From Acidobacteriota bacterium (lineage in GTDB: Bacteria > Acidobacteriota > Thermoanaerobaculia > Multivoradales > Multivoraceae): DNA of 64,000 bases. Position 1 is the first letter of the stretch. Every line of letters starts with the position of its first letter. Positions 1 through 64,000 of this stretch are shown one piece after another. The DNA lies in NCBI GenBank assembly GCA_003388555.1, contig QQVD01000040.1, positions 1-64,000 of the forward strand, read 5' to 3'. A program made the position numbers and the translations under genes. The notes beneath the pieces were generated by a model that saw nothing but the letters and a program-made list of their open reading frames with translations, searched no databases and was not told the origin of the DNA.

Positions 1-330
1 ACCTCAGGGGTGATGTCTGCCTCCGTGCGTCTCGCCTCGCAGGCTCGGCTCGGCGTCACGCAGCGCCTTCGGCTCGCGTTCCGCGTTGAGTCTGGTTCGG
101 ATCGACAGCATGGCGTGGTCTGCGACCACGCTGTAGCTGTCTCCAGACGTCAGCGGGTACGTAGGCACACCTCAGGGGTGATGTCTGCCTCCGTGCGTCT
201 CGCCTCGCAGGCTCGGCTCGGCGTCACGCAGCGCCTTCGGCTCGCGTTCCGCGTTGAGTCTGGTTCGGATCGACAGCATGGCGTGGTCTGCGACCTAAGG
301 CCGTAGCTGCCTCCAGACGTCAGCGGTAGC
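1..330. repeat. 168-bp tandem direct duplication
   Basis: Bases 1-127 recur without visible change at 169-295, an offset of 168. The similarity continues imperfectly: 128-156 resembles 296-326, with substitutions and a two-base length difference. The first copy may extend left of the window. No protein gene fits the stretch well. A 35-codon minus-strand frame starting at the ATG in each copy is open but has no recognisable content. The block lies just downstream of the stop of the aldo/keto reductase gene. Confidence 0.85.
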
Positions 331-349
331 AGCAGCGCCTCCGTCCCTC

Positions 350-1237
350 CTACGCCAGCCCGACCTCTTCGTACTTCCCCTCGACGAACAGCGGCTCGAC
401 GCCCTGTTCGGCCTGCAGTGCCTCGATCTCGGCCCGGGTCGGGGGCGGATCGGTGCTGCGCGCGGCATCGAGGGTGGGCTGGAGCAGGCGTGCGTCGCTC
501 GAGCTGTTGAGGAAGACGCCGGGGCGCTGCAGCACCCAGCGCACCGCGGCGGAGATGGCGGTGGGGTCGGTGAGCGGCTCGTACCAGCTGAAGCGGCGGT
601 CCTCGGCCGAGCGCCAGCGCCGCCGGGCCAGCGCCTTGATGGTTTGCACCGCGACGCCGCGCTCGGCGCAGGTGCGCGCCAGCTCCTCGAAGTCGGCGGC
701 GTAGGGGCGCTGCGCCATCATCGGCGGGTTGTAGGGCAGCAGCACCGAGTCGAAGGGGAAGCGCTCGAGGCTCTCGAGGTGGCGGCGCGCCACCTGGGTG
801 CCGTGGCCGGTGACGCCGAGGAAGCGCACCCGTCCCTGGTCGCGCGCCTCGACGAGCGCCTCGAGCGCGCCGCCCGGGCCGAGCGCCTTCTCCCAGTGGG
901 AGTGATCGACCAGGTTGTGCAGCTGGATGAGGTCGATCGAGTCGACGCCGAGGCGCTCGAGCGAGCGCTGGATGCTGTCGTGCGCCCCCTGCCGGCTGCG
1001 GTTGCCGGTCTTGGTGGCGAGGAAGAACTGTTCGCGGTGGGACTGCATCCACGGCCGCAGGCGCAGCTCGGAGTCGCCGTAGCCGGCTGCCGTGTCGAGG
1101 TGGTTGACGCCGTACTCGAGCAGCAGCTCCATCACCTCGTCGCAGCGCTCCTGGCGCATGGCGGCGAAGGCGGCGGCGCCGAAGATCACCCGGCTCGAAG
1201 GGTGACCGGTGGCGCCGAAAGGAGCTCTGGGAACCAT
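350..1237 (-). CDS. Aldo/keto reductase family oxidoreductase
   Basis: This is a predicted cytosolic NAD(P)H-dependent aldo/keto reductase of 295 residues, the usual size for a TIM-barrel family member. The catalytic tetrad is visible: Asp48 and Tyr53 in LDTAAGYGDSE, Lys76 in FLATKTG and His107 in LIQLHN. I start it at the ATG at 1237, because the preceding 41 codons of open frame look like non-coding sequence and the family begins close to this point. It is divergent from the M20 peptidase gene, with about 170 bp between the starts. The physiological substrate cannot be told. The family is certain, the exact start less so. Confidence 0.9.
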   Translation of the reverse strand: MVPRAPFGATGHPSSRVIFGAAAFAAMRQERCDEVMELLLEYGVNHLDTAAGYGDSELRLRPWMQSHREQFFLATKTGNRSRQGAHDSIQRSLERLGVDSIDLIQLHNLVDHSHWEKALGPGGALEALVEARDQGRVRFLGVTGHGTQVARRHLESLERFPFDSVLLPYNPPMMAQRPYAADFEELARTCAERGVAVQTIKALARRRWRSAEDRRFSWYEPLTDPTAISAAVRWVLQRPGVFLNSSSDARLLQPTLDAARSTDPPPTRAEIEALQAEQGVEPLFVEGKYEEVGLA

Positions 1238-1407
1238 CCGAGCCAAGCTACCAGAACGGTCGTAGACCAGGGCTGCGCGTATGCTTCGCACCGCGAGCGC
1301 TCGCCGAGCCGAGACCGTTGCAACGTCGCGCCAGAAAGTCCCATACCACCGAGCACCCATGCGGGCCCGGCCTTCGCTCGGGGCCTACTCCTTGAAGCGA
1401 GCTCCTC

Positions 1408-2640
1408 GTGCAGTCGACCACCGTCACCCAGGCAGCCGAGACCGACACCGAGCAGTGCGTGGCGCTGCTGCAGCGGCTGATCGCGATCGAGAGTCTGTCG
1501 GGGCACGAAGGCGCGCTCACCGAGCAGGTGGTGCGCGAGCTGACCCAGCTCGGCCTGAGGGAGATCGAGGTCGATGCGGCGGGCAACGTGCTCGCCGTGG
1601 TGCGCGGGCGCGGCGAGGCGCCGCCGCTGATGCTCAACACCCACCTCGACCACGTCGACGTCGGCGACGTCGCGCGCTGGCCGCACTCGCCGTGCGCCGC
1701 CAACCACGAGGCCGGCGTCGTCTGGGGCCGCGGCGCGGTCGACATCAAGGGGCCGATGGCGGCCCAGATCGCGGCGATCGCGAGGCTGGCGCAGGGCGAG
1801 GCGCCGCCCGGCGACGTCTGGATCAGCATGGTGGTGCAGGAAGAGGTCGGTGGGCTCGGCGCCCGCTTCCTCGCTGCACGCTCGCCGGCCCGGATCGTCG
1901 TCGTCGGCGAGCCGAGCAGCAACACCCTGCGGCGTGGCCACCGCGGCCGCGTCCTGCTCGAGGCCCACCTGACCGGTCGCTCGGCGCACGCCAGCGTGCC
2001 GCACCAGGGTCGCAACCCACTCTTCGCCCTGGCGGCGCTGCTCACCGCGCTGCACGAGCAGGCCGGCGATCTGCCCTTCGCCGATGGGCTCGGTCGCAGC
2101 ACCGCGGCGCCGACGCTGCTGCGCACCGATCAGACCTCGTCGAACGTGATCCCGGCCGAGGTGTGGCAGGCGATCGACTACCGCTGCATCGCCGGCGAGT
2201 CGTCGTCCTCGGTGCGCGCCCGCCTGCAGGCGCTCGGCGAGGCGGTGGCGACTCCCTTCGGCTGCACCGTCGAGGTCTGCGTGCCGGTGCGCCGGGTGGT
2301 CTCCTACACCGGTCACACGCTGGACATGCCGGCCGACAACCCCGCCTACCTGCTCGACGCCGACCTGCCCGAGCTGCGCGCTGCGGCGGCGATCCGCCGG
2401 CGGGCGCTGTACGGCTCGTCGGCCGCGGCGTCGGAGGACGCCGACGAGCCCGCCGCGGTGTGGAACTTCGCCACCGACGGCGGCCACTTCGCGCGCGCCG
2501 GCCTGCTGCCGATCGGCTTCGGCCCAGGTGACGAGCTGCTCGCCCACACCGTCGACGAGCGCATCGAGGTGGCGGAGCTGATCCAGGCGGTGCGCGTCTA
2601 CGAGGCGCTGGCGCGCGAGCTGACGCAGACCCTGGGCTGA
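1408..2640 (+). CDS. M20 family metallopeptidase (ArgE/DapE/ACY1-like)
   Basis: This is a predicted zinc-dependent amidohydrolase/peptidase of 410 residues. The metal-binding motif HLDHVD (His79, Asp81) is present, followed by the bridging Asp in WGRGAVDIKG and the catalytic and ligand Glu pair in VQEEVGGLG. A dimerisation (lid) domain then begins near the RGHRGR segment. Its start is a GTG. There is no signal peptide, so it should be cytosolic. Family members deacylate amino acids or cleave dipeptides, for example in arginine or lysine synthesis. No neighbouring biosynthetic gene fixes the substrate. It converges on the molybdopterin-binding gene with 45 bp between stops. Confidence 0.92.
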   Translation: MQSTTVTQAAETDTEQCVALLQRLIAIESLSGHEGALTEQVVRELTQLGLREIEVDAAGNVLAVVRGRGEAPPLMLNTHLDHVDVGDVARWPHSPCAANHEAGVVWGRGAVDIKGPMAAQIAAIARLAQGEAPPGDVWISMVVQEEVGGLGARFLAARSPARIVVVGEPSSNTLRRGHRGRVLLEAHLTGRSAHASVPHQGRNPLFALAALLTALHEQAGDLPFADGLGRSTAAPTLLRTDQTSSNVIPAEVWQAIDYRCIAGESSSSVRARLQALGEAVATPFGCTVEVCVPVRRVVSYTGHTLDMPADNPAYLLDADLPELRAAAAIRRRALYGSSAAASEDADEPAAVWNFATDGGHFARAGLLPIGFGPGDELLAHTVDERIEVAELIQAVRVYEALARELTQTLG

Positions 2641-2685
2641 GTGTCGGGCTCCGCTCGCGAGGTCCGGCCAACGCCCCTACGCCTG

Positions 2686-3711
2686 CTACCGATCCTCGCG
2701 CTCGATCTCGCGCCGCGGCAGCGGCCGCTCGGGCACGTCCTCGAGCAGGCCGCCGTGGCCGAGCTCGAGCACCTCGAGACGGCTCACCGGGTGGCCGAGC
2801 AGCAGCCGCGGCAGCAGCAGGTCGACGATGTTGCGCTTGGGGCTGCGGGCGCAGCCGGGAGCGCCGAGCACCGGCACCTCGCCGAGCGCGCCGAGCAGCA
2901 GCAGGTTGCCGGGATCGACCGGAGCGCCGTAGCAGGTGACCTCGCCGCCGGCGCGCTCGAGGGCGCGTGGCGCTGTGTCGTGACGGTCCTGGATCGCGGT
3001 CTCGCCGGCGACAACCACCAGCTCTGCGCCGGCCTGCTTCGCCGCCGCCAGGGCGCTCGCCAGCTCCTCCTCCCCGCCGACGTCGCTCGACACCGTGCAG
3101 CTCGCGACCAGACTCGAGCCGAGCGCCTCGAGCCGCTGGCGCAGCGCCTTCTCGAAGCCGGCGAGGGTCTTCTCGCGCGAGCCCGCACCGGCGGTCACCA
3201 CGAGGTGGGCGCGGCGACGGGGCAGTGGCTCCACCTCGAGGATCGGCGCCGGCACCGCGAGGGCCTGTTCGAGCACCTCGGCCTCGAGCGCGTAGGGGAG
3301 GATCTTGGTGGTGCCGACCATGCGGTCGGGCCGCACCACGGTCCAGTCGCGCAGAGTCGCCAGGGTCACACCGGGACAGGAGTTGAGCTCAAGCAGGCGT
3401 CGCGGGTCGATCCGCAGCACGCCGAGCTCGATGGCGTGCAGGTTGACGCGTCCGGTCGAGGGGCCGGCACGGCGCACGCTGCCGGCCGCGACGTGGCGGG
3501 TGATGCGGTCCGCCGCCTCGTCCTCGCCGACGTCGCCGGGCTCGAGTCGCGCCACGGTGACCTCGTCGCGACCGAGGCGGCGCAGGGTCTCGACGTCGTC
3601 GGCGCTGAGCTCACGCCCCTTGCGCAGCACGCGTCGGCCGCCGCCGTCGACGACGTTGTGCGCCAGGACGTGGCCGACGGCCTCGGCGAGGGGTACGGCG
3701 CCGAATCGCAT
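2686..3711 (-). CDS. Molybdopterin-binding (MoCF/MoeA-like) protein
   Basis: This 341-residue protein resembles the molybdopterin-binding half of MoeA/MogA-type cofactor proteins. The N-terminal part (MRFGAVPLAEAVGHVLAHNV) looks like the opening of MoeA, where the first turn leads into a region with RKGRELSADDV. The second half, from about residue 175, has the Rossmann-like MoCF layout with ELVVVAGETAIQDRHD and, later, PVDPGNLLLLG and VLGAPGCARSPKRN. It is shorter than full MoeA and lacks part of its domains. It may bind or insert molybdenum cofactor for an oxidoreductase. A molybdoenzyme gene lies at 26423-27541, too far away to be co-transcribed. The role is inferred from family only. Confidence 0.8.
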   Translation of the reverse strand: MRFGAVPLAEAVGHVLAHNVVDGGGRRVLRKGRELSADDVETLRRLGRDEVTVARLEPGDVGEDEAADRITRHVAAGSVRRAGPSTGRVNLHAIELGVLRIDPRRLLELNSCPGVTLATLRDWTVVRPDRMVGTTKILPYALEAEVLEQALAVPAPILEVEPLPRRRAHLVVTAGAGSREKTLAGFEKALRQRLEALGSSLVASCTVSSDVGGEEELASALAAAKQAGAELVVVAGETAIQDRHDTAPRALERAGGEVTCYGAPVDPGNLLLLGALGEVPVLGAPGCARSPKRNIVDLLLPRLLLGHPVSRLEVLELGHGGLLEDVPERPLPRREIEREDR

Positions 3712-3780
3712 CAGGTGATGCTATTGGAGGTGTGGGTGAGCGGACCGGCGACGTCGACCGCGTCCGGGCAGCCGCAGCGA

Positions 3781-5343
3781 TCAGTCCCCGGCCGCGTCGG
3801 CGTAGCGCGAGCGCACCGGCCGGCCCGGGAAGACCTCCTGCGTCGCGCCGTCCCGGACCACGAGCTCGCCCGCCACCAGGACCTGCTCGATGCCGCGCGA
3901 GAACGCCAGGCCCTCCTCGAAGGTCGCCGTGTCGATCACCGTGTCGGGATCGAAGAGCACCAGGTCGGCGTCGGCGCCGACCTGCACCCGGCCCTTGCGC
4001 CGCATCTGTGGCGCGATCGCCTCGAGCCGCCGCGCCGGGTGGTAGCTCATGCGCGCGATCGCGTCGGCGAGGGTGAGCACGCCGCGCTCGCGCACGTAGC
4101 GGCCGAGCACCCGCGAGAAGGTGCCGGCGCTGCGCGGGTGGGCGCCGGGCGCGAACGGCATGCCGTCGGAGGCGACGATGACGAACGGCGTCGCCATCGC
4201 CAGCTCGATCATCTCCTCCCGCATGAAGTGCAGGATCACCGTGCCGCCTTCGGCGCGGTAGCGCTCGAAGCTCTCGGCGGTGAGGCGCTCACCGGTGTCC
4301 TGCCACTGCAGGTCGCCGTAGTCGATGCCGAGGCGCTGCTGCCAGCCGGGGTCGAAGATCGCCGACTGCAGGCCGGTCGAGCCGGCGGTGTAGGGATAGG
4401 CCTCGGTGGTGACGTCGAGGCCGCGGCGCTGCGCGTGGCCGATCAGCCGCAGCGTCGTCGGCAGGTCGTCCATCGACGAGCTGTTCAGGTGCACGATGTG
4501 CAGCGGCGCCCCGGTGACCGCGGCGTTCGCCAGCACCTCCTGGATCGCGTCGACGCCCATCGAGCGCACGTGGGTGAAGATCGGCGCTGAGCGCGCCGCG
4601 GCGAGCTCGAAGACCGAGAGGATCTCCGCTCGCGTGGCGCCGGGGAAGTACTGGTGCGCCATGCCGATGCCGAGAGCGCCCTCGGCGAGTCCATGGTCGA
4701 GGATCTCTGCGAGCTCTGCGAACTGCTGCGGCGGGACCGCCTCGTAGAAGCTCTCGGCGACGGCGCCCTGGAAGCTGCGCAGCGGATCCGACTCGCGCGA
4801 GACCTCCACGAAGCTGGCCTCGACCTCGTCGCGCTGGGCGGCGAGCGACGGTGTCAGCAGGCTGCGCAGCATGCCGTGCGAGGCCGAGGCTCCGTAGTGC
4901 ACCCGCGAGCGGCCGCGGCGGGCCTCGAGCCAGGCGCCGACGGCGGGGTAGCCCCACTCGAGCTCGAGCGCCGTGGTGACGCCGTCGCGCACCTGGTACT
5001 CGTTGGCCTCGGCGCTCTGGCCGTGGGCGTGCAGGTCGACGAAGCCAGGCGCCAGGACCTTGCCGCGGCCGTCGATCAGCACGCCGCCTTCGCCCAGCCG
5101 CGAGCCCAGCGGGCTCGCCGACACCGCGGCGATGCGGTCGCCGGTGACACCGACGTCGCGCACCGCGTCGAGCCCGGTCTCCGGGTCGATCACCCGCGCG
5201 CCGACGAAGACGACGTCGAAACTCTGCGACTCCTCGTCGCTGGCGCTCTCCGCCGGTTCCTGGGCCGCCATCGGAGCGGCCACGAGCCAGCAGCAGGCGG
5301 CGGCGCGCAGCCACGACGCGCGCCGCGCGTCAGTGCTCGTCAC
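3781..5343 (-). CDS. Exported D-aminoacylase-like amidohydrolase
   Basis: This 520-residue protein has a hydrophobic N-terminal export signal ending near MAAQEP. A metallo-dependent amidohydrolase follows. The HxH metal motif is at His105/His107 (VDLHAHG). Later motifs are THVRS, IVHLNSSS and VIVASDGMPF, the last carrying the expected metal-binding Asp, and the C-terminal composite beta domain has VGADADLVLFDP. It most resembles N-acyl-D-amino-acid deacylases and related D-aminoacylases, which remove acyl groups from D-amino acids. A periplasmic role in breaking down cell-wall or peptide material is plausible but inferred. The start is GTG, and its first 14 bases overlap the end of the response regulator gene. 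Confidence 0.88.
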   Translation of the reverse strand: MTSTDARRASWLRAAACCWLVAAPMAAQEPAESASDEESQSFDVVFVGARVIDPETGLDAVRDVGVTGDRIAAVSASPLGSRLGEGGVLIDGRGKVLAPGFVDLHAHGQSAEANEYQVRDGVTTALELEWGYPAVGAWLEARRGRSRVHYGASASHGMLRSLLTPSLAAQRDEVEASFVEVSRESDPLRSFQGAVAESFYEAVPPQQFAELAEILDHGLAEGALGIGMAHQYFPGATRAEILSVFELAAARSAPIFTHVRSMGVDAIQEVLANAAVTGAPLHIVHLNSSSMDDLPTTLRLIGHAQRRGLDVTTEAYPYTAGSTGLQSAIFDPGWQQRLGIDYGDLQWQDTGERLTAESFERYRAEGGTVILHFMREEMIELAMATPFVIVASDGMPFAPGAHPRSAGTFSRVLGRYVRERGVLTLADAIARMSYHPARRLEAIAPQMRRKGRVQVGADADLVLFDPDTVIDTATFEEGLAFSRGIEQVLVAGELVVRDGATQEVFPGRPVRSRYADAAGD

Positions 5344-5719
5344 GCTCCAGCACCTGTTGCGCCAGCTCGGCGAGCTTCGCCGGGCTGAACGGCTTCTTGA
5401 GGTAGTGGGCGCCGGCGTCCCGCTTGCGCAGCGCCACGCCGGCCGCCTCGCCGTAGCCGGAGAAGAAGATCACCGGCACACCGGGACGCTTGCGGGTGAG
5501 CTGCTCGGCGAGCTCGGGACCGCTCATCTCCGGCATGACGACATCGATGAGGAAGAGGTCGATCGAGCCCTCGTGGGAGTCGACGATCTCGAGGGCCTCG
5601 CTGGAGCTGGTGGTGGAGACGACCTCGTGCCCCTCTTCGGCGAGCGTCATCTCGGCCAGGGTGAGGATCGCCTTCTCGTCGTCGACGACGAGGATCGTGG
5701 CGCGACTCGACTGGTTCAT
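5330..5719 (-). CDS. Stand-alone response regulator receiver protein
   Basis: This 129-residue single-domain receiver (CheY-like) protein has all signature residues: the acidic pair Asp13/Asp14 in VVDDEK, the phospho-acceptor Asp59 in LFLIDVVMPEM, Ser87 in FFSGYG and Lys109 before Pro in YLKKPF. It has no output domain, so it must signal by protein contact. Its ATG is preceded by a good Shine-Dalgarno (GAAGGGGA). No histidine kinase gene is adjacent. A SpoIIE-type phosphatase gene lies 1 kb upstream in the same direction. The amidohydrolase gene overlaps its last 14 bases, so the two are probably co-translated. Confidence 0.93.
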   Translation of the reverse strand: MNQSSRATILVVDDEKAILTLAEMTLAEEGHEVVSTTSSSEALEIVDSHEGSIDLFLIDVVMPEMSGPELAEQLTRKRPGVPVIFFSGYGEAAGVALRKRDAGAHYLKKPFSPAKLAELAQQVLERDEH

Positions 5720-5861
5720 CCCAAGGTCCCCTTCGAACACACGGGCTCGAGCACCGAGCGGTGCGACGCCACGTGAACCCGTCGGAATCGGATCGGATGG
5801 CCTGCGGCGCGGCGCCCTTTGCGGCGGAGCCGAGCTGCGGAGGCCCAAGAGAAGAGCCTGC

Positions 5862-5867
5862 AGTATA
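5862..5867 (-). promoter_or_regulatory. Putative -10 element upstream of the response regulator
   Basis: On the minus strand the hexamer TATACT matches the sigma-70 -10 consensus at five of six positions, which stands out in this GC-rich sequence. It lies about 145 bases before the response regulator start, just after the hydrolase stop. A -35 is poor: CTGACG is the nearest match, with a spacer of about 20 bases. It may let the regulator-amidohydrolase pair be transcribed separately from the phosphatase-hydrolase pair. Confidence 0.35.
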
Positions 5868-5889
5868 CCGGGCGTGGCGTGGCCGGCCG

Positions 5890-6783
5890 TCAGCTCGCCA
5901 TCCAGCCGACGTCCTCGGCGAGGAAGCGGGCGAGCCGGGAGGCGAACTCGTCGGGCTGGTCGATGAACGGCCAGTGGCCGGCGGGCTCGATCACCAGCGG
6001 CTCGACTCCGGCTTCTTCCAGCAGCTGGCGCGAGCGCCGCGCCGCACCGCGCGGCGCCCCCAGCAGGTAGGCGCGTGGCAGCTCGAGGCGCGCGAAGCGG
6101 CGCGCCAGCCCCTCGCCCCGGGAGAGCTCCACCAGCTCCAGGCTGTGACGGTGGAAGACGCGCGGGTCGCTGAAGCTGGCGCTGGCGAAGTAGCTGCGGT
6201 GGGCCTGGTCGTCTTGCGCCAGCTCGAGGATCTGGCGGCACACCTCGGTGTGACCGTGCTCGACGAACTCGTCCAGCGTGAACGGGGCGGCGCGGCCGCT
6301 GTAGCCGCAGTCGCCGTAGGAGAGGTTGCCCTCGACATCGAAGAAGCCGGCGAGCCGCGCCCGAGGCAGTGAGCTCGTCCCCGGGCCGGCGTCCGGCGCC
6401 GCCAGCAGCTCCGCCCCCTCGCAGATCAGCTGGCCGATCACCCCGCCCATCGAATGGCCGACCAGCACCACTTCGCAGGAGTCGGGGGCGTCGAGCGCGG
6501 CCAGAGCCTGCGGCACCCAGGCGCGCAGCTGCTCGGCGACCCTGGCCAGCGACAGCGGTTCGGCGGGCCACGGAGAGCGCCCGTAGCCCGGCAGGTCGGG
6601 GACGAGGATGCCGAGCTCCTCCGCCGCGAGAGGTGGGCGTTCCAGCACGCGGCGGAAGCACAGGCCGGATTCACCGAGGCCGTGCACGATGAGCACGAAG
6701 CGCCCCGACGACGCGGCGCGCATTCGCGCCGACCAGCCGCCGACGATCCGGTCAGCGAGAGCGGTCGTCGCCACAGGGCTCAC
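5890..6783 (-). CDS. Alpha/beta hydrolase
   Basis: This 297-residue alpha/beta-fold hydrolase has the oxyanion-hole motif VHGLGESG, the nucleophile elbow GHSMGG with catalytic Ser111, and a C-terminal His in PAGHWPF preceded by an acidic residue in VEPLVIE. The lid region between the strands is long. Such proteins are esterases, lipases or C-C hydrolases, and the substrate is not predictable. I chose the GTG at 6783 because it overlaps the phosphatase stop as GTGA, a junction used repeatedly in this window. That implies translational coupling to the upstream SpoIIE-type phosphatase. Confidence 0.88.
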   Translation of the reverse strand: MSPVATTALADRIVGGWSARMRAASSGRFVLIVHGLGESGLCFRRVLERPPLAAEELGILVPDLPGYGRSPWPAEPLSLARVAEQLRAWVPQALAALDAPDSCEVVLVGHSMGGVIGQLICEGAELLAAPDAGPGTSSLPRARLAGFFDVEGNLSYGDCGYSGRAAPFTLDEFVEHGHTEVCRQILELAQDDQAHRSYFASASFSDPRVFHRHSLELVELSRGEGLARRFARLELPRAYLLGAPRGAARRSRQLLEEAGVEPLVIEPAGHWPFIDQPDEFASRLARFLAEDVGWMAS

Positions 6784-8216
6784 GACGCCGCGCCCGGCGT
6801 CAGGCCGCCGGCGTCGCCCTGACCACCGGAGTCCTCGGGCGGACACTCCGTGGTCCCGGGCTCGCACAGGCGCACCGCGATCAGGGTGATGTCGTCGTGC
6901 TGCTCGACGTTGCCCTTGAAGTTCCACACGTCCGAGAGGATCGCTTCGCGGATCTCGCGCGCGGTACGCCCTCTGGCAATGCGGCGGAAGCGCTCCGCCA
7001 GGCGCTGCTCGCCGTAGTCGCGCCCCCGCGCATCGAGGATCTCGGTGAGGCCGTCGGTGTAGAGGAGCACGACGTCGCCGATCTCCAGCGTCGTGTCGCG
7101 TTCGCGGAAGCGCGGCTGCAGTCGGGTGCCGAGCGGCAGCGCCGGATTGTCGAGACTCTCGACGGCGCCGGTCGCCGCGACGTAGCGCAGGGCGGCGGGG
7201 TGGCCGGCCGAGACCTCGACGACCGCTCGCCGCTCGAGGTCGAAGACGCAGTAGAGCATGGTGACGAACATGCGGCGCTGGGTGGTGGCGCGCAGCATGC
7301 GGTCGAGCTTCTCGAGGATCGACTGCGGCCTCGATCCGTCGCCGTGCAGCAGGTAGAGGCAGCTGCGCACGCCGGAGAGCAGCAGGCCGCTGGCGACGCC
7401 GTGACCGGCGACGTCGGCGAGGACCACCGCCAGCCGCCGGTCGGAGATCTCGAAGTACTCGTAGTAGTCGCCTCCGACCTCGGCGGCGGGCAGCGATGCG
7501 GCGGAGATGTCGAGACCGTCGATCTCGGGCTCCTGTGAGGGCAGCATGCTGATCTGGATCTGCCGCGCCGAGGAGAGCTCGGCCCGCATCCTCTGGCGCT
7601 CGCGGTTGCGCGAGGTCTCGATGCGGAAAGCGTCGACGAATCGCTTGGCGTCCGCCCGCGTCGAGCGCACCACCAGCACGAAGAACAGCACCGTGAAGGC
7701 GGCGCTGACCAATGTCTGGGGGGTGCTGACGGCGTCGCCGAGCTGCGGCGAGAGCAGCGCCTGCGGCGTCTCGACCGATTCGAGCCAGCGCGGGATCCCG
7801 GTGCCGAGGAAGATCGCCAGCAGCAGCAGCGCCGCCCACGGCCAGGTGAGCCGGAAGCCGAGCACCGCCAGGGCTCCGAGGACGGCGACCAGCTCGAGAC
7901 CGAAGCGTGGGCTCGCCGGCAGGAACACCGCCAGGCCGAAGAGCAGCAGCAGGGTCGCGGCGAGAGCGGCTTCGCCGATGGGCCGGATCTGCTCGTGGTC
8001 GAGGTAGACCCAGCGCACCACTCCGAGCAGGGCGAGGGGCGCCACCAGCCGCAGCCAGTCGGCGTAGAAGAGGTGGTACAGCACGCTCGCGAAGGCGGCG
8101 ATCGCGAGAGCGCCCGCCACCCAGCGCAGTCTCTCCGCGTTGGTGATCCGCTGGTGCGTCTTGAGGGCGGTGCCGACGTCGAGATCGAGAAGGCTCTGGA
8201 TGTCGGTGGCCGCCAT
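6780..8216 (-). CDS. Membrane-bound PP2C SpoIIE-family serine phosphatase
   Basis: This 478-residue protein has about six hydrophobic segments between residues 30 and 195, then a short helical linker (RIETSRNRERQRMRAE) and a PP2C-type SpoIIE/RsbU phosphatase domain from about 215 to 460. The metal-binding and fold motifs VGGDYYEYF, LADVAGHG, YTDGLTE and EQHDDITLIAV are intact, so it should be active on phosphoserine or phosphothreonine. RsbU-like phosphatases usually act on anti-anti-sigma factors. None is encoded nearby, so the target is unknown. The membrane part has no recognisable ligand-binding domain. It is the first gene of a minus-strand run of four. Confidence 0.9.
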   Translation of the reverse strand: MAATDIQSLLDLDVGTALKTHQRITNAERLRWVAGALAIAAFASVLYHLFYADWLRLVAPLALLGVVRWVYLDHEQIRPIGEAALAATLLLLFGLAVFLPASPRFGLELVAVLGALAVLGFRLTWPWAALLLLAIFLGTGIPRWLESVETPQALLSPQLGDAVSTPQTLVSAAFTVLFFVLVVRSTRADAKRFVDAFRIETSRNRERQRMRAELSSARQIQISMLPSQEPEIDGLDISAASLPAAEVGGDYYEYFEISDRRLAVVLADVAGHGVASGLLLSGVRSCLYLLHGDGSRPQSILEKLDRMLRATTQRRMFVTMLYCVFDLERRAVVEVSAGHPAALRYVAATGAVESLDNPALPLGTRLQPRFRERDTTLEIGDVVLLYTDGLTEILDARGRDYGEQRLAERFRRIARGRTAREIREAILSDVWNFKGNVEQHDDITLIAVRLCEPGTTECPPEDSGGQGDAGGLTPGAAS

Positions 8217-8392
8217 GGTCTCGAAGGCAGTGCGGGAGATCGCGGCGCGGCCGAGAGGCGTCGATTGGTGGCGTCGGTCGCCGTTGCCGAGGCGGTGGCT
8301 TCGCGTCCACCTCGCCTCGCTTTCCCTGCTGGTTGCGAACGCAGGATGCTACCTGAGGCAGGCGGCCGGTTATTCCAGGTCTGCCAGAAGCA

Positions 8393-8410
8393 GCCCCCGT
8401 GGCTGGGGGC
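8393..8410 (-). terminator. Candidate hairpin after the AmpG-like permease gene
   Basis: A GCCCCC/GGGGGC six-pair stem with a six-base loop lies 13 bases past the stop of the minus-strand permease gene. The following minus-strand bases (TGCTTCT) are only weakly T-rich, so termination strength is doubtful. Confidence 0.35.
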
Positions 8411-8422
8411 CTCCCGGAATCG

Positions 8423-10069
8423 CTAGCCGGTCTCGAGGTCGCGGCCGGCGCCGGCGCGGGCCGCCGCGACGGCCGCGGTGACGAGACCGAGGATCACCGC
8501 GAAGGCTCCGAGGCCGATGAGCTGCAGCAGCCCGGGGATGTCTCCGGGCGTCAGCAGGGTGACCAGATGGCTGGCGAAGCTCCAGCCGGCCTCGGGGTCC
8601 GAGCGCAGCGACTTGAGTGTCGCCATCAGGGCGACGAGCCCGGTCGCGAAGACGAAGCCGACGGCGGCGCCGGCGACAGCCCGGGTGGCGAGCTGGGCGC
8701 GGCCGAGCGGCTCCGGCCTCGAGCCGTCCGGTCGTTCGACGACCTCGAAGCTGGGCTCGCGCACGCCCCAGGGGACGAAGCGCGACAGCAGCACCAGACC
8801 GGGGATTCCGAGCGGGATCGTCAGCCAGAAGAAGTTGGCCCAGCCGACGGCGTCGACGGTGATCCCGGCGACCGGACCGGCGACGATGCGGCCGAGCCCG
8901 AAGAGGGTCGAGAAGAGGGCGTACTGGGTGGCGGAGAAGCGACGCTGGGTGAGCCGGAAGAGGAGCACCGAGAAGGCTCCGGTGCCGAGTCCCTGGGTGA
9001 AGTTCTCGAAGCTCATGGCGCCGAACATGAGCGGCAGGTTCACCGGCTGGGTGGCGATCAGCACGTAGCCGACGTTGGAGAACATCTGCAGCAGGCCGAA
9101 GATCCACAGCGACGGCCCGAGTCCGAATACGGTGGTCGACGCCGAGCCGACCAGGGAGCCGGCGACGACCAGCACCAGGGAGAGAGTTCCCAGCAGCCCG
9201 CCGCGGCTGAGGGCGTCGTAGCCCATGTCGTTGAGGAAGGGGCGCAGCAGGGCCTGGGCGAAGTTGTCGCCGGCCTTGAACAGGAGCACGAACACCAGGA
9301 TCTCGAGCGCGCGGTGGCGCGACAGGAAGCCGATGAAGGGCAGCCAGATCGCGTCGCGCAGCGTCTTCGGGTCCTCGAACTGGCGCGCCGGCTCCGGCGC
9401 GGTGGTGGTGATCGCCATCATCGGCAGATAGGCGAGGCCGAGTCCGATGCAGACCGCCGGCCACCCCCACTCGGCGGCGAAGGTGATCGACCAGGCGCCC
9501 GCGAGCTGCATGCCGAGGCGGTACATGCCGATGCGCGCACCCACCGCAACGCCCTGCTCGTCGCGGCGCAGCACGTCGATGGCGTAGGCGTCCACCGCGA
9601 TGTCCTGGGTCGCCGCGGCGAAGGCGATCGCCAAGGTCAACGCCAACGCCACCCAGGGCCCGTCGGGCACCGTGCCGATGCCGGCGAGGCTGAGCGTGGC
9701 GAGCCCGAGCACCAGCTGCGCCAGCAACGCCCAGCCGCGACGGCGACCGAGGAACGGCAGCCGGAAACGATCCATCAGCGGCGCCCAGAGCACGTTGAAG
9801 GTCCACGGCGCCTGGGCCAGCGAGAAGAGGCCGACGAGCCGGATGTCGACCCCCTCCGAGCGCATCCAGTCGGGGATCGCGATCCACACCAGGCCGAGCG
9901 GCATGCCGGAGGAGAACGACAGCAGCACCACCGAGGCGGTGCGCCACGACTGCAGAGACCGCCACAGGCTCTCCAGGCCGCCGGGTCGCCGGGGCGTCGG
10001 ACTGCCTACGTCCTCGGGCCCCTCCCCTGCGGCGCTGGTCGTGGCCTCGCCTTCGTCCTTCGCCGTCAT
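8423..10069 (-). CDS. AmpG-like MFS permease
   Basis: This 548-residue major facilitator protein has about 12-14 hydrophobic segments. Segments such as SFSSGMPLGLVWIAIPDWM, APLMDRF and AATQDIAVDAYAIDVL are characteristic of the AmpG family, which imports anhydromuropeptides or sugar-peptides for cell-wall recycling. The ATG at 10069 is used because the upstream frame is arginine-rich non-coding sequence and MTAKDEGE starts a normal cytosolic N-terminus. A charged cytosolic loop (VVERPDGSRPEPLG) precedes the last segments. No AmpC or AmpR gene is adjacent. An M23 peptidase and signal peptidase nearby share the envelope theme. The exact substrate is inferred from the family. Confidence 0.88.
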   Translation of the reverse strand: MTAKDEGEATTSAAGEGPEDVGSPTPRRPGGLESLWRSLQSWRTASVVLLSFSSGMPLGLVWIAIPDWMRSEGVDIRLVGLFSLAQAPWTFNVLWAPLMDRFRLPFLGRRRGWALLAQLVLGLATLSLAGIGTVPDGPWVALALTLAIAFAAATQDIAVDAYAIDVLRRDEQGVAVGARIGMYRLGMQLAGAWSITFAAEWGWPAVCIGLGLAYLPMMAITTTAPEPARQFEDPKTLRDAIWLPFIGFLSRHRALEILVFVLLFKAGDNFAQALLRPFLNDMGYDALSRGGLLGTLSLVLVVAGSLVGSASTTVFGLGPSLWIFGLLQMFSNVGYVLIATQPVNLPLMFGAMSFENFTQGLGTGAFSVLLFRLTQRRFSATQYALFSTLFGLGRIVAGPVAGITVDAVGWANFFWLTIPLGIPGLVLLSRFVPWGVREPSFEVVERPDGSRPEPLGRAQLATRAVAGAAVGFVFATGLVALMATLKSLRSDPEAGWSFASHLVTLLTPGDIPGLLQLIGLGAFAVILGLVTAAVAAARAGAGRDLETG

Positions 10070-10307
10070 GGCGGCAGATCCTACCCGCGGCCCGACGCGT
10101 CCCCGGTGCGGTCGAGAGCGTCGCGGACGAGGCACCGGGGAGTAGAAACCGGTGGCGCGACGTTGCCGTAGGGTGGAGCGCCCGCCAGCCACCAGCCGCG
10201 GGCGACGCCGCCGGCGATGCTGCCGGCGGGGACGCGAGAGGAGAGCCACCGAAGATGCGACAGCGACGGGACGTACGCGCCGAAGGCGCAGCATCGAGGA
10301 GGACGGG

Positions 10308-10502
10308 GTGAGCCAGAAGCTGCTCCGCTCGCGCCAGCACCGGGTCATCGCCGGAGTCTGCGGCGGCCTCGCCGACTGGCTCGGCTGGCGGCCGACTCCG
10401 GTGCGCATCCTCTACGTCGTCGGGTCGATCCTGTCGGCGGCCTTTCCCGGTCTGCTGGTCTACCTGATCCTCTGGCTCGTCATGCCGCTGTCGCCGCGCT
10501 GA
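10308..10502 (+). CDS. Small PspC-domain membrane protein
   Basis: This is a 64-residue protein made almost entirely of one PspC domain: HRVIAGVCGGLADWLGW followed by a hydrophobic span ending LVYLILWLVMP. PspC domains occur in envelope-stress responses (phage shock) and in small membrane regulators. The GTG start is set by a strong Shine-Dalgarno (AGGAGG) five bases upstream. No other psp genes are adjacent. It lies between the divergent AmpG-like gene and the convergent signal peptidase gene. Confidence 0.88.
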   Translation: MSQKLLRSRQHRVIAGVCGGLADWLGWRPTPVRILYVVGSILSAAFPGLLVYLILWLVMPLSPR

Positions 10503-10565
10503 GCACGCCGCCGGCCTCGCAGCGGAAGTCGCCGCGGGGACCGAGCACCGAGCCTGAACGCGGGC

Positions 10566-11363
10566 TCAGTCGAGCCCGGTGAAGAAGCGGCCCCAGCGCG
10601 GCCGGTAGCGCTCCGCCGGGTCCACCGAGAGGGCCACCGCGGTCGCTCTGCCCAGGATCCGCTCGGCGGGCACGAAGCCGAAGACCCGCGAGTCGGCGCT
10701 GTCGTCGCGGTTGTCGCCGAGCACGAAGTAGTGCCCCTCGGGCACGCGTAGGAGCGGGAACGAGGCGGCGGGCGAGCGCCAGGCGGACATCATGATCTGG
10801 TGCTCGCCGCCCTCTGCGAAGCCTTCGCTGGCGAAGCGATGGTGCGATCGCTCGCTGAACGGGAGATGGTCGAAGACGTCGGGCGTCGGCGCCTCGTACT
10901 CGGCCCGCTGGCCGTTGACCACCAGCGCGTGACCGCTCATCGACAGCTCGTCGCCGGGCAGGCCGACGACCCGCTTGACCAGGCGCTTGCCGTCGACCGG
11001 CGAGAGGAAGACGACGATGTCGCCGCGCTCCGGAGTGCTCCACTCCGCCAGCCGCACGGTGGTGAAGGGCAGCCTGAGGTCGTAGGCCAGCTTGTTCACC
11101 AGGATGCGGTCGCCGACCAGGATGGTCGGGATCATCGATCCGGTCGGCACGTGGTTCCAGTCGGCCACTGCGGAGCGGAACGACAGCATGGTGATCGCCA
11201 GGATCATCAGCGGCTTGATCCACTCGCGCCAGAGGCCGCTCGCCCGACTCCGGCCTCCGTCCGGCGAGGGGACCTCGGCGGTCGCGGTCGTCTCGGCGCC
11301 GCTCTGGGCGGCGGTCTGGTCTCGGGCCGGGCCGCCTGGAACCTGGGAGGTGTCGCTGCTCAT
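10566..11363 (-). CDS. lepB: Signal peptidase I
   Basis: This is a 265-residue type I signal peptidase that removes signal peptides of exported proteins at the outer face of the inner membrane. One N-terminal membrane segment (residues 48-62) is followed by the catalytic Ser76 in PTGSMIPT, the general-base Lys130 in LVKRVVGLPGDE and the conserved box GDNRDDSADSR. The region before the membrane segment is unusually rich in Gly, Ala and Thr. I start at the ATG at 11363 (MSSDTSQVPGG). The upstream in-frame stretch is arginine-rich and probably not coding. It is likely monocistronic. This enzyme would process the many secreted proteins encoded around it. Confidence 0.95.
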   Translation of the reverse strand: MSSDTSQVPGGPARDQTAAQSGAETTATAEVPSPDGGRSRASGLWREWIKPLMILAITMLSFRSAVADWNHVPTGSMIPTILVGDRILVNKLAYDLRLPFTTVRLAEWSTPERGDIVVFLSPVDGKRLVKRVVGLPGDELSMSGHALVVNGQRAEYEAPTPDVFDHLPFSERSHHRFASEGFAEGGEHQIMMSAWRSPAASFPLLRVPEGHYFVLGDNRDDSADSRVFGFVPAERILGRATAVALSVDPAERYRPRWGRFFTGLD

Positions 11364-11682
11364 CGCGTAGGGTCGGCGGCGCGGAACCGCGGCGTCTGTC
11401 GCGCAGATCGCGCCAGAGGCGGAGGTGCCCCGCCGATGCCGGCGCAACCGTGGCGCGGAGGCCGCGCATTCCGCGACCTGCCCGGCTGGTGCTGGCGAGG
11501 TCGAGGCTGCGCTGCGCTCTATCGTAGCCTGCGCGTCGCGGCTGCGCCCCGACGCTGCCGGTGGTCGCTGTCACGGCCGTTGACGGGAGGATCCCCAGCT
11601 CGGCGCCGCCCTTGTCTCTCCGCCGCTCTCCCGTTCGCCGCTGCGCCAGCCGGTTGCCGCGGCCCACCCCCGAAGCACCGAG
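11364..11682. other. Divergent intergenic region between lepB and sulfatase gene
   Basis: This stretch of about 320 bases separates the divergent starts of the signal peptidase and sulfatase genes, so it must hold both promoters. I see no convincing -35/-10 pair, repeat or conserved small ORF in it. Confidence 0.5.
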
Positions 11683-14142
11683 ATGTCCACCCACCGCCAC
11701 CGCCCCTCCTCGACCTCCACCACCGCGGTGGTCCGCGCCGTCCTCGGATCGCTGCTGTGCTCGTGCCTGCTGGCCGGCGCGATCGCGTGCCGTGATCGCG
11801 GTCAAGGGTCCTCAGCGCCGCCCGAGGGAGAGACGGCCGCGGCGGACGCGCTCCCGTCCCCGGCGACGCCGTGGCTCGCCGAGTCGTGGCAGCTGAGCGA
11901 GGCGGCCGAGCGCCGCCGGGTGGAGTTCGGCTCCGCTTCCTCGCGCGCCGCGCTGCTCTCAGGGTGGTCGCGCGACGAGGGCGCAGGACCCGAGGGCGCG
12001 GGCGAAGGCTCAGCGCCTCGCACCTACGTCTGGGCAGTGGGCGAACGCTCCTGTCTGCAGCTCGGCTTCGCCAGCCCGGTGGACCGCCACCTCAGGCTGA
12101 CGGCGCGGCCGGCGCAAGCACCGGATGGCGTCACGTCGCCGCAGGCGCTGACTCTCTACGCCAACGGCACCCGAGTCGCTGAGGTCGAGCTGCCCCGCTC
12201 CGGCGTCTACGAGCTGCCGCTGCCGGCCCACGCCCAGCGTCCCGGGCGCAACCTGCTCTGCTTCGACGCGCGCTGGGTGCGTGCCTCGAAGGAGGATCCG
12301 CGCCCGCGCACGGCGCTCTGGTCGCGGCTCGAGATCGAGGTCAGGTCGCCGGAGGCGAGGCCGCAGGTCGAGGTCGGCGCCGACGGTCGCGACCTGATGC
12401 TGCAGCCCGACGCGGTCGCCGCCTGGAATCTCCTGCTGCCCCTGGACGCAGGGGCAGGCCGGGTCACCTGGCGGGCAGGCGCTGACGACGCGGGCCTCGA
12501 GCTGCGGCTGCTGTGCGATGGCGAGCCGGGCGAGACGGCGCCCTCCTGGCGTTCGGTCGCCGCTTTCGACGGCTCCCTCGATCTGCGCTGCGCGCCGCAT
12601 CCGACGGCGCGCGAGCCGCTAGCGGCCGGGGTGCGGCTCGAGCTGCGCGGGGTCGGTCCACGATCCTCGACCTGGCACGGCCCCCGCCTCGAGCGCGGCG
12701 GTCCGCCGCCCGAGAGTCCGCGCCGCACGGCGGCGGCGGTGCAGGGTCCGGTCAGCGTGATCTTCTACCTCGTCGACACCCTGCGCGCCGACCGGTCGAG
12801 CGGGCTGTCGCCGAGCCGTCGCGCCGAGCTGACCCCGAACCTGCACCGGCTGATGGAGAGCTCGATGGTGTTCGAGCGGGCGGTGGCGCCGTCGCCGTGG
12901 ACGCGCCCGTCCATGGTCTCGGTGTTCACCGGCCTCGAGCCCGCCGCGCACGGTGTGCAGGGCCGGCTCGACGCCCTCGAGGAGGGCCCGGCCACTCTGG
13001 CCGAGCGCTTCTCCGCGGCCGGCTACGAAACGCTCGGCATCGTCACCAATCCCAACGTCGCGGCGCGGTTCGGCACCGCAAGAGGCTTCTCCGACTACCA
13101 CCTGATGGCCAAGGGGCGTTCCGCCGCGCGCGACGTGCACGAGCGCTTCCTGCGCTGGCTCGACGCCCGCGGCGAGCCGACTCGATCGGAGGTCGGCGGC
13201 GGCCCTGGCGTCGGTGAGGAGGCGCCCGCAGCCGAGCGCATCGGCGACCCCCCGTTCTTCGCCTATCTGCACGTGGTCGAGCCGCACGCTCCCTACCAGC
13301 CCGATGCCGCGATGCGGCAGCGCTTCGCTCCCCAGGTGCGGGATCCGAAGCTGCAGACGATGCGTTTCGTGCGCGAGCTGGGGTCCCTCGACCCAACCCG
13401 CGTGCCGCGGGTCAGCGCCGAGCTTATGCAGCTCTACGAGGCCGAGGTGGCGACCGCCGACGCCGCTCTCGGCGAGCTGCTCGACGCACTCGAGGAGCGT
13501 GGACTGCTCGACCGTGTCCTGCTCGTCCTCACCTCCGACCACGGCGAGGAGTTCCACGAGCACGGCGGCTGGGAGCACGGCAAGTCGCTGCATGCCGAGG
13601 TGCTCGACGTACCGCTGCTGGTGCGCTTTCCGGCTGCGCCCTCCGGGCGCGGAGCGAACGGCGCGCGCGCGGGCCACGGCGAGCGCATCGAGCGACCGTT
13701 CGGTCTCGCCGAGCTGTTCGCTTCGATGCCGGAGTGGGCCGGCGCCGGGACGAGCGGAGCAGCGGCGAGCCTGACCTCGCCCTGGACCGACGAGGCGTCG
13801 CACCGCGCCACGCTGCCGCAGGAGCCGCTCGAACCGAGCCCGGTGATCTCACGCCTCGGCGTCGACGGCTACTGGGGGCGGGCGATCACCGTCGCCGGCT
13901 TCCGCCACCTGCAGACCGCGAGGACCAGCGCGCTCTACGACCACGAGACGGACCCCGGCGAGAGGCAGGACGTCAGCGCGCGCTGGCCGATCCTCGACGA
14001 GGCGCTCTGGCAGCGGCTCGAGCTCGAGGACTGGCGCGTCGGCGAGCATCCCTCCGGCGCCCGTCGGGCGCCGCGTCAGACTCCCCGGGAGATCGACCCC
14101 GAGCTGCGTGAGCGGCTCGAGGCCCTCGGCTATCTGCACTGA
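11683..14142 (+). CDS. Exported sulfatase-like hydrolase with Thr at nucleophile position
   Basis: This 819-residue protein has an N-terminal hydrophobic signal ending at a Cys (LLAGAIACRD), a weak lipobox. A poorly conserved region of about 320 residues follows, probably beta-rich. The C-terminal alkaline-phosphatase-fold sulfatase domain starts near residue 355. Metal-binding motifs FYLVDTLRADR and TSDHGEEFHEHGGWEHGK are intact, as is the family tail LYDHETDPGERQDV. The segment SPWTRPSMVSVFTG aligns with the sulfatase signature C/S-x-P-S-R but puts Thr407 where the formylglycine Cys or Ser would be. This suggests a phosphoesterase or phosphotransferase-type mechanism rather than a maturation-dependent sulfatase. 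The substrate is unknown. Confidence 0.88.
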   Translation: MSTHRHRPSSTSTTAVVRAVLGSLLCSCLLAGAIACRDRGQGSSAPPEGETAAADALPSPATPWLAESWQLSEAAERRRVEFGSASSRAALLSGWSRDEGAGPEGAGEGSAPRTYVWAVGERSCLQLGFASPVDRHLRLTARPAQAPDGVTSPQALTLYANGTRVAEVELPRSGVYELPLPAHAQRPGRNLLCFDARWVRASKEDPRPRTALWSRLEIEVRSPEARPQVEVGADGRDLMLQPDAVAAWNLLLPLDAGAGRVTWRAGADDAGLELRLLCDGEPGETAPSWRSVAAFDGSLDLRCAPHPTAREPLAAGVRLELRGVGPRSSTWHGPRLERGGPPPESPRRTAAAVQGPVSVIFYLVDTLRADRSSGLSPSRRAELTPNLHRLMESSMVFERAVAPSPWTRPSMVSVFTGLEPAAHGVQGRLDALEEGPATLAERFSAAGYETLGIVTNPNVAARFGTARGFSDYHLMAKGRSAARDVHERFLRWLDARGEPTRSEVGGGPGVGEEAPAAERIGDPPFFAYLHVVEPHAPYQPDAAMRQRFAPQVRDPKLQTMRFVRELGSLDPTRVPRVSAELMQLYEAEVATADAALGELLDALEERGLLDRVLLVLTSDHGEEFHEHGGWEHGKSLHAEVLDVPLLVRFPAAPSGRGANGARAGHGERIERPFGLAELFASMPEWAGAGTSGAAASLTSPWTDEASHRATLPQEPLEPSPVISRLGVDGYWGRAITVAGFRHLQTARTSALYDHETDPGERQDVSARWPILDEALWQRLELEDWRVGEHPSGARRAPRQTPREIDPELRERLEALGYLH

Positions 14143-14236
14143 TCTGACTGCACTGATCTGACTGCACTGATCTGACTGTACTGATCTGGCTGCACTGATC
14201 TGGCTGCACGGATCTGGCTGCACCGATCTGGCCAGA
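14139..14236. repeat. 14-bp tandem repeat, about 6.5-7 units
   Basis: The unit CTGATCTGACTGCA is repeated head to tail from 14139. Units 1-3 have GACTG and units 4-6 have GGCTG, with a degenerate seventh unit to 14236. The array begins inside the stop codon of the sulfatase gene (TGA 14140-14142) and ends 130 bases before the M23 peptidase start. It is non-coding as far as I can see. Confidence 0.93.
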
Positions 14237-14365
14237 CGCTGAGTCGATCTCACCGCACCGACCTGCTGTACGAGACTCCAGCCTGGGACCGAACTGCCAG
14301 CAACGAGTCGTCGGCCTCGAGTTCCCTGCGCCGGGTGCCGAGCGATCCTCGCTAGGATCCGAACC

Positions 14366-15313
14366 GTGCACGAAGGTACCCATCACCCGCGCCGGCGCCG
14401 GCCCGGCCACCGGCCGCGCCCCGGGTCGCGACTCGGGCTCCCGACGACCGCCCTCGCCCTGGTTCTCGCCCTCGTCTCGATGTCGTCGGCGAGCTCACCC
14501 TGGGGGCACGGCGAGGAGCGCTGGGTGCAGGCGGAGCCGCTCGAGGCGCGGCCCGGATCCGTGGTGCGCTGGTCCGCCGAGGACGTCGGTGGCGACCGCG
14601 TGCGCGCCTGCCGGATCGATGGCGTCGACGTCGTGCCGGTCGCCGGCGAGTGCTTCTTCCCCATCGACCTGCTCGCCGAGGGGGAGCTGCTCGCAGAGCG
14701 TCTCTCCGAGCTGCCGAGCGGCGGTCGCATCGATCGCGTCTGGCTGCGGGTCTCCGACGATTACCCGTATCCGGAGCAGCACATCCGGCTGCAGAGCAAC
14801 CGCCATGTCGATCTCGATCCGGCCGACTCGGCGAGAGCGGCGCGCGAGAGCGCCCGCATCGCCGAGCTCTGGGAGCTGCGCACGCCGCGACGGTTCACGC
14901 TGCCGCTGGGGGCGCCGCTGCGCCAGCTCCCGGCGGGTGGACGCTTCGGCTCGCGCCGCTTCTACAACGGTCAGCCCCGCTCGCCGCACACCGGGGCCGA
15001 CTTCGCGGCGGACACCGGCACGCCGGTGCTGGCGACCGCCGACGGCACGGTGGCACTCGCCGAGGAGCACTTCTTCGGTGGCAAGAGCGTCTTCCTCGAC
15101 CACGGCGACGGGCTGATCTCGATGGCGCTGCACCTGAGCGAGATCTCGGTCGAGCCGGGGCAGATGGTGAGACAGGGCGAGGTGATCGGCGAGGTCGGCA
15201 GCACCGGCCGCTCGACCGGGCCGCACCTGCACTTCGGGCTGCGCTGGCGCGGCGCCCGGGTGGACCCCCAGCTGCTGCTGGCCGGGCCCGACGCCCTGCC
15301 CCGCATTCCCTGA
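14366..15313 (+). CDS. Secreted M23 (LytM) family metallopeptidase
   Basis: This 315-residue exported zinc endopeptidase probably cuts peptidoglycan cross-bridges or serves as an envelope factor. A basic N-terminus leads into a hydrophobic signal (TTALALVLALVSMSSASS). A beta-rich middle domain carries a Cys pair. The C-terminal M23 domain has the zinc ligands His208/Asp212 (PHTGADF) and His289 of GPHLHFG, with catalytic His287, plus SMALHL. All key residues are present, so activity is expected. The start is the GTG at 14366. It lies downstream of the sulfatase gene behind a tandem repeat, so co-transcription is possible but not shown. Confidence 0.92.
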   Translation: MHEGTHHPRRRRPGHRPRPGSRLGLPTTALALVLALVSMSSASSPWGHGEERWVQAEPLEARPGSVVRWSAEDVGGDRVRACRIDGVDVVPVAGECFFPIDLLAEGELLAERLSELPSGGRIDRVWLRVSDDYPYPEQHIRLQSNRHVDLDPADSARAARESARIAELWELRTPRRFTLPLGAPLRQLPAGGRFGSRRFYNGQPRSPHTGADFAADTGTPVLATADGTVALAEEHFFGGKSVFLDHGDGLISMALHLSEISVEPGQMVRQGEVIGEVGSTGRSTGPHLHFGLRWRGARVDPQLLLAGPDALPRIP

Positions 15314-15743
15314 ACCCGCTCAGCTTCCTTTCAGCCGCGGCCCGAGCCGAGGCAGTGGGAGCAACGCCCTTCCCCACCTCGGCCCATTGTCGGTGTGCGC
15401 TCCGCCCCGAGGAGCTGGTGTGTCGACGCGTCTTCGCGGACACAAGAGCGCGCCCGCCCGCTCCGCCCGATCTCCAGCGAACTTCTGCACGCGACTGCAA
15501 GTCGCTGAAACGAAACGGCTTTCGCTTCTTGCGACGGCCTTGCTCCGAGGTCGCGGTAGGCAGCCCGCCGACCAGGGGCTATGCTCCGACGATCCAAAGT
15601 GTCAGCCGCTCGTCTTCGGCGAGCGTCGATCCATGGGCTCCGATCCCGCCGTCTGTTCGCGCGGGGTGCGGTGGCCCGACAGAGGTGTGATCCTGTTTCC
15701 TCGTGCTTCGAGGAAGACCTAGAACCAGAGAGGGGAACCATCG
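15314..15743. other. 430-bp intergenic region before the IPTL-CTERM gene
   Basis: No gene could be supported in this stretch: the frames are short and show no recognisable protein. It should contain the promoter and leader of the secreted protein gene at 15744, whose Shine-Dalgarno (AGAGAGGGG) lies at its right end. No clear promoter or tRNA structure is visible. Confidence 0.5.
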
Positions 15744-17456
15744 ATGAAGAGTGCCTCGAGAATCGTGATCTGCCTGGCGGCGCTGCTGCTGCTCGCCGGA
15801 GCGGCTGTCGCCGCCGACACCGAACGCCTGCGGCCAGAGCCTCTGGTCAAGGGCCAACCCGATCCGCCGGGCACCCCGAGCCACGACGGTCGCGCCGCGG
15901 GCGGACCCGACGCCTTCGGCTACACCTTCATCGACTCCAACGAGCCGGGCGGGCCGACGCCGTCGTTCTTCGATATCTCGGGGACCGGCACACCCGTGGC
16001 CCTAGGCGACGATGCCGAAACGGGCCTGTTGCCGCTCGGCTTCAGCTTTCCCTTCTATGGGACCGACGAGACGTCGGTGAACGCGACGTCGAACGGTCTG
16101 ATCACCTTTGCGACCGGCGTCGGCGGCGAGTTCACCAACGACTGTCCCTTCGACCCGATGACCACTCCGACACGCCGTATCGCCGCCTATTGGGATGACA
16201 TGGATCCCGGCGACGACGGCGCCCTGCTCTACCACCAGAGCTTCGGGGCCTGTCCGGTGGGAAGTGGCGCCTGCTTCATCGTGCAGTGGGAGGAGTTCGA
16301 CTACTTCCCCGGTGACGGTGCTCCGGGCGGCACCGCCGGCACCTTCCAGTTCATCCTCTACGAGAGCGGCGACATGCTGCTGCAGACAGAGACGCTGACC
16401 GACAACAACTCGGCGACGCTGGGCATCAGCAACGACGCGATGGGCGAGTCGCTGCTCGTCGGCTGCAACACCCCGCTGGTGGGCAACAACTACGCCGTCG
16501 AGTACGGGCTCGGCGACGTCGGCGATCTGTCGATCGACAAGAGCGGCGATGTCGGGGTCGGCGGTCCCTACTCCTACGACCTGGTGGTCGAGAACCTCGG
16601 GCCGTTCGACCAGACCAACGTCTCGGTCGAGGACATCCTGCCCGGCAACGTGAGCTACGTCAGCAACACCTGCGGCGGCTCCGAGGTCGGCGGTGTCTTC
16701 ACCTGGGACATCGGCAATCTGGCCAACGGCGCCAGCGCCAGCTGTCAGCTCGAGGTGGAGCTGAACTCGGGCATCTGCGAGGCGGTGGACAACACCGCCA
16801 CGGTTCAGGGCGACCTCGCCGACCCGCCGGGCAACAACAGCTCGACGACGACGAACGGCGGCGGCAACCTGGTCGCCGATCCGGGCTTCGAGACGGGTAC
16901 GCCCAACGCCGCCTGGACCGAGGCGTCGACCAACTTCGGTTCGCCTGTCTGCGATGTCGGTAGCTGCGGAACGGGCACTGGTACGGGTCCCCGCACCGGT
17001 ACGTTCTGGACCTGGTTCGGTGGCATCGCGGCCTTCGAAGAGGGCTCGATGAGTCAGACGCTCACGATCCCGACCGGAGCCAACACGCTGAGCTTCTGGA
17101 TCGAGGCGATCGTCTGCAACAGCCCGGTCGACTTCATGGAGGTGCTGATCGACGGCAACCAGGTCTACCTGATCGACGGCAGCTCGCCGCTGTGCGGATC
17201 GCTCGGCTACACCCAGCAGACCGTCGACATCTCGGCCTACGCCGACGGCGGCAACCACACCCTCGAGTTCCACAGCATCACCAGCAGCGGTGGCGTGACG
17301 AACTTCTTCGTCGACGACGTCGAGATCGACAGCGCACCGACTTGCATCGAGGTCGGCATCCCGATCCTCGAGATCCCGACCGTCGGCCAGTGGGGCCTGC
17401 TGGCCTTCGCCCTGCTGCTCGCCTGCGGGGCGGTGTGGAGGATGCGCCTGAGCTGA
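15744..17456 (+). CDS. Secreted DUF11 protein with IPTL-CTERM sorting segment
   Basis: This 570-residue exported protein begins with a classic signal peptide (MKSASRIVICLAALLLLAGA, cleavage near AVAAD). The next 240 residues are beta-rich, with motifs GFSFPFYG and SNGLITF of a nidogen-like type. A DUF11/CARDB-like beta-sandwich follows at about 261-365 (LVVENLGP, VEDILPGNVSYVS). Then comes a jelly-roll-like domain that ends with VDDVEID. The C-terminus (about 542-570) is IPTVGQWG, a hydrophobic stretch and basic MRLS, matching IPTL-CTERM signals. Such proteins are thought to be surface-anchored or sorted. A strong Shine-Dalgarno precedes the ATG and a terminator follows. The adhesive or matrix role is inferred. 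Confidence 0.9.
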   Translation: MKSASRIVICLAALLLLAGAAVAADTERLRPEPLVKGQPDPPGTPSHDGRAAGGPDAFGYTFIDSNEPGGPTPSFFDISGTGTPVALGDDAETGLLPLGFSFPFYGTDETSVNATSNGLITFATGVGGEFTNDCPFDPMTTPTRRIAAYWDDMDPGDDGALLYHQSFGACPVGSGACFIVQWEEFDYFPGDGAPGGTAGTFQFILYESGDMLLQTETLTDNNSATLGISNDAMGESLLVGCNTPLVGNNYAVEYGLGDVGDLSIDKSGDVGVGGPYSYDLVVENLGPFDQTNVSVEDILPGNVSYVSNTCGGSEVGGVFTWDIGNLANGASASCQLEVELNSGICEAVDNTATVQGDLADPPGNNSSTTTNGGGNLVADPGFETGTPNAAWTEASTNFGSPVCDVGSCGTGTGTGPRTGTFWTWFGGIAAFEEGSMSQTLTIPTGANTLSFWIEAIVCNSPVDFMEVLIDGNQVYLIDGSSPLCGSLGYTQQTVDISAYADGGNHTLEFHSITSSGGVTNFFVDDVEIDSAPTCIEVGIPILEIPTVGQWGLLAFALLLACGAVWRMRLS

Positions 17457-17517
17457 GGCTCCGGCTGTAAGGCGATTCGCCGCCGGCCCGAGGTGAGGGT
17501 CGGCGGCGAGCAGACCC

Positions 17518-17557
17518 AGCCCCGGTCCGGCCAGTGCCGGCCGGGGCTGTTTCTTTC
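17518..17557 (+). terminator. Rho-independent terminator of the IPTL-CTERM gene
   Basis: A 13-pair GC-rich stem (17518-17531 with 17536-17548) with one bulged T and a four-base loop is followed by GTTTCTTTCT. It sits 62 bases past the stop at 17456 and fits an intrinsic terminator well. The rest of the 17457-17815 convergent gap holds nothing else I can support. Confidence 0.85.
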
Positions 17558-17815
17558 TCCGCCGCGTCGATCCGAGCCGGTGAAGGCCCGGCCGCCCTCC
17601 AGCGGCGCAGCCGCGCTCACGCTACCGTCCCGTACCCATAGACGCGGTGTGCTGCTGGATACCGACACGATCGGCGTACAGGCTTACCTGCGGCGCCGGC
17701 GACACGGTCGCACGTTGCCGCCTCGCCCGCCGCGCCAGAGCAGGTACCGTCGTTTTCGGGCTCTTCCGGTCCGAGCTCGTCGGAGCCGACGCCTCGGGGC
17801 GGCCCGCCGCTGTGA

Positions 17816-19603
17816 TCAGCGAGGCTGCACGTACGGCGTGCCGGCCCGGTAGAGGCCGAGCCGCTGCTCGTACGCGGCCCGCAGCGGGGCTCCCGGGTCG
17901 CCGGGGCGCGAGGCGAGCCGGACCGCCTCGCTCTGGGACGCGGTCGCCTCCTCCCAGCGGCCCTGTGCCGCGAGCGCCGCGGCCAGCACGTCGGCGGCCT
18001 GCGCCGACTGAGGCTGCTGGCCGCGCACGCGCAGGGCCAGCTCTTCGGCGCGGGCCGGGTCGCGCACGGACGCCTGCGGCGAGGTGGCCAGCATCCAGGC
18101 CAGGTAGAGGGCGAAGCGCGAGCTGTTCGGCGCCAGGTCGAGACCTCGTTCGAGCAGGGTCGCCGCTTCGTCCGTGCGGCCCTGGTCGGCGAGGGTTTTG
18201 GCGAGGTCGTAGCGGGTGGCGTGGGCGGCGGGGTCGACCTCCAGTTGGCGGCGCCACATCACCTCGGCGGTCGCGAGGTCGCGCCGCAGCACCGCCACCT
18301 CGCCGAGACCGCGCCGGAAGCGCAGGTCCCCCGGGTGCGCCGCCAGGCCCCTCTCGAGCACGGCGCGCTCGGCCTCGAGCTCGCCGAGCCGGCGGTGGAT
18401 CGCGGCGCGTCCGACCAGCGCGTCGGCATGGGTGGGCAGCTCCGCGAGCACGCTGTCGAGCACAGCGCTGGCCTCGACCAGCCGCCCCCCCACCAGCAGG
18501 GCGCTGCCCAGCTTCGCCTGAACCTCGAGACTGGTGCCACCGCTGCTGCGCGACGCCTCGCGCAACAGCTCCAGACCCTCGTCGAACGAAGCACTCCGGA
18601 GGATCAAGACCGCGCCGAGCTGCGCCTGCAGCGTGGCCGACCCCGGGGAGGCGCGCAGCGCCCTGCGGTACTCCGCCTCGGCCTCGTCGAGTTGCCCCCG
18701 CGTCGCGTGAAAGGCCCCCCTGCGGGTGTGCCAGCGGCTGCTGACGCCCTGCTCGCCGACCCGTTGGAAGAGCGGATCGGGAGGCGGGGTCGTCTCGTCG
18801 ATCGCCGCCGCCCGCAGCGACGCGAGCTCGCTGGCCTCGGCGTCGCCGAGCCGGCGGTGCACGGTGGCGAGCAGGAGGTGGGCTTCCCGCAGGTCGGGCC
18901 GACGTGCGGCGGCGGCGGCGAGCAGCTCGCGGGCCTTCTCGACCTCACCCGCGGCGAGCGTGAGGCGGGCGAGACCGAGCTGGGCGAACGGCTCCGTCTC
19001 TCCCCCCAGCGCCGCCTCGAAGTGCCTTCGGGCTTCCTCCTCGTCGCCGGCTTCGAGCGCCAGCTCGCCGAGGTGGATCGGCAGGGCCGGAGAGCGCACT
19101 CCCAGCAGGCTCGCCCGCTCGAGAGACTCACGGGCCGCTCCGGGGTCGACGTTGCGCAGCAGGACCCCCCGCAGGTAGGGCCACTCCGGATCTGCCGGCG
19201 CCAGCGTCTCGGCGCGGCGGTAGGCCTCGAGGGCCGAGGCGTCGAAGTCGTGGGCGTGCAGCACCCGGGCGAGTGCGCCCCAGGCCTCGGCGTTGCCGCG
19301 ATCCTGCGCGGCGCGTGCGTGGCGGTCCTCGAGCGCCGCGCGCACCGGCGCCTCGGCCGTGACCAGGTCGGGCAGGGGGAAATCGGCCCGGACCTCTTCG
19401 GGCACCGGGTCGCCGCAGCCCGCCACCAGGAGCGCTGCCTGAAGGAACGCCGCAGCGAGTCGGGGCGGGCGCTCCGCGATGCGGGACAGGGAAGCCGGGG
19501 GCGTCGTGCGGCGGGCTGCCGCCGCCCAGGTCGTGGCGCTTCGCCGTGCTCTGGGCGAGACAGCGGGCCGCTGGCCCCGACCCTGCCTCCTGCGCGAGCT
19601 CAA
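17816..19603 (-). CDS. TPR-repeat lipoprotein (paralogue 1)
   Basis: This protein of up to 595 residues consists of tandem TPR helices across almost its whole length (for example ALEAYRRAETLAPADPEWPYLRG and LEAEVEYRRALRASPGSA-like units). The hydrophobic segment AAAFLQAALLVAGC is a lipobox, so the mature protein is probably membrane-anchored outside the cytosol. Just after it comes the LPDLVTAEAPVRAAL segment shared with two other TPR proteins here. The C-terminus ends RLGLYRAGTPY. The TTG start at 19603 overlaps the upstream CRTAC1 stop as TTGA. It gives a long Arg-rich leader of about 50 residues, so the true start could be further in. Last gene of the alternating operon. Confidence 0.8.
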   Translation of the reverse strand: MSSRRRQGRGQRPAVSPRARRSATTWAAAARRTTPPASLSRIAERPPRLAAAFLQAALLVAGCGDPVPEEVRADFPLPDLVTAEAPVRAALEDRHARAAQDRGNAEAWGALARVLHAHDFDASALEAYRRAETLAPADPEWPYLRGVLLRNVDPGAARESLERASLLGVRSPALPIHLGELALEAGDEEEARRHFEAALGGETEPFAQLGLARLTLAAGEVEKARELLAAAAARRPDLREAHLLLATVHRRLGDAEASELASLRAAAIDETTPPPDPLFQRVGEQGVSSRWHTRRGAFHATRGQLDEAEAEYRRALRASPGSATLQAQLGAVLILRSASFDEGLELLREASRSSGGTSLEVQAKLGSALLVGGRLVEASAVLDSVLAELPTHADALVGRAAIHRRLGELEAERAVLERGLAAHPGDLRFRRGLGEVAVLRRDLATAEVMWRRQLEVDPAAHATRYDLAKTLADQGRTDEAATLLERGLDLAPNSSRFALYLAWMLATSPQASVRDPARAEELALRVRGQQPQSAQAADVLAAALAAQGRWEEATASQSEAVRLASRPGDPGAPLRAAYEQRLGLYRAGTPYVQPR

Positions 19604-21408
19604 GGCTGGGCTCCCGAAGGATCGCTTCGCGCGATCACCTCACCGCTGCCGCGACGCAGGACGGTACGGCGGTCCACGGCGACACTTTCGAACGCCTCCC
19701 AACCGCCGTCCGGCCAACCCACGCTGACGGTGCACGAGGCGACGTCTGCCGGGAGTGCGAAGGTCAGCGCGTCCGGCCGCGCCGAGAGGTAGGAGCCGGT
19801 CGTCGAGTACCGCCGGATCGCCAGCAGGTCGCCTGCCGCCAGCTCGACCGTCGCGCCTTCGACTACGGCACTCGACGGATCCACCAGCTCGACGCCCAGC
19901 CAGCGCCCCGGCGGCTTCCCCCGATCGAGGAAGACGCGCAGGCCGTCCGCGAGGTCGGTGAGCACCAGGTCGAGGTCGCCGTCGCCGTCGAGGTCGGCGC
20001 TCTCTGCCGCACGCCCGATGCCGTCGGGTGGGCTCCAGCCGGGCACGAGGCCCCAGGTGCCCGAGGAACGCCGCCAGAGCTGATCGGCCTGCCTGTAGTC
20101 GGACGTCATCGCGCGCCCGGGCGCGTCGGCGCCCTCGCCCTCACCCTCGCCCTCGCCCTCGCCGCGGCGGTCGTGGACCAGCCTCACGTGGCCGTTGGCG
20201 ACGTAGATCTCGGGCTTCCCGTCGCCTTCGAGATCGAGCGCCGCCAGCCCGAAACCCGTCGTGTCGAGCGAAGGCGCGCCCAAGCCGAGGAGCTGGGTTC
20301 CGTCCTGGTAGCCCCAGCCCCGGAAGAGGTACGCGGTGTTGGTCTCCTCGTCGAGGTGGGTGATCAGCAGATCGAGCGCGTCGTCGCCGTCGAGGTCGAG
20401 CTCGAGGATGCCCATCGAGGCCTCCCTTCGGCCGGCGCCGTTGACCGCCACGCCGAGCGCGTGCGCCGACTCGACGAAACGGACTCCGAGGGGGCCAGTC
20501 GGGTCTTCCTGCTGCAGCCAGAGGTGGTTGTCCTCGCCGTCGTTGCTGACCAGCAGGTCGAGGCGGCCGTCGCGGTCGGCGTCGAGCACGGCGAGCCCGA
20601 GGCCCTTGCCGGGCACCTCGATACCCGCCGCGGCGGAAACGTCGACGAACCCCTCGCCGCCCAGGTTGCGCCACAGCTGATCGGTGATGCCGGGGAAGCC
20701 CTGCGGGCCGCAGTACTCGCGCCTGCCGGTCAGCCGACGGCATACCTGGTCGGGGTCGTAGTCGAGATAGCGGACCACGAAGAGGTCGAGCCAGCCGTCG
20801 CGATCGAAGTCCAGCAGGCCGGCCGAGGTGCTCCAGCCGTTCTCCTCGCCGACGCCCCACTCGGAGCTGGCGTCGCGCATGCGCCCCGAGCCGTCGTTCT
20901 CGAGCACGCGCATCGGCCCGTAGGAGGTGATCACCAGATCGACGTCGCCGTCGCGGTCGAGGTCGCCCGCGGCGCACCCCATCGGATAGCCCGGCGCAGA
21001 CAGGCGGATCGTGTCGCGCTGGCGCAGGACACCGTCGCGCAGCTCGAAGACGCGCAGCTCGCCGCCGCTCTCGCGGGCGGCGTGTACGGTGACGATCTCG
21101 GGCAGTGAATCGCGGTCGAGGGAGGTCACGCAGAGTCCCCCCGCCATGATCTCCGGCATGAAGTAGTCGCCGAGCAGCTCGTAGTCGCGCCGCGCGTCGG
21201 GTGCGTAGGTGGCCTCCATCAGCTCGAAGTCTCTGCCGTCGGAGTGCGGTCCGGTCAGCGTATCCGCCGCCGTGCCCGTCGCTGTGTCCGGCGCGCCGTC
21301 GGCGGTCGCGGCCGCACCGCTCGCGTCGCCCCCGCCGACCGGCACACAGCCGGCGTCGAGCAGCAGCGTGAGAGCGAGCAGGGCACCGCCGACCGAGGTT
21401 CGAGTCAT
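19600..21408 (-). CDS. CRTAC1-family FG-GAP/UnbV lipoprotein
   Basis: This 602-residue lipoprotein (lipobox LLLDAGC) has seven FG-GAP/VCBS calcium-loop repeats, such as DLDRDGDVDLVIT, DFDRDGWLDLFVV, DADRDGRLDLLVS and DLDGDGDLDLVLT. They should form a seven-bladed propeller. The central family motif YCGPQGFPG is present. The C-terminal ASPIC/UnbV domain contains VEGATVELAAGD and ends near the stop. A Glu-Gly dipeptide run encoded by a six-base microsatellite lies between repeats 6 and 7. The ATG lies 72 bp after the upstream TPR gene, and the stop overlaps the next TPR start. The protein probably binds calcium and partners or polysaccharide outside the cell. No enzymatic motif is visible. Confidence 0.9.
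   Translation of the reverse strand: MTRTSVGGALLALTLLLDAGCVPVGGGDASGAAATADGAPDTATGTAADTLTGPHSDGRDFELMEATYAPDARRDYELLGDYFMPEIMAGGLCVTSLDRDSLPEIVTVHAARESGGELRVFELRDGVLRQRDTIRLSAPGYPMGCAAGDLDRDGDVDLVITSYGPMRVLENDGSGRMRDASSEWGVGEENGWSTSAGLLDFDRDGWLDLFVVRYLDYDPDQVCRRLTGRREYCGPQGFPGITDQLWRNLGGEGFVDVSAAAGIEVPGKGLGLAVLDADRDGRLDLLVSNDGEDNHLWLQQEDPTGPLGVRFVESAHALGVAVNGAGRREASMGILELDLDGDDALDLLITHLDEETNTAYLFRGWGYQDGTQLLGLGAPSLDTTGFGLAALDLEGDGKPEIYVANGHVRLVHDRRGEGEGEGEGEGADAPGRAMTSDYRQADQLWRRSSGTWGLVPGWSPPDGIGRAAESADLDGDGDLDLVLTDLADGLRVFLDRGKPPGRWLGVELVDPSSAVVEGATVELAAGDLLAIRRYSTTGSYLSARPDALTFALPADVASCTVSVGWPDGGWEAFESVAVDRRTVLRRGSGEVIARSDPSGAQP
20131..20163. repeat. Hexanucleotide microsatellite in a CRTAC1 gene
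   Basis: Five 6-bp units of GCCCTC (one with A for G) plus a partial unit lie on the plus strand. On the coding minus strand they read GAGGGC and encode an alternating Gly-Glu run. Gain or loss of units would keep the frame. Confidence 0.9.
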
Positions 21409-21480
21409 GCAGCGGAGGATAGCGAGCGGAGCGGGCCCCAGGCTCCGTCAGGAGCGGCGCGCTGGTGCGGCTTCGGCGGC

Positions 21481-23082
21481 TCAGGGCCGGAGCGAGGGGC
21501 GCAGGGTCTCGACCTGCCTGCGCACGGCGCTCGGCAGCTCGACCGATGCGAGGTGGTCCGCGGCCTGGCGCGCCAGCTGGTCGTGGCCGAGCTGTCGCAG
21601 CAGCCCGACCGCCGCCAGAGCGGCCCGCCAGGCCGGATCCGAGGCCTCGCCGAGCCCGCTGCCTGGCGCCCCCGCGTTCTCTTCGGCCAGCACGACGACG
21701 GCGTCGACCAGCTCCTGCGCCAGCACGGCGGCGCGGTCCGCGACCGCCGGCGCCAGTTGCGACGGCGATCCCGCCGCGGCTGCGGCCAGCACCAGGCGCA
21801 GCGAAGTCTCGAGCGCCTCGACGCGCAGCCGGCCGGCGGTGTTCGGGCTGGCCAGCAGACGCTCCAGCTGCTCGCGGGCGCCCGCCGCATCTCCGCGGTC
21901 GCGGAGCAGCAACGCCAGGTTGTAGCGCGCGTCACCGTACTCCGGAGTCAGCTCGAGCGCACGGCGCAGCGCCTCCTCGGCGGCGTCGGTCCTCTCCTGG
22001 CGCAGGTGCAGCACGCCGAGGTTGAACCAGGTGCCGGAGTGGTCCGGTTCGAGCTCGAGCAGACGCTCGGTGCTGCGCAGCGCCGTCTCGGTGTCGCCGA
22101 GTGCGGCCGCTGTGCCGGCATGGCCGCGCAGCGCGGCGAGGTTGCTGGGATCCTCGGCGAGCGCCCGGGAGTAGAGGTCGCTCGCCAGCGCGACGTCGCC
22201 TGCGGCACGCGCCTCGAGCGCCCGCTGCACCAGATCGTGCGCCGACACGACCGTCTCGTCGAGTCGCGCCAGCAGCGGATCGAACAGCTCCACCGATCGG
22301 TCGCCGCGGCGCGCCAGAGCCGAGCGCGCGCGGTCCACGTCGCCGAGCTGACGGTAGGCGAGGCCGAGCGGATAGTGCAGCGCGTTCGCCTCCGGCGCCA
22401 GCTCGAGCGCCCGCTCCAGCGCCAGGGTGGCGCCTCGGGCGTCGCCGAGGGCGAGAGCGGCGCGACCGAGGAGGGAGAGGCGTCGCGCCGCGATCCGCCG
22501 TCCGGCTGCGTGCTCCTCCTCGCCCTCGGCCGGTGCATCCGGCAGCAGTTCGAGGGTGCTCTGCGGACGGCCGCGCTCGAGCTCCGCGGAGGCGAGGCGC
22601 AGCCTGGCCAGAGTTCCCCACTCTGCGTCCGCCAGCAGGCTCTCGTAGGAACGGGCGGCGTCGTCGAGGTCACCGGTCTGGTCGGCGAGCACGGCCTGCA
22701 GATAGACCCAGTCCGGCTCGCCGGGCTCGAGCTCCCGGGCGACGTGGGCAGCGGCGAGTGCCGGTTCGGCGAAGCCGTAGCGCACCAGCAGCGCGGCGAG
22801 GCGCGCCCAGCGTTCCGCAAGCCGTCCGCCGTCGGCGGCCGGCTCCGAGAGGCCCCGGTAGCGACGCTCGATCGCTGCCGCGATCGCCGGCTCGAGGGCG
22901 CCGAGATCGGGCAGCACGAACTCCTCGGCGAGGGCGCGGCGGGTTTCCTCGGGCGGAACACCCGGCGAAGGCTGCGCCGATGCCGGCTCCCCCGCGATCG
23001 CGCCGGCGAGGGCCACCAGCGCGATGGCGGTGCTCGCCGCAGCGCTACGGTGGCGCGAGCTCTCGACCGGCACGTGCCTCAC
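21481..23082 (-). CDS. Secreted TPR-repeat protein (paralogue 2)
   Basis: This 533-residue protein starts with a signal peptide (STAIALVALAGAIAGEPASAQ), then carries LPDLGALEPAIAAAIERRY, the segment shared with the two other TPR proteins. Tandem TPR units follow, for example ALELAPEANALHYPLGLAYRQ and GTWFNLGVLHLRQERTDAAE. A final alpha-helical region of about 130 residues is Ala- and Leu-rich. I chose the GTG at 23082 because it overlaps the CRTAC1 stop as GTGA and gives a clean signal peptide. The frame upstream of that is Arg-rich and overlaps the real CRTAC1 gene. It should work outside the cytosol as a scaffold, probably with its CRTAC1 neighbours. Confidence 0.88.
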   Translation of the reverse strand: MRHVPVESSRHRSAAASTAIALVALAGAIAGEPASAQPSPGVPPEETRRALAEEFVLPDLGALEPAIAAAIERRYRGLSEPAADGGRLAERWARLAALLVRYGFAEPALAAAHVARELEPGEPDWVYLQAVLADQTGDLDDAARSYESLLADAEWGTLARLRLASAELERGRPQSTLELLPDAPAEGEEEHAAGRRIAARRLSLLGRAALALGDARGATLALERALELAPEANALHYPLGLAYRQLGDVDRARSALARRGDRSVELFDPLLARLDETVVSAHDLVQRALEARAAGDVALASDLYSRALAEDPSNLAALRGHAGTAAALGDTETALRSTERLLELEPDHSGTWFNLGVLHLRQERTDAAEEALRRALELTPEYGDARYNLALLLRDRGDAAGAREQLERLLASPNTAGRLRVEALETSLRLVLAAAAAGSPSQLAPAVADRAAVLAQELVDAVVVLAEENAGAPGSGLGEASDPAWRAALAAVGLLRQLGHDQLARQAADHLASVELPSAVRRQVETLRPSLRP

Positions 23083-24905
23083 CGCTCGTTCCGCGAGGGC
23101 GTGCGGCCGTCGCCTTCGCGCAGGGTGTGGTATTGCCGGTCGCCGTCGAGCACGAACTGCTCGACCCGCCCGCTCGGCCACAGAACATCGACCGCCGACG
23201 CGGTCCCGGTTCCGGTGCCGACCAGCACCCGCTCGTCGTGCGCCGAGAGGTAGCTGCCGTCGGTGTGCGCCAGCGCGGTGAACGCGCCGTTCGTGGTGGT
23301 CACGCGCACCACGGCGCCGGGCGCCTGGCCGCCGTGCACGTCGACCAGCCGCAGGCCCACCCATCGGTTTTCGCCGCTGCGCCGCCGGCTCCACGTGTTG
23401 AGCAGGATCTTCACCGGCTCGTCGAGATCGACGAGCACCAGGTCGGAGTCACCGTCGTCGTCGAGGTCGCCGCGCATCAGGCCACGGCTCACCGCCGCAC
23501 GGGTGAAGGCCTCGCCGCCGCGGTGGCTGATCTCCTCGAAGCGGGCGTCCGGTGTCGTTCCGGGTCGGACGGCCGCGGAGCCCGGATCGGGCGGCAGCTG
23601 TCGAAAGATCTGGTTGCTCTGCCGCAGCGGCAGCGGATCGCCGGTCGCCCGCTGCGCATCGATCGACTTGATGGTTCCGTTGACCACGGCGAGGTCGAGC
23701 CAGCCGTCGTTCTCGAGATCGAGCCACACCGCGCCGAAGCCGGTGAAGGGAAAGCTGGGCACGGCGAGTCCGGTCTCGGCGGTGCGATCGAGGAAGAGTG
23801 CGCGGCCGTCGTTGACGTAGAGGGTGTTGGTTTCCTCGCTGAGGTGCGAGAGGAAGATGTCGAGGTCGCCGTCACGGTCGAAGTCGGCGGTCGCCACCCC
23901 CATGCTCGCCTCCGGCTCACCGCGACCGTTCACCGCCACCCCGGCGAGAAGCGCCTCGTCGGAGAACGAGACGAAGGTGCGGCCGTCGAGCGTGCCGAGG
24001 TTGAGCCAGAGCTCGTTCGCCATCTGGTCGTTGGCGACGTAGAGGTCGAGCCGTCCGTCGCGGTCGAAGTCGGCGACTGACGAGCCCAGCCCGCGTCCCT
24101 CCGGTGACAGCAGACCGGCGGCGCGGGAGACGTCCTCGAAGCGGAGGTGGCCGCCCGAGTCGACGCCGAGGTTGCGGAACATGCGATCGGCGCTGCCCGG
24201 GAAGTTCAGCGGGCCGCAGTAGTCGAGAGCGCTGCTCGGGGCCGGGCACTGGCGGTGGCGGTGGAACTGGAAGTCGACGTAGTTCACCACGTAGAGGTCG
24301 ATCCAGCCGTCGCCGTCGAAATCGGCCGGGCTGGCCGCGGTGCTCCAGCCCGGATCGTCGACGCCGGCCGCGGCCCCGACCGCCTCGAACGAGCCGTCGC
24401 CACGGTTGCGCCACAGCTCGTTGGGCCCGAGGTTGAGCACGTAGAGGTCTGGCAGGCCGTCGCGGTCGAAGTCGGCGCTCGCCGCGCCCATGCCGTACTC
24501 GCCTTCCCTGATGCCCGATCCGTTGGCGGGCACGAAGCGCAGCGTCTCGGGCTCGCCGGACCGCATCTCGTTGCGGTAGAGCTGGTCGGCGGGACGCTCG
24601 CTCGAGGTCACCCGCGGTCCGAGCGGGCCGCCCTGGACGAGGAACAGATCCAGATCGCCGTCGCGGTCGAAGTCGAGCAGCGCGCCGCCTCCCCCCATGA
24701 TCTCGGGCAGGTAGCGCTCGCCGCTGGCGCCGGTGCGGTACACGTGCTCCGGCGCGCTGGGCGCCTCGAGGCGCTCGAAGAGCGGGGTGTCGTCGTCGGC
24801 GAGGAGCGGGGCCGCGGCCCACACCACGAAGGCCATCGAGGCGAACGCGTGCACGAGCCTGGCCGTCGTGGCGGCGGTGTGAACCGATGGCTTCGTGGAC
24901 GACAT
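23079..24905 (-). CDS. CRTAC1-family FG-GAP/UnbV secreted protein
   Basis: This 608-residue protein has a signal peptide (hydrophobic AFASMAFVVWAAAPLLA). Seven FG-GAP repeats follow: DFDRDGDLDLFLV, DFDRDGLPDLYVL, DFDGDGWIDLYVV, DFDRDGRLDLYVA, DFDRDGDLDIFLS, DLENDGWLDLAVV and DLDDDGDSDLVLV. The YCGPLNFPG motif and a C-terminal ASPIC/UnbV domain (GAVVRVTTTNG, LWPSGRVEQFVL) are present. The ATG at 24905 is chosen because it begins the signal peptide. The open frame continues upstream for over 300 codons but is antisense to a real gene. First gene of the alternating operon; its stop overlaps the next TPR start. It is a paralogue of the gene at 19600-21408. Confidence 0.92.
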   Translation of the reverse strand: MSSTKPSVHTAATTARLVHAFASMAFVVWAAAPLLADDDTPLFERLEAPSAPEHVYRTGASGERYLPEIMGGGGALLDFDRDGDLDLFLVQGGPLGPRVTSSERPADQLYRNEMRSGEPETLRFVPANGSGIREGEYGMGAASADFDRDGLPDLYVLNLGPNELWRNRGDGSFEAVGAAAGVDDPGWSTAASPADFDGDGWIDLYVVNYVDFQFHRHRQCPAPSSALDYCGPLNFPGSADRMFRNLGVDSGGHLRFEDVSRAAGLLSPEGRGLGSSVADFDRDGRLDLYVANDQMANELWLNLGTLDGRTFVSFSDEALLAGVAVNGRGEPEASMGVATADFDRDGDLDIFLSHLSEETNTLYVNDGRALFLDRTAETGLAVPSFPFTGFGAVWLDLENDGWLDLAVVNGTIKSIDAQRATGDPLPLRQSNQIFRQLPPDPGSAAVRPGTTPDARFEEISHRGGEAFTRAAVSRGLMRGDLDDDGDSDLVLVDLDEPVKILLNTWSRRRSGENRWVGLRLVDVHGGQAPGAVVRVTTTNGAFTALAHTDGSYLSAHDERVLVGTGTGTASAVDVLWPSGRVEQFVLDGDRQYHTLREGDGRTPSRNER

Positions 24906-25112
24906 GGAGGGGTGGGCTGGCGCGGCTGGGATGAGGAGGCGATCCGGAGCGTAGACTGCGACTCTACGTCGGAGTCCGGAGCGCCGACCGTTCGGCCGGA
25001 ATCGGCCAACCCGAGGCGGCAGACCGTTCTTCCGCCCGACCCGGCGGGCTGCGCCGCCGCGCATCGGACAGTGCACCGGCCGCACCGACCGGCGATCCTG
25101 CGGAGAGACCAG

Positions 25113-26417
25113 TTGAACCATCCAGAACAGACAGCCAGGCAGGGGTCTGGAGCGCCCCAGGGCGCGGTCCCGCCGCGCTTCGACCTCGCTTTCGTGCGGG
25201 CTCAGTTCCCCGCCTTCTCCGAGCCTTCCCTGGAGGGATGGGCGTTCTTCGAGAACGCCGGCGGGTCCTACGCCTGCCGCCAGGTGATCGACCGCCTCGA
25301 CCGCTACTACCGGCGGACCAAGGTGCAGCCGTACTTCGACTATCCGGCGTCGCGTCAGGCCGGAGATTCGATGGACCTCGCCTACGCGGAGCTGGCGGGC
25401 CATCTCGGAGTCGGCGCCGACGAGCTGGTGCTGGGACCGTCGACGACCCAGAACGCGGCGATCCTCTCGCGGGCACTGCACCAGACCTGGAGTGAAGGCG
25501 ACGAGATCGTCGTCTCGGACCAGAACCACGAGGCGAACGCCGGCTGCTGGCACCGCCTGGCGGAGAGCGGGATCGTGGTGCGCCGCTGGGGGATCGACCC
25601 CGAGACCGGTTCGCTCGATCCCGAGTCCCTCGAGCCGCTCCTCGGCGAACGCACCCGGCTGGTGTCGCTGCCGCACTGCTCCAACGTCGTCGGCGAGATC
25701 AACCCGGTGGCCGAGATCGCACGTCGGGCTCGTGGCGTCGGTGCGACGGTGGTGGTCGACGGGGTCTCCTACGCACCGCACGGCCTGCCCGACGTCGGTG
25801 CGTTGCAGGCCGCCGGCGTCGACGCCTACCTCTTCTCGCTCTACAAGACCTACGGGCCGCACCTCGGCGCGATGACGGTGCGGCGCGAGCTGCTCGATTC
25901 GCTACCCAACCAGAGTCACTTCTTCCACGCCAGCCAGGGGCGCAAGAAGCTGCTGGTCGCCGGACCGGACCACGCCCAGATCGCCGCCGCCACCGGTGTC
26001 GTCGAGTATCTCGATGCGGTGCACGACCACCACTTCTCCGACCGCCCGAGCTCGGCCCTCGAGCGCTCCCGCCGTGTGCACGACCTGTTCCGCGACCGCG
26101 AGCAGCGTCTGCTCGCGCCGCTGCTCGAGTTCCTGGCGAGACGCGACGACGTGCGGGTGATCGGATCGCTCGACGCCCGCCGCCGCGCCCCCACCGTCGC
26201 CCTGCTGCCGCTGCGGCGTGGCGTCGAGGAGCTCTTCACCGGTCTGGTCGACCGGCGCATGATGCTGGGCGCCGGCGACTTCTACGGTGTGCGCCCGCTG
26301 CGCGCGATGGGCATCCCGACCGATCCCGGCGTCGTGCGGCTGTCGTTCGTGCACTACACCAGCGAAGACGACGTCGAGCGTCTGGTCGAGGCCCTGGCGG
26401 CGTCGCTCGACGCCTGA
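25113..26417 (+). CDS. Class V aminotransferase / cysteine desulfurase-like PLP enzyme
   Basis: This 434-residue fold-type I PLP enzyme most resembles the cysteine-desulfurase-like subgroup with FFENAGGSYACRQV near the N-terminus and RRTKVQPYFDYPASR. The PLP Lys is Lys245 in LFSLYKTYGPHLG, and the PLP-contacting Asp is in VVVDGVSYAPH. I chose the TTG at 25113: it has a Shine-Dalgarno (GGAGAG) just upstream and starts where family members start. The longer frame to 24147 runs antisense through a CRTAC1 gene and is a shadow. No Isc or Suf partner is adjacent, so the substrate (Cys, Ser or another amino acid) is unknown. Confidence 0.9.
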   Translation: MNHPEQTARQGSGAPQGAVPPRFDLAFVRAQFPAFSEPSLEGWAFFENAGGSYACRQVIDRLDRYYRRTKVQPYFDYPASRQAGDSMDLAYAELAGHLGVGADELVLGPSTTQNAAILSRALHQTWSEGDEIVVSDQNHEANAGCWHRLAESGIVVRRWGIDPETGSLDPESLEPLLGERTRLVSLPHCSNVVGEINPVAEIARRARGVGATVVVDGVSYAPHGLPDVGALQAAGVDAYLFSLYKTYGPHLGAMTVRRELLDSLPNQSHFFHASQGRKKLLVAGPDHAQIAAATGVVEYLDAVHDHHFSDRPSSALERSRRVHDLFRDREQRLLAPLLEFLARRDDVRVIGSLDARRRAPTVALLPLRRGVEELFTGLVDRRMMLGAGDFYGVRPLRAMGIPTDPGVVRLSFVHYTSEDDVERLVEALAASLDA

Positions 26418-26422
26418 TCGGC

Positions 26423-27541
26423 TCAGCCGATCCGCAGACTGCGCACGACGCCGATCGCCGTCGCATCCCCGGGGCGCGCCGAGAGGGCGGAGAGGCTGCG
26501 CAGCTCGAGGCTCCAGACGCCGGGGCCCGGTGTCGAGAGGTCATGGCGCCAGGTGGCGAAGCCGGAGCCGGCAGGTCTCGTGGCCGGAGACTCGAACTCG
26601 CGGATGCGCTGCCACGGTGTCGTCCGGTCGCCGGATACGAGGCGCATCTCGAGCCCCACCACCGCGGACCCGTCGCCCCAGGAGATGCCGAGCAGGTTCA
26701 GCCGGCGTTCGTCGACCTCGGCGCGGGCCGGCAGGGTGGAGAAGGGGATGCCGATCGCAGGACCGGGAGCTTCGCCGTCGCGGACCGCGCCGCGCGCCGC
26801 CAGGTCGCCCTGCATCTCCAGCATCGCCGGGGTCCAGGCGGCGCCCTGCTCGATCACACGGATCTCGCCCACGTCCTTGAGCGCGGCGCAGGCGAAGGCG
26901 CCGGGCACGACGAGGCGCAGCGGGGCGCCGTGGCCCTCGCCGAGCGGTCGGCCGTTCATCGACGTGGCGAGGAAGGCACCGTGCCGACGCAGCTGGGCGA
27001 CGGTGAACCACCAGGCGGCGCCGCGCGCCTCGACCAGCACCCGGGTGCTGCCCCAGGTGTTGCCGAGCGCCCGCGCGAAGAGCACCTCCAGGCGCACGCC
27101 GCCAAAGGCCGCGGCACCGAGGCGCGAGAAGCCCACGTCGGGCCCGTTGCGCACACAGTCGAGCACGTGGGTACCGACGTCCTCGCTCCATCGGGTCAGG
27201 TCGTCGGGGGTGAAGTCGAGCACGCCGCCGCCGAAGTCGCGGAAGTGACCGGAGGCGTCGTCGCCGGAGTGCACCCGCAGCTTCGGGACCGCCGCCTCGT
27301 CACGGCTCGGCAGGCCGAGAGGTGAGTGCTCGAAGAGGCGCTCGCTCTCGACGACGTGCTCGAACAGGTCGCCGGCGCCGGGAGGCGAGTCGTCGAAGAC
27401 CAACCTGCGGTTGGTTGCGGTGCCGGCGGCCCGCGCCAGGTGGCCCGCGGTCGCCGAAGCGAAGGCGCCTGCTCCGAGGAGGCCGAGCAGACGGCGGCGA
27501 TCCAGTCGGCTGACGGCGGGGCGGTGGATCGACGGCTGCAC
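26423..27541 (-). CDS. Tat-exported molybdopterin oxidoreductase (sulfite-oxidase-like)
   Basis: This 372-residue protein has a twin-arginine signal (RLDRRRLLGLLG, residues 12-23). The oxidoreductase molybdopterin-binding domain has the likely cofactor Cys129 in VLDCVRNGP and the family segment MNGRPLGEGHGAPLRLVVPGAF. A C-terminal immunoglobulin-like (Mo-co dimerisation) domain from about residue 260 resembles sulfite oxidases (RIREFESPATRPAG). It should work in the periplasm after folding with cofactor, possibly with a c-type cytochrome. Two cytochrome c genes lie 4-6 kb away. The start is GTG. It converges on the aminotransferase gene with 5 bp between stops. The substrate is not evident. 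Confidence 0.87.
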   Translation of the reverse strand: MQPSIHRPAVSRLDRRRLLGLLGAGAFASATAGHLARAAGTATNRRLVFDDSPPGAGDLFEHVVESERLFEHSPLGLPSRDEAAVPKLRVHSGDDASGHFRDFGGGVLDFTPDDLTRWSEDVGTHVLDCVRNGPDVGFSRLGAAAFGGVRLEVLFARALGNTWGSTRVLVEARGAAWWFTVAQLRRHGAFLATSMNGRPLGEGHGAPLRLVVPGAFACAALKDVGEIRVIEQGAAWTPAMLEMQGDLAARGAVRDGEAPGPAIGIPFSTLPARAEVDERRLNLLGISWGDGSAVVGLEMRLVSGDRTTPWQRIREFESPATRPAGSGFATWRHDLSTPGPGVWSLELRSLSALSARPGDATAIGVVRSLRIG

Positions 27542-27610
27542 AGGGGCACCGTAGCACCGCGGGCGCGCCGATCTGTCTCACCGCTGCGCCAGCGGCTACG
27601 ATCAGCGGCG

Positions 27611-28699
27611 ATGAGTGCTGTCCTCACGAGGAGTCGCCGCCGCGCCGCCAGCGAGGCGTCGCGATACCGGACGCGGTGGATGCGGTCGGCGTGCTCCGCT
27701 CTCGCCCTCCCGGCCCTGTTCCTGCTGGCCGGTCGAGCAGCGGCCCAGCCACCGCCGGCGACCGACATCGCGATCCTCGAGCTCGAGGTGGCTGGCACCG
27801 CCGAGGGCGCCGAGAGCAGGGGGGCGGCGCCTCGCATCGTCGGCTGGACCCGGGTCACCGATCGGCCGCACTACGACAACCAGCCGTTCTTCCTCGACGA
27901 GCGGACGCTGCTCTACACGGCGCTCGGCGGCCTGACCGATCCGAAGGGAGATGCAGAACCGGTCGCCACCGAGCTGGTGGCCTACGACCTGGAGTCGGGC
28001 GAGCGTACTCTCCTGGTCGGGACTCCCGAGAGCGAGTACTCGCCGCTGGCGCGCCCAGCCTCGCCGGACGCGCCGGAGGTGCGAGAGATCTCCTTCGTGC
28101 GCGATTACGGCGATCTGCGCCAGGAGCTGTGGAGCGCGTCGCTGCAGGCCGACGGCAGCGCGGCTCCGCAGCGCAGCCTGTTCCCGCAGATCAATCCGAT
28201 CGGGTACCACGTCTGGGTCGACCACCACAGCGCCCTGCTCTTCGTGCTCGGCGAGCCCGCGACACTGCAGCTCGCCGCGGTCGGCGGTGCGGGAAGGATC
28301 CTCGCCGAGGCGCCCGGTCGGGCGCTGGCGAGCATCCCGGGAAGCGACCGCTTCTCCTTCGTCGACAAGGGGGCGGCGACGCCCGGGGACACTGCGGCGG
28401 GCGGTCAGCCGGAGGATCCGGCGCCGTCCGGGTGGTGGTTGCGCTCGGTCGTTCCTTCCGCGGCCGATCCGTCCGCCACGGTGCGCCAGGTGATCGAGAT
28501 GCCGGTCGGAGTGGAGGACTACGCCTGGCGGCCCGGCGGCGAGCTGTGGGCCGCCAGCGGCGGCGAGCTCCTGCGCGCCGACCTCGGCCGCGGTGAGTGG
28601 CGGCCGGTGCTCGACCTGCGCGATCGCGGCGTCGGCGGCATCACCAGGCTGGCGTTCTCACCCAGCGGCCGCCAGTTGGCGATCGTCTTCGAGCGCTGA
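27611..28699 (+). CDS. Secreted TolB-like beta-propeller protein
   Basis: This 362-residue protein has a basic N-terminus and hydrophobic signal peptide (ALALPALFLLAGRAAAQ). The body is made of beta-propeller strands: PRIVGWTRVTDRPHYDNQPFFLDERTLLYT opens it, and repeats such as WWLRSVVP and LAFSPSGRQLAIVF resemble the WD40-like (PD40/TolB) repeats found in TolB and DPP-IV propellers. There is no enzymatic motif. The ATG at 27611 is chosen because it begins the signal peptide. It is divergent from the molybdoenzyme gene with 69 bp between the starts, so promoters there overlap. It is followed at once by the GNAT gene. Confidence 0.82.
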   Translation: MSAVLTRSRRRAASEASRYRTRWMRSACSALALPALFLLAGRAAAQPPPATDIAILELEVAGTAEGAESRGAAPRIVGWTRVTDRPHYDNQPFFLDERTLLYTALGGLTDPKGDAEPVATELVAYDLESGERTLLVGTPESEYSPLARPASPDAPEVREISFVRDYGDLRQELWSASLQADGSAAPQRSLFPQINPIGYHVWVDHHSALLFVLGEPATLQLAAVGGAGRILAEAPGRALASIPGSDRFSFVDKGAATPGDTAAGGQPEDPAPSGWWLRSVVPSAADPSATVRQVIEMPVGVEDYAWRPGGELWAASGGELLRADLGRGEWRPVLDLRDRGVGGITRLAFSPSGRQLAIVFER

Positions 28700-28722
28700 C
28701 CGGGCGTCGCGGCGAGGTCGAC

Positions 28723-29271
28723 GTGCTCCAGGGTCCCGCACCGAAGAAGATCTCCGTGCCACGCCGCAGGGGGGAGGCTCCGCTGGTGCTGCGCCGGTTC
28801 ACCCTCGACGACCTCGAGCGCTTCGTGATGATGCTCACCGACGAGCGGGTGACCGACCAGCTCTCGTTCCCCAAGGAGCTGAAGACGGCGGGCGGCGCCG
28901 AGGCGCTGCTGCGTGCGACGATCGCCGCCTACGAGAGCGACGAGCCGATGGTGGCGTTCGCCATCGCGTCGCCCGACGGGTTCCTGCGCGGGATGTGCGG
29001 CGTCTCGACCTTCGCGCCCGGCGTGGTGGAGATCTTCTACGCCGTGGCGGTGCCCGAGTGGCGTCGTCGCATCGGCTCGCGCGCCGCGAAGGCGCTGGTG
29101 CGCGCCCTGCGCCGCCGATCGGATGTCGAGGAGCTGGTGGGTTTCGTCCTCCCCGACAACCAGGCCTCCCGCCGCATCCTCGAGGGTCTCGGCTTCGAGG
29201 ACCGCGGCCTGGTCGAGCGCCAGGGCTTCGCCGAGCCGGTGCACGACTACCGGCTCGACCTCGGTGGCTGA
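28723..29271 (+). CDS. GNAT-family N-acetyltransferase
   Basis: This cytosolic protein of about 182 residues has the RimJ/RimL-like GNAT layout. It starts with LVLRRFTLDDLERFVMMLTD, passes the beta-strand IFYAVAVPEWRRRIGSRAAKALV (carrying the acetyl-CoA pyrophosphate-binding Arg-rich loop) and ends with LPDNQASRRILEGLGFEDRG. It should transfer an acyl group from acyl-CoA to an amine. The start is uncertain: GTG at 28723 or GTG at 28756 are both in frame, and neither has a strong Shine-Dalgarno. It follows the beta-propeller gene by 23 bp and faces the TPR gene. Confidence 0.82.
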   Translation: MLQGPAPKKISVPRRRGEAPLVLRRFTLDDLERFVMMLTDERVTDQLSFPKELKTAGGAEALLRATIAAYESDEPMVAFAIASPDGFLRGMCGVSTFAPGVVEIFYAVAVPEWRRRIGSRAAKALVRALRRRSDVEELVGFVLPDNQASRRILEGLGFEDRGLVERQGFAEPVHDYRLDLGG

Positions 29272-29312
29272 GCGGCGGGTCCCTGGCACGCGGCGAGCTG
29301 AACGCAGCCGCT

Positions 29313-31457
29313 TCAGTCGGCGTTCCACGGCGCCGGGACCGTTTCGCCGGCTCGATAGGCCTGGAGGCGCTCACGGGCCTCGCCGAGCACGACGGCAGGA
29401 GCGCCCTTCTCGAGCTCGGTGACGACGCGCTGCTGCCACTCGACCGCCTTGTCGAAGCGGCCCACCGCCGCCAGCGCCATCGCCACGGTCTCGCCGTGCT
29501 GGGTCGACGGGATCGCCTCGAACAGGCGGAAGGCCAGGTCGAGCCCGACCTCCGGCTGGCGCACCGCGGCATCGGGAGCCGCCACCAGCAGGCGCGCCAG
29601 CAGATGACCCATCGCCGAGGAGGCGGGGAACTCCTGCAGTCCCTCTTCCAGGCGTTGCCTCGCTGTCGCGTAGTCGCCCGCCAACACCCGCGCCATGGCC
29701 TCCGAGAGCCGCGCCTGCTGCGATCGCGGATCGACCCGCACCGCGGCGGCGTGTGCCTCGGCCGATTCGCGGTAGCGCTCGAGACGTCCGAGCACGGTGC
29801 CGAGGTTGAAGTGCGCCAGGGCCTGCGAGCCGCGAGCGCCGTCGGCTGCGTCGTCGTCGCTGGAGGCCGCGATGGCGGCCCGGTAGCGCTCCGCTGCCAG
29901 CTCCAGCTCGCCACGCTCGGTGGCGAGATTGCCGAGCTCGAGCAAAGCGTCGGCGGCCACCTCGCCGGCCTGCGACATCTCCTCCAGTTCGGCCTCAGCC
30001 CTCTCCACCTCGCCGAGCTCGGCGAGCAGGCGGGCGCGTTCGATACGAGGCTGTGGCGCCAGCTTTCGGTCCGCCGCCTCGAGCCCGGCGTCGAAGCGCC
30101 GCAGGGCGGCCAGCGCGGCATCGCGGCGGCCGAGAGCGGCGAGCGTCTCGGCGTGCAGCCAGTGCAGGTCGAACTGATCGGGGGCCACGGCGAGAGCGCT
30201 CTCGACGGCCTCTTCGGCGGCCTCGTGGTCACCGCCGCGGTTGAGGACTTCTGCCAGCAGCACCCAGGCGGGAACGAAATCCGGCGCGATGTCGAGCGCG
30301 ACCTCGAGGTGCTCGCGCGCCCTCAGGTCCCAGCGCAGCCGCTGCTCGCGGGCGGTGCGCGGATCCGAGGCGACGACCACCAGGTCGTCGATCATGCGGG
30401 CGACGAAGAAGCGCAGGGCGGCGTCGTCCGGCTGCACCGCGGCGGCGCGTTCGTAGAGCTCCAGCGCGCGCTCGAGCTCACCGCGCCGCTGCAGCAGGCT
30501 GGCGAGGTTCTTGAGCGCCGAGGAGGAATCGGGGTCGACCTCGAGTGCCGCCTCGAAGCGCTGCTGCGCCACCTCCAGCTCGCCCATCGCCAGCGAGATG
30601 CGACCCAGGCTGAGCAGGGCGCCGACGCCGCCGGCGAGCTGTTGCAACTCGAGCGCGATCGGGTCGGGGAAGATCACTTCCTGATCGCCGCGGTTGGCGA
30701 AGTGGTAGCGGGCACGCTCTTCGTCACCCAGGGCGCGGTGAGCCTGGCCGAGGTGGAAGTGCAGGATCGACGCCGCCGGCTGCTCGGTGAGCGCGGCGGC
30801 GAAGCGCTCGGCGGCGAGCCCCGGTTGGCCGCGTGCGATCGCTACCCTGCCGAGGCCGTAGAGAGCCGCGGCGCGGCCGGAGGGTGACGCCGTCGCGTCC
30901 TCGAACATCCTGTCCGCGTCGTCGAGCCTCCCGGCGCGCAACAGCACGTCGGCGAGTCGCAGACGCGCCGCGACGTCGCCGGGGTCGAGCTCGAGCACGG
31001 AGCGAAAGCCGGCGGCCGCCGCCTCGAGTCGGTTGTCGAGTTGGTGCACCGTCGCCAGCAGGTAGCGCCAGCGCGGCACCTCGGGAGCGAGCTGGATGGC
31101 GTTGCCGAGCGCCGCCTCGGCCGCGAGAGCCAGGTCGTAGAGCACGTAGAGCTGCCCGAGCTCGCCGTAGGCCGAGGCGAGACGCTGCCGCTGCTGCGGA
31201 TCGTCGAGTCGGGGATCGCCGTCGAGCAGCGCGTTGAGCTGCGCCCGCTGGTCGGCGAGCTGCTGTCGCACTGCCGGCTCGGCGGCTTCGAGACCGACAT
31301 CGGGCAGGCTGCGCAGGGAGCGCGCGCTCGGCGCCTCCTGGGCCAGGGCCGCGGCGGACGCCGCGAGCACGAGGCAGCCGAGCGCGGCCGCGACGAGGCA
31401 AGGCGAGGATGCCGGGTTCCGGCGTCGGGTCGCTCGGACGTGAGGAGAAGGCGGCAC
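29313..31457 (-). CDS. Large secreted TPR-repeat protein (paralogue 3)
   Basis: This protein of about 714 residues has a signal peptide (ALGCLVLAASAAALAQEAP), then LPDVGLEAAEPAVRQQLADQ, which matches the LPDL segment of the two TPR proteins at 17816 and 21481. Long arrays of TPR units follow, for example LELYERAAAVQPDDAALRFF. The C-terminus ERLQAYRAGETVPAPW resembles the RLGLYRAGTPY end of paralogue 1. I chose the GTG at 31457. The frame stays open for a further 290 codons, but these are antisense to a cytochrome gene and look non-coding. No FG-GAP partner is adjacent, unlike its paralogues. A scaffold role is inferred. Confidence 0.85.
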   Translation of the reverse strand: MPPSPHVRATRRRNPASSPCLVAAALGCLVLAASAAALAQEAPSARSLRSLPDVGLEAAEPAVRQQLADQRAQLNALLDGDPRLDDPQQRQRLASAYGELGQLYVLYDLALAAEAALGNAIQLAPEVPRWRYLLATVHQLDNRLEAAAAGFRSVLELDPGDVAARLRLADVLLRAGRLDDADRMFEDATASPSGRAAALYGLGRVAIARGQPGLAAERFAAALTEQPAASILHFHLGQAHRALGDEERARYHFANRGDQEVIFPDPIALELQQLAGGVGALLSLGRISLAMGELEVAQQRFEAALEVDPDSSSALKNLASLLQRRGELERALELYERAAAVQPDDAALRFFVARMIDDLVVVASDPRTAREQRLRWDLRAREHLEVALDIAPDFVPAWVLLAEVLNRGGDHEAAEEAVESALAVAPDQFDLHWLHAETLAALGRRDAALAALRRFDAGLEAADRKLAPQPRIERARLLAELGEVERAEAELEEMSQAGEVAADALLELGNLATERGELELAAERYRAAIAASSDDDAADGARGSQALAHFNLGTVLGRLERYRESAEAHAAAVRVDPRSQQARLSEAMARVLAGDYATARQRLEEGLQEFPASSAMGHLLARLLVAAPDAAVRQPEVGLDLAFRLFEAIPSTQHGETVAMALAAVGRFDKAVEWQQRVVTELEKGAPAVVLGEARERLQAYRAGETVPAPWNAD

Positions 31458-31845
31458 GGCGCCGAGCCTAGCCGAGGGTGCCGGGGAAGTCGGACGGGCT
31501 GCGCAGGAATCGGACGCCGATCCGCTCGAGTCGCCTCGCGACCCGGGAGGTCTGCAAGCCGGAGATCCACCGACCCTCGGAAAACCCTGGTGTCGTCGCC
31601 GCTCCTCGTGCCGTAGCTTGGGGTCGGTGGGTGGCCAGGTGCCGAGGTTCTGGGAACGGGTCCGGGCGGCCAACGGTGGCAGCGAGGAGGCGATCGGATG
31701 TACCAGTCGACGAGCAGGGACGGATCGGATGGAGATCGGCGCGAGACCCGGTCGGGGGCCGTGGGGGGAGGATGCTGCGGCTGCCGGGGGGCGGGCCGCT
31801 GCGGTCGCGAAGCGCACGCTGAACGCGATCACGAGGAGGGCTGCC
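31458..31845. other. Intergenic region between TPR and cytochrome genes
   Basis: This stretch between divergent genes holds no gene I can support. Several open frames cross it, but their translations are Gly/Arg-rich and unlike neighbouring proteins. It should contain the promoters of both flanking genes. No clear promoter motif is visible. Confidence 0.45.
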
Positions 31846-31905
31846 GTGACAGTGACGGTTCGCATGCCGTCCCGGTCGTTGGCGGAGCTCGAGCCGGGCT
31901 CGTGA
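31846..31905 (+). other. Leader ORF of 19 codons, or frameshifted start of the cytochrome gene
   Basis: A GTG at 31846 has an ideal Shine-Dalgarno (AGGAGG at 31834-31839, six bases spacing). It opens a 19-residue frame (MTVTVRMPSRSLAELEPGS) whose TGA overlaps the GTG of the cytochrome gene as GTGA. Either it is a coupling leader or an indel has split a normal signal peptide: a basic start like this would complete the charge-poor signal of the downstream lipoprotein. Confidence 0.5.
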
Positions 31906-32444
31906 CGCTGGCCACCACCGCGGCACTCGTCCTCGGTTGCGCGCAGCCGGCCGAGCAGCCTGGCGCGGACGCCGACGTGGGTGCGGCGCCGCCTGCGCAA
32001 CGGTTCCAGCTGCCGGTCAGCCTCAACCAGGTGATGGTGGCGCTGGTCAACGACGCGGCGGATCCGATCTGGGTCGCGGCCTGGCGCAACCCGGAGAGCG
32101 AGCGCGATTGGCGCGAGCTGGAACGCCTCGGCCGCCAGCTCGAGATCGGCGGTGCCCTGCTCACGGTGCCCGGTACCGGGCCGATGGACGCGGCGTGGAC
32201 GTCGGAGCAGGGATGGACGGCGTGGTCGGAGGAGCTGCGTCTCGCAGGCGCCGGGGCAGTCGCTGCCGCCGAGGCGCGCGACGTCGAGGCGATCTCGCTG
32301 GCCGGAGACCGCATCGTCGAGGTCTGCGAGGGCTGTCACATGCAGTACAAGCCCGACCTGCCCACCGGCGGCGAGTTCGGCGAGCTGTCGCCGACCGCGG
32401 CCGACTTCGAGGACGAGGACGCCGGAGAACAGCCCGAGGAGTAG
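31902..32444 (+). CDS. Class II-type cytochrome c lipoprotein
   Basis: This protein of 180 residues has a short hydrophobic N-terminus ending in a lipobox (ALVLGC, Cys13). The heme motif CEGCH (Cys142, Cys145, His146) lies in the last quarter and is followed by MQYKPD. That is typical of the cytochrome c-prime/class II helical bundle, where the heme site is near the C-terminus. It should carry electrons in the periplasm. The GTG start gives a signal with no basic residues, which is odd; the 19-codon leader just upstream may explain it. The stop faces that of the class I cytochrome gene across 13 bases. Confidence 0.85.
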   Translation: MTLATTAALVLGCAQPAEQPGADADVGAAPPAQRFQLPVSLNQVMVALVNDAADPIWVAAWRNPESERDWRELERLGRQLEIGGALLTVPGTGPMDAAWTSEQGWTAWSEELRLAGAGAVAAAEARDVEAISLAGDRIVEVCEGCHMQYKPDLPTGGEFGELSPTAADFEDEDAGEQPEE

Positions 32445-32457
32445 GGGCGGCGAAGAG

Positions 32458-32883
32458 TCAGTCGACGCCGTCGACCCGTGGGCCCTGCTCGGCGACCGAC
32501 AGCACGTAGGTCGTCAGGTCGTCGATCTCCTGCTCCGGCAACAGGTCCCAGGCCGGCATCGCGGTGCCGGAGACCCCGTCGGCGATCGCCGCGCGGACGC
32601 TGGCCCGGGTCGCGGCGGAGCGCCACTGCGGATCGGTGTAGTCGCGCGGCTGGCTGTCGAGCAGCTCGCCCTGGGGACCGTGGCCGTCGGCGTCGACGCC
32701 GTGGCACGGCGCGCAGTTGGCGAGATAGCTGGCCCGGCCGCGGCGACGCGCCTCGGCCAGCTCGTCCGCGCCAGGGGGTGTCGAGCACGCCTGGCTGGTG
32801 GCCAGCGCCGCGAGCAGTAGCGCCGTGACGGCGAAACGCAGCGGCGACGCCGGTGCCGAGGGGCGGATCGGGGAGCTTTGCAT
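32458..32883 (-). CDS. Class I cytochrome c
   Basis: This 141-residue exported monoheme cytochrome has a hydrophobic N-terminal signal (FAVTALLLAALATSQACS), which may be a lipoprotein signal with Cys33 although the lipobox is not ideal. The heme-binding CAPCH (Cys57, Cys60, His61) and distal Met109 in GTAMPAWDLL are both present, followed by the class I end motif LTTYVLS. It should shuttle electrons in the periplasm. It is divergent from the PIG-L gene and convergent with the class II cytochrome gene. The partner enzyme is unknown; the periplasmic molybdoenzyme at 26423 is one candidate. Confidence 0.92.
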   Translation of the reverse strand: MQSSPIRPSAPASPLRFAVTALLLAALATSQACSTPPGADELAEARRRGRASYLANCAPCHGVDADGHGPQGELLDSQPRDYTDPQWRSAATRASVRAAIADGVSGTAMPAWDLLPEQEIDDLTTYVLSVAEQGPRVDGVD

Positions 32884-33018
32884 CGACGGGTCCGGCGGCG
32901 CGGACCGCGGCCCGGCGCCGATCGAGAGGGCACCGTAGCATCCTCCGGACGTCTGGACCGGGTGTGGATCGTGAGGCAGTCGACGGAGGCTATCCTCACA
33001 CCTCCCAGGGAGGACGAG

Positions 33019-34512
33019 ATGGTGCGACTGCGTAGCGGCGGAGGCGGCGGGGAGGGCGCGAGTGCTGCGGGCCGGGCCCGCTCACCGGCCGCTTGGCGGT
33101 GTGTCGCGCTCGTGTTCGCAGCCCTGGTGGCTGGCTCCGCCGCCGCGTCCGCGGTCGACCTGGCGCCCTCCGCCGATCACGTCCTCGAGCTGCAGAGCAG
33201 CGGCGGCGAGCTGGCCTGGCCCGAGCTGCCGCCGGCCTGCGCCGCCCCGCCTCGCTGCACCCTGCTGCTCGAGGTCGAGCTGGTCTCCGGGCGGGCTCGC
33301 CCGCGAGTCGTCATCGCCGCCGCCGGGTCCGGCTTCGAGCAGCAGTTCGCACCCCGGACGCGAGGCCGGCGCTATGTCGACCTCGGTCCTCTCCACGACC
33401 TGACCCCCGGCAGTCGGGTCCAGCTCTCCGCCCGCGGTGGGCGCATCGCGGCACCGCGTCGCCTGCTGGTCTTCGAGGATCCCGACCTCGACGGCCGCCG
33501 GGTGCTGGTGCTGGCGCCGCACCCCGACGACGCCGAGATCGCCGCCTTCGGGCTCTACGCCGGGACCGACTCCGACGTGGTGACGGTCACCGCCGGCGAC
33601 GCCGGGGGCTTCAACTACCGCGTGCTGTTCGCGGATCCGCAGGAGCACTACCGGATCAAGGGGAGGATCCGCACCTGGGACTCGATCACCGTGCCGCGAC
33701 TCGGCGGCGTGACGCCGGAGCGGGCCCGCAACCTCGGCTTCTACGACGCGACGCTGGCGCGCATGTGGCGGCAGCGCCCAGAGCCGGTGGCGCCGCCGAT
33801 CGCGGCGCTCGACGACCCTTCGGAATTCCGCCGCCTCAACGTCGCGGCGCGGCTGCGTGACGAAGCGCTGCAGCCGACCTGGCAGGGACTGGTGGCCGAC
33901 CTCGTCGCCGAGCTCAGGGCGGTGCGCCCCGACGTCGTGGTGGCGCCCCACCCGCTGCTCGACGCCCACTCCGACCACGCCTTCACCACGGTGGCGCTGC
34001 TCGAGGCACTCGAGGCGCTCGCGTCCCATGCGGCGCCGGAGCGCGGCGACGGCCCGAAGGCAGGCGAGAGGGCGGAGGAGTCCCTGTCGTCGCCGTTGCT
34101 GCTGCTCTACACCAACCACATGGTCGGGGCCGAGCCCTGGCCGTACGGAGAGCGCGAGGCGCGTGTCGGCCCTCCGCCGCTGGACGCGGTGGAAGGCCTC
34201 GATCCGGCGTGGCTCGGCCGCATCCACTCGCGCCCTCTCGACGAGCCCACCCGGGCGATGAAGATCCTGGCGCTCGAGATGATGCACGACCTGCGGCCGC
34301 TCGACCTGCAGGACCGCAAGTCGGCGCCCGAGGAGTGGCGCGAGGCCCTGCGCGCCACCACCAGGGCCTTGCGGCGCGAGCGGCCAAGCTACAGTTACCT
34401 GCGCCGGGCTCCCCGTCCCAACGAGCTCTACTTCGTGCTCGACGCCGAGCAGGCGCAGCGCGCCGTCGACGAGTTCCTGCGCCGCTTCGAGGCGCGGCAG
34501 GGCGCCCGGTGA
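33019..34512 (+). CDS. Secreted PIG-L family deacetylase
   Basis: This 497-residue protein has a signal peptide (ALVFAALVAGSAAASA), a beta-rich N-terminal domain to about residue 150, then a PIG-L (LmbE) zinc deacetylase domain. The zinc motif APHPDDAE (His168, Asp170/171) and the later HPLLDAHSDH are intact. Family members remove acetyl groups from N-acetylglucosamine-containing molecules. The signal peptide points to an extracytosolic glycan or lipid substrate. ATG 33019 is set by a strong Shine-Dalgarno (AGGGAGGA). First gene of a plus-strand run that continues with an M28-like lipoprotein after about 95 bp. Confidence 0.9.
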   Translation: MVRLRSGGGGGEGASAAGRARSPAAWRCVALVFAALVAGSAAASAVDLAPSADHVLELQSSGGELAWPELPPACAAPPRCTLLLEVELVSGRARPRVVIAAAGSGFEQQFAPRTRGRRYVDLGPLHDLTPGSRVQLSARGGRIAAPRRLLVFEDPDLDGRRVLVLAPHPDDAEIAAFGLYAGTDSDVVTVTAGDAGGFNYRVLFADPQEHYRIKGRIRTWDSITVPRLGGVTPERARNLGFYDATLARMWRQRPEPVAPPIAALDDPSEFRRLNVAARLRDEALQPTWQGLVADLVAELRAVRPDVVVAPHPLLDAHSDHAFTTVALLEALEALASHAAPERGDGPKAGERAEESLSSPLLLLYTNHMVGAEPWPYGEREARVGPPPLDAVEGLDPAWLGRIHSRPLDEPTRAMKILALEMMHDLRPLDLQDRKSAPEEWREALRATTRALRRERPSYSYLRRAPRPNELYFVLDAEQAQRAVDEFLRRFEARQGAR

Positions 34513-34608
34513 ACGCCGCCGACGGCTGAGCCCGTGAGCCCGGCCCGTGCTCGGGCGCTCGCCGGGCGACCAGTCGGTGTCGGAGAAAACGACCAGCGAG
34601 GGAGATCG

Positions 34609-35952
34609 ATGAACAGCACGCGACGGGAAGCCAGCCGCCGGTGTCCTCGAACGCTCTCGGCAGCGGGTGGGGCCCTGCTGGCGCTGGTCGCCGGATGCGC
34701 CGCGCCGAGTGGCGACGAGGACTCGGATCCAGAGGCCGACAGCGCGGAGACGGTGACGGAGACACCGCGCGAACGCATGGCACGGGTGATCCGCGAGTAC
34801 GACGCCCAGGGCATCCACCGCACCGGCACCGAGGTCGACGATGCCAGCGCCCGCTGGTTCGCGGACCTGGTGCGCGAGGCCGGCTTCGAGCCCCAGCTCG
34901 AGGAGCTGACCTATCCCCACAGCGAGTTCCTCCAGGCCGAGCTGCGGCTGGCGGACGGCAGCGTGGTCGAGGGGATCCCCCTCTTCGACGGCGGCGCGAC
35001 CGGAGCCGAAGGGGTGCGCGGCGTGCTGCGCGAGGTGCAGGTCGACGAGGCGGCCGCCGAGGCGCCGCTGCCGGCAGACGCGCCGGCGGCGATCTTCTTC
35101 GCCCGCATCGGCCCGCTGGCGAGCTACGCGCCGGGATTCCGGCCGCTGCGCGAGCATCCCTCGGTGATCGGACTGGTCGCGGTGACCGGTGGTGCCGAGC
35201 TCGGCCTGCCGGAGGGCTACTCGTTGATCAACGCCAACCGCTACCTCGAGCCCTACGGTGCGCCGGCGCTGCAGGTAGAGAGCCAGGCCTGGGAGACGCT
35301 CGCAGCGCACGCCGGGCAGGAGGTCGAGCTGGTGATCGAGGCCCGCCGCTCCCCTCGGGTGGTCTACAACGTGTTGGCCACGGTGCCGGGCAGCGCTCCC
35401 GGGCTGGCGCCCGTCGTGGTGATGACGCCGCGCAGCGGCTGGTGGCAGTGCGCCTCGGAGCGTGGTGGCGGCATCGCGGTGTGGGTCGAGCTGCTGCACG
35501 CGCTGCGCCAGCAGCCTCCGGCGCGCAGCGTGCACTTCGTCGCCTCCACCGGCCACGAGCTCGGCCACGTCGGCCTCGATCACCACCTGGCGGAACGTCC
35601 GGAGCTGATCGCCGGCGCCCACCTCTGGCTGCACCTGGGGGCGAACTTCGCCGCCGCGACGGCGCCGGGGATCCGGCTGCAGGCGTCGAGCCAGGAGCTG
35701 TTCGACGACGCCGCAGCGCGTCTGCAGGCCGCCGGCGCCCAGGTGGCGGTGGCGACCCCGATCGACCAGCGCCCGCTCGGCGAAGCGCGCAACATCCACG
35801 ACGGCGGCGGCCGCTTCGTCTCGATCCTCGGCGGCAACGGCCTCTTCCACTCGCCGCAGGATCGCTGGCCGGACGCGGTCGACCTCGACGTCCTCGAGTC
35901 GGTGCGCGCCGCCATCGTAGGGCTGGTGCAGGCGCAGGCCCCCGCGCCCTGA
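34609..35952 (+). CDS. M28-like lipoprotein with degenerate metal site
   Basis: This 447-residue lipoprotein (ALVAGC lipobox) has the layout of an M28 zinc aminopeptidase with an inserted PA-like domain (residues 130-230). The conserved metal ligands are largely not seen. The usual H-x-D strand reads VVVMTPRSGWWQCASERGGG, the usual EE motif is replaced by ASTGHELGHVGLDHHL, and the C-terminal His lies in NGLFHSPQDRW. It may bind metal differently or not at all. ATG 34609 has a good Shine-Dalgarno (GAGGGAGAT). It follows the PIG-L gene in the same direction, so the two may act on the same extracellular substrate. Confidence 0.75.
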   Translation: MNSTRREASRRCPRTLSAAGGALLALVAGCAAPSGDEDSDPEADSAETVTETPRERMARVIREYDAQGIHRTGTEVDDASARWFADLVREAGFEPQLEELTYPHSEFLQAELRLADGSVVEGIPLFDGGATGAEGVRGVLREVQVDEAAAEAPLPADAPAAIFFARIGPLASYAPGFRPLREHPSVIGLVAVTGGAELGLPEGYSLINANRYLEPYGAPALQVESQAWETLAAHAGQEVELVIEARRSPRVVYNVLATVPGSAPGLAPVVVMTPRSGWWQCASERGGGIAVWVELLHALRQQPPARSVHFVASTGHELGHVGLDHHLAERPELIAGAHLWLHLGANFAAATAPGIRLQASSQELFDDAAARLQAAGAQVAVATPIDQRPLGEARNIHDGGGRFVSILGGNGLFHSPQDRWPDAVDLDVLESVRAAIVGLVQAQAPAP

Positions 35953-36029
35953 GCGCGCACCCGATCCAACGCCGACCCCGAACATGGGTGCAGCCTCGTT
36001 CGCCGAGCGCTCACCAGGAGGAGACCGAA

Positions 36030-36542
36030 TTGAGTGACGAGAAAGCGACCAGCCCGCAGGGTCCTGCGCTGACCGAAGTCGCACCGGCGTTCGTCGAGAT
36101 GGCCCACAGCATCGTCTGGGCATCGGTGGCCACCGTCGACCGCCGTGGCCGTCCACGCTCGCGCATCCTGCACCCGATCTGGCAGTGGGACGGCGAGGAG
36201 CTCGTCGGTTGGGTGGCCACCGGTCCGACACCGACCAAGCGTGCTCACCTCGAGCACTCCCCCTTCGTCTCGTGCAACTACTGGGCTCCGTCGCAGGACA
36301 CCTGCGTCGCCGAGTGCCGCGCCAGCTGGCGGCTCGACGACGAGACCTGCACCTGGCTGTGGGAGCTGCTGGCGAGCACGCCGCCGCCGGTCGGCTACGA
36401 CCCTTCGATCATCCCGGTGTGGGAGGAGCCGACCCAGCCCGAGTTCGCGGCGCTGCGCCTCGAGCCGTGGCGGCTGCGGGTCTTCCCGGGCTCGGTGCTG
36501 ATGGGCCAGGGCGGCGACGTGCTGACCTGGCGCGAGCGCTGA
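36030..36542 (+). CDS. PPOX-fold (pyridoxamine phosphate oxidase-like) protein
   Basis: This 170-residue cytosolic protein has the split-barrel flavin-binding fold. Key segments are IVWASVATVDRRGRPRSRILHPIW, which contacts FMN in relatives, and GPTPTKRAHLEHSPFVSCNYW. It may bind FMN, F420 or heme; the sequence alone does not decide. The TTG start is fixed by an excellent Shine-Dalgarno (AGGAGGAG, 36016-36023). It follows the M28-like gene after 77 bp and precedes the ATP-grasp gene by 41 bp in one plus-strand run. Confidence 0.85.
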   Translation: MSDEKATSPQGPALTEVAPAFVEMAHSIVWASVATVDRRGRPRSRILHPIWQWDGEELVGWVATGPTPTKRAHLEHSPFVSCNYWAPSQDTCVAECRASWRLDDETCTWLWELLASTPPPVGYDPSIIPVWEEPTQPEFAALRLEPWRLRVFPGSVLMGQGGDVLTWRER

Positions 36543-36583
36543 GGATCTCCGGTCCGAGACCGATCGCGAGAATCTCCGCTGCG

Positions 36584-37489
36584 ATGCCCGAAGCGCGACG
36601 CCACTGCGTCTTCCTCACCGAGGACGGCCGGGAGAACGGTGCCGGGAAGGGCGTCGAGCCGGACGACGAGCACGCCGCGCACGCCCTGCGGCGGCGTGGC
36701 TGGTCGGTGCACGGGCTCGGCTGGCGCCAGGCGGCGACGGCCTCGGATCTCGAGGGCGTCCTGGCGGTGGTGCGCTCGACCTGGGACTACGTCGGCTCTC
36801 CCGCCGACTTCCTCGCCTCCCTGGCCGAGCTCGAATCCCGCGGCGCCCGGCTGGCGAACCGGCTCGAGACGATGCGCTGGAACTGCGACAAGAGCTATCT
36901 GCGCGATCTCGAGCGCGCCGGAGTGCCGGTGGTGCCGACCCGCTGGTGGGACGGCTGCGACCCGCAGCGTCTCGCCGCGAGCGTCGACGAGGTGCTTCAG
37001 ACCTCGCAGGGTGTGGTGCTGAAGCCGACGATCGGCGCCAACGCCTACAAGACCCTGTCGCTGCGGCGGTCCGACCTCGACGCCGGCGGCCTGGAGGCGG
37101 CGACGCGCGACCTGGCCGGGCTGTCGGTCATGGTGCAGCCGCTGCTCGACTCGGTACGCCGCGAAGGAGAATGGTCGGTGGTCTTCCTCGGTGGCGCGCC
37201 GAGCCACGCGGTGATCAAGCGCCCCGCCGCGGGCGAGTTCCGGGTCCAGGAGTCGCTGGGCGGTCGGATCGCCGCGGCCGAGCTCAGCGGCGAGTTGATC
37301 GAGGCCGCGGCCGGGGCGTTGGCGCCTCTGGAGGCCCCGCCGCTCTACGCCCGCGTCGATCTTCTGCGCGGTGACGACGGAGGGCTGCTGCTGATCGAGC
37401 TCGAGCTGATCGAGCCGTCGCTCTTCTTCGCGCTGGGCCCGGGCTCGGCGGAGAGGTTCGCCGACGCGGTCGAGGAGTGGACAAGGTGA
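36584..37489 (+). CDS. ATP-grasp domain protein
   Basis: This 301-residue protein has the ATP-grasp ligase fold. An N-terminal pre-grasp region (VVRSTWDYVGSPADFL) leads into the nucleotide-binding strand VVLKPTIGANAYKT. Next come EWSVVFLGG and the metal-binding strands YARVDLLRGDDGG and LIELELIEPSLFF. It should form amide or thioester bonds with ATP, possibly ligating an amino acid or peptide; the substrate is unknown. The last four bases overlap the kynureninase start as GTGA, so the two are translationally coupled. That pairing suggests a shared small-molecule pathway rather than general catabolism. Confidence 0.85.
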   Translation: MPEARRHCVFLTEDGRENGAGKGVEPDDEHAAHALRRRGWSVHGLGWRQAATASDLEGVLAVVRSTWDYVGSPADFLASLAELESRGARLANRLETMRWNCDKSYLRDLERAGVPVVPTRWWDGCDPQRLAASVDEVLQTSQGVVLKPTIGANAYKTLSLRRSDLDAGGLEAATRDLAGLSVMVQPLLDSVRREGEWSVVFLGGAPSHAVIKRPAAGEFRVQESLGGRIAAAELSGELIEAAAGALAPLEAPPLYARVDLLRGDDGGLLLIELELIEPSLFFALGPGSAERFADAVEEWTR

Positions 37490-38757
37490 ACGCCGAAACC
37501 GAGCTTGCCCTGGCGCGGCTGGAGGAGGAGGCCGAGCAGGCCGATCGCGACGATCCGCTCACCGCGGCGCGCCAGCGCTTCACGATCCCGGAGGGCGTGG
37601 TCTACCTCGACGGCAACTCCCTGGGCGCGCTGCCGCGCGGCGCCGCCGAGACGATCGAGCGCTGCGTGCGGCGCGAGTGGGGCGAGGGCCTGGTCGGCAG
37701 CTGGAACGAGGCTGGCTGGTACGAGCTGCCGCTGCGGCTCGGAGATCGTCTGGCGCCTATCGTTGGCGCCGAGCCGGGCCATCTGGTCGTCTGCGACACG
37801 ACGACGCTCAACCTCTACAAGGCGCTGGGCGCGGCTCTTTCGCTGCGCCGCGAGCGCCGCGTGGTACTGGTCGACGGCGGCGACTTCCCGACCAACCTCT
37901 ACATCACCCGGTCGGCGCTCGCCGCGGCGCCGGGCGCGCCGGAGTGCGTCGAGCTCGAACCGGGCGAGGACCCGCTGGCGCGCATCGCCGCCCTCGGCGA
38001 CCGCCTCGCGGCGGTGGCGATGAGCCACGTCAGCTACCGCACCGGGGCGATGCGCGATCTCGCAGCGGTGACGGCAGCGGCGCACCGGCAGGGCGCCCTC
38101 GCGGTCTGGGACCTCTGCCACAGCGCCGGCGCGATGCCGCTCGAGCTGGCGCGCAGCGGCGTCGACTTCGCGGTGGGCTGCACCTACAAGTACCTCAACG
38201 GCGGGCCCGGGGCGCCGGCGTGGATCTACGTCGCGCCGTGCCACCTGGCCGAGTGCGAACAGCCGCTGGCCGGTTGGATGGGTCACGCCAGCCCCTTCGA
38301 CTTCGAGCCGCGCCACCGCCGGCATCCCGGCATCCGCGCCTTCCTCTGCGGCACCCCCCACATCGTCTCGATGCGGGGCGTCGAGGCCGGCCTGGCGACC
38401 TTCGACGGCATCGATCTCGCCGCGGTGCGCGAGAAGTCGATGCGGCTCGGCGAGCTCTTCCGGCGCGCCGTCGAGGCGGCCCGGCTGCCGCGCGTCGAGC
38501 TCGCCTGTCCGGCCGACCCGGCGGCGCGAGGCTCGCAGGTGTGCTTCCGCCACCCGCGCGGCTACGCCGTGGTGCAGGCGCTGATCGAGCAGCGGGTCAT
38601 CGGCGACTTCCGCGCCCCCGACGTGATGCGCTTCGGTTTCGCGCCGCTCTATCTGCGCCACGTCGAGGCGCTGCGTGCGGCGCGCAGCCTGATCGGCTGC
38701 GTCGAGGCCGAGGTGTGGCGCCAGGAGCGCTTCGCCCGCCGCGCCGACGTGACCTGA
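37486..38757 (+). CDS. kynU: Kynureninase
   Basis: This protein of about 423 residues is a fold-type I PLP enzyme of the kynureninase family, which cleaves kynurenine or 3-hydroxykynurenine to anthranilates and alanine. Family motifs include VYLDGNSLGALP near the N-terminus, WDLCHSAGAMPLEL (Asp for PLP), the PLP Lys235 in GCTYKYLNGGPG and PDVMRFGFAPLY near the end. The GTG at 37486 overlaps the ATP-grasp stop (GTGA) and has GAGGAG eight bases upstream; a GTG at 37477 is possible. No tryptophan dioxygenase or kynurenine formamidase gene is nearby. Confidence 0.92.
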   Translation: MNAETELALARLEEEAEQADRDDPLTAARQRFTIPEGVVYLDGNSLGALPRGAAETIERCVRREWGEGLVGSWNEAGWYELPLRLGDRLAPIVGAEPGHLVVCDTTTLNLYKALGAALSLRRERRVVLVDGGDFPTNLYITRSALAAAPGAPECVELEPGEDPLARIAALGDRLAAVAMSHVSYRTGAMRDLAAVTAAAHRQGALAVWDLCHSAGAMPLELARSGVDFAVGCTYKYLNGGPGAPAWIYVAPCHLAECEQPLAGWMGHASPFDFEPRHRRHPGIRAFLCGTPHIVSMRGVEAGLATFDGIDLAAVREKSMRLGELFRRAVEAARLPRVELACPADPAARGSQVCFRHPRGYAVVQALIEQRVIGDFRAPDVMRFGFAPLYLRHVEALRAARSLIGCVEAEVWRQERFARRADVT

Positions 38758-38788
38758 GCGCTCGCCCCGCGGTGTCTTGCCGAGGTGG

Positions 38789-38819
38789 TCACCTGAGGGG
38801 GCCGCACCCCCTCAGGTGA
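38789..38819. terminator. Perfect 13-bp inverted repeat between convergent genes
   Basis: The arms 38789-38801 and 38807-38819 are perfectly complementary around a five-base loop. The right arm contains the stop codon (38812-38814) of the minus-strand zinc-ribbon gene. The repeat lies 32 bases past the kynureninase stop. There is no T-run on either strand, so it may act as a bidirectional 3'-end hairpin or protection element rather than a textbook terminator. Confidence 0.7.
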
Positions 38820-39276
38820 TGCCGCCGAAGAGCTCGCGCAGGCTCCAGAAGTAGCTCAGCCTGGCGCTGCGCCTGCCGCCCTTCTCGTCGTCGGGAGAGA
38901 CCTCCCGCTGCACCCGCTCGAAGAAGACCTCGAGCGCCTCGAGCTCACCGCGGTCGAGCCAGACGCCGCGGCACTGCGGGCAGACGTCGACCAGGATCTG
39001 CGACGAGTAGCCGTGCTCGCGCCGGTCCATCGGGACCTCGCAGCGCGGGCAGGAGATCGGCGGCTTGCTCGCCGCCAGGGCCGCGGCGTGCGCCCGGCCG
39101 ACGAGGTCGGGCAGCGTCTTCAGCCGCTCGGAGTAGTCGTGCTCCCGGGTCTCCTGGATCTGGCGCAGCTCACCCGGATCGAGGTACCTGCCGCCGCAGG
39201 TGTCGCATTCGTCGACCCGGATGCTCTCTTCGTAGATGCGGCTCTGGAGGGTTGTCTGATCGTGCGGACAGCGCAT
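38812..39276 (-). CDS. Tandem zinc-ribbon (zf-TFIIB type) protein
   Basis: This 154-residue protein has two zinc-binding units: CPHDQ with CDTCGGRYLDPGEL (Cys3, Cys24, Cys27) and CPRCEVPMDR with CPQCRGVWLDRGEL (Cys76, Cys79, Cys99, Cys102). The repeated C-x-x-C-x-G-x-W/Y-L-D-x-G-E-L pattern is typical of zf-TFIIB proteins of unknown role. A charged tail (SPDDEKGGRRSAR) and a short hydrophobic end follow. The start is an ATG. It is convergent with kynureninase and shares a perfect hairpin at its stop. The function is unknown. Confidence 0.88.
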   Translation of the reverse strand: MRCPHDQTTLQSRIYEESIRVDECDTCGGRYLDPGELRQIQETREHDYSERLKTLPDLVGRAHAAALAASKPPISCPRCEVPMDRREHGYSSQILVDVCPQCRGVWLDRGELEALEVFFERVQREVSPDDEKGGRRSARLSYFWSLRELFGGIT

Positions 39277-39410
39277 GGATGGCCTCGAAGTCGTGAGTGC
39301 GAGCGTGCTTGGCGTGCAGTGTGGGCCCGTGCCGGACCGCTCGCGATGATGCCACGTGGGGCCAGGGCGCAGCGCCCCGGCGCTCGTCGTCGGCCCCGCC
39401 GGGGTCGCGC

Positions 39411-41018
39411 TCAGGCCTCCGGCAGGCGCTGCCAGAGGTCTTCGCCGCCGGTGCGCGCGGCGACCACGGCGCCGCCCTCCTCGTCGCGTTCGAAGTGGAT
39501 CTCCGAGGCGTCGACAGGATCGAAGAAGAGATCGTCCTCCTCGCCGTCGAGGTGGAGCGTGAACGCGCCCTGCCCCGGGACGTCGACCCGCAGCGTCTCG
39601 CCGTCTCCTGCGGCGCTGATCGTGATCGTCATCTCGGGCCGCTCGGGGCGCGCGTAGCGTCCGGCGTACTGGGCCGCGTCCGCGGTGGAGACCGGTCTGG
39701 CGGCGCGCTCCGTCGGCTCGTGTCCGGGCCAGTCGTAGATCTCGGCCACCGCACGCACCAGCTCACTGGCCAGGGCGCTGCCGCGGTCGCCGTTGGCCAT
39801 CACCGCGACGCCGTAGCCCTGCGCCGGATCCCTGGCGGTGATCCACTGCGCCTTGAATCCCTCGTTCGATCCACCGTGACGGAAGGTGGCGCCGGCGCCC
39901 TCGCCGCCGAGTCCGACGCCGAGGCCCCAGCCGCGCAGGGCGCCGTCGGGGTCCCCGTTCGGAGTCAGCATCGCCTCCATGGTGGCGCGCGAGACGACCG
40001 GAGCGGCCGGTGATTCCGACGGATCGGCGTCGCTGCGGAGGATGTCCAGCAGATGGGCCGAGAGCGTCGCCAGGTCAGCCGCCGTCGTCCACAGGCCCGC
40101 GGCGGCCTGCTCGGGGTAGTTGTGCCACTCGCCCTCCACCTCGCTGCCGTCGCCCCGGTGCCCGCGCGCCGCCGCGCTCCAGCGCTCGGGCGGCAGCGGC
40201 TGCTCGAAGGTCGACGAGATCATCCCGGCCGGAACGAGCACCCGCTCGCGGGCGACCTCGGCGAACGGCCGACCGGTGACGTCCTCGATCAGCTGCTCGA
40301 CCACGGTGAAGCCGCCGCCCGAGTACTGCCAGGCCTCGCCGGGCCGGCGGAACACGGTGACCGGGTCGGTGTTGCCGTCGCCGTCGAGCACCTCGATGTT
40401 CGACGGGATGGCCTTGCCCGGAGAGAACTCCTGGTCCTTGCGGTAGCCGGGAAAGCCCCACACCGTGGTGCCCGCCGAGTGGGTGAGCAGATGGCGCAGG
40501 GTCACCGGGTGCTCGTCCTGGCCCTCGTGGGGCGGCACCTGCCACGAGGTGAGCCTACGGTTCACCGGCTCGTCGAGATCGAGCAGGCCCTCGTCGACCA
40601 GCGACAACGCGACCAGGGCGGCGACCGGCTTGGAGATCGAGGCGGCCTGGAAGAGCGTGTTCGGGCCCGCCTCGACCCCCTCGGCGGGATCGGCGAGGCC
40701 CCAGACGCGGTGCCAGGCGACCTCACCGTCCGCCAGGACCGCCATCCCCACCGCCGGTACCTGGTGCTCCTGCATCCTCTGCTCGAGCGTCCAGACCTGC
40801 GGCTGGCGGCCGGCCAGCTGGATCGCCGGCTGCAGTCGCGCCGCGACGCGCGCGATCGCCTCCTCGTGGTCTGCAGGCTGCAGGCGGTCCGCGTCGGCGG
40901 TGTCGTCGGGCGACGGCGCGCAGGCGGCGGCGCCGAGCACCAGCAGGGTGAGCCAGCGCCGGTTGGCGCGCCGCCACGGGCTCTCGTCGTGGACCGTCGG
41001 ATCGGGGCAGGGGGTCAT
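39411..41018 (-). CDS. Serine hydrolase lipoprotein (class C beta-lactamase-like)
   Basis: This 535-residue protein has a hydrophobic signal ending in a lipobox-like LGAAAC (Cys33). The penicillin-binding/beta-lactamase-like domain has the catalytic Ser-x-x-Lys at Ser127/Lys130 (ASISKP), a Tyr in WQYSGGGF and the third motif FRHGGSNEGF. A C-terminal domain of about 110 residues contains DAAQYAGRYARPERP, typical of the lipocalin-like tail of such hydrolases. It probably acts as an esterase or D-peptidase rather than a true beta-lactamase. The ATG at 41018 has a Shine-Dalgarno (GAGGAGC). It is divergent from the symporter gene. Confidence 0.9.
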   Translation of the reverse strand: MTPCPDPTVHDESPWRRANRRWLTLLVLGAAACAPSPDDTADADRLQPADHEEAIARVAARLQPAIQLAGRQPQVWTLEQRMQEHQVPAVGMAVLADGEVAWHRVWGLADPAEGVEAGPNTLFQAASISKPVAALVALSLVDEGLLDLDEPVNRRLTSWQVPPHEGQDEHPVTLRHLLTHSAGTTVWGFPGYRKDQEFSPGKAIPSNIEVLDGDGNTDPVTVFRRPGEAWQYSGGGFTVVEQLIEDVTGRPFAEVARERVLVPAGMISSTFEQPLPPERWSAAARGHRGDGSEVEGEWHNYPEQAAAGLWTTAADLATLSAHLLDILRSDADPSESPAAPVVSRATMEAMLTPNGDPDGALRGWGLGVGLGGEGAGATFRHGGSNEGFKAQWITARDPAQGYGVAVMANGDRGSALASELVRAVAEIYDWPGHEPTERAARPVSTADAAQYAGRYARPERPEMTITISAAGDGETLRVDVPGQGAFTLHLDGEEDDLFFDPVDASEIHFERDEEGGAVVAARTGGEDLWQRLPEA

Positions 41019-41338
41019 GCTGGCTCCTCGTGGCTGGTGGCGTCGCCGTGTCGGCTGGCGGCCGGAGATGGCGGTCGGCGGCTCGGCGCCAGTCCGGTAG
41101 ACGGCCGCAGGGTCCATGGGGTTTCGCCGCCGTTGCGGCGGGGGGCGCAGCGCCGCCATGCCGAGGGGCCGCTCCTGCGCTGCTCATCGGCCGGGCTCTC
41201 TCGGTCGGTGCCGGAAAGCGCGCGATAGGCTGCGCCGACTTCCGCAATCTCCGTTGTCGCCGCCGGGCCGCGCTTCCGCCGCGCTTCCAGGCGATGCAAC
41301 TCCTCCGTCCTCCCTGTCTCGCGGAGTGAGGTCTCACG
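41019..41338. other. Divergent intergenic region, serine hydrolase to symporter
   Basis: This 320-base gap between divergent starts should hold promoters for both genes. I see no clear promoter, hairpin or small ORF in it. Long open frames cross it on both strands but their translations look non-coding. Confidence 0.45.
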
Positions 41339-42916
41339 ATGTTCTCGATCGCCGCCGTCGTCTGCGTCGTCTACCTGGTGCTCGTCACCGTGATCGGCAG
41401 CCTGCTGGCGCGCCGCGCCTCGAGCTCGGCGGGCTGGGCGGTGGCCTCCGGGAACATGGGCATCTGGATGATCGCCGCCGGTGTCGCCGGCACCCGGATC
41501 GGCGGCGTCGGCACCTACGGCGTCGCCGGCGACGTGATGGACAGCGGGCTGTGGAACCTGTGGTACGCGGTGAACACGTTCCTCGCCCTGGCGCTCGTCG
41601 GCCTCTTCTTCGCGGTGCCGTTCCGCCGCCTCGAGCTACGCACCGTCTCGGAGATCTTCACCCAGCGCTTCGGGCGCCGGCGCAGCCAGGTGCTGACCAG
41701 CCTCTGCGTGCAGACCGAGTACTTCATCGTCAACGTGCTCGAGCCGTTCGTCATCGGCAGCATCCTCAGCACCCTGGTGGGGATCCCGTTCGGTGTGGCG
41801 GTGTTCATCGGCGCCGCGGTGCTGATCACCTACACCGCGCTCGGCGGGCTGTGGGGCTCGGCGGTGACCAACCTGATCCACTGCGCGGTGGTGGTCTTCG
41901 GGCTGCTCGCCATCGTGGTGATCGGCGTCGGATCCTTCGGCGGCTGGGGCGCGGTGCAGCAGGCGGTGGAGGCGTCGCTCGCCGCCGCCGAGCCGACGCG
42001 CGACCCGGCCCGCTGGTGGAGCTTCGTCGGCGCCGGCTGGGGCGCGGTGCTGGCGATGTTCTTCTCGGCGACGATCCACACACCGGCGGCGTCGGTGTAC
42101 GTCAACTTCTCCTCCGCCGCCAAGAGCGAGCGCATCCTGCCGCGCTCGTTCCTGATCGCCGGCCTGGTGGCGGCGGTGATGCCGCTGCTCGCCGGCATCG
42201 TCGGCATGTTGACGCTGGCGCGCTACGGGGCCGGCGCCGGCCTGTCGAGCTACCGCGCCATCACCCAGTTCGCCATCGACCTCAGTCCGTTGGTCGGCGG
42301 CATCGCGGTGGCGGCGATCCTCGCCGCTGTGATCTCCTCGGGCGGGCCGATCCTGCTCGCCGGCGCCACCCTCTTCGTGCGCGACTGGGTTCCCGGATCC
42401 GACGCGCTCGAGCCGCGGGCCCAGCTGCGGCTCTACCGCATCACCACCATCGTCTACGGCCTGGTCGCCGCCCTCGTCGCGTGGCAGGCGGAGATCACCT
42501 CGATCCTCGATCTGCTGCTGCTCGGTTTCGCCATGGTGGTGCCGCCGGCCGTGGCGATGAGCTTCCTGCTCTTCTGGCGCAGGACCACCGAGCGTGCCTG
42601 CTTCTGGGGCATCGGCCTCGGCTACGGCATCAGCCTGCTCTGGTGGGGAGCGATCCAGTGGTGCTCGCGCATCGGCCTCGAGGTGGATTCCGCCTCGGGG
42701 GCCCTCGAGCGCGTCGCCCACGCGCTCTTCGTCGGCGCCAGAGGCGAGGGGATCGACCCCTCGTACCCGGCGACCCTGGTGCCGCTCGTCGCCGTGCCGC
42801 TGATCTCGCTCCTGGCGCCGGAGCGTGCGTCGTCCGAGGCGTCTGGCGAGCTCGAGCAGAGGCGCGACGACTTCTACCGCCGGCTCGCCCGACCGGTCCG
42901 GCACGCCAAGGGTTGA
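41339..42916 (+). CDS. Sodium:solute symporter family transporter
   Basis: This 525-residue polytopic membrane protein of the SSS family has 13-14 hydrophobic segments. Motifs such as GVAGTRIGGVGTYGVAGDVMDSG in helix 2, ELRTVSEIFTQRFG and TYTALGGLWGSAVTNLIH fit the LeuT-fold solute:sodium symporters. Segment ISSGGPILLAGATLFVRDW is also characteristic. It should couple sodium entry to uptake of a small molecule; the ligand is not predictable. It is monocistronic or followed by the convergent GCS2-CBS gene, with 54 bp between stops. Confidence 0.93.
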   Translation: MFSIAAVVCVVYLVLVTVIGSLLARRASSSAGWAVASGNMGIWMIAAGVAGTRIGGVGTYGVAGDVMDSGLWNLWYAVNTFLALALVGLFFAVPFRRLELRTVSEIFTQRFGRRRSQVLTSLCVQTEYFIVNVLEPFVIGSILSTLVGIPFGVAVFIGAAVLITYTALGGLWGSAVTNLIHCAVVVFGLLAIVVIGVGSFGGWGAVQQAVEASLAAAEPTRDPARWWSFVGAGWGAVLAMFFSATIHTPAASVYVNFSSAAKSERILPRSFLIAGLVAAVMPLLAGIVGMLTLARYGAGAGLSSYRAITQFAIDLSPLVGGIAVAAILAAVISSGGPILLAGATLFVRDWVPGSDALEPRAQLRLYRITTIVYGLVAALVAWQAEITSILDLLLLGFAMVVPPAVAMSFLLFWRRTTERACFWGIGLGYGISLLWWGAIQWCSRIGLEVDSASGALERVAHALFVGARGEGIDPSYPATLVPLVAVPLISLLAPERASSEASGELEQRRDDFYRRLARPVRHAKG

Positions 42917-42970
42917 TCGTTCGTCGGGGGCCGGCGGCCGCGGCCGACGCCTCCTCGGCGGGTCGCCGGG

Positions 42971-44905
42971 TCAGCTGCGTTCGTTCAGCAGGGCGCGCAG
43001 AGCGGGCAGGAAGTCCCGCTCGGTGACGATGCCGAGCAGGGGTCCCCCCGGCCGGCGCACCACCAGGCAGCCGCAGGCGGCGTCGAGCAGCCGTTCGGTG
43101 GCATCGAGCAGCGAGGCGTCCGGCGAGATCTCCGGCGGCGCCGCCTCCATCACGTCGTCGACCGACGGGGGGGCGGCGTCGGGATCGCGTCGCGCCTGTT
43201 CGGCGGCGAGCAGGGCGCGGGCAGTCATCGTTCCGTGCACCGCCCCGGCGTCGTCGATCACCGGCACGTGGCGGATGTGCTGCCACTTCATCAGCGCCGC
43301 GGCCAGCGACACCGCGTCGCCGCTGCGCATGGTGAAGACGTCGCGCACCATCACGTCGCGCACCCGCAGGTCGCTCGTCGCCGCGGCCGGAGTGGCCCCG
43401 TCGACCGGCTCCCGCTCGGCGCCGATCGGCCAGCGGTGAACCGGCTCGCCGCCGTCCTGGTGCTCCTGCATGCGTCGAGTCGCCTCGAGCAGTGCGTCAC
43501 GCCCGCGCCCGCGCAGCTCGCTCGCCGTGCGCAGCAGCCAGACAGAGCCGGTGCGCTTGCTGCGCACTCTCTCCTCGAGCACGCCGAGCAGGCGCTCGCG
43601 GGTGGAGGCGGGTACCGCGTGGCCTTCGAGGCCCTGGTGAGCCCGGGGAATCAGCTCGTCGACGATCAGCTCGTCGGCGGGGCAAGCGCGCCAGGTCGCG
43701 CCCGAGGCGTCGTCGAGCCAGTGCAGGCGGGCGTCGAGGCCCTCGCGGGCGACGCGGGCGAAGTCGTGGCGCAGGTCGTCGAACTCGAGCCCCGCACTGG
43801 GGCACAGCCCGCTCGACATCGCCCACCCCATCAGGCCGAAGAAGAACGCGACGTTCGCCATCTCGTCGACCACCGACGGTCCGGCGGGCAGCACCCGGTT
43901 CTCGACCCGCAGATGAGGCCTCTCGCCTGCCGCGCCGTAGCAGGCGCGATTCCACTTCCACAGCGTGCCGCCATGCAGCATGAGCGCCTCGAGACGGGGG
44001 GCGCGGCCGGCCTCGAGCGCCGCGAACGGATCCTCGAAGTCGTCCCGCCAGAGCAGTGGCCGGTAGCGTGCGACCTGCTGGCGCAGCAGCTCGACGACGC
44101 CGCCGCGCAGCCAGGCGCCGCCGAGCCCGACCCGCGGCTCGAGCCCCCTGGCGCGTTCGTCGCGCGAGCGGCCGTCGGTGGCGTTCTCGAAGATCGCCAC
44201 CCGGCTCTCGTGCCACAGGCGGCGGCCGCAGAAGAACGGAGAGTTGGTGGCCGCGGCGAGCAGCGGCGCGCTGAGCGTCTGGGCCCAGTTGTACGCCCGT
44301 GCGAAGTCGTCGGGCGCCACCTGCAGGTGCAGCTGGAGGCTGGTGTTGGCGGCCTCCGGCATCACCGAGTCGTGGGTCGCCTCGTAGCGATCCCAGCCGT
44401 GGATGCTCAGGCGCAGCGCCGAGCCGCGCTCCTCGAGCAACGCCGCATCGAGAGCGGCGTAGCGGGGCTCGGGGCTCATGTTGGCGCGGTCGAGATCGGC
44501 TGGCTCGAGCGAGGGGAGAGAACCGACGAGCAGGACGCGGGCTCCGAGCTCGCGCGCGGCGGTGTCGGCGATCCGCAGCAGCTCGCGCAGCTGGCTCTCG
44601 AAGCCCTCGAGGAAACCGGCGCCGAGCGGCTGCGGATCGAGGTTGGCCTCGAGGTTGAAGCGCGCCAGCTCACTGACCAGCCTCGGGTCGTCGATGAGCT
44701 CCAGCAGCTCGGGGCCGACCGCCGCCGGTCGCCCGTCCTCCTGCACCAGGAACATCTCCTGCTCCATGCCGCAGTGCATGCGGCGGTCCTCGATCATGCC
44801 GAGCTCGAGCATCTGCTCGAGAGCGTCGAGATCACGCAGCACCGCCTCGGTGCAGCGACGCCTGTCCGCGGCGGTGCGCAGCGGCTGCACCCGGAATTCA
44901 CCCAT
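42971..44905 (-). CDS. GCS2-type carboxylate-amine ligase fused to tandem CBS domains
   Basis: This 644-residue cytosolic protein joins two parts. Residues 1 to about 440 are a glutamate-cysteine ligase family 2-type catalytic domain, with CGMEQEMFLV, FNLEANLDPQPLG, NTSLQLHLQV and HLRVENRVLPAGPS. The last 160 residues hold two CBS motifs (VRDVMVRDVFTMRSGDAV, HIRHVPVIDDAGAVHGTM and VDDVMEAAPPEISPDASL, GIVTERDFL). CBS pairs bind adenine nucleotides, so the ligase may be regulated by energy charge. The product could be gamma-glutamylcysteine or another gamma-glutamyl amide. No glutathione synthetase is adjacent; a glutathione S-transferase gene lies just upstream. Confidence 0.87.
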   Translation of the reverse strand: MGEFRVQPLRTAADRRRCTEAVLRDLDALEQMLELGMIEDRRMHCGMEQEMFLVQEDGRPAAVGPELLELIDDPRLVSELARFNLEANLDPQPLGAGFLEGFESQLRELLRIADTAARELGARVLLVGSLPSLEPADLDRANMSPEPRYAALDAALLEERGSALRLSIHGWDRYEATHDSVMPEAANTSLQLHLQVAPDDFARAYNWAQTLSAPLLAAATNSPFFCGRRLWHESRVAIFENATDGRSRDERARGLEPRVGLGGAWLRGGVVELLRQQVARYRPLLWRDDFEDPFAALEAGRAPRLEALMLHGGTLWKWNRACYGAAGERPHLRVENRVLPAGPSVVDEMANVAFFFGLMGWAMSSGLCPSAGLEFDDLRHDFARVAREGLDARLHWLDDASGATWRACPADELIVDELIPRAHQGLEGHAVPASTRERLLGVLEERVRSKRTGSVWLLRTASELRGRGRDALLEATRRMQEHQDGGEPVHRWPIGAEREPVDGATPAAATSDLRVRDVMVRDVFTMRSGDAVSLAAALMKWQHIRHVPVIDDAGAVHGTMTARALLAAEQARRDPDAAPPSVDDVMEAAPPEISPDASLLDATERLLDAACGCLVVRRPGGPLLGIVTERDFLPALRALLNERS

Positions 44906-44994
44906 GGGTCCCAGTCTACGCAGCGACCGGCGGCCAGCGGCGTCGCCCCCTCTCGTGGATTACCCCTAAAGCGGCAGCGGGTGCAGGCTCGCCG

Positions 44995-45606
44995 TCAGCC
45001 TCCGCTGCGCTCGAGCGCGCGCCGGAACGCCGGACGGGCGCGCACCCGCTGGAGGTATGCCACCAGAGGTGGATACGGGCCCAGCATCTCGAGGCGCTCG
45101 GCGAGGGAGCAGATGTAGGCGAGACCGATGTCTGCCGCGGAGAACTCGCCCAGAACCCAGTCCTGGTCGACCAGCGCATCACGGATGTAGCCGAGGTGCA
45201 GGGCCGCCTCCGCGGCCGCGAAGGCGCGGGTGCTGTCGCCCGCCGGCTCACCGCTGCGCATCGCGAGCAGATGGAAGAGCAAGGGCGCGAAGGCCGAGCC
45301 CTCGGGGTAGTGCAGCCACTGCACGAAACGAGGCCAGCGCGGATCGTCGCGGCGCGGGGCCAGGCGATGTTCGGGGTCGTAGCGATCCAGCAGGTACGCC
45401 GCGATGGCGCCGGATTCGTGCACCACGACTCCGTCGTCGTCGATCACCGGTGACTTGCCGAGGGCATGCACCTGGCGCAGCGACGCCGGCGCCCGGCCGG
45501 TCTCGAGGCGGTGGTAGATCTCCAGCGCGTAGTCCACCCCCAGCTCCTCGAGCAGCCAGACGGTGAAAAGCGATCGTCCGACGACGAGATGGTGCACGGT
45601 GATCAT
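44995..45606 (-). CDS. Glutathione S-transferase family protein
   Basis: This 203-residue cytosolic protein has the two-domain GST fold. The N-terminal thioredoxin-like part (MITVHHLVVGRSLFTVWLLEELG) has the glutathione-binding cis-Pro segment LGKSPVIDDDGVVVHESGAIAAYLL. The C-terminal helical domain contains FSAADIGLAYICSL. It probably conjugates or reduces with glutathione, or serves a related thiol role. The ATG at 45606 starts where the family starts; the frame upstream is a shadow. Same strand as the GCS2-CBS gene, which is 89 bp downstream, so they may be co-transcribed and share thiol metabolism. Confidence 0.92.
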   Translation of the reverse strand: MITVHHLVVGRSLFTVWLLEELGVDYALEIYHRLETGRAPASLRQVHALGKSPVIDDDGVVVHESGAIAAYLLDRYDPEHRLAPRRDDPRWPRFVQWLHYPEGSAFAPLLFHLLAMRSGEPAGDSTRAFAAAEAALHLGYIRDALVDQDWVLGEFSAADIGLAYICSLAERLEMLGPYPPLVAYLQRVRARPAFRRALERSGG

Positions 45607-45764
45607 CGAAGGGGCTCCGCGTGAGTCGATTTCGGCGACCCTACTGCAGCCTCGTCGACTCTCTGGCGGGTGGTGCGATGATGGCCGGCGAGCGATCGGT
45701 CCCGCGGCGCGAGCCCTTGCGCCCCGAGCCGCGGACGCGATGCGCGCCAACCAGGAGGAGCGGC

Positions 45765-47420
45765 ATGCGGGAGTTCGACGTCATCGTCGTCGGGGGCGGA
45801 CTGGCAGGCATGGTCGCCGCCTGCGAGGCGGCGGCCGCCGGCCGGCGGGTGTGTGTCCTCGACCAGGAGGGTCGGCAGTCGCTCGGCGGCCAGGCGTTCT
45901 GGTCGCTCGGCGGCCTGTTCATGGTCGACACCCCCGAGCAGCGGCGCATGGGAGTGCGCGACAGCTTCGAGCTCGCCTGGCAGGACTGGCTCGGGTCGGC
46001 CGGATTCGACCGCGAGGAGGATGCCTGGCCGCGGCGCTGGGCCGAGGCCTACGTGCGCTTCGCCAACGGAGAGATGCGATCGTGGCTGCGCGGCCTCGGC
46101 ATGCGCTGGTTCCCCGTCGTCGGCTGGGCGGAGCGCGGCGGTGGCGCCGCCGACGGGCACGGCAACAGCGTGCCGCGGTTCCATCTCACCTGGGGAACCG
46201 GCCCTGGAGTGCTCGAGCCCTTCGAGCGACGCCTGCTCGAGCTCGAGGGAGCCGGCGCGGTGTGCTTCGCCTTCCGCCATCGCGTCGACCGTCTGGTCGT
46301 CGAGCGTGGCGCCGTGGTCGGAATCGGCGGCTCGGTGCTCGAGCCGACCCAGGTCGCGCGCGGCGAGCGCTCGAGCCGCGAGGTGGTCGGCGACTTCGAG
46401 CTCCGCGCCGGCGCCGTGATCGTCACCTCGGGGGGCATCGGTGGCGATCTCGAACGGGTGCGCGCCGCCTGGCCGCGTCAGCGCCTCGGCGAGCCGCCGG
46501 CCGCGGAGGAGATGGTCGCCGGAGTCCCTCACCACGTCGACGGCCGCATGCTGACGATCGCCGAGGGCGCTGGCGCCTCGGTGATCAACGCCGACCGCAT
46601 GTGGCACTACTGCGAAGGCATTCGCAATTGGGACCCGATCTGGCCGCAGCACGGCATCCGCATCCTTCCCGGCCCGTCGTCGCTCTGGTTCGACGCCTTC
46701 GGGCGCCGCCTGCCGGCGCCCTGCCTGCCGGGCTTCGACACCCTGGCCACCCTGCGTCATCTGCTGCAGAGCGGCTCGCACTACTCCTGGTTCGTGCTCA
46801 CCCAGTCGATCATCGAGCGCGAGTTCGCGCTCTCCGGTTCGGAGCAGAACCCCGACCTCACCTCGAAGAGTTGGCTGCAGGTCCTGCGCAGCCGCCGCGG
46901 CGCCGGCGCCCACCCGGCGGTCGAGGCGTTCAAGCGGCACGGTGAGGACTTCGTCGTCGCCGACAGCCTCGAGGAGCTGGTGGCGGGGATGAACCGCATC
47001 GCCGGCAACCAGCACCTGCGGCTCGACGATCTGCGGCGCCAGGTCGAGGCACGCGACCGCGAGCTCGAGAATCCGTTTGCCAAGGACGCACAGGTGGTAG
47101 CGCTGCGCGGCGCCCGGCGCTACCGTGGCGATCGCCTGATCCGCACCGCCAAGCCGCACCGGATCCTGGATCCGGAGCACGGTCCGCTCATCGCGGTGCG
47201 CCTGCACGTGCTGACCCGCAAGACCCTCGGCGGCCTGCACACCGACCTGAGCGGCAGGGTCCTCGGCGCTGACGGCTCGCCGATCGCGGGGCTCTACGCG
47301 GCGGGCGAGGTCGCTGGCTTCGGCGGCGGCGGCTACCACGGGTACAACGCCCTGGAAGGCACCTTCCTCGGCGGCTGCCTCTTCTCGGGCCGCGCCGCCG
47401 GTCGCGCCGCCGGCGCCTGA
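45765..47420 (+). CDS. FAD-dependent dehydrogenase (KstD/fumarate-reductase-like)
   Basis: This 551-residue flavoprotein belongs to the group of predicted FAD-binding dehydrogenases related to 3-ketosteroid delta-1-dehydrogenase and fumarate reductase. The dinucleotide-binding GGGLAG is at residues 10-15, and the FAD C-terminal motif GLYAAGEVAGFGGGGYHGYNALEGTF is complete. HTDLSGRVL is the expected substrate-side segment. It should oxidise or reduce a C-C bond in a lipid-like or acid substrate. The ATG at 45765 is fixed by AGGAGGAG eight bases upstream. It is divergent from the GST gene. Confidence 0.9.
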   Translation: MREFDVIVVGGGLAGMVAACEAAAAGRRVCVLDQEGRQSLGGQAFWSLGGLFMVDTPEQRRMGVRDSFELAWQDWLGSAGFDREEDAWPRRWAEAYVRFANGEMRSWLRGLGMRWFPVVGWAERGGGAADGHGNSVPRFHLTWGTGPGVLEPFERRLLELEGAGAVCFAFRHRVDRLVVERGAVVGIGGSVLEPTQVARGERSSREVVGDFELRAGAVIVTSGGIGGDLERVRAAWPRQRLGEPPAAEEMVAGVPHHVDGRMLTIAEGAGASVINADRMWHYCEGIRNWDPIWPQHGIRILPGPSSLWFDAFGRRLPAPCLPGFDTLATLRHLLQSGSHYSWFVLTQSIIEREFALSGSEQNPDLTSKSWLQVLRSRRGAGAHPAVEAFKRHGEDFVVADSLEELVAGMNRIAGNQHLRLDDLRRQVEARDRELENPFAKDAQVVALRGARRYRGDRLIRTAKPHRILDPEHGPLIAVRLHVLTRKTLGGLHTDLSGRVLGADGSPIAGLYAAGEVAGFGGGGYHGYNALEGTFLGGCLFSGRAAGRAAGA

Positions 47421-47510
47421 GGCGGCGGCGGATCGCGGCGAAGACGGCGGCGACCCGCTCCCCGGCTCTCCTCTCGCCCCAGGGCGTCGGCGGCGCTGTG
47501 TCGGTGCGTC

Positions 47511-47560
47511 GGCACCGGTCGGCACCGGTCGGCACCGGTCGGCACCGGTCGGCACCGGTC
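47511..47560. repeat. 10-bp tandem repeat, five units
   Basis: GGCACCGGTC is repeated five times without change, followed by a degenerate sixth unit. Each unit holds the palindrome ACCGGT, so identical sites recur every ten bases, that is about once per DNA helix turn. Confidence 0.95.
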
Positions 47561-47754
47561 GGCACTGCGGCTTCGTCGCCGAGCCCACATTCGAGGACTC
47601 GCGGTGGGCCTGCGGGCCAACGGGTCCGGGCGCCCGACGGTGCCCGGCAGGCGCGCTGACACCGAAGGTGGCACGGGCACTGCAGTCCACCACGACTGGG
47701 CGACGAGAGAGGCCGGCAACACGACAAAGAACCCACTTTCGCACCCGGAACGCC

Positions 47755-47782
47755 GGGAACTTTTTCCTGAGCATCGGTCGAA
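47755..47782 (+). promoter_or_regulatory. Putative ECF sigma-type promoter
   Basis: GGGAAC at 47755-47760, a 16-base spacer and GTCGAA at 47777-47782 resemble group IV (ECF) sigma factor promoters. They lie about 80 bases upstream of the start at 47861. The motif is short and was found by eye. No ECF sigma gene is in the window. Confidence 0.35.
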
Positions 47783-47860
47783 CCGGACGGATGCGAGGAG
47801 ACGCGGGCCGCGGATCGGCAACCGCTCCAGGACCCGCGATCGACCGGAGCAGAGAAAACC

Positions 47861-49063
47861 ATGTACGTCTCACGGAACCAGCATCTGCGGCACCCTCAGC
47901 GCCACCCTCAGCGGCGAGCTCGGCGTCCCGGCCCGGCTCCTTCACTGCTGGCGCTCACCGCCGCGGCGCTGCTCACCACCTCTCCGGCGGCGGCACGGGT
48001 CATCGGCTACGTGTTGGCGGGGGACGTCGGGCCGCAGCTGTTCAGGGTCGATCTCGGCAGCGGTGAGGCGGAGCCGGTCGGAGAGGTGCGCACGCGACAG
48101 CTGTCGGGACTCGCCTTCGACCTCGAGAGCCGGCTGTGGTCGGTCGACCCGATCTCCTTCGAGATCGTCGAGCTCGATCCGACGAGCGGCGAAGTGCTCG
48201 CGGCAAGGGGCTTCGATCAGAGCCTGCAGCTGACCGCACCCGACCTCACCTTCGACCCCTGCGGCCGTCTCTACCTCCTCGATCGACCCGATCCGATCGA
48301 TCGCGCGTCACAGGTCTTCGAGGTCTTCGCCGACGGGTCGATCAGGGCCCTCGGCGAGCCGAACAGGACCCTGCAGTCGATCGCCAGCACCGACGGCCGG
48401 CTTGTGGCGCTGGCCAGCGACGGCGAGGGCACCTCGAGCCTCGTCGAGGTCGACCGCGCCACCGGTCTGACCTATGGCGCACGTGACTTCCAGGAAGCCA
48501 TCCCGAAGGCATGGATCGGCTTCGACGCGAGCGGCAACCTCTGGGGCGTCGACCCGGCGGTCCCGCTGGGCCCCCCGCTGCCGCCACAGGCCTGGATCGC
48601 GGGTCCGATCCTGGCGCGCCGCACCACCACCACGCAGTTCGCGGCCAACCTGAACGACCTCATGGGGATGGCGATCACGCCTCCCGGAGGCGCGTGCTCG
48701 ACGCTCTGCGACGAGGGTCGTACGACGCACTGCCTGCAGGGAGGACGCTTCGCGGTCGAGGTCGCGTACGTGGCCGATGGCGCCGCGGAGGAGGCGGTGA
48801 CCGTCCTGCGCCGCGGCGACGAGGAGGACTCGGGTCTGTTCACTTTCTTCGATCCCGACAACTGGGAGGTGATGGCCAAGGTGCTCGACGGCTGCTCGAT
48901 CAACGGTCACTACTGGGTCTTCCTGGCCGCGGCCACGGACCTCGAGCACCTCGTCACCGTCACCGAGGCCAGCACCGGCCTGGAGCGCACCTACCAGCGC
49001 CCCTCGGGACCGTCTCTGGCCGAGAACGACACTCTCGCCTTCGCCTGCTCCGCCTCGCCCTGA
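47861..49063 (+). CDS. Secreted beta-propeller protein with C-terminal beta domain
   Basis: This 400-residue protein has a signal peptide ([15 protein letters not shown]). A beta-propeller-like region spans about residues 45-280 ([47 protein letters not shown]), like NHL/TolB-type proteins. The last 120 residues are a separate beta domain: [62 protein letters not shown]. This domain recurs, in my recollection, at the ends of secreted proteins of Acidobacteriota and relatives and has no known role. The ATG has GGAG about eleven bases upstream. The cargo and partner are unknown. Confidence 0.82.
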
Positions 49064-49147
49064 GATCGACGACGCGACGAGTCGCGCCGAAGGCTGCCGG
49101 TGGGGAGCTCCCGAGTTCGAAAACCGACGACCGAAAGGAGAATCGAC

Positions 49148-49351
49148 ATGAAGATCCACCCGAGAATCTCCGTTTCCGAGCGATCGGTGCCGATGGCGAG
49201 GCGCTCCCGCCGTCCGGCGCGCTCGCTCGCTCTCGCCTTCGCCTTCGCCGCACTGCTGGGCATCGGCAGCGTCGCCTGCGAGCAGGACGGTCCGCTCGAA
49301 GAGGCCGGCGAGGAGATCGACGACGCCATCGACGACGCGACCGACGGGTAA
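49148..49351 (+). CDS. Small acidic lipoprotein
   Basis: This 67-residue protein has a basic N-terminus, a hydrophobic stretch and a Cys ([10 protein letters not shown]) that fits a lipoprotein signal. The mature part is short and acidic: [23 protein letters not shown]. The ATG at 49148 has a strong Shine-Dalgarno (AAAGGAG). Such tiny lipoproteins with a helical acidic tail resemble entericidin-like or periplasmic stress proteins. It starts a run of small genes that includes two DUF1328 proteins. Confidence 0.8.
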
Positions 49352-49476
49352 TCGATGCGGTCGCAGGAGGCGGCGCGCCACAGGCAACGAGCCTCCACCG
49401 CCGATCCGCACGACTGCCTGAACCACCTTTCTTGTTTCGCTACACCACAAACGACACCACTAAGGAGTGTGAAACC

Positions 49477-49650
49477 ATGTTGAGATGGGCACTGATCTTC
49501 TTCGTCCTGGCGCTGCTCGCCGCTCTGTTCGGCTTCGGCGGCGTCGCTGGAGCTGCCGCGGGCATCGCCCAGATCCTCTTCTTCGTCTTCCTGGTACTGC
49601 TGGTGATCGCCGCGATCGGCCACGTTGCCAGGGGACGCTCACCGATCTAG
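49477..49650 (+). CDS. DUF1328 small membrane protein (copy 1)
   Basis: This is a 57-residue protein with two hydrophobic segments around [18 protein letters not shown], the DUF1328 (YtjA-like) signature. The ATG is preceded by AAGGAG. The family is small and of unknown function, often linked to membrane or osmotic stress. The first 27 bases of the gene are identical to those of the copy at 50277, showing a local duplication. The DUF2188 gene lies between the copies. Confidence 0.9.
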
Positions 49651-49747
49651 GACCCAGCGCCGCGCGGCTCCGTCGATCGTTCCGGCGCTCGGCGGAGCCG
49701 GCGGCGCGGCCCCCTGGATCCGTCACCAACCGATAGGAAACAAAACG

Positions 49748-50239
49748 ATGAGCAACGACAGCAAACCCGGGACCGGCGGCAAGCGCAACGGTTCCAGCTC
49801 GACCGACGCATCGACCCAGCGAGCCAAGACGGCGCTGGCGAAGAAGGTGCGGAAGTCCGCCGGTGACGCTTCGGCGCGGGTGGTCAAGCAGGCCCGTCAG
49901 GTCGTGCAGCAGCTGCCCGAGAAGGTCTCGAAGATGACTCCGAAGCAGAAGGCGGCCGCGGTCGGAGCCGCTGCCGCGGCGGCCACCGCCGTGGGCATAG
50001 CCGCCGCCGCGCGCCGTCGCCGCAAGCAGGCCCCGCAGAGCGTGTTCCTGGTCCAGCCCGGCAAGGGCGATGGCTGGCGCGTCGTCAAGCAGGGGAGCAA
50101 GCGCGCCCACGGCACCTTCGAGCTCAAGAGCGCGGCGCTCGACGCCGCCCGTGAGCTGGCTCGCAAGCAGGCGCCGAGCGAGCTCGTGATCTTCAACCAG
50201 GACGGCGCCGAGATCGATCGCCACAGCTACGAAGCGTGA
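49748..50239 (+). CDS. DUF2188-domain protein
   Basis: This 163-residue protein has a long charged N-terminal half with Lys- and Ala-rich helix ([21 protein letters not shown]). A short hydrophobic Ala run ([20 protein letters not shown]) that may cross the membrane follows. The C-terminal DUF2188 domain is [55 protein letters not shown]. The domain is small and of unknown role. It sits between two DUF1328 genes with 97 and 37 bp spacers, which suggests one stress-related cluster. Confidence 0.85.
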
Positions 50240-50276
50240 CCTGCTTGTCGCGAAACCCAACCTAGGAGTTCCTCAG

Positions 50277-50450
50277 ATGTTGAGATGGGCACTGATCTTC
50301 TTCATCCTGGCGCTGGTCGCCGCCCTCTTCGGGTTCGGCGGTATCGCCGGCGCCGCCGCGGGCATCGCCAAGATCCTCTTCTTCATCTTCCTCGTGCTGC
50401 TGGTGGTTTCCGCCATCGTGCACGTCGCGAAGGGCGGCTCACCGGTCTGA
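50277..50450 (+). CDS. DUF1328 small membrane protein (copy 2)
   Basis: This is a 57-residue paralogue of the protein at 49477, with the core [27 protein letters not shown]. About three quarters of residues match between the two copies. The ATG at 50277 has an AGGAG-like site (CTAGGAGTT). Being below typical length cutoffs, it is easily missed. It lies directly after the DUF2188 gene. Confidence 0.9.
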
Positions 50451-50638
50451 GCCGCGCCAGGTCGCCCGCCGCCGTCCTCCTCGCCGCCGTTCAGGCGGCA
50501 TCCGCGGTCGGCTGGCGAGCGAAACGGATCCCGATGAGCGGGGTCCGACAGGAGCGCCGCCGGCCGGCGCTCCTCGGCGTTTCGGAGGGTTGGCCGGCGC
50601 CTGACCGGGAACATCCGCGGGAGGGAGGAGCGGCTGAG

Positions 50639-52267
50639 GTGCAGAAGAGGGTGACCAGCGACGGTGGGAGACCGCAACAGTCCTCCGCGGAGAGCGCCGC
50701 CCATGCCGCGACCGCGTCTCGGCGACTGCTGGTCACCGGCGCCACCGGCTACATCGGCGGTCGACTGGCGCCGCGCCTGCTCGAGCGCGGCTACGCGGTG
50801 CGCTGCCTGGTGCGCTCGGAGGCGAAGCTGCGGGCGCGCCCGTGGACCGATCACCCGAACCTAGAGATCGTCGAGGGCGACGCAGGCGAGCCGGGCGACC
50901 TCGACCGTGCGCTGCGCGGTGTGGAGACCGCCTACTATCTGATCCACTCGATGGTCGTCGCCGGCGCCGAGTACCGCCAGCGCGACCGTCGCCTGGCGGA
51001 GAACTTCGCCGCCGCGGCGCGCCGACAGGGCGTGCGCCGCATCGTCTATCTCGGCGGCCTCGGCGAGACCGGCGAAGGGCTCAGCGACCACCTCAGCTCG
51101 CGCCGGGAGGTCGAGCACGCGCTGGGCTCCGGCGGGGTTCCGGTCACCGTGCTGCGCGCGGCGATGATCATCGGCTCGGGCTCGGCCTCGTTCGAGATCC
51201 TGCGCTACCTGGTCGAGCGGCTGCCGGTGATGGTCACCCCGCGATGGGTGTCGACCCGCTGTCAGCCGATCGCGGTGCGCGACGTCCTCCACTACCTCGC
51301 GGCGTGCCTGGAGGAGCCGGCGACGACCGGCGAGACGCTCGAGATCGGCGGTCCCGACGTCGTCACCTACCTGCAGATGATGCGGTTGATGGAGGAGGCG
51401 CGCGAGCTGCCGCGTCGCCTGATCCTGCCCGTCCCGCTGCTCACTCCGAGGCTGAGCTCCCACTGGATCCACCTGGTCACTCCGCTCAGCCGCCACATCG
51501 CGCGGCCACTGGCCGAGGGGCTGCGCAACGAGGTGGTGGTGCAGGACGATCGTGCCGCACGGCTGATGCCGCACCAGCCGCTTCCGGTGCCGGAGGCGAT
51601 CCGGCTGGCGCTCGAGAACGCGACCTCGCACAGGGTCGAGACGTCGTGGAGCGACGCCGGCCCGATGCCCGGCGATCCCGACTGGGCGGGCGGCTCGGTG
51701 TTCCAGGACAGCTGGGCGGTCGAGGTCGACGCGACGCCGGACGAGGTCTTCGAGGCGGTCTGCCGCATCGGTGGCGGCAACGGCTGGTACGCCGCCGACT
51801 GGCTGTGGCGGCTGCGCGGCTGGATGGACCGGCTGATCGGCGGCCCGGGTCTGCGGCGTGGGCGTCGTCACCCGCGGCAGGTTCGCTACGGAGACGCGCT
51901 CGACTTCTGGCGCGTCACCGAGGTGGCCGAGCCGAGGCGGCTGGCGCTGCGGGCCGAGATGAAGCTGCCCGGTGTCGCCCGGCTCGCCTTCGACATCGAT
52001 CCGCTGGAAGACGACTCGCAGGGTGCAGTGGGCGTCGGCCGGACGCGGCTGATCCAGACCGCACAGTTCATCCCCCGCGGGCTCCTCGGCCTGGCCTACT
52101 GGTACGCCGTCCTGCCGCTGCACTACGTGGTGTTCCGCGGCATGCTGAGGGGGATCCGCGATGCGGTGGAGCAGGCACACTCGCGTCACGACGACGCGCC
52201 GGAGACGGCGGCGACGGGCCGTCGCCGGCACCGCTCGCGGCCGGCTCGCTGGAACGTCGCGGACTGA
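50639..52267 (+). CDS. Atypical SDR with C-terminal DUF2867-like domain
   Basis: This 542-residue protein has an N-terminal atypical short-chain dehydrogenase (NAD-binding) domain with GATGYIGG (residues 34-41) and LVRSEAKLRARPW. YYLIHSMVVAG takes the place of the usual catalytic Tyr-x-x-x-Lys. From about residue 340 comes a second domain, with SWAVEVDATPDEVFEAVCRIGGGNGWY, which resembles DUF2867/START-like ligand-binding domains. It probably binds NAD(P) and a hydrophobic ligand. The GTG at 50639 is preceded by a strong GGGAGGAG; a second in-frame GTG at 50651 is possible. Plus strand, after the DUF1328 cluster. Confidence 0.85.
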   Translation: MQKRVTSDGGRPQQSSAESAAHAATASRRLLVTGATGYIGGRLAPRLLERGYAVRCLVRSEAKLRARPWTDHPNLEIVEGDAGEPGDLDRALRGVETAYYLIHSMVVAGAEYRQRDRRLAENFAAAARRQGVRRIVYLGGLGETGEGLSDHLSSRREVEHALGSGGVPVTVLRAAMIIGSGSASFEILRYLVERLPVMVTPRWVSTRCQPIAVRDVLHYLAACLEEPATTGETLEIGGPDVVTYLQMMRLMEEARELPRRLILPVPLLTPRLSSHWIHLVTPLSRHIARPLAEGLRNEVVVQDDRAARLMPHQPLPVPEAIRLALENATSHRVETSWSDAGPMPGDPDWAGGSVFQDSWAVEVDATPDEVFEAVCRIGGGNGWYAADWLWRLRGWMDRLIGGPGLRRGRRHPRQVRYGDALDFWRVTEVAEPRRLALRAEMKLPGVARLAFDIDPLEDDSQGAVGVGRTRLIQTAQFIPRGLLGLAYWYAVLPLHYVVFRGMLRGIRDAVEQAHSRHDDAPETAATGRRRHRSRPARWNVAD

Positions 52268-52295
52268 TTCCTCGATCCCGGTCAGCGAGGCCTGT

Positions 52296-53699
52296 TCACT
52301 CGAGGCGTCGGCCCTCGTCGAGCAGATCCGCGTCGCCCTCGCGGCGCCGCTCGTCCTCCATCTGGCGATCGATGGTGTCGTCGGCCGAGAGATCCTGTTG
52401 CTCGGTCCGGGATCCCCCGTCCGGCGTCGTTCGCCGCACCGCTGGAGATGGCTGCGGCTTCGTCTCGCCGCCGCCGACAGGGCGCCGCTGCACCTGCAGC
52501 CGGTAGATCGGCTCCGGCATGTCGACGCCGGCGTCGTCGAAGGCGACCTTCACCAGGCGGATCGCCTCGCTGCGCGCCTTGGCGAAGTCGGACTCGCGCT
52601 GGTCGACCCAGGCGAAGAAGCAGAGCACTACGCTCGAGTCGCCGAGCTCCTGCACCAGCGCCAGGGGCTTCGGCTCGGCGATCACTGCGCTCATGCCGGC
52701 GAGCACCCCGAGCCCGATGCGCTGCGCCTCGAGCAGGTCCTCGCCGGCGCCGACCCCGACCGAGAAGTTGAAGCGGCGCAGGGGATTGCGCGAGTAGTTG
52801 AGCACCACGCCCTTGAAGACGTCGGCGTTGGGGATGCGCAGGTGGTTGCCGTCGAGGGTCATCAGGATGGTGGCGCGCGACGTCAGCCGCAGCACCTTGC
52901 CCTCGTGCGAGCCGATCACCACGTGATCGTTGGGTGCGAACGGCTGCCGCAGCGACAGCAGGATCGAGGCGATGTAGTTCTCCACCAGGTCGCGGAAGGC
53001 GAAGCCGACCGCGAGCCCGAGCACCCCGGCGGTGCCGAGCACGGCGCTGACCAGCGCGGTGGCGTCGAGCACGTCGAGCGCCAGCAGCGCACCGACGAGG
53101 AGGATCACGGCGCCGATCACCTGCCGCGCGATGTCGCGCAGGAACCGCGTCCTGAAGACCCGTTCGTAGGGTGCCGACCAACGCACCGCGAGCCGCGACA
53201 GCCCCCAGAAGAGGAGGAGGATGAGCAGCGCGGCGAGGATCAGCGGGATCGACTCGACCACCCTGGTGCCCAGCGTGCGGACCTTGTCCAGCGCCGGCTG
53301 CAGGCGCCGGCGCACGTCGGTCGAGACGTCGACGCCGTCGATGACCTCGGCGACTCCGGCGGTGCGCCGGGCGAGATCGACCGCCCGCTCTGCCGCGCTG
53401 CGCGCCCCGGCGGTGCCGCTCAGGCTGACCACACCGGCGCTGACGTCGACCTCGATCGACTCGGCCCCGGGGATCTGCGCCAGCCGCGTCTCGATCGCGC
53501 TCTCGATCCTCGCGTCGGTGGCCGCGTCGACGGTGACCGAGAGCTCGCCCTCCTGGGCGGAGGCGGGCTGCGTGCCCGCCAGGCAGAGGACCGCTACGAC
53601 CTTTGCGACGACCAACAGCGCCGTCGCGAGAGAGACCGGCCGGCGGTCAGCCGGCCCCGGCGCGCATCGGTCGCTCCGTGTGGGGTAGACAGATCTCAC
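52296..53699 (-). CDS. BON-domain mechanosensitive channel (MscS family)
   Basis: This protein of about 467 residues has a signal-like hydrophobic N-terminus (ATALLVVAKVVAVLCLAGT). A BON domain follows in the periplasm (ATDARIESAIETRLAQ, VSLSGTAGARSAAERAVDLAR), then three or more membrane helices. The MscS pore and cytosolic vestibule begin at LGTAGVLGLAVGFAFRDLVENYIASILLSL and GSHEGKVLRLTSRATIL. MscS channels open under membrane tension during osmotic down-shock. The BON domain may bind lipid or peptidoglycan. GTG 53699 is chosen; the frame is open back to a GTG at 53765, so the start is uncertain. A charged C-terminal tail ends the protein. Confidence 0.85.
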   Translation of the reverse strand: MRSVYPTRSDRCAPGPADRRPVSLATALLVVAKVVAVLCLAGTQPASAQEGELSVTVDAATDARIESAIETRLAQIPGAESIEVDVSAGVVSLSGTAGARSAAERAVDLARRTAGVAEVIDGVDVSTDVRRRLQPALDKVRTLGTRVVESIPLILAALLILLLFWGLSRLAVRWSAPYERVFRTRFLRDIARQVIGAVILLVGALLALDVLDATALVSAVLGTAGVLGLAVGFAFRDLVENYIASILLSLRQPFAPNDHVVIGSHEGKVLRLTSRATILMTLDGNHLRIPNADVFKGVVLNYSRNPLRRFNFSVGVGAGEDLLEAQRIGLGVLAGMSAVIAEPKPLALVQELGDSSVVLCFFAWVDQRESDFAKARSEAIRLVKVAFDDAGVDMPEPIYRLQVQRRPVGGGETKPQPSPAVRRTTPDGGSRTEQQDLSADDTIDRQMEDERRREGDADLLDEGRRLE

Positions 53700-53832
53700 G
53701 AGGTTTGGGATGTGGGGGAGGATGGTGCCACGATGGCGAGAGGCTTCGACGCAGGGCTTCGACACGCTCGCGGCTCGCGCCCAGGAGCCGAGCGGGCACT
53801 CGCCACGGTGACGACGAGAGACCTGTGACCTG

Positions 53833-55275
53833 ATGTGGAAGTGGATCGATTCCCTGCGTGTGCGCTTCCTCGGAGTGCTCGAAGCCGTGCGCGCCAGCTA
53901 CGGCTTCGTGCCGGCTCTGCTGGCCCTCGCCGCCAGCGCCGTCGCGGTGACGCTGGTGCTGGTCGAGCGCTCGGGTGAGCAGGAGTGGCTCGACGACCTG
54001 CCGTGGCTCGGCACCTGGACCGCCGAGAGCTGCCGATCGATCCTACAGGCCGTCGCCAGCTCGTCGATCACCGTCGCCGGCACGGTGTTCTCGATTCTCA
54101 TCGTGGCCTTGACCCTGGCGTCGTCGCAGTTCGGACCGCGTCTGCTGCGCACCTTCCTGCGCGATCGCGGCGCCCAGCTCGCCCTCGGCACCTTCGTCGC
54201 CACCTTCCTCTACTCGCTGCTGGTGCTCAGCGCGGTGCGCGACGAGCAGGTGCCGCGGCTGGCGACGGCCGGTGCCGTCGCCATGGCCGTGCTGTCCACC
54301 GCGATGCTGGTCCTCGTGCTGCACCGTTCGAGCGTCACCCTGCAGGCCAACGAGCTGCTCGCGGCTCTCGCTGCCGAGCTGCGCGACCAGGTGGAGTCGC
54401 TGCCCGAGCTCGCGGGTGACGACGACGGCACGTCTGGGGACTCGGAGGGGGATGGCGACGCTCGTCGGGACGATCTGGAGGGCGACGACCCGCTCCTCGA
54501 GGCGAGCGGAAGCGGCGGGCTCGAGATCCGGGCCGCGCCGCATGGGGACGGCTACCTGCGCGCGGTCGACGTCGACGCCCTGGTCGAGCTGGCGCGGCGT
54601 CAGGACGCCGTCGTCGAGCTGGCGATCGGGCCGGGGGCCTTCGTCTTCCCCGGCGCGCTTCTGGCACGCCTGAGATTCCCTCCTGGGAAGAGCGGCGACG
54701 GCGAGGAGGACGAGATCGTCGATGAGATCCGGGCCGCGCTCTCCGTCGGCTCGAGCCGCAGCTCGGTGCAGGATCTCGGCTTCCTTCTCGATCAGCTGGT
54801 CGAGATGGCGCTGCGTGCCCTGTCGCCCGGCATCAACGATCCCACCACCGCCAGCGCCTGCGTGCACCGGATCGGCGCGGCGCTCTGCCTGCTGCAGGGC
54901 CGCCGGCTGCCGCCCGCACGGCTTCGCGACGCCCGAGGTCGGGTGCGGCTGGTGCGGCCGTCGGTGAGTCTGGTGCGGCTCGCTGCCCGGACCTTCGAGC
55001 CGATCCGGCGGGCCGGTATCTCACATCCTGGCGTCGTGTTGACCCTGATCGAGACCGCAGCCGAGGTCTCACTCCAGCAGGCCCTGCGGCGGGGAAGCGA
55101 CGACCTCGCTACGTGGTACCGGGAGTTCGCCGCCGACACCGTCGAGCAGGTGCGGGCGGCCGGCGCGCCCGATCCCACCGTCGAGCAGGTGGAGCGCGCA
55201 CACCGCTCCTCGATGAGCGAGTACGGCGAGCTCACGCGCGCCGCTCGGCGAGCAGCGCCTCCACCGGTTGGCTGA
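53833..55275 (+). CDS. DUF2254 membrane protein
   Basis: This 480-residue protein has four hydrophobic segments in its first 170 residues: RASYGFVPALLALAASAVAVTLVLV, SSITVAGTVFSILIVALTLASSQ, TFVATFLYSLLVLSAV and VAMAVLSTAMLVLVL. The cytosolic part has the DUF2254 motifs DLGFLLDQLVEMALRALSPGINDPTTA and an acidic insert. The family has no known activity; a role in membrane integrity is a guess. It is divergent from the MscS gene by 133 bp. Its end overlaps the end of the opposite MATE gene by 44 bases. Confidence 0.88.
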   Translation: MWKWIDSLRVRFLGVLEAVRASYGFVPALLALAASAVAVTLVLVERSGEQEWLDDLPWLGTWTAESCRSILQAVASSSITVAGTVFSILIVALTLASSQFGPRLLRTFLRDRGAQLALGTFVATFLYSLLVLSAVRDEQVPRLATAGAVAMAVLSTAMLVLVLHRSSVTLQANELLAALAAELRDQVESLPELAGDDDGTSGDSEGDGDARRDDLEGDDPLLEASGSGGLEIRAAPHGDGYLRAVDVDALVELARRQDAVVELAIGPGAFVFPGALLARLRFPPGKSGDGEEDEIVDEIRAALSVGSSRSSVQDLGFLLDQLVEMALRALSPGINDPTTASACVHRIGAALCLLQGRRLPPARLRDARGRVRLVRPSVSLVRLAARTFEPIRRAGISHPGVVLTLIETAAEVSLQQALRRGSDDLATWYREFAADTVEQVRAAGAPDPTVEQVERAHRSSMSEYGELTRAARRAAPPPVG

Positions 55276-56635
55276 GCCGCCGGCGGGTGCGCAGCACCAG
55301 CAGCACCGCGGTGGTCGCCAGACCCAGAGTGAGGCCCCACCAGAGGCCGCGGGGCCCGAGCTCCAGCGGGAAGGCGAGCAGCCACGCGGCCGGCAGGCCG
55401 AGGCCCCAGAAGCCGATCAGGGCCAGGGCGGCGGGCAGCAGGGTGTCGGCGGCGCCGCGCAGCACCCCGGCTGCCACCACCTGAAGCCCGTCGACGATCT
55501 GGAACGCGGCGGCGATCGGCAGCAGCGTCGCCGCCACCGCGATGACCTCGGGCTCGGGTGTGTAGAGGCGTCCGAGCAGTCGCGGGAAGGCGGCGAAGGT
55601 GAGCGCCGACAGGCTCATCGCGGCCGCGCCGAGCCCGAGCGAGACGACCGCGGCGCGCCGCGCCGCCTCGACGTCGCGGCGGCCGATGGCGTTGCCGACC
55701 CGGGTCGCCGCGGCGCCGGCGACGCCGAGCGGCACCATGAAGGCGAGCGATGCGAGGTTGAGGGCGATCTGGTGGCCGGCGAACTGCACCGCGCCGAGGG
55801 CACCCATCATCAGCGCCACCAGCGAGAAGATCCAGTACTCTGCCGCCTGTTGCAGCGAGATCGGCACGCCCAGGCGCACCAGGTCGACGAAGGCGCCCGG
55901 GCGCAGCGCTCGTGAGAGGGCCGAGCTGCGCGCCGCCGAGCGCGCCGGGACCACCTGCCGGATCAGGGGCCAGGAGGCGGCGACGAGCACCAGCAGCAGC
56001 ACCCAGCGCGAGATCGAGGTCGCCAGCCCGGATCCCAGCACTCCGAGCGCGGGAGCGCCGAAGCCGCCGAACACCAGGGCGTAGTTGGCGACCACGTTGA
56101 CCAGGTTGCCGGCCACCACCGCGAGCACCGCCGGCCGCACGATCGACATCGACTGCAGGGTCTGGCGCACCAGGAAGAAGAGCAGGAAGCCCGGCATCCC
56201 GGGGACGACGCCACGCAGGTACTCGGTGGACAGCGGCACGATCTCCGGCTGCTGCCGCAGCCAGTGCAGCTGAGGACCGACGAACCAGAGGCCGAGCATG
56301 GTGAGCAGGGAGAGGGTGCCGACGACGACGAGGCCGCGCACCAGGTGGCGCAGCACCGCGGCCCGGTCGCCGGCTCCGTGCGCCTGCGACACCAGCGGGT
56401 CCACCGCCATGATCAGCCCGAAGGCTGGCGCCGCGATGCCGAAGGTGACGGCAGTGCCGAGGGCGCCTGCCGCCAGCGCCTCCTTGGAGAGGCGGCCGAG
56501 CATCATCGTGTCGACGGTGCCCATCAGCAGCATGCCGAGCTGCACGGTGACGATCGGGGCGGCCAGGCGCGCCACCTCCCTCACCTCGCGGCGAATGCTC
56601 ACCCGCGGCGGGGAGGCGGTGCTCGGAATGCTCAT
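55232..56635 (-). CDS. MATE family efflux transporter
   Basis: This 467-residue protein has 12 hydrophobic segments of the MATE (NorM-like) fold. Repeated family segments are IVTVQLGMLLMGTVDTMMLGRL in the first half and GVPISLQQAAEYWIFSLVALMMGALGAV in the second. MATE proteins export drugs or metabolites using sodium or proton gradients. The ATG is at 56635. It is convergent with the DUF2254 gene, overlapping it by 44 bases at the 3' ends. The substrate is not predictable. Confidence 0.93.
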   Translation of the reverse strand: MSIPSTASPPRVSIRREVREVARLAAPIVTVQLGMLLMGTVDTMMLGRLSKEALAAGALGTAVTFGIAAPAFGLIMAVDPLVSQAHGAGDRAAVLRHLVRGLVVVGTLSLLTMLGLWFVGPQLHWLRQQPEIVPLSTEYLRGVVPGMPGFLLFFLVRQTLQSMSIVRPAVLAVVAGNLVNVVANYALVFGGFGAPALGVLGSGLATSISRWVLLLVLVAASWPLIRQVVPARSAARSSALSRALRPGAFVDLVRLGVPISLQQAAEYWIFSLVALMMGALGAVQFAGHQIALNLASLAFMVPLGVAGAAATRVGNAIGRRDVEAARRAAVVSLGLGAAAMSLSALTFAAFPRLLGRLYTPEPEVIAVAATLLPIAAAFQIVDGLQVVAAGVLRGAADTLLPAALALIGFWGLGLPAAWLLAFPLELGPRGLWWGLTLGLATTAVLLVLRTRRRLSQPVEALLAERRA

Positions 56636-56844
56636 GGGGTGGGCGGGGCGGTGGCTGAGGGGAACCCGTCGGCCGCGGCCGATCAGTCTATGTGCGGGCG
56701 CGGTCGATGGCGGGGCCTCGGGTCTCCCGGTCCGCCGGGGAGTCCTCGCACCGCTCGCGCCCGGCGCATGATGGGCGCCCCGGTAGAATCGGTGGATGCA
56801 TCGACAGCACGGCCGGGCGACGCCGAGTCGTCCGGGCTCCTAGG

Positions 56845-59235
56845 GTGACCGGCTCCGGCGGCGAACCGGTGGCGACGGGCTCCGCATCGGCGGTGCCCGC
56901 CGCGGCGGCGACGGCGGCCGCTGACGGGACGGATTCCGTGTCGCTCTGGCCGCCGGAGAGCGCCGGTCGTCCGGTCGTCTTCCTGGCCGATCTGCGGCGT
57001 CCCTTCGAGGCCGAGATCCTGCGCCGCAGGATCGAGCGGGCGAAGCCCGGGGACCGCTCCGCAGGGTGGCGTCTGGTGCCGATCTCCGACCGCTCCGGAG
57101 GCGCCTCGCAGGCTCTGCGCTCGGCCCTCGGCGAGGAGGTGTGGCTGCAGCCGGTACGGCTGTTCTGGCGCCCGGCCGGGGAAGGGCGCAGCGGCCTGTG
57201 GGGCGAGATCCGCGAGGCGCTGAGCGGCAACCCCGGTCGGCGGCGAGGCCGCCGGCTGGCGCGCCGGGAGCCGGAGCGAGCCCAGGTGCTGGTCGGCGCC
57301 GGGGCGCTGCGCAGCGAGGTCGAGGAGCGCTACCACTCGGTGTGGGACGCGCGCCAGGAGCACGCCACCCTGGCCGACTTCGTCGCCCGCCAGGCACTGG
57401 TGGTGCTCGAGCGCGCCGAACGCGCGGCGCGTGGGGCGCGCTACAAGGTGCCGCGGCTGCTGCCGCGCGACGTCTTCTCGAACCGCCGCTTCCGGGACCA
57501 GCTGGAGGCCATCGCGGAGCGCGAGGGCGTGTCGCTGCACAAGGTCGATGCGCGCGCGGCGCGATACCTGCGGGAGATGGCGGCCACCCAGACGCCGCTG
57601 ACGCTCGACGTGGTGATGGCCGTGCAGCAGGCGATGACCAGGGCCAACCACGACCCCGTGATCGACGTCGTCGAGGAGCAGATGGAGACGGTGAGGCAGC
57701 TCGTGCGCTCGCGCCCGGTCGCCTTCGTGATGACCCACAAGTCGATGCTCGACTCGATGGCCCTGCAGTGCGTGCTCTGGCGGCGCAACCTGCCGATGCC
57801 GCTGACCTTCGGCGGCATCAACATGAACACGCCGGGGATCGGCGCCCTGGCGCGGCGCGCCGGGGTGATCTTCCTGCGCCGCTCGTTCCAGGACAACGCG
57901 GTCTACAAGGCGACCTTCCGGCGCTACATCGACTACCTGATCGAGAAGCGCTTCTCGCTGCTCTGGGCGCTCGAAGGCACCCGCTCGCGCACTGGCAAGC
58001 TGCTTCCGCCGCGCTACGGGCTGTTCAACTACGTGGTGCAGGCGATCCTGCGCACCCACGTCTTCGACGTCACCTTCGTGCCGGTGAACATCACCTACGA
58101 CCAGATCACCGAGGTGGCCGACTACGCCAGCGAGCAGCTCGGACGCGACAAGAAGCCCGAGGGCGCCGGCTGGTTCGTGCGCTTCCTGCGCGGCGGCGCG
58201 CCTCACGGCCGTATCTTCCTACGTTTCGGCGCGCCGCTGACCCTGCCCGACCTGGTGCCGCTCGAGCGGCTCGAGGAGGGGCTCGACGAGGCGGGTCAGC
58301 AGGCCGCGGTGCAGCGCCTCGCCTTCGAGACTGCGGTGCGCATGAACGGCGTCACGCCGATCACGCCGACCGCGATCGTCACCCTGATCCTGCTCGCCTC
58401 GGACGCCAGGGCGCAGTCGCTGCGTAGCATCCAGCATCCGGCCCGCGCCGGCATGGCGCTGGTGCGCCGTCGTCGCCTCGAGGTCGTCGGACGCACCGAC
58501 TTCAAGCGCGACGAGGCGCTGCGCGAGGTGCTCGAGCAGCTGATCGCCACCGGGGTCGTCACCCGCTACGACGAGGGCGAAGAGCCGCTCTACGGCATCG
58601 CCGAGGCACAGCACCTCAAGGCGGCCTACTACCGCAACACGATCATCCACTTCTTCGTCGTCGATGCGCTGATCGAGCTCTCGCTGCTCCAGGCTGCGGG
58701 CCGCGACGAGGCCGCTTTCTGGGCCGAGATGCTGCGGCTGCGCGACCTGTTCAAGCACGAGTTCTACTTCCGGCGCCGCGACGAGTTCCGCCGCTACGCC
58801 GAGTCGTTGCTCACTCAGCGCTTCCCACGCTGGCGCGAGCGGCTCCCCGAGGGCGCCGAGGCGGTGCGCGGGATGCTGTCGGGCGTCGATCCGCTGCTCT
58901 CGCACGCGGTGCTGCGCTCGTTCGTCGACGCCTACTGGGTCGTGGCGCGCCGCCTGGGCCAGCTCGACGGCGCCGCCGTGGGCGATCGCAAGGAGTTCGT
59001 GCGCGACTGCCTCAGGCTGGGTCGGCAGCTGCGCCTCGAGGGCCGCATCTTCTCCGAGGAGTCGGTGTCGCGCAGCCTCTACGAGACGGCGCTCAAGGTC
59101 GCCGAGGGGCGGGGGCTGCTCGGCGACGAGAGCGGCGCCGATCCGGCGGCGCGCCGCGTCTTCGTCGAGCAGCTGCGCTCGCTCGGTCGCCGGCTCGATG
59201 AAGTACTCTCGCTGGGTCGCGCGCCGGCCGACTGA
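56845..59235 (+). CDS. PlsB-like glycerol-3-phosphate acyltransferase
   Basis: This protein of about 796 residues has the four acyltransferase blocks of the PlsB/GPAT family. Block I is MTHKSMLDS (His298, Asp303) and block II is GVIFLRRSFQDN. Block III is ALEGTRSRTGKLLPPRYG and block IV VTFVPVNITYDQ. It would make lysophosphatidic acid from glycerol-3-phosphate and acyl thioester at the membrane. The length matches PlsB, and the C-terminal third is helical. The start is uncertain: the GTG at 56845 or an earlier GTG or ATG near 56692. It precedes a HAD-PlsC gene by 35 bp, so the pair could make phosphatidic acid in two steps. Confidence 0.88.
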   Translation: MTGSGGEPVATGSASAVPAAAATAAADGTDSVSLWPPESAGRPVVFLADLRRPFEAEILRRRIERAKPGDRSAGWRLVPISDRSGGASQALRSALGEEVWLQPVRLFWRPAGEGRSGLWGEIREALSGNPGRRRGRRLARREPERAQVLVGAGALRSEVEERYHSVWDARQEHATLADFVARQALVVLERAERAARGARYKVPRLLPRDVFSNRRFRDQLEAIAEREGVSLHKVDARAARYLREMAATQTPLTLDVVMAVQQAMTRANHDPVIDVVEEQMETVRQLVRSRPVAFVMTHKSMLDSMALQCVLWRRNLPMPLTFGGINMNTPGIGALARRAGVIFLRRSFQDNAVYKATFRRYIDYLIEKRFSLLWALEGTRSRTGKLLPPRYGLFNYVVQAILRTHVFDVTFVPVNITYDQITEVADYASEQLGRDKKPEGAGWFVRFLRGGAPHGRIFLRFGAPLTLPDLVPLERLEEGLDEAGQQAAVQRLAFETAVRMNGVTPITPTAIVTLILLASDARAQSLRSIQHPARAGMALVRRRRLEVVGRTDFKRDEALREVLEQLIATGVVTRYDEGEEPLYGIAEAQHLKAAYYRNTIIHFFVVDALIELSLLQAAGRDEAAFWAEMLRLRDLFKHEFYFRRRDEFRRYAESLLTQRFPRWRERLPEGAEAVRGMLSGVDPLLSHAVLRSFVDAYWVVARRLGQLDGAAVGDRKEFVRDCLRLGRQLRLEGRIFSEESVSRSLYETALKVAEGRGLLGDESGADPAARRVFVEQLRSLGRRLDEVLSLGRAPAD

Positions 59236-59270
59236 GCTCGATCCAGCGCGCGGGGGAGGGTCGTTCCCGA

Positions 59271-60698
59271 GTGAGCACGCCGCGGGTCCGCAAACTGATC
59301 GCCCAGATCGAGTCGAGCCCCGAGGGGCCCGGCGTCGCCGCGCTGTTCGACCTCGACCGCACCCTGATCCAGGGCTACTCCGCGGTCGACGTGCTGGTCG
59401 AGCGGCTGCGTCGGCGCGAGATCAGCCTGGCGCAGCTCGGCGAGGCGCTGCGCCACGCCTACGACTTCTCGAGCGAGAAGATCGACTTCCGCGAGTTCGT
59501 GCGCCGCTCTGCCGTCGACGCCGCGGGCCGTCCGGACGAGCAGAACGTCGCCTTCGGCCGCGAGCTGTTCGATCGCCGCATCGCGCGCCGCATCTTCCCG
59601 GAGGCGAGGGCGCTGGTGGCGGCCCACCGCCGCCGCGGCCACACCCTGGCGGTGGTCTCCTCGGCGACCCCGTACCAGGTGGATCCGGTGGCGGAAGACC
59701 TGGGGATCCCGCACGTGGTGTGCACCCGGCTGCGCATCGACGACGGCATCTGCAGCGGCGAGATCGACGGCGAGCCGTGCTACGGCATCGGCAAGGTGGA
59801 GGGCGCCAGGCGGCTCGCCGAGGCGAACGGCTTCGACCTCGAGCGCAGCTTCTTCTACAGCGACAGCCACGAGGACCTGCCGCTGCTCGAGGCGGTCGCC
59901 CACCCCCGGGCGCTGAATCCGAACTGGCGGCTCGCCGAGGAGGCGCGGCGTCGCGGCTGGCCGCTGGTGCGCTTCCACTCGCGCGGCCGGCCCAGCACCG
60001 AGCAGGTGGTGCGCACCGGCATGGCCTACGGCGCCATGCTGCCCGCCGCCTGGGCGGGGCTCAGCGACTACCTGATGACCGGCTCGGTGCGCCGGGCGCG
60101 CAACACGGCGACTGTGGTGTGGAGCGAGCTGGCGACCCGCGCCGTCGACCTGCGCCTGGTGGTCGACGGCAAGGAGCATCTCTGGTCGCGCCGCCCCGCG
60201 GTGTTCGTGTTCAACCACCAGAGCGCGCTCGATGCCCTGGTGGTCGCCAAGCTGCTGCGTCGCGACATCACGGGTGTGGCCAAGAAGGAGGTCAAGCGCC
60301 AGCCGGTGGTGGGTCAGCTGTTCCAGGCCGGCGGCGTCGTGTTCATCGACCGCGCCGACCGCAAGAAGGCGATCGCGGCGATGCAGCCGGCGGTCGAGGC
60401 GCTGCGCGGCGGCATCTCGATCGCCATCGCTCCGGAGGGGACCCGCAGCACGACGCGTCGGCTCGGCCGGTTCAAGAAGGGGGCCTTCCACATGGCGATC
60501 GACGCCGGCGTGCCGATGGTCCCGATCGTGATCCGCAACGCCCACGACCGCATGCCGAAGGGCGCCGTCTTCTCGCAGCCGGGAGTCGTCGAGGTCAAGG
60601 TGCTGCCGCCGGTCGACACCGCGGAGTGGAGCAAGAGCACGATCGACCAGCACGTCGAGGAGGTGCGGTCGATGTTCGCGGCGAACCTGGGCGAGTGA
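59271..60698 (+). CDS. HAD-IB phosphatase / PlsC acyltransferase fusion
   Basis: This 475-residue protein joins a HAD-IB hydrolase (FDLDRTL with Asp27/Asp29, SSATPYQ, SDSHEDLPLLEAV) to a PlsC-type acyltransferase. In the second domain, NHQSALD (His316, Asp321) is the HX4D catalytic site and IAPEGTRSTTRRLGRFKKGAFHMA is the substrate block. HAD-PlsC fusions occur in mycobacteria and other bacteria. The phosphatase could act on a lipid phosphate or regulate the acyl transfer. The start is GTG, with a GGGGGAGGG site. It follows the PlsB-like gene, and the neighbouring genes share the same strand. Confidence 0.9.
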   Translation: MSTPRVRKLIAQIESSPEGPGVAALFDLDRTLIQGYSAVDVLVERLRRREISLAQLGEALRHAYDFSSEKIDFREFVRRSAVDAAGRPDEQNVAFGRELFDRRIARRIFPEARALVAAHRRRGHTLAVVSSATPYQVDPVAEDLGIPHVVCTRLRIDDGICSGEIDGEPCYGIGKVEGARRLAEANGFDLERSFFYSDSHEDLPLLEAVAHPRALNPNWRLAEEARRRGWPLVRFHSRGRPSTEQVVRTGMAYGAMLPAAWAGLSDYLMTGSVRRARNTATVVWSELATRAVDLRLVVDGKEHLWSRRPAVFVFNHQSALDALVVAKLLRRDITGVAKKEVKRQPVVGQLFQAGGVVFIDRADRKKAIAAMQPAVEALRGGISIAIAPEGTRSTTRRLGRFKKGAFHMAIDAGVPMVPIVIRNAHDRMPKGAVFSQPGVVEVKVLPPVDTAEWSKSTIDQHVEEVRSMFAANLGE

Positions 60699-60735
60699 TG
60701 ACCGCCGCGTCGTTGCAGCAGAGACGGCCGATCCG

Positions 60736-61680
60736 ATGAGCGGTCTCGGTGACGACGCCGTGGTGCGCAGCGTCGAAGGTCTGCTCGAGGGCCATGCCTC
60801 GCAGCGCGAGCGGTGCCTCGACTGCGAGGCGCCGCTGCACGGCCTCTACTGCAGTCGCTGCGGCCAGAAGTCGACCCGCGGCGTCGAGGTGTCGCTGCGT
60901 CAGTTCGGCCGCGAGGCGCTCGACAGCGTGTTCTCGTTCGACTCACGGATCTGGCGCACCCTGCGCCTGCTGATCGCGCAGCCCGGCCGGCTGAGCGTCG
61001 AGTACTGGCAGGGGCGACGGGCGCGCTACGTGGCGCCGCTGCGCCTCTACCTCTTCGTCAGCTTCGTCGCCTTCCTCGCCCTCGGGCTGTTCGGCGAGGG
61101 AGAGCTGGTGACCACCGGCGAGATCCGATCCGACGGCGGAATCGTGCAGATCTCGTCCGGCGCCAGGGACACCGGCTCCGACGAGGGGACCGGCAACGAG
61201 GATCCCGACATCGACTGGCAGACGGACTTCGCCGACGCGCCGGCGCCGCTGCGCTGGTTCCTGCTCGAGATCGTGCGCCCGGCGATCGAGAACCCCGAGC
61301 GCATCCAGACGATCTTCGCCCAGCGGCTGCCCTGGGCCATCTTCCTGATGGTGCCGTTCTTCGCTGCGTTGCTGAAGATCCTCTTCCGCCGCCCGCGACG
61401 CTACTTCGTCGCCCATCTGGTGTTCTCGCTGCATCTGCACGCCGCCGCCTTCCTGCTCATCGCCGTGGGGGCGACCGCCGACTGGCTCACCGGCAGTGAG
61501 CTCCCCTCCACCGTCGCCGTCGTGGCGATCGTCGTCCTGCTGCTCCTCTCCCTGCGCACGGCGTATGCCGACGGCTGGCTGCTGTCGGCGCTGAAGACGG
61601 CGCTCCTGGTCTTCGTGCACACCCTGGCGCTGTCCGCCGTCACGGTGCTGACGGTGATGGTCAGCGCCCTGTCGCTTTGA
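60736..61680 (+). CDS. DUF3667 membrane protein with zinc-ribbon
   Basis: This 314-residue protein has an N-terminal zinc-binding unit (Cys27, Cys30, Cys39, Cys42 in CLDCEAPLHGLYCSRCGQ). The DUF3667 membrane segment (RLLIAQPGRLSVEYWQGRRARYVAPLRLYLFVSFVAFLAL) and three to five further hydrophobic helices follow. The family is of unknown function. The ATG lies 37 bases after the HAD-PlsC gene, and its stop overlaps the DMT gene start as TTGA. It is in the middle of a phospholipid-linked operon, so a membrane-related role is plausible. Confidence 0.88.
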   Translation: MSGLGDDAVVRSVEGLLEGHASQRERCLDCEAPLHGLYCSRCGQKSTRGVEVSLRQFGREALDSVFSFDSRIWRTLRLLIAQPGRLSVEYWQGRRARYVAPLRLYLFVSFVAFLALGLFGEGELVTTGEIRSDGGIVQISSGARDTGSDEGTGNEDPDIDWQTDFADAPAPLRWFLLEIVRPAIENPERIQTIFAQRLPWAIFLMVPFFAALLKILFRRPRRYFVAHLVFSLHLHAAAFLLIAVGATADWLTGSELPSTVAVVAIVVLLLLSLRTAYADGWLLSALKTALLVFVHTLALSAVTVLTVMVSALSL

Positions 61681-62606
61681 GCGCGGGAAGCGGTCGGGAC
61701 CTGGCCGCTGCTTCCCCGCGCCGGGGATCGGCGGCGCGCGCCGCCTTGCTGGTGGCCTCGTCGGCGTTCGGCTTCTCGTGCATGCACGCCCTGATCCGCT
61801 TCGTCTCGGCCGACCTGCACAGTTTCCAGATCGCCTTCTTCCGCAACCTCTTCGGCCTCGTGGTGCTGCTGCCGTTCTTCGTGCGCCATGGCGGCGCGGT
61901 GCTGTCCACGGCGCGTTTCGGCGAGCACTTCGTGCGCTCGCTGCTGCAGACCGGCGCGATGCTGAGCTTCTTCCTCGCCCTGTCGATGACGCCGCTGGTC
62001 AAGGCGTCGGCGCTGAGCTTCACCGCGCCGCTCTTCGCCGGCGTCGGCGCCGTGGTGCTGCTCGGCGAGCACCTGAGGCTGCGGCGGGTCATCGCGCTGA
62101 TCGTCGGCTTCGGCGGCGCGCTGCTGATCGTGCGCCCGGGCGTCATCCCGATCGACCGCGGGGCGATCCTGGTGCTCGTCTCCTCGGCCCTCTGGGCGCT
62201 GGCGATGCTGTTGATCAAACGTATGACGGCCACCGAGTCGAGCGCCACCCTGACCGCCTGGATGTGTCTGCTGATGACCCCGATGACGTTGCTGCCGGCG
62301 CTCGCCGTCTGGCGCTGGCCCGACGCCAGGCACTGGCTGCTGCTGCTGGCGCTCGGCGTCGTCGGCGCCTCGTCGCAGTACGTGATGGCCGAGGGCTTCC
62401 GGCTCGCCGACGCGTCGACGGTGCTGCCGGCCGACTTCACCCGGCTGATCTGGGCCTCGGTCCTCGGCTGGGTGCTGTTCGGCGAGATCCCCTCCGGCTG
62501 GACCTACGCCGGAGCGTCGCTGATCCTGGGTGCCACCGCCTTCCTCGCCTACCGCGAGTCACGTCGCCAACCACCGGCCAGGGTTGCCGAGCAGGGGTCG
62601 AGTTGA
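61677..62606 (+). CDS. DMT-family (EamA) transporter
   Basis: This 309-residue protein has ten hydrophobic segments in two EamA halves. The first includes ASSAFGFSCMHALIRFVSADLHSFQIAFFRN and the second SSALWALAMLLIKRMTATES. It is similar to the S-adenosylmethionine or metabolite exporters of the drug/metabolite superfamily. The TTG start overlaps the DUF3667 stop as TTGA. The next gene starts on its own stop in the same way. The substrate is unknown. Confidence 0.9.
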   Translation: MSAGSGRDLAAASPRRGSAARAALLVASSAFGFSCMHALIRFVSADLHSFQIAFFRNLFGLVVLLPFFVRHGGAVLSTARFGEHFVRSLLQTGAMLSFFLALSMTPLVKASALSFTAPLFAGVGAVVLLGEHLRLRRVIALIVGFGGALLIVRPGVIPIDRGAILVLVSSALWALAMLLIKRMTATESSATLTAWMCLLMTPMTLLPALAVWRWPDARHWLLLLALGVVGASSQYVMAEGFRLADASTVLPADFTRLIWASVLGWVLFGEIPSGWTYAGASLILGATAFLAYRESRRQPPARVAEQGSS

Positions 62607-63571
62607 GCCCGGGTCGATGCCCGGGGCGGTGGGGCTCGGTGGCGGCGAACGTCGGCATCGCCCTGCTCCTGTCCGGCGCGACGTTCGCGGCGCCCGCGTT
62701 GCCAACGCCCTCCGCCGAGGCGTCGGAGGAGTCGGTGCAGCGGACGATCGCCGCTGCCGTCGACGCCGCGCGGCGGGATGCGGCAGCCGATCTCGCGCCC
62801 CAACTCGCCTGCTACACCGGTGCGCCGTGGCTCGGTGTGCTACGGCCGCGCGCCTGCGCGCTGCCGGGGGACCTGGAGCGGGTCTCGGCCGTCCGCGAGC
62901 AGCTGCTGCGCCACTTCGGTGCGGTGGTCGCCGCAGCGCGGCCCGCCGCTGCGGTTGCGACGCCGGAAGCCGCCTGGATCCTCGACTGGCTGGTGCAGGA
63001 GCCGGCGCCGGAGCCGCTGGTCGGGGCGATCCGCTACCGCGCCCAGATCAAGATCCGTGGTGGCCGCCAGGACACCCGGCTCGTCGAGTACACGCTGCTC
63101 GGCGCCGGGATGGGAGCGGAGCCGTTGCTCGCCGACGTCGGCGCTGTGCGGCTCGAGCTCCCACTCCCGCCGCCGGCCGCAGACGCCGGCGAGGCCGTGC
63201 GCCAGGCGTTCACCCGGTTGATGGCGCTGGTACACGCGCCGCTGGATACCCGCCGCCGTGTCGCCGCGGCAGCCGAGCTGCTGTGCTGTGGCGAGGGTGC
63301 GACGCCCTGCGGCCACTCAGAGGACGACGCGTCCCAGGTGGCGCGCCGGCTGCAGGAGCTGACGGTGCTCCTGCGGCGCTCCGGCGCGACCGGCTGGGGA
63401 CTTGGTGACGCGGAGCTCCGCCGCGGCACTGAGGTCCCGGAGCTCGTTCTGGAGGTGGGGTGGCTCGAGGGTGGAGTGAACGGTGCCGCCGATCGCCACG
63501 TCCGTGAGCGTGCGGTCTTCCGCGGTCGCGGGGATGGCTGGTGTCTCGGCGGCTGGGAGCCCGAGGGCTGA
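62603..63571 (+). CDS. Secreted protein of unknown function, Cys-rich
   Basis: This protein of about 322 residues has a signal peptide (VGIALLLSGATFAAPA), but no domain I recognise. Several Cys residues (CYTG, RACALPG, CCGEGATPCGH) may form disulfides. Its start is a TTG overlapping the DMT stop as TTGA; a GTG at about 62640 would also give a good signal peptide. Segments such as VGAIRYRAQIKIRGGRQDTRLVEYTLLG suggest a beta-rich binding domain. It ends the plus-strand operon. Its stop faces the partial FG-GAP gene. Confidence 0.72.
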   Translation: MSPGRCPGRWGSVAANVGIALLLSGATFAAPALPTPSAEASEESVQRTIAAAVDAARRDAAADLAPQLACYTGAPWLGVLRPRACALPGDLERVSAVREQLLRHFGAVVAAARPAAAVATPEAAWILDWLVQEPAPEPLVGAIRYRAQIKIRGGRQDTRLVEYTLLGAGMGAEPLLADVGAVRLELPLPPPAADAGEAVRQAFTRLMALVHAPLDTRRRVAAAAELLCCGEGATPCGHSEDDASQVARRLQELTVLLRRSGATGWGLGDAELRRGTEVPELVLEVGWLEGGVNGAADRHVRERAVFRGRGDGWCLGGWEPEG

Positions 63572-63602
63572 CCGGGTGATGCGTCCCCACCGAGCGCCGC
63601 GA

Positions 63603-64000
63603 TTACTGCCGCGCCGCGGGCTCGATCCGCCACACCGCGACGCGGCCGCCGCTCGCGCAGCCGCTCGCCGTGCCCGTCGGTCCCTGGCCCCGCTCTCCGG
63701 AGAGCAGAGCCACGAGGTGCAGCTCACCGGGGCGCAGGAAGGCGACGCGGAGATCGCGCACCGTGCAGCCCGGACTCGAATCGGTCAGCTCCGTGGAGGC
63801 CTCGGCAACGAAGCCACCTTCCGCGTCCGCGAGCAGCAGCGCGATCTCGCCGTCGCCGGTGCCGAAGGCGATGTCGAGCGCGCCGTCGCCGTCGAAGTCC
63901 GCCGTGGCGATCGACCAGATGCCGCTCTGGCCGGGACGGGAGTCGAGCGATCGGCGCCGCCACGAGCCTTCGCCACCGGGAGCGGCGGGAGTGAAGGCGT
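63603..64000 (-). CDS. FG-GAP repeat protein, 3' end only
   Basis: The last codons of a minus-strand gene run off the right edge, so its start lies outside the window. The visible about 132 residues include SIATADFDGDGALDIAFGTGDGEIALLL, a clear FG-GAP/VCBS calcium loop. The rest is less conserved and ends VAVWRIEPAARQ. It is probably a secreted propeller protein like those at 19600 and 23079, but no UnbV domain is present at this end. No start or signal can be judged. Confidence 0.8.
   Translation of the reverse strand, partial: AFTPAAPGGEGSWRRRSLDSRPGQSGIWSIATADFDGDGALDIAFGTGDGEIALLLADAEGGFVAEASTELTDSSPGCTVRDLRVAFLRPGELHLVALLSGERGQGPTGTASGCASGGRVAVWRIEPAARQ

Follow-up and report, generated by a model that had tools for sequence, protein, structure and literature searches.

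Five genes lie tightly spaced on the plus strand towards the right-hand end of the window, i.e. the whole 64,000-nt stretch of acidobacterial DNA that was analysed (Table 1). The first two are followed by gaps of 35 nt and 37 nt, respectively, and the last three are joined by two 4-nt overlaps (DUF3667/DMT and DMT/last gene; spacing -4 in each case), both of which read TTGA. The first-pass annotation of this DNA had described the same arrangement, and its open reading frames, coordinates, gaps and TTGA overlaps are all present. Its domain calls are likewise borne out by Pfam, which assigns GPAT_C and Acyltransferase to the first protein, HAD and Acyltransferase to the second, DUF3667 to the third, EamA to the fourth, and no family to the fifth. 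Within positions 56400-63900, a consensus scan returned no sigma-70-like sites (vs 0.1 in shuffles) and three terminator-like sites (vs 1.2 in shuffles), all of the latter being intragenic and none in the gaps. Situated on the same strand after the acyltransferase pair, the DUF3667, DMT and last genes may be co-transcribed with it.

Table 1. Genes of the five-gene run and its divergent upstream neighbour
Feature	Position	Strand	Details
MatE gene, divergent	55232-56635	-	209 nt upstream of the five-gene run
PlsB-like glycerol-3-phosphate acyltransferase	56845-59235	+	796 aa, GTG start
HAD-IB phosphatase domain/1-acylglycerol-3-phosphate acyltransferase fusion (HAD-PlsC)	59271-60698	+	475 aa, GTG start
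DUF3667 membrane protein	60736-61680	+	314 aa, ATG start
DMT-type (EamA) transporter	61677-62606	+	309 aa, TTG start
Last protein, no assigned family	62603-63571	+	322 aa, TTG start

The two acyltransferases

In Pfam, the PlsB-like protein scores above cut-off for GPAT_C (223 bits) as well as Acyltransferase (71 bits), and its alignment displays the acyltransferase motifs HKSMLD and LEGTRS. It scores 675 bits against the equivalog PRK03355 (NCBIfam NF002886), below the cut-off of 721, and 234.6 bits against the PlsB equivalog TIGR03703, below the cut-off of 618.5; i.e. it is related to PRK03355 but outside the equivalog. Among the matches listed, the closest PlsB is that of a Parvibaculaceae MAG (48 %). 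The second protein combines an N-terminal HAD-IB domain (TIGR01490, 156.7 bits vs a cut-off of 98.3, residues 23-218) with a C-terminal acyltransferase domain (TIGR00530, 113.8 bits vs a cut-off of 102.95, residues 296-421). Its alignment contains DLDRT, VSSAT, GIGKVEG and YSDSHEDLP, along with NHQSALD and EGTRS, the active-site motif sets of the HAD and PlsC domains, respectively. In a Nocardia homologue the HAD motifs look degenerate, and in the homologue from M. paragordonae one motif Asp is replaced by Asn; some homologues may thus lack the phosphatase step.

The three downstream genes

The third protein belongs to DUF3667 (Pfam PF12412, 63.4 bits vs a cut-off of 27) and has an N-terminal, zinc-ribbon-like CxxC/CxxC motif followed by a helical membrane part. 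All four Cys are invariant across the window protein and 14 of the 18 homologues extracted (L009, L015, L016 and L029 were omitted from the alignment, mostly for uncertain starts). Its AlphaFold model (pLDDT 78.5) consists of long helices, for which Foldseek returned no PDB match at E <= 0.001; VIA-align, run on Foldseek's list, gave Z <= 6.1, a range regarded as common arrangement. The lack of a fold match carries no information on what the protein does. Of 59 further genomes from the family and order, 29 contain DUF3667; it is a gene of the lineage and apparently just a neighbour of the acyltransferase pair. The DMT transporter matches EamA (PF00892) over two stretches (120.9 bits vs a cut-off of 28.2), and a close homologue, 60 % identical, occurs in one genome of the window's family, where it does not adjoin DUF3667.

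The last protein has a single homologue among the 59 relatives, in another genome of the order (37-38 % identical, E 1.3e-16), and is therefore very likely a real protein rather than a chance open reading frame. A phylum search that scored at most five candidates per genome found none among 395 other genomes; it also did not report the order genome with the homologue, which was either missed or not drawn. As to the earlier label of 'secreted', the one N-terminal hydrophobic stretch behind it is present (residues 12-30), and the protein may be called putatively secreted on that ground only. Foldseek's top match, an NTF2-like chain (E 0.0037, TM-score 0.21-0.26, from a low-confidence model with pLDDT 45.8), gives a weak hint of an NTF2-like fold, no match reaching E 0.001. 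Rv0361_Cterm was set aside for this protein, the NCBIfam match being 19.8 bits, below the cut-off of 37.

The first-pass annotation had joined all five genes into one operon for lipid synthesis and export, in which the products of the three downstream genes might move or remodel the lipids. The common strand, two short gaps and two overlaps speak for such an operon, as do the resemblance of DUF3667 to a membrane protein and the fact that EamA proteins are transporters, but the five-gene order is found in no other genome examined, and homologues of the last three genes stand apart from PlsB and HAD-PlsC. Thus, ten neighbourhoods of DUF3667 homologues contain no homologue of PlsB, HAD-PlsC or the DMT transporter at E <= 1e-8, and DUF3667, DMT and last-protein homologues are absent at E <= 1e-4 from all nine HAD-PlsC neighbourhoods outside the window. 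Around the sole homologue of the last protein, none of the other four is present in the 10 kb examined, a stretch ending ~300 bases downstream of that homologue. The operon was therefore rejected as a conserved unit, a gene order without conservation in relatives being one of the outcomes that the first-pass annotation had itself named as refuting it. A part for the three downstream proteins in lipid export or remodelling is, judging from these sequence comparisons, unsupported, though conceivable in this one genome, and a single five-gene lipid operon is very improbable.

Occurrence and origin of the pair

In the class of the Parvibaculaceae MAG, HAD-PlsC is present at E <= 1e-50 in seven of 385 genomes, the MAG itself counted (with at most four candidates scored per genome, divergent members are possibly undercounted), and PlsB, GpsA and WS/DGAT lie within 12 kb of it in all seven. 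The plsB-then-HAD-plsC order of the window is seen in four of the seven, and in the MAG HAD-PlsC is directly downstream of PlsB, with WS/DGAT directly upstream. PlsB also adjoins HAD-PlsC on two Actinomycetota plasmids, and altogether it is present near HAD-PlsC in nine of the nine loci examined outside the window. Additionally, a rhodococcal atf9-plsB-plsC operon has already been published (PMC4850399), and Kennedy-pathway clusters occur in Alpha- and Gammaproteobacteria (PMC10351704). The plsB and HAD-plsC pairing is a known kind of arrangement that recurs in distant bacteria, and the earlier assignment of the two acyltransferases to successive steps of phosphatidic acid synthesis holds.

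Closer to the window, the distribution is patchy. Among the 59 family and order relatives listed, none of which is a further species from the genus of the window, there is no match at E <= 1e-20 to PlsB or to the HAD half of HAD-PlsC, and 28 match the acyltransferase half only. In the phylum draw, nine of 395 other genomes have PlsB matches, all divergent (25-35 %; at most two candidates were scored per genome and divergent members are possibly undercounted), and no HAD-PlsC is found in the 3.6-4.8 kb examined around them. The pair, which is 46-49 % identical to its nearest sequences, was thus probably acquired laterally, although its base composition, GC3 and codon distance are within the range of other window genes and give no compositional sign of transfer. 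In the HAD-PlsC tree the window groups with the Parvibaculaceae clade, with a support of only 0.63. The contig fits its genome, and contamination is disfavoured, since the window's own family supplies both the top five DUF3667 matches and the single close match to the DMT transporter.

Possible role and comparison with known systems

With slightly better than even confidence, we favour the view that positions 56845-60698 are a laterally acquired piece of a Kennedy-pathway (triacylglycerol) cassette, of a type already described in mycolic-acid Actinomycetota and in certain Pseudomonadota, and that it supplies diacylglycerol to WS/DGATs whose genes lie elsewhere in the genome. PlsB would acylate glycerol-3-phosphate, the PlsC half would form phosphatidic acid, and the HAD half would most likely dephosphorylate the latter to release diacylglycerol, from which the WS/DGATs could then make triacylglycerol or wax ester, with neutral lipid perhaps being produced in growth as well as storage. 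The host genome has two WS/DGAT genes, both on a contig other than the window's; on the window's contig there is no WS/DGAT homologue at E <= 0.01 and no GpsA homologue. In each of the family's 23 other genomes WS/DGAT is present and PlsB absent, and hence WS/DGAT does not depend on the pair. Since the host also encodes PlsY and a separate PlsC-like gene, the pair would supplement an ordinary membrane-lipid route.

It is possible, though on the unlikely side, that the pair instead serves membrane phospholipid, e.g. from exogenous acyl-CoA, with the HAD half acting on phosphatidylglycerophosphate or a soluble metabolite and no neutral lipid being made. PlsB and PlsC yield phosphatidate whatever its later fate, the WS/DGATs do not adjoin the pair, and among its weaker hits the HAD domain has histidinol-phosphatase models (below their cut-offs) and phosphoserine phosphatase structures. 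According to PMC4850399, nitrogen limitation of Rhodococcus, under which triacylglycerol accumulates, lowers the atf9 transcript 5.4-fold and plsC as well, and the operon is termed 'house-keeping' by its authors; the model operon is thus not a storage-induced one, which also suits a membrane role. However, PlsY and the other PlsC-like gene are already in the genome, and WS/DGAT belongs to the HAD-PlsC cluster in every one of the seven Parvibaculaceae-class genomes. That clustering, in favouring diacylglycerol, also counts against a quite improbable alternative, in which the HAD half dephosphorylates lysophosphatidate and the fusion yields monoacylglycerol. Some GPATs of land plants (AtGPAT4/6/8), which bear a phosphatase domain, do release sn-2 monoacylglycerol and, as in the window fusion, pair phosphatase and acyltransferase in one polypeptide (PMC5945757), but they acylate sn-2, whereas the window has a separate PlsB and a fused acyltransferase above cut-off for the 1-acylglycerol-3-phosphate family TIGR00530; the likeness is an analogy. 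There is also a very slim chance that, after transfer, the acyltransferases came to share a transcription unit with the genes for DUF3667, the DMT transporter and a last protein that would be secreted and perhaps NTF2-like, all five forming a new, lineage-specific route for the placement or export of neutral lipid or its precursor.

If the cassette reading is true, the HAD-PlsC neutral-lipid cassette is extended to a lineage in which the relatives searched are without it, and a sequence-diverged enzyme is added that bears on whether the fused HAD is the missing phosphatidate phosphatase (PMC4850399, PMC10351704). Apart from this extension and the diverged HAD-PlsC, the locus is an ordinary gene neighbourhood. 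The operon of Rhodococcus jostii RHA1, other rhodococci and mycobacteria likewise has PlsB together with a HAD-AGPAT fusion, the two acting one after the other in the Kennedy pathway, and its HAD domain has been proposed, not demonstrated, as a phosphatidate phosphatase (PMC4850399, which also names M. tuberculosis Rv2483c). That operon has a WS/DGAT (atf9), whereas the window's unit instead has DUF3667, a DMT transporter and an unassigned gene. The nearest relatives found are the GpsA/WS-DGAT/PlsB/HAD-PlsC clusters of the Parvibaculaceae class, four of the seven having PlsB at 46-48 % and HAD-PlsC at 48-49 % identity and sharing the gene order of the window; these clusters carry the GpsA and WS/DGAT that the window's contig is without.

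Gene layout and domain content

Reading of the sequence confirmed the five ORFs proposed by the first-pass annotation and their tight spacing: the first two gaps measure 35 and 37 nt, and the last two junctions are 4-nt overlaps, both TTGA. A divergent MatE gene begins 209 nt upstream of the row, and an FG-GAP repeat gene is convergent with the last-protein gene. The 37-nt gap is filled by a 13-codon ORF, whose first base is the last base of the HAD-plsC stop codon and whose end lies inside the DUF3667 start codon; this suits a possible translational-coupling leader and proves nothing. In alignment, the DUF3667 protein start matches that of its nearest relatives.

Features in the window and at compared loci
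Feature	Position	Strand	Basis
NAD-binding/NmrA domain fused to DUF2867	50285-52267	+	domain match
BON domain fused to MscS-type mechanosensitive channel	52296-53765	-	domain match
DUF2254 membrane protein, beside BON-MscS gene	53833-55275	+	domain match
plsB	56845-59235	+	sequence reading
HAD-plsC	59271-60698	+	sequence reading
13-codon ORF	60698-60739	+	sequence reading
DUF3667	60736-61680	+	sequence reading
DMT/EamA	61677-62606	+	sequence reading
Last protein	62603-63571	+	sequence reading
FG-GAP repeat protein, partial, extends past window end	63603-63998	-	domain match
HAD-PlsC homologue, Nocardia farcinica plasmid 2	L136:5203-7380	+	
DVDxT small ORF, window's genome (G000:C54), 146 aa	L114:7847-8287	-	
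DVDxT small ORF, G003, 130 aa	L118:5862-6254	+	

The PlsB-like protein has GPAT_C and Acyltransferase domains, both above the Pfam cut-off, but scores below the curated PRK03355 glycerol-3-phosphate acyltransferase equivalog cut-off (675 vs 721 bits) and far below that of the TIGR03703 PlsB equivalog. HAD-PlsC exceeds the cut-offs of both the HAD-IB and 1-acylglycerol-3-phosphate acyltransferase models and, when aligned, has the catalytic motifs of both domains. The third protein, DUF3667, is predicted to form long helices (pLDDT 78.5), and four Cys are invariant across it and 14 homologues. The fourth protein is a carrier of the EamA type, and the last, which matched no Pfam family, has one homologue, 37-38% identical.

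Distribution among relatives and origin of the pair

All counts of relatives exclude the window's own genome. At E <= 1e-20, none of the 59 other family and order genomes had PlsB or a HAD-PlsC match extending into the HAD half; the acyltransferase half alone matched in 28, at best 48% over residues 240-473, within a 246-aa frame. DUF3667 occurs in 29/59 (top five matches all from the window's own family), DMT in 13/59 at E <= 1e-10 (just one above 32% identity, at 60%) and a last-protein homologue in one. The five genes had been proposed as one lipid operon; such a functional unit is not supported. At E <= 1e-8, no PlsB, HAD-PlsC or DMT gene was present in any of 10 stretches (L082-L091, 9-19 kb) around DUF3667 homologues in relatives. 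In genome G003, a nitroreductase gene is next upstream of the DMT gene on a 3.4 kb contig, and the DUF3667 gene lies on a different contig, beside a sugar transferase. Across a phylum draw (up to two candidates scored per genome), PlsB matched at E <= 1e-20 in 9 of 395 other genomes, all 25-35% identical, and the 3.6-4.8 kb examined around each match held no HAD-PlsC homologue.

From this distribution and the nearest relatives, we infer that plsB and HAD-plsC (the pair) were probably acquired laterally; base composition is neutral on the matter, and those relatives are only 46-49% identical. Trees of 10 sequences each place the window with the Parvibaculaceae clade, the PlsB tree at support 0.999 and the HAD-PlsC tree at 0.63; we propose no donor. 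An ancestral pair lost from every sampled relative looks less economical than lateral acquisition.

Proposed pathway and the genome's other lipid genes

Because of the family membership of the two enzymes, PlsB would convert glycerol-3-phosphate to lysophosphatidate, and the PlsC half would convert this to phosphatidate. The HAD half may then act as a phosphatidate phosphatase, giving diacylglycerol, from which a WS/DGAT encoded elsewhere would make triacylglycerol or wax ester. Excerpts of PMC4850399 already infer this phosphatase role for the rhodococcal atf9-plsB-plsC operon, and the step stays an open question in excerpts of PMC10351704. The Nocardia farcinica plasmid 2 homologue keeps the acyltransferase motifs, and its HAD motifs look degenerate (FDLSAVL in place of the DxDxT of others); in the Mycobacterium paragordonae homologue, one motif Asp is replaced by Asn. 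These changes suggest that the protein does not always need its phosphatase half; going by the Nocardia homologue, the fusion can be retained even where no phosphatase is obvious.

The window's genome has two WS/DGAT genes, both on one other contig, and also encodes PlsY and another PlsC-like protein. The window's contig itself has no homologue of WS/DGAT or GpsA. WS/DGAT is present in 53/59 other relatives, none with PlsB, and therefore does not depend on the pair, which is an addition to the genome's own lipid genes. Directly 3' of a WS/DGAT gene, both here and in G003, is a small ORF with a DVDxT motif, the two products being 56% identical; none was found at the G001 WS/DGAT locus (L117). 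These products matched no Pfam family at E <= 0.01 and at most weakly an NCBIfam HAD-IIB model (20.4 bits vs a cut-off of 137), and may represent a further phosphatase that yields diacylglycerol.

Comparison with clusters in other bacteria

The nearest PlsB found (48% identity) is from a Parvibaculaceae MAG (L094), with the order WS/DGAT, PlsB, HAD-PlsC and GpsA divergent. In its class, HAD-PlsC occurred at E <= 1e-50 in 7 of 385 genomes, MAG included (up to four candidates scored per genome), and all seven had PlsB, WS/DGAT and GpsA homologues inside 12 kb (for G523, two overlapping stretches were examined). Four share the window's order, plsB then HAD-plsC; three of these are 98-99% identical to one another and so are not independent cases. 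PlsB also adjoins HAD-PlsC on the M. paragordonae plasmid, with WS/DGAT ~2.5 kb off, and on the N. farcinica plasmid, with no WS/DGAT in the 6 kb examined to either side. None of these nine HAD-PlsC neighbourhoods outside the window contained a DUF3667, DMT or last-protein homologue at E <= 1e-4. According to excerpts of PMC4850399, atf9-plsB-plsC is co-transcribed, is expressed less under nitrogen limitation, when triacylglycerol accumulates, and is termed a house-keeping set by its authors, with triacylglycerol synthesis during growth still its proposed role; "storage" may thus be the wrong label for what the pair feeds. The two acyltransferase genes are a new occurrence of a known kind of pair.
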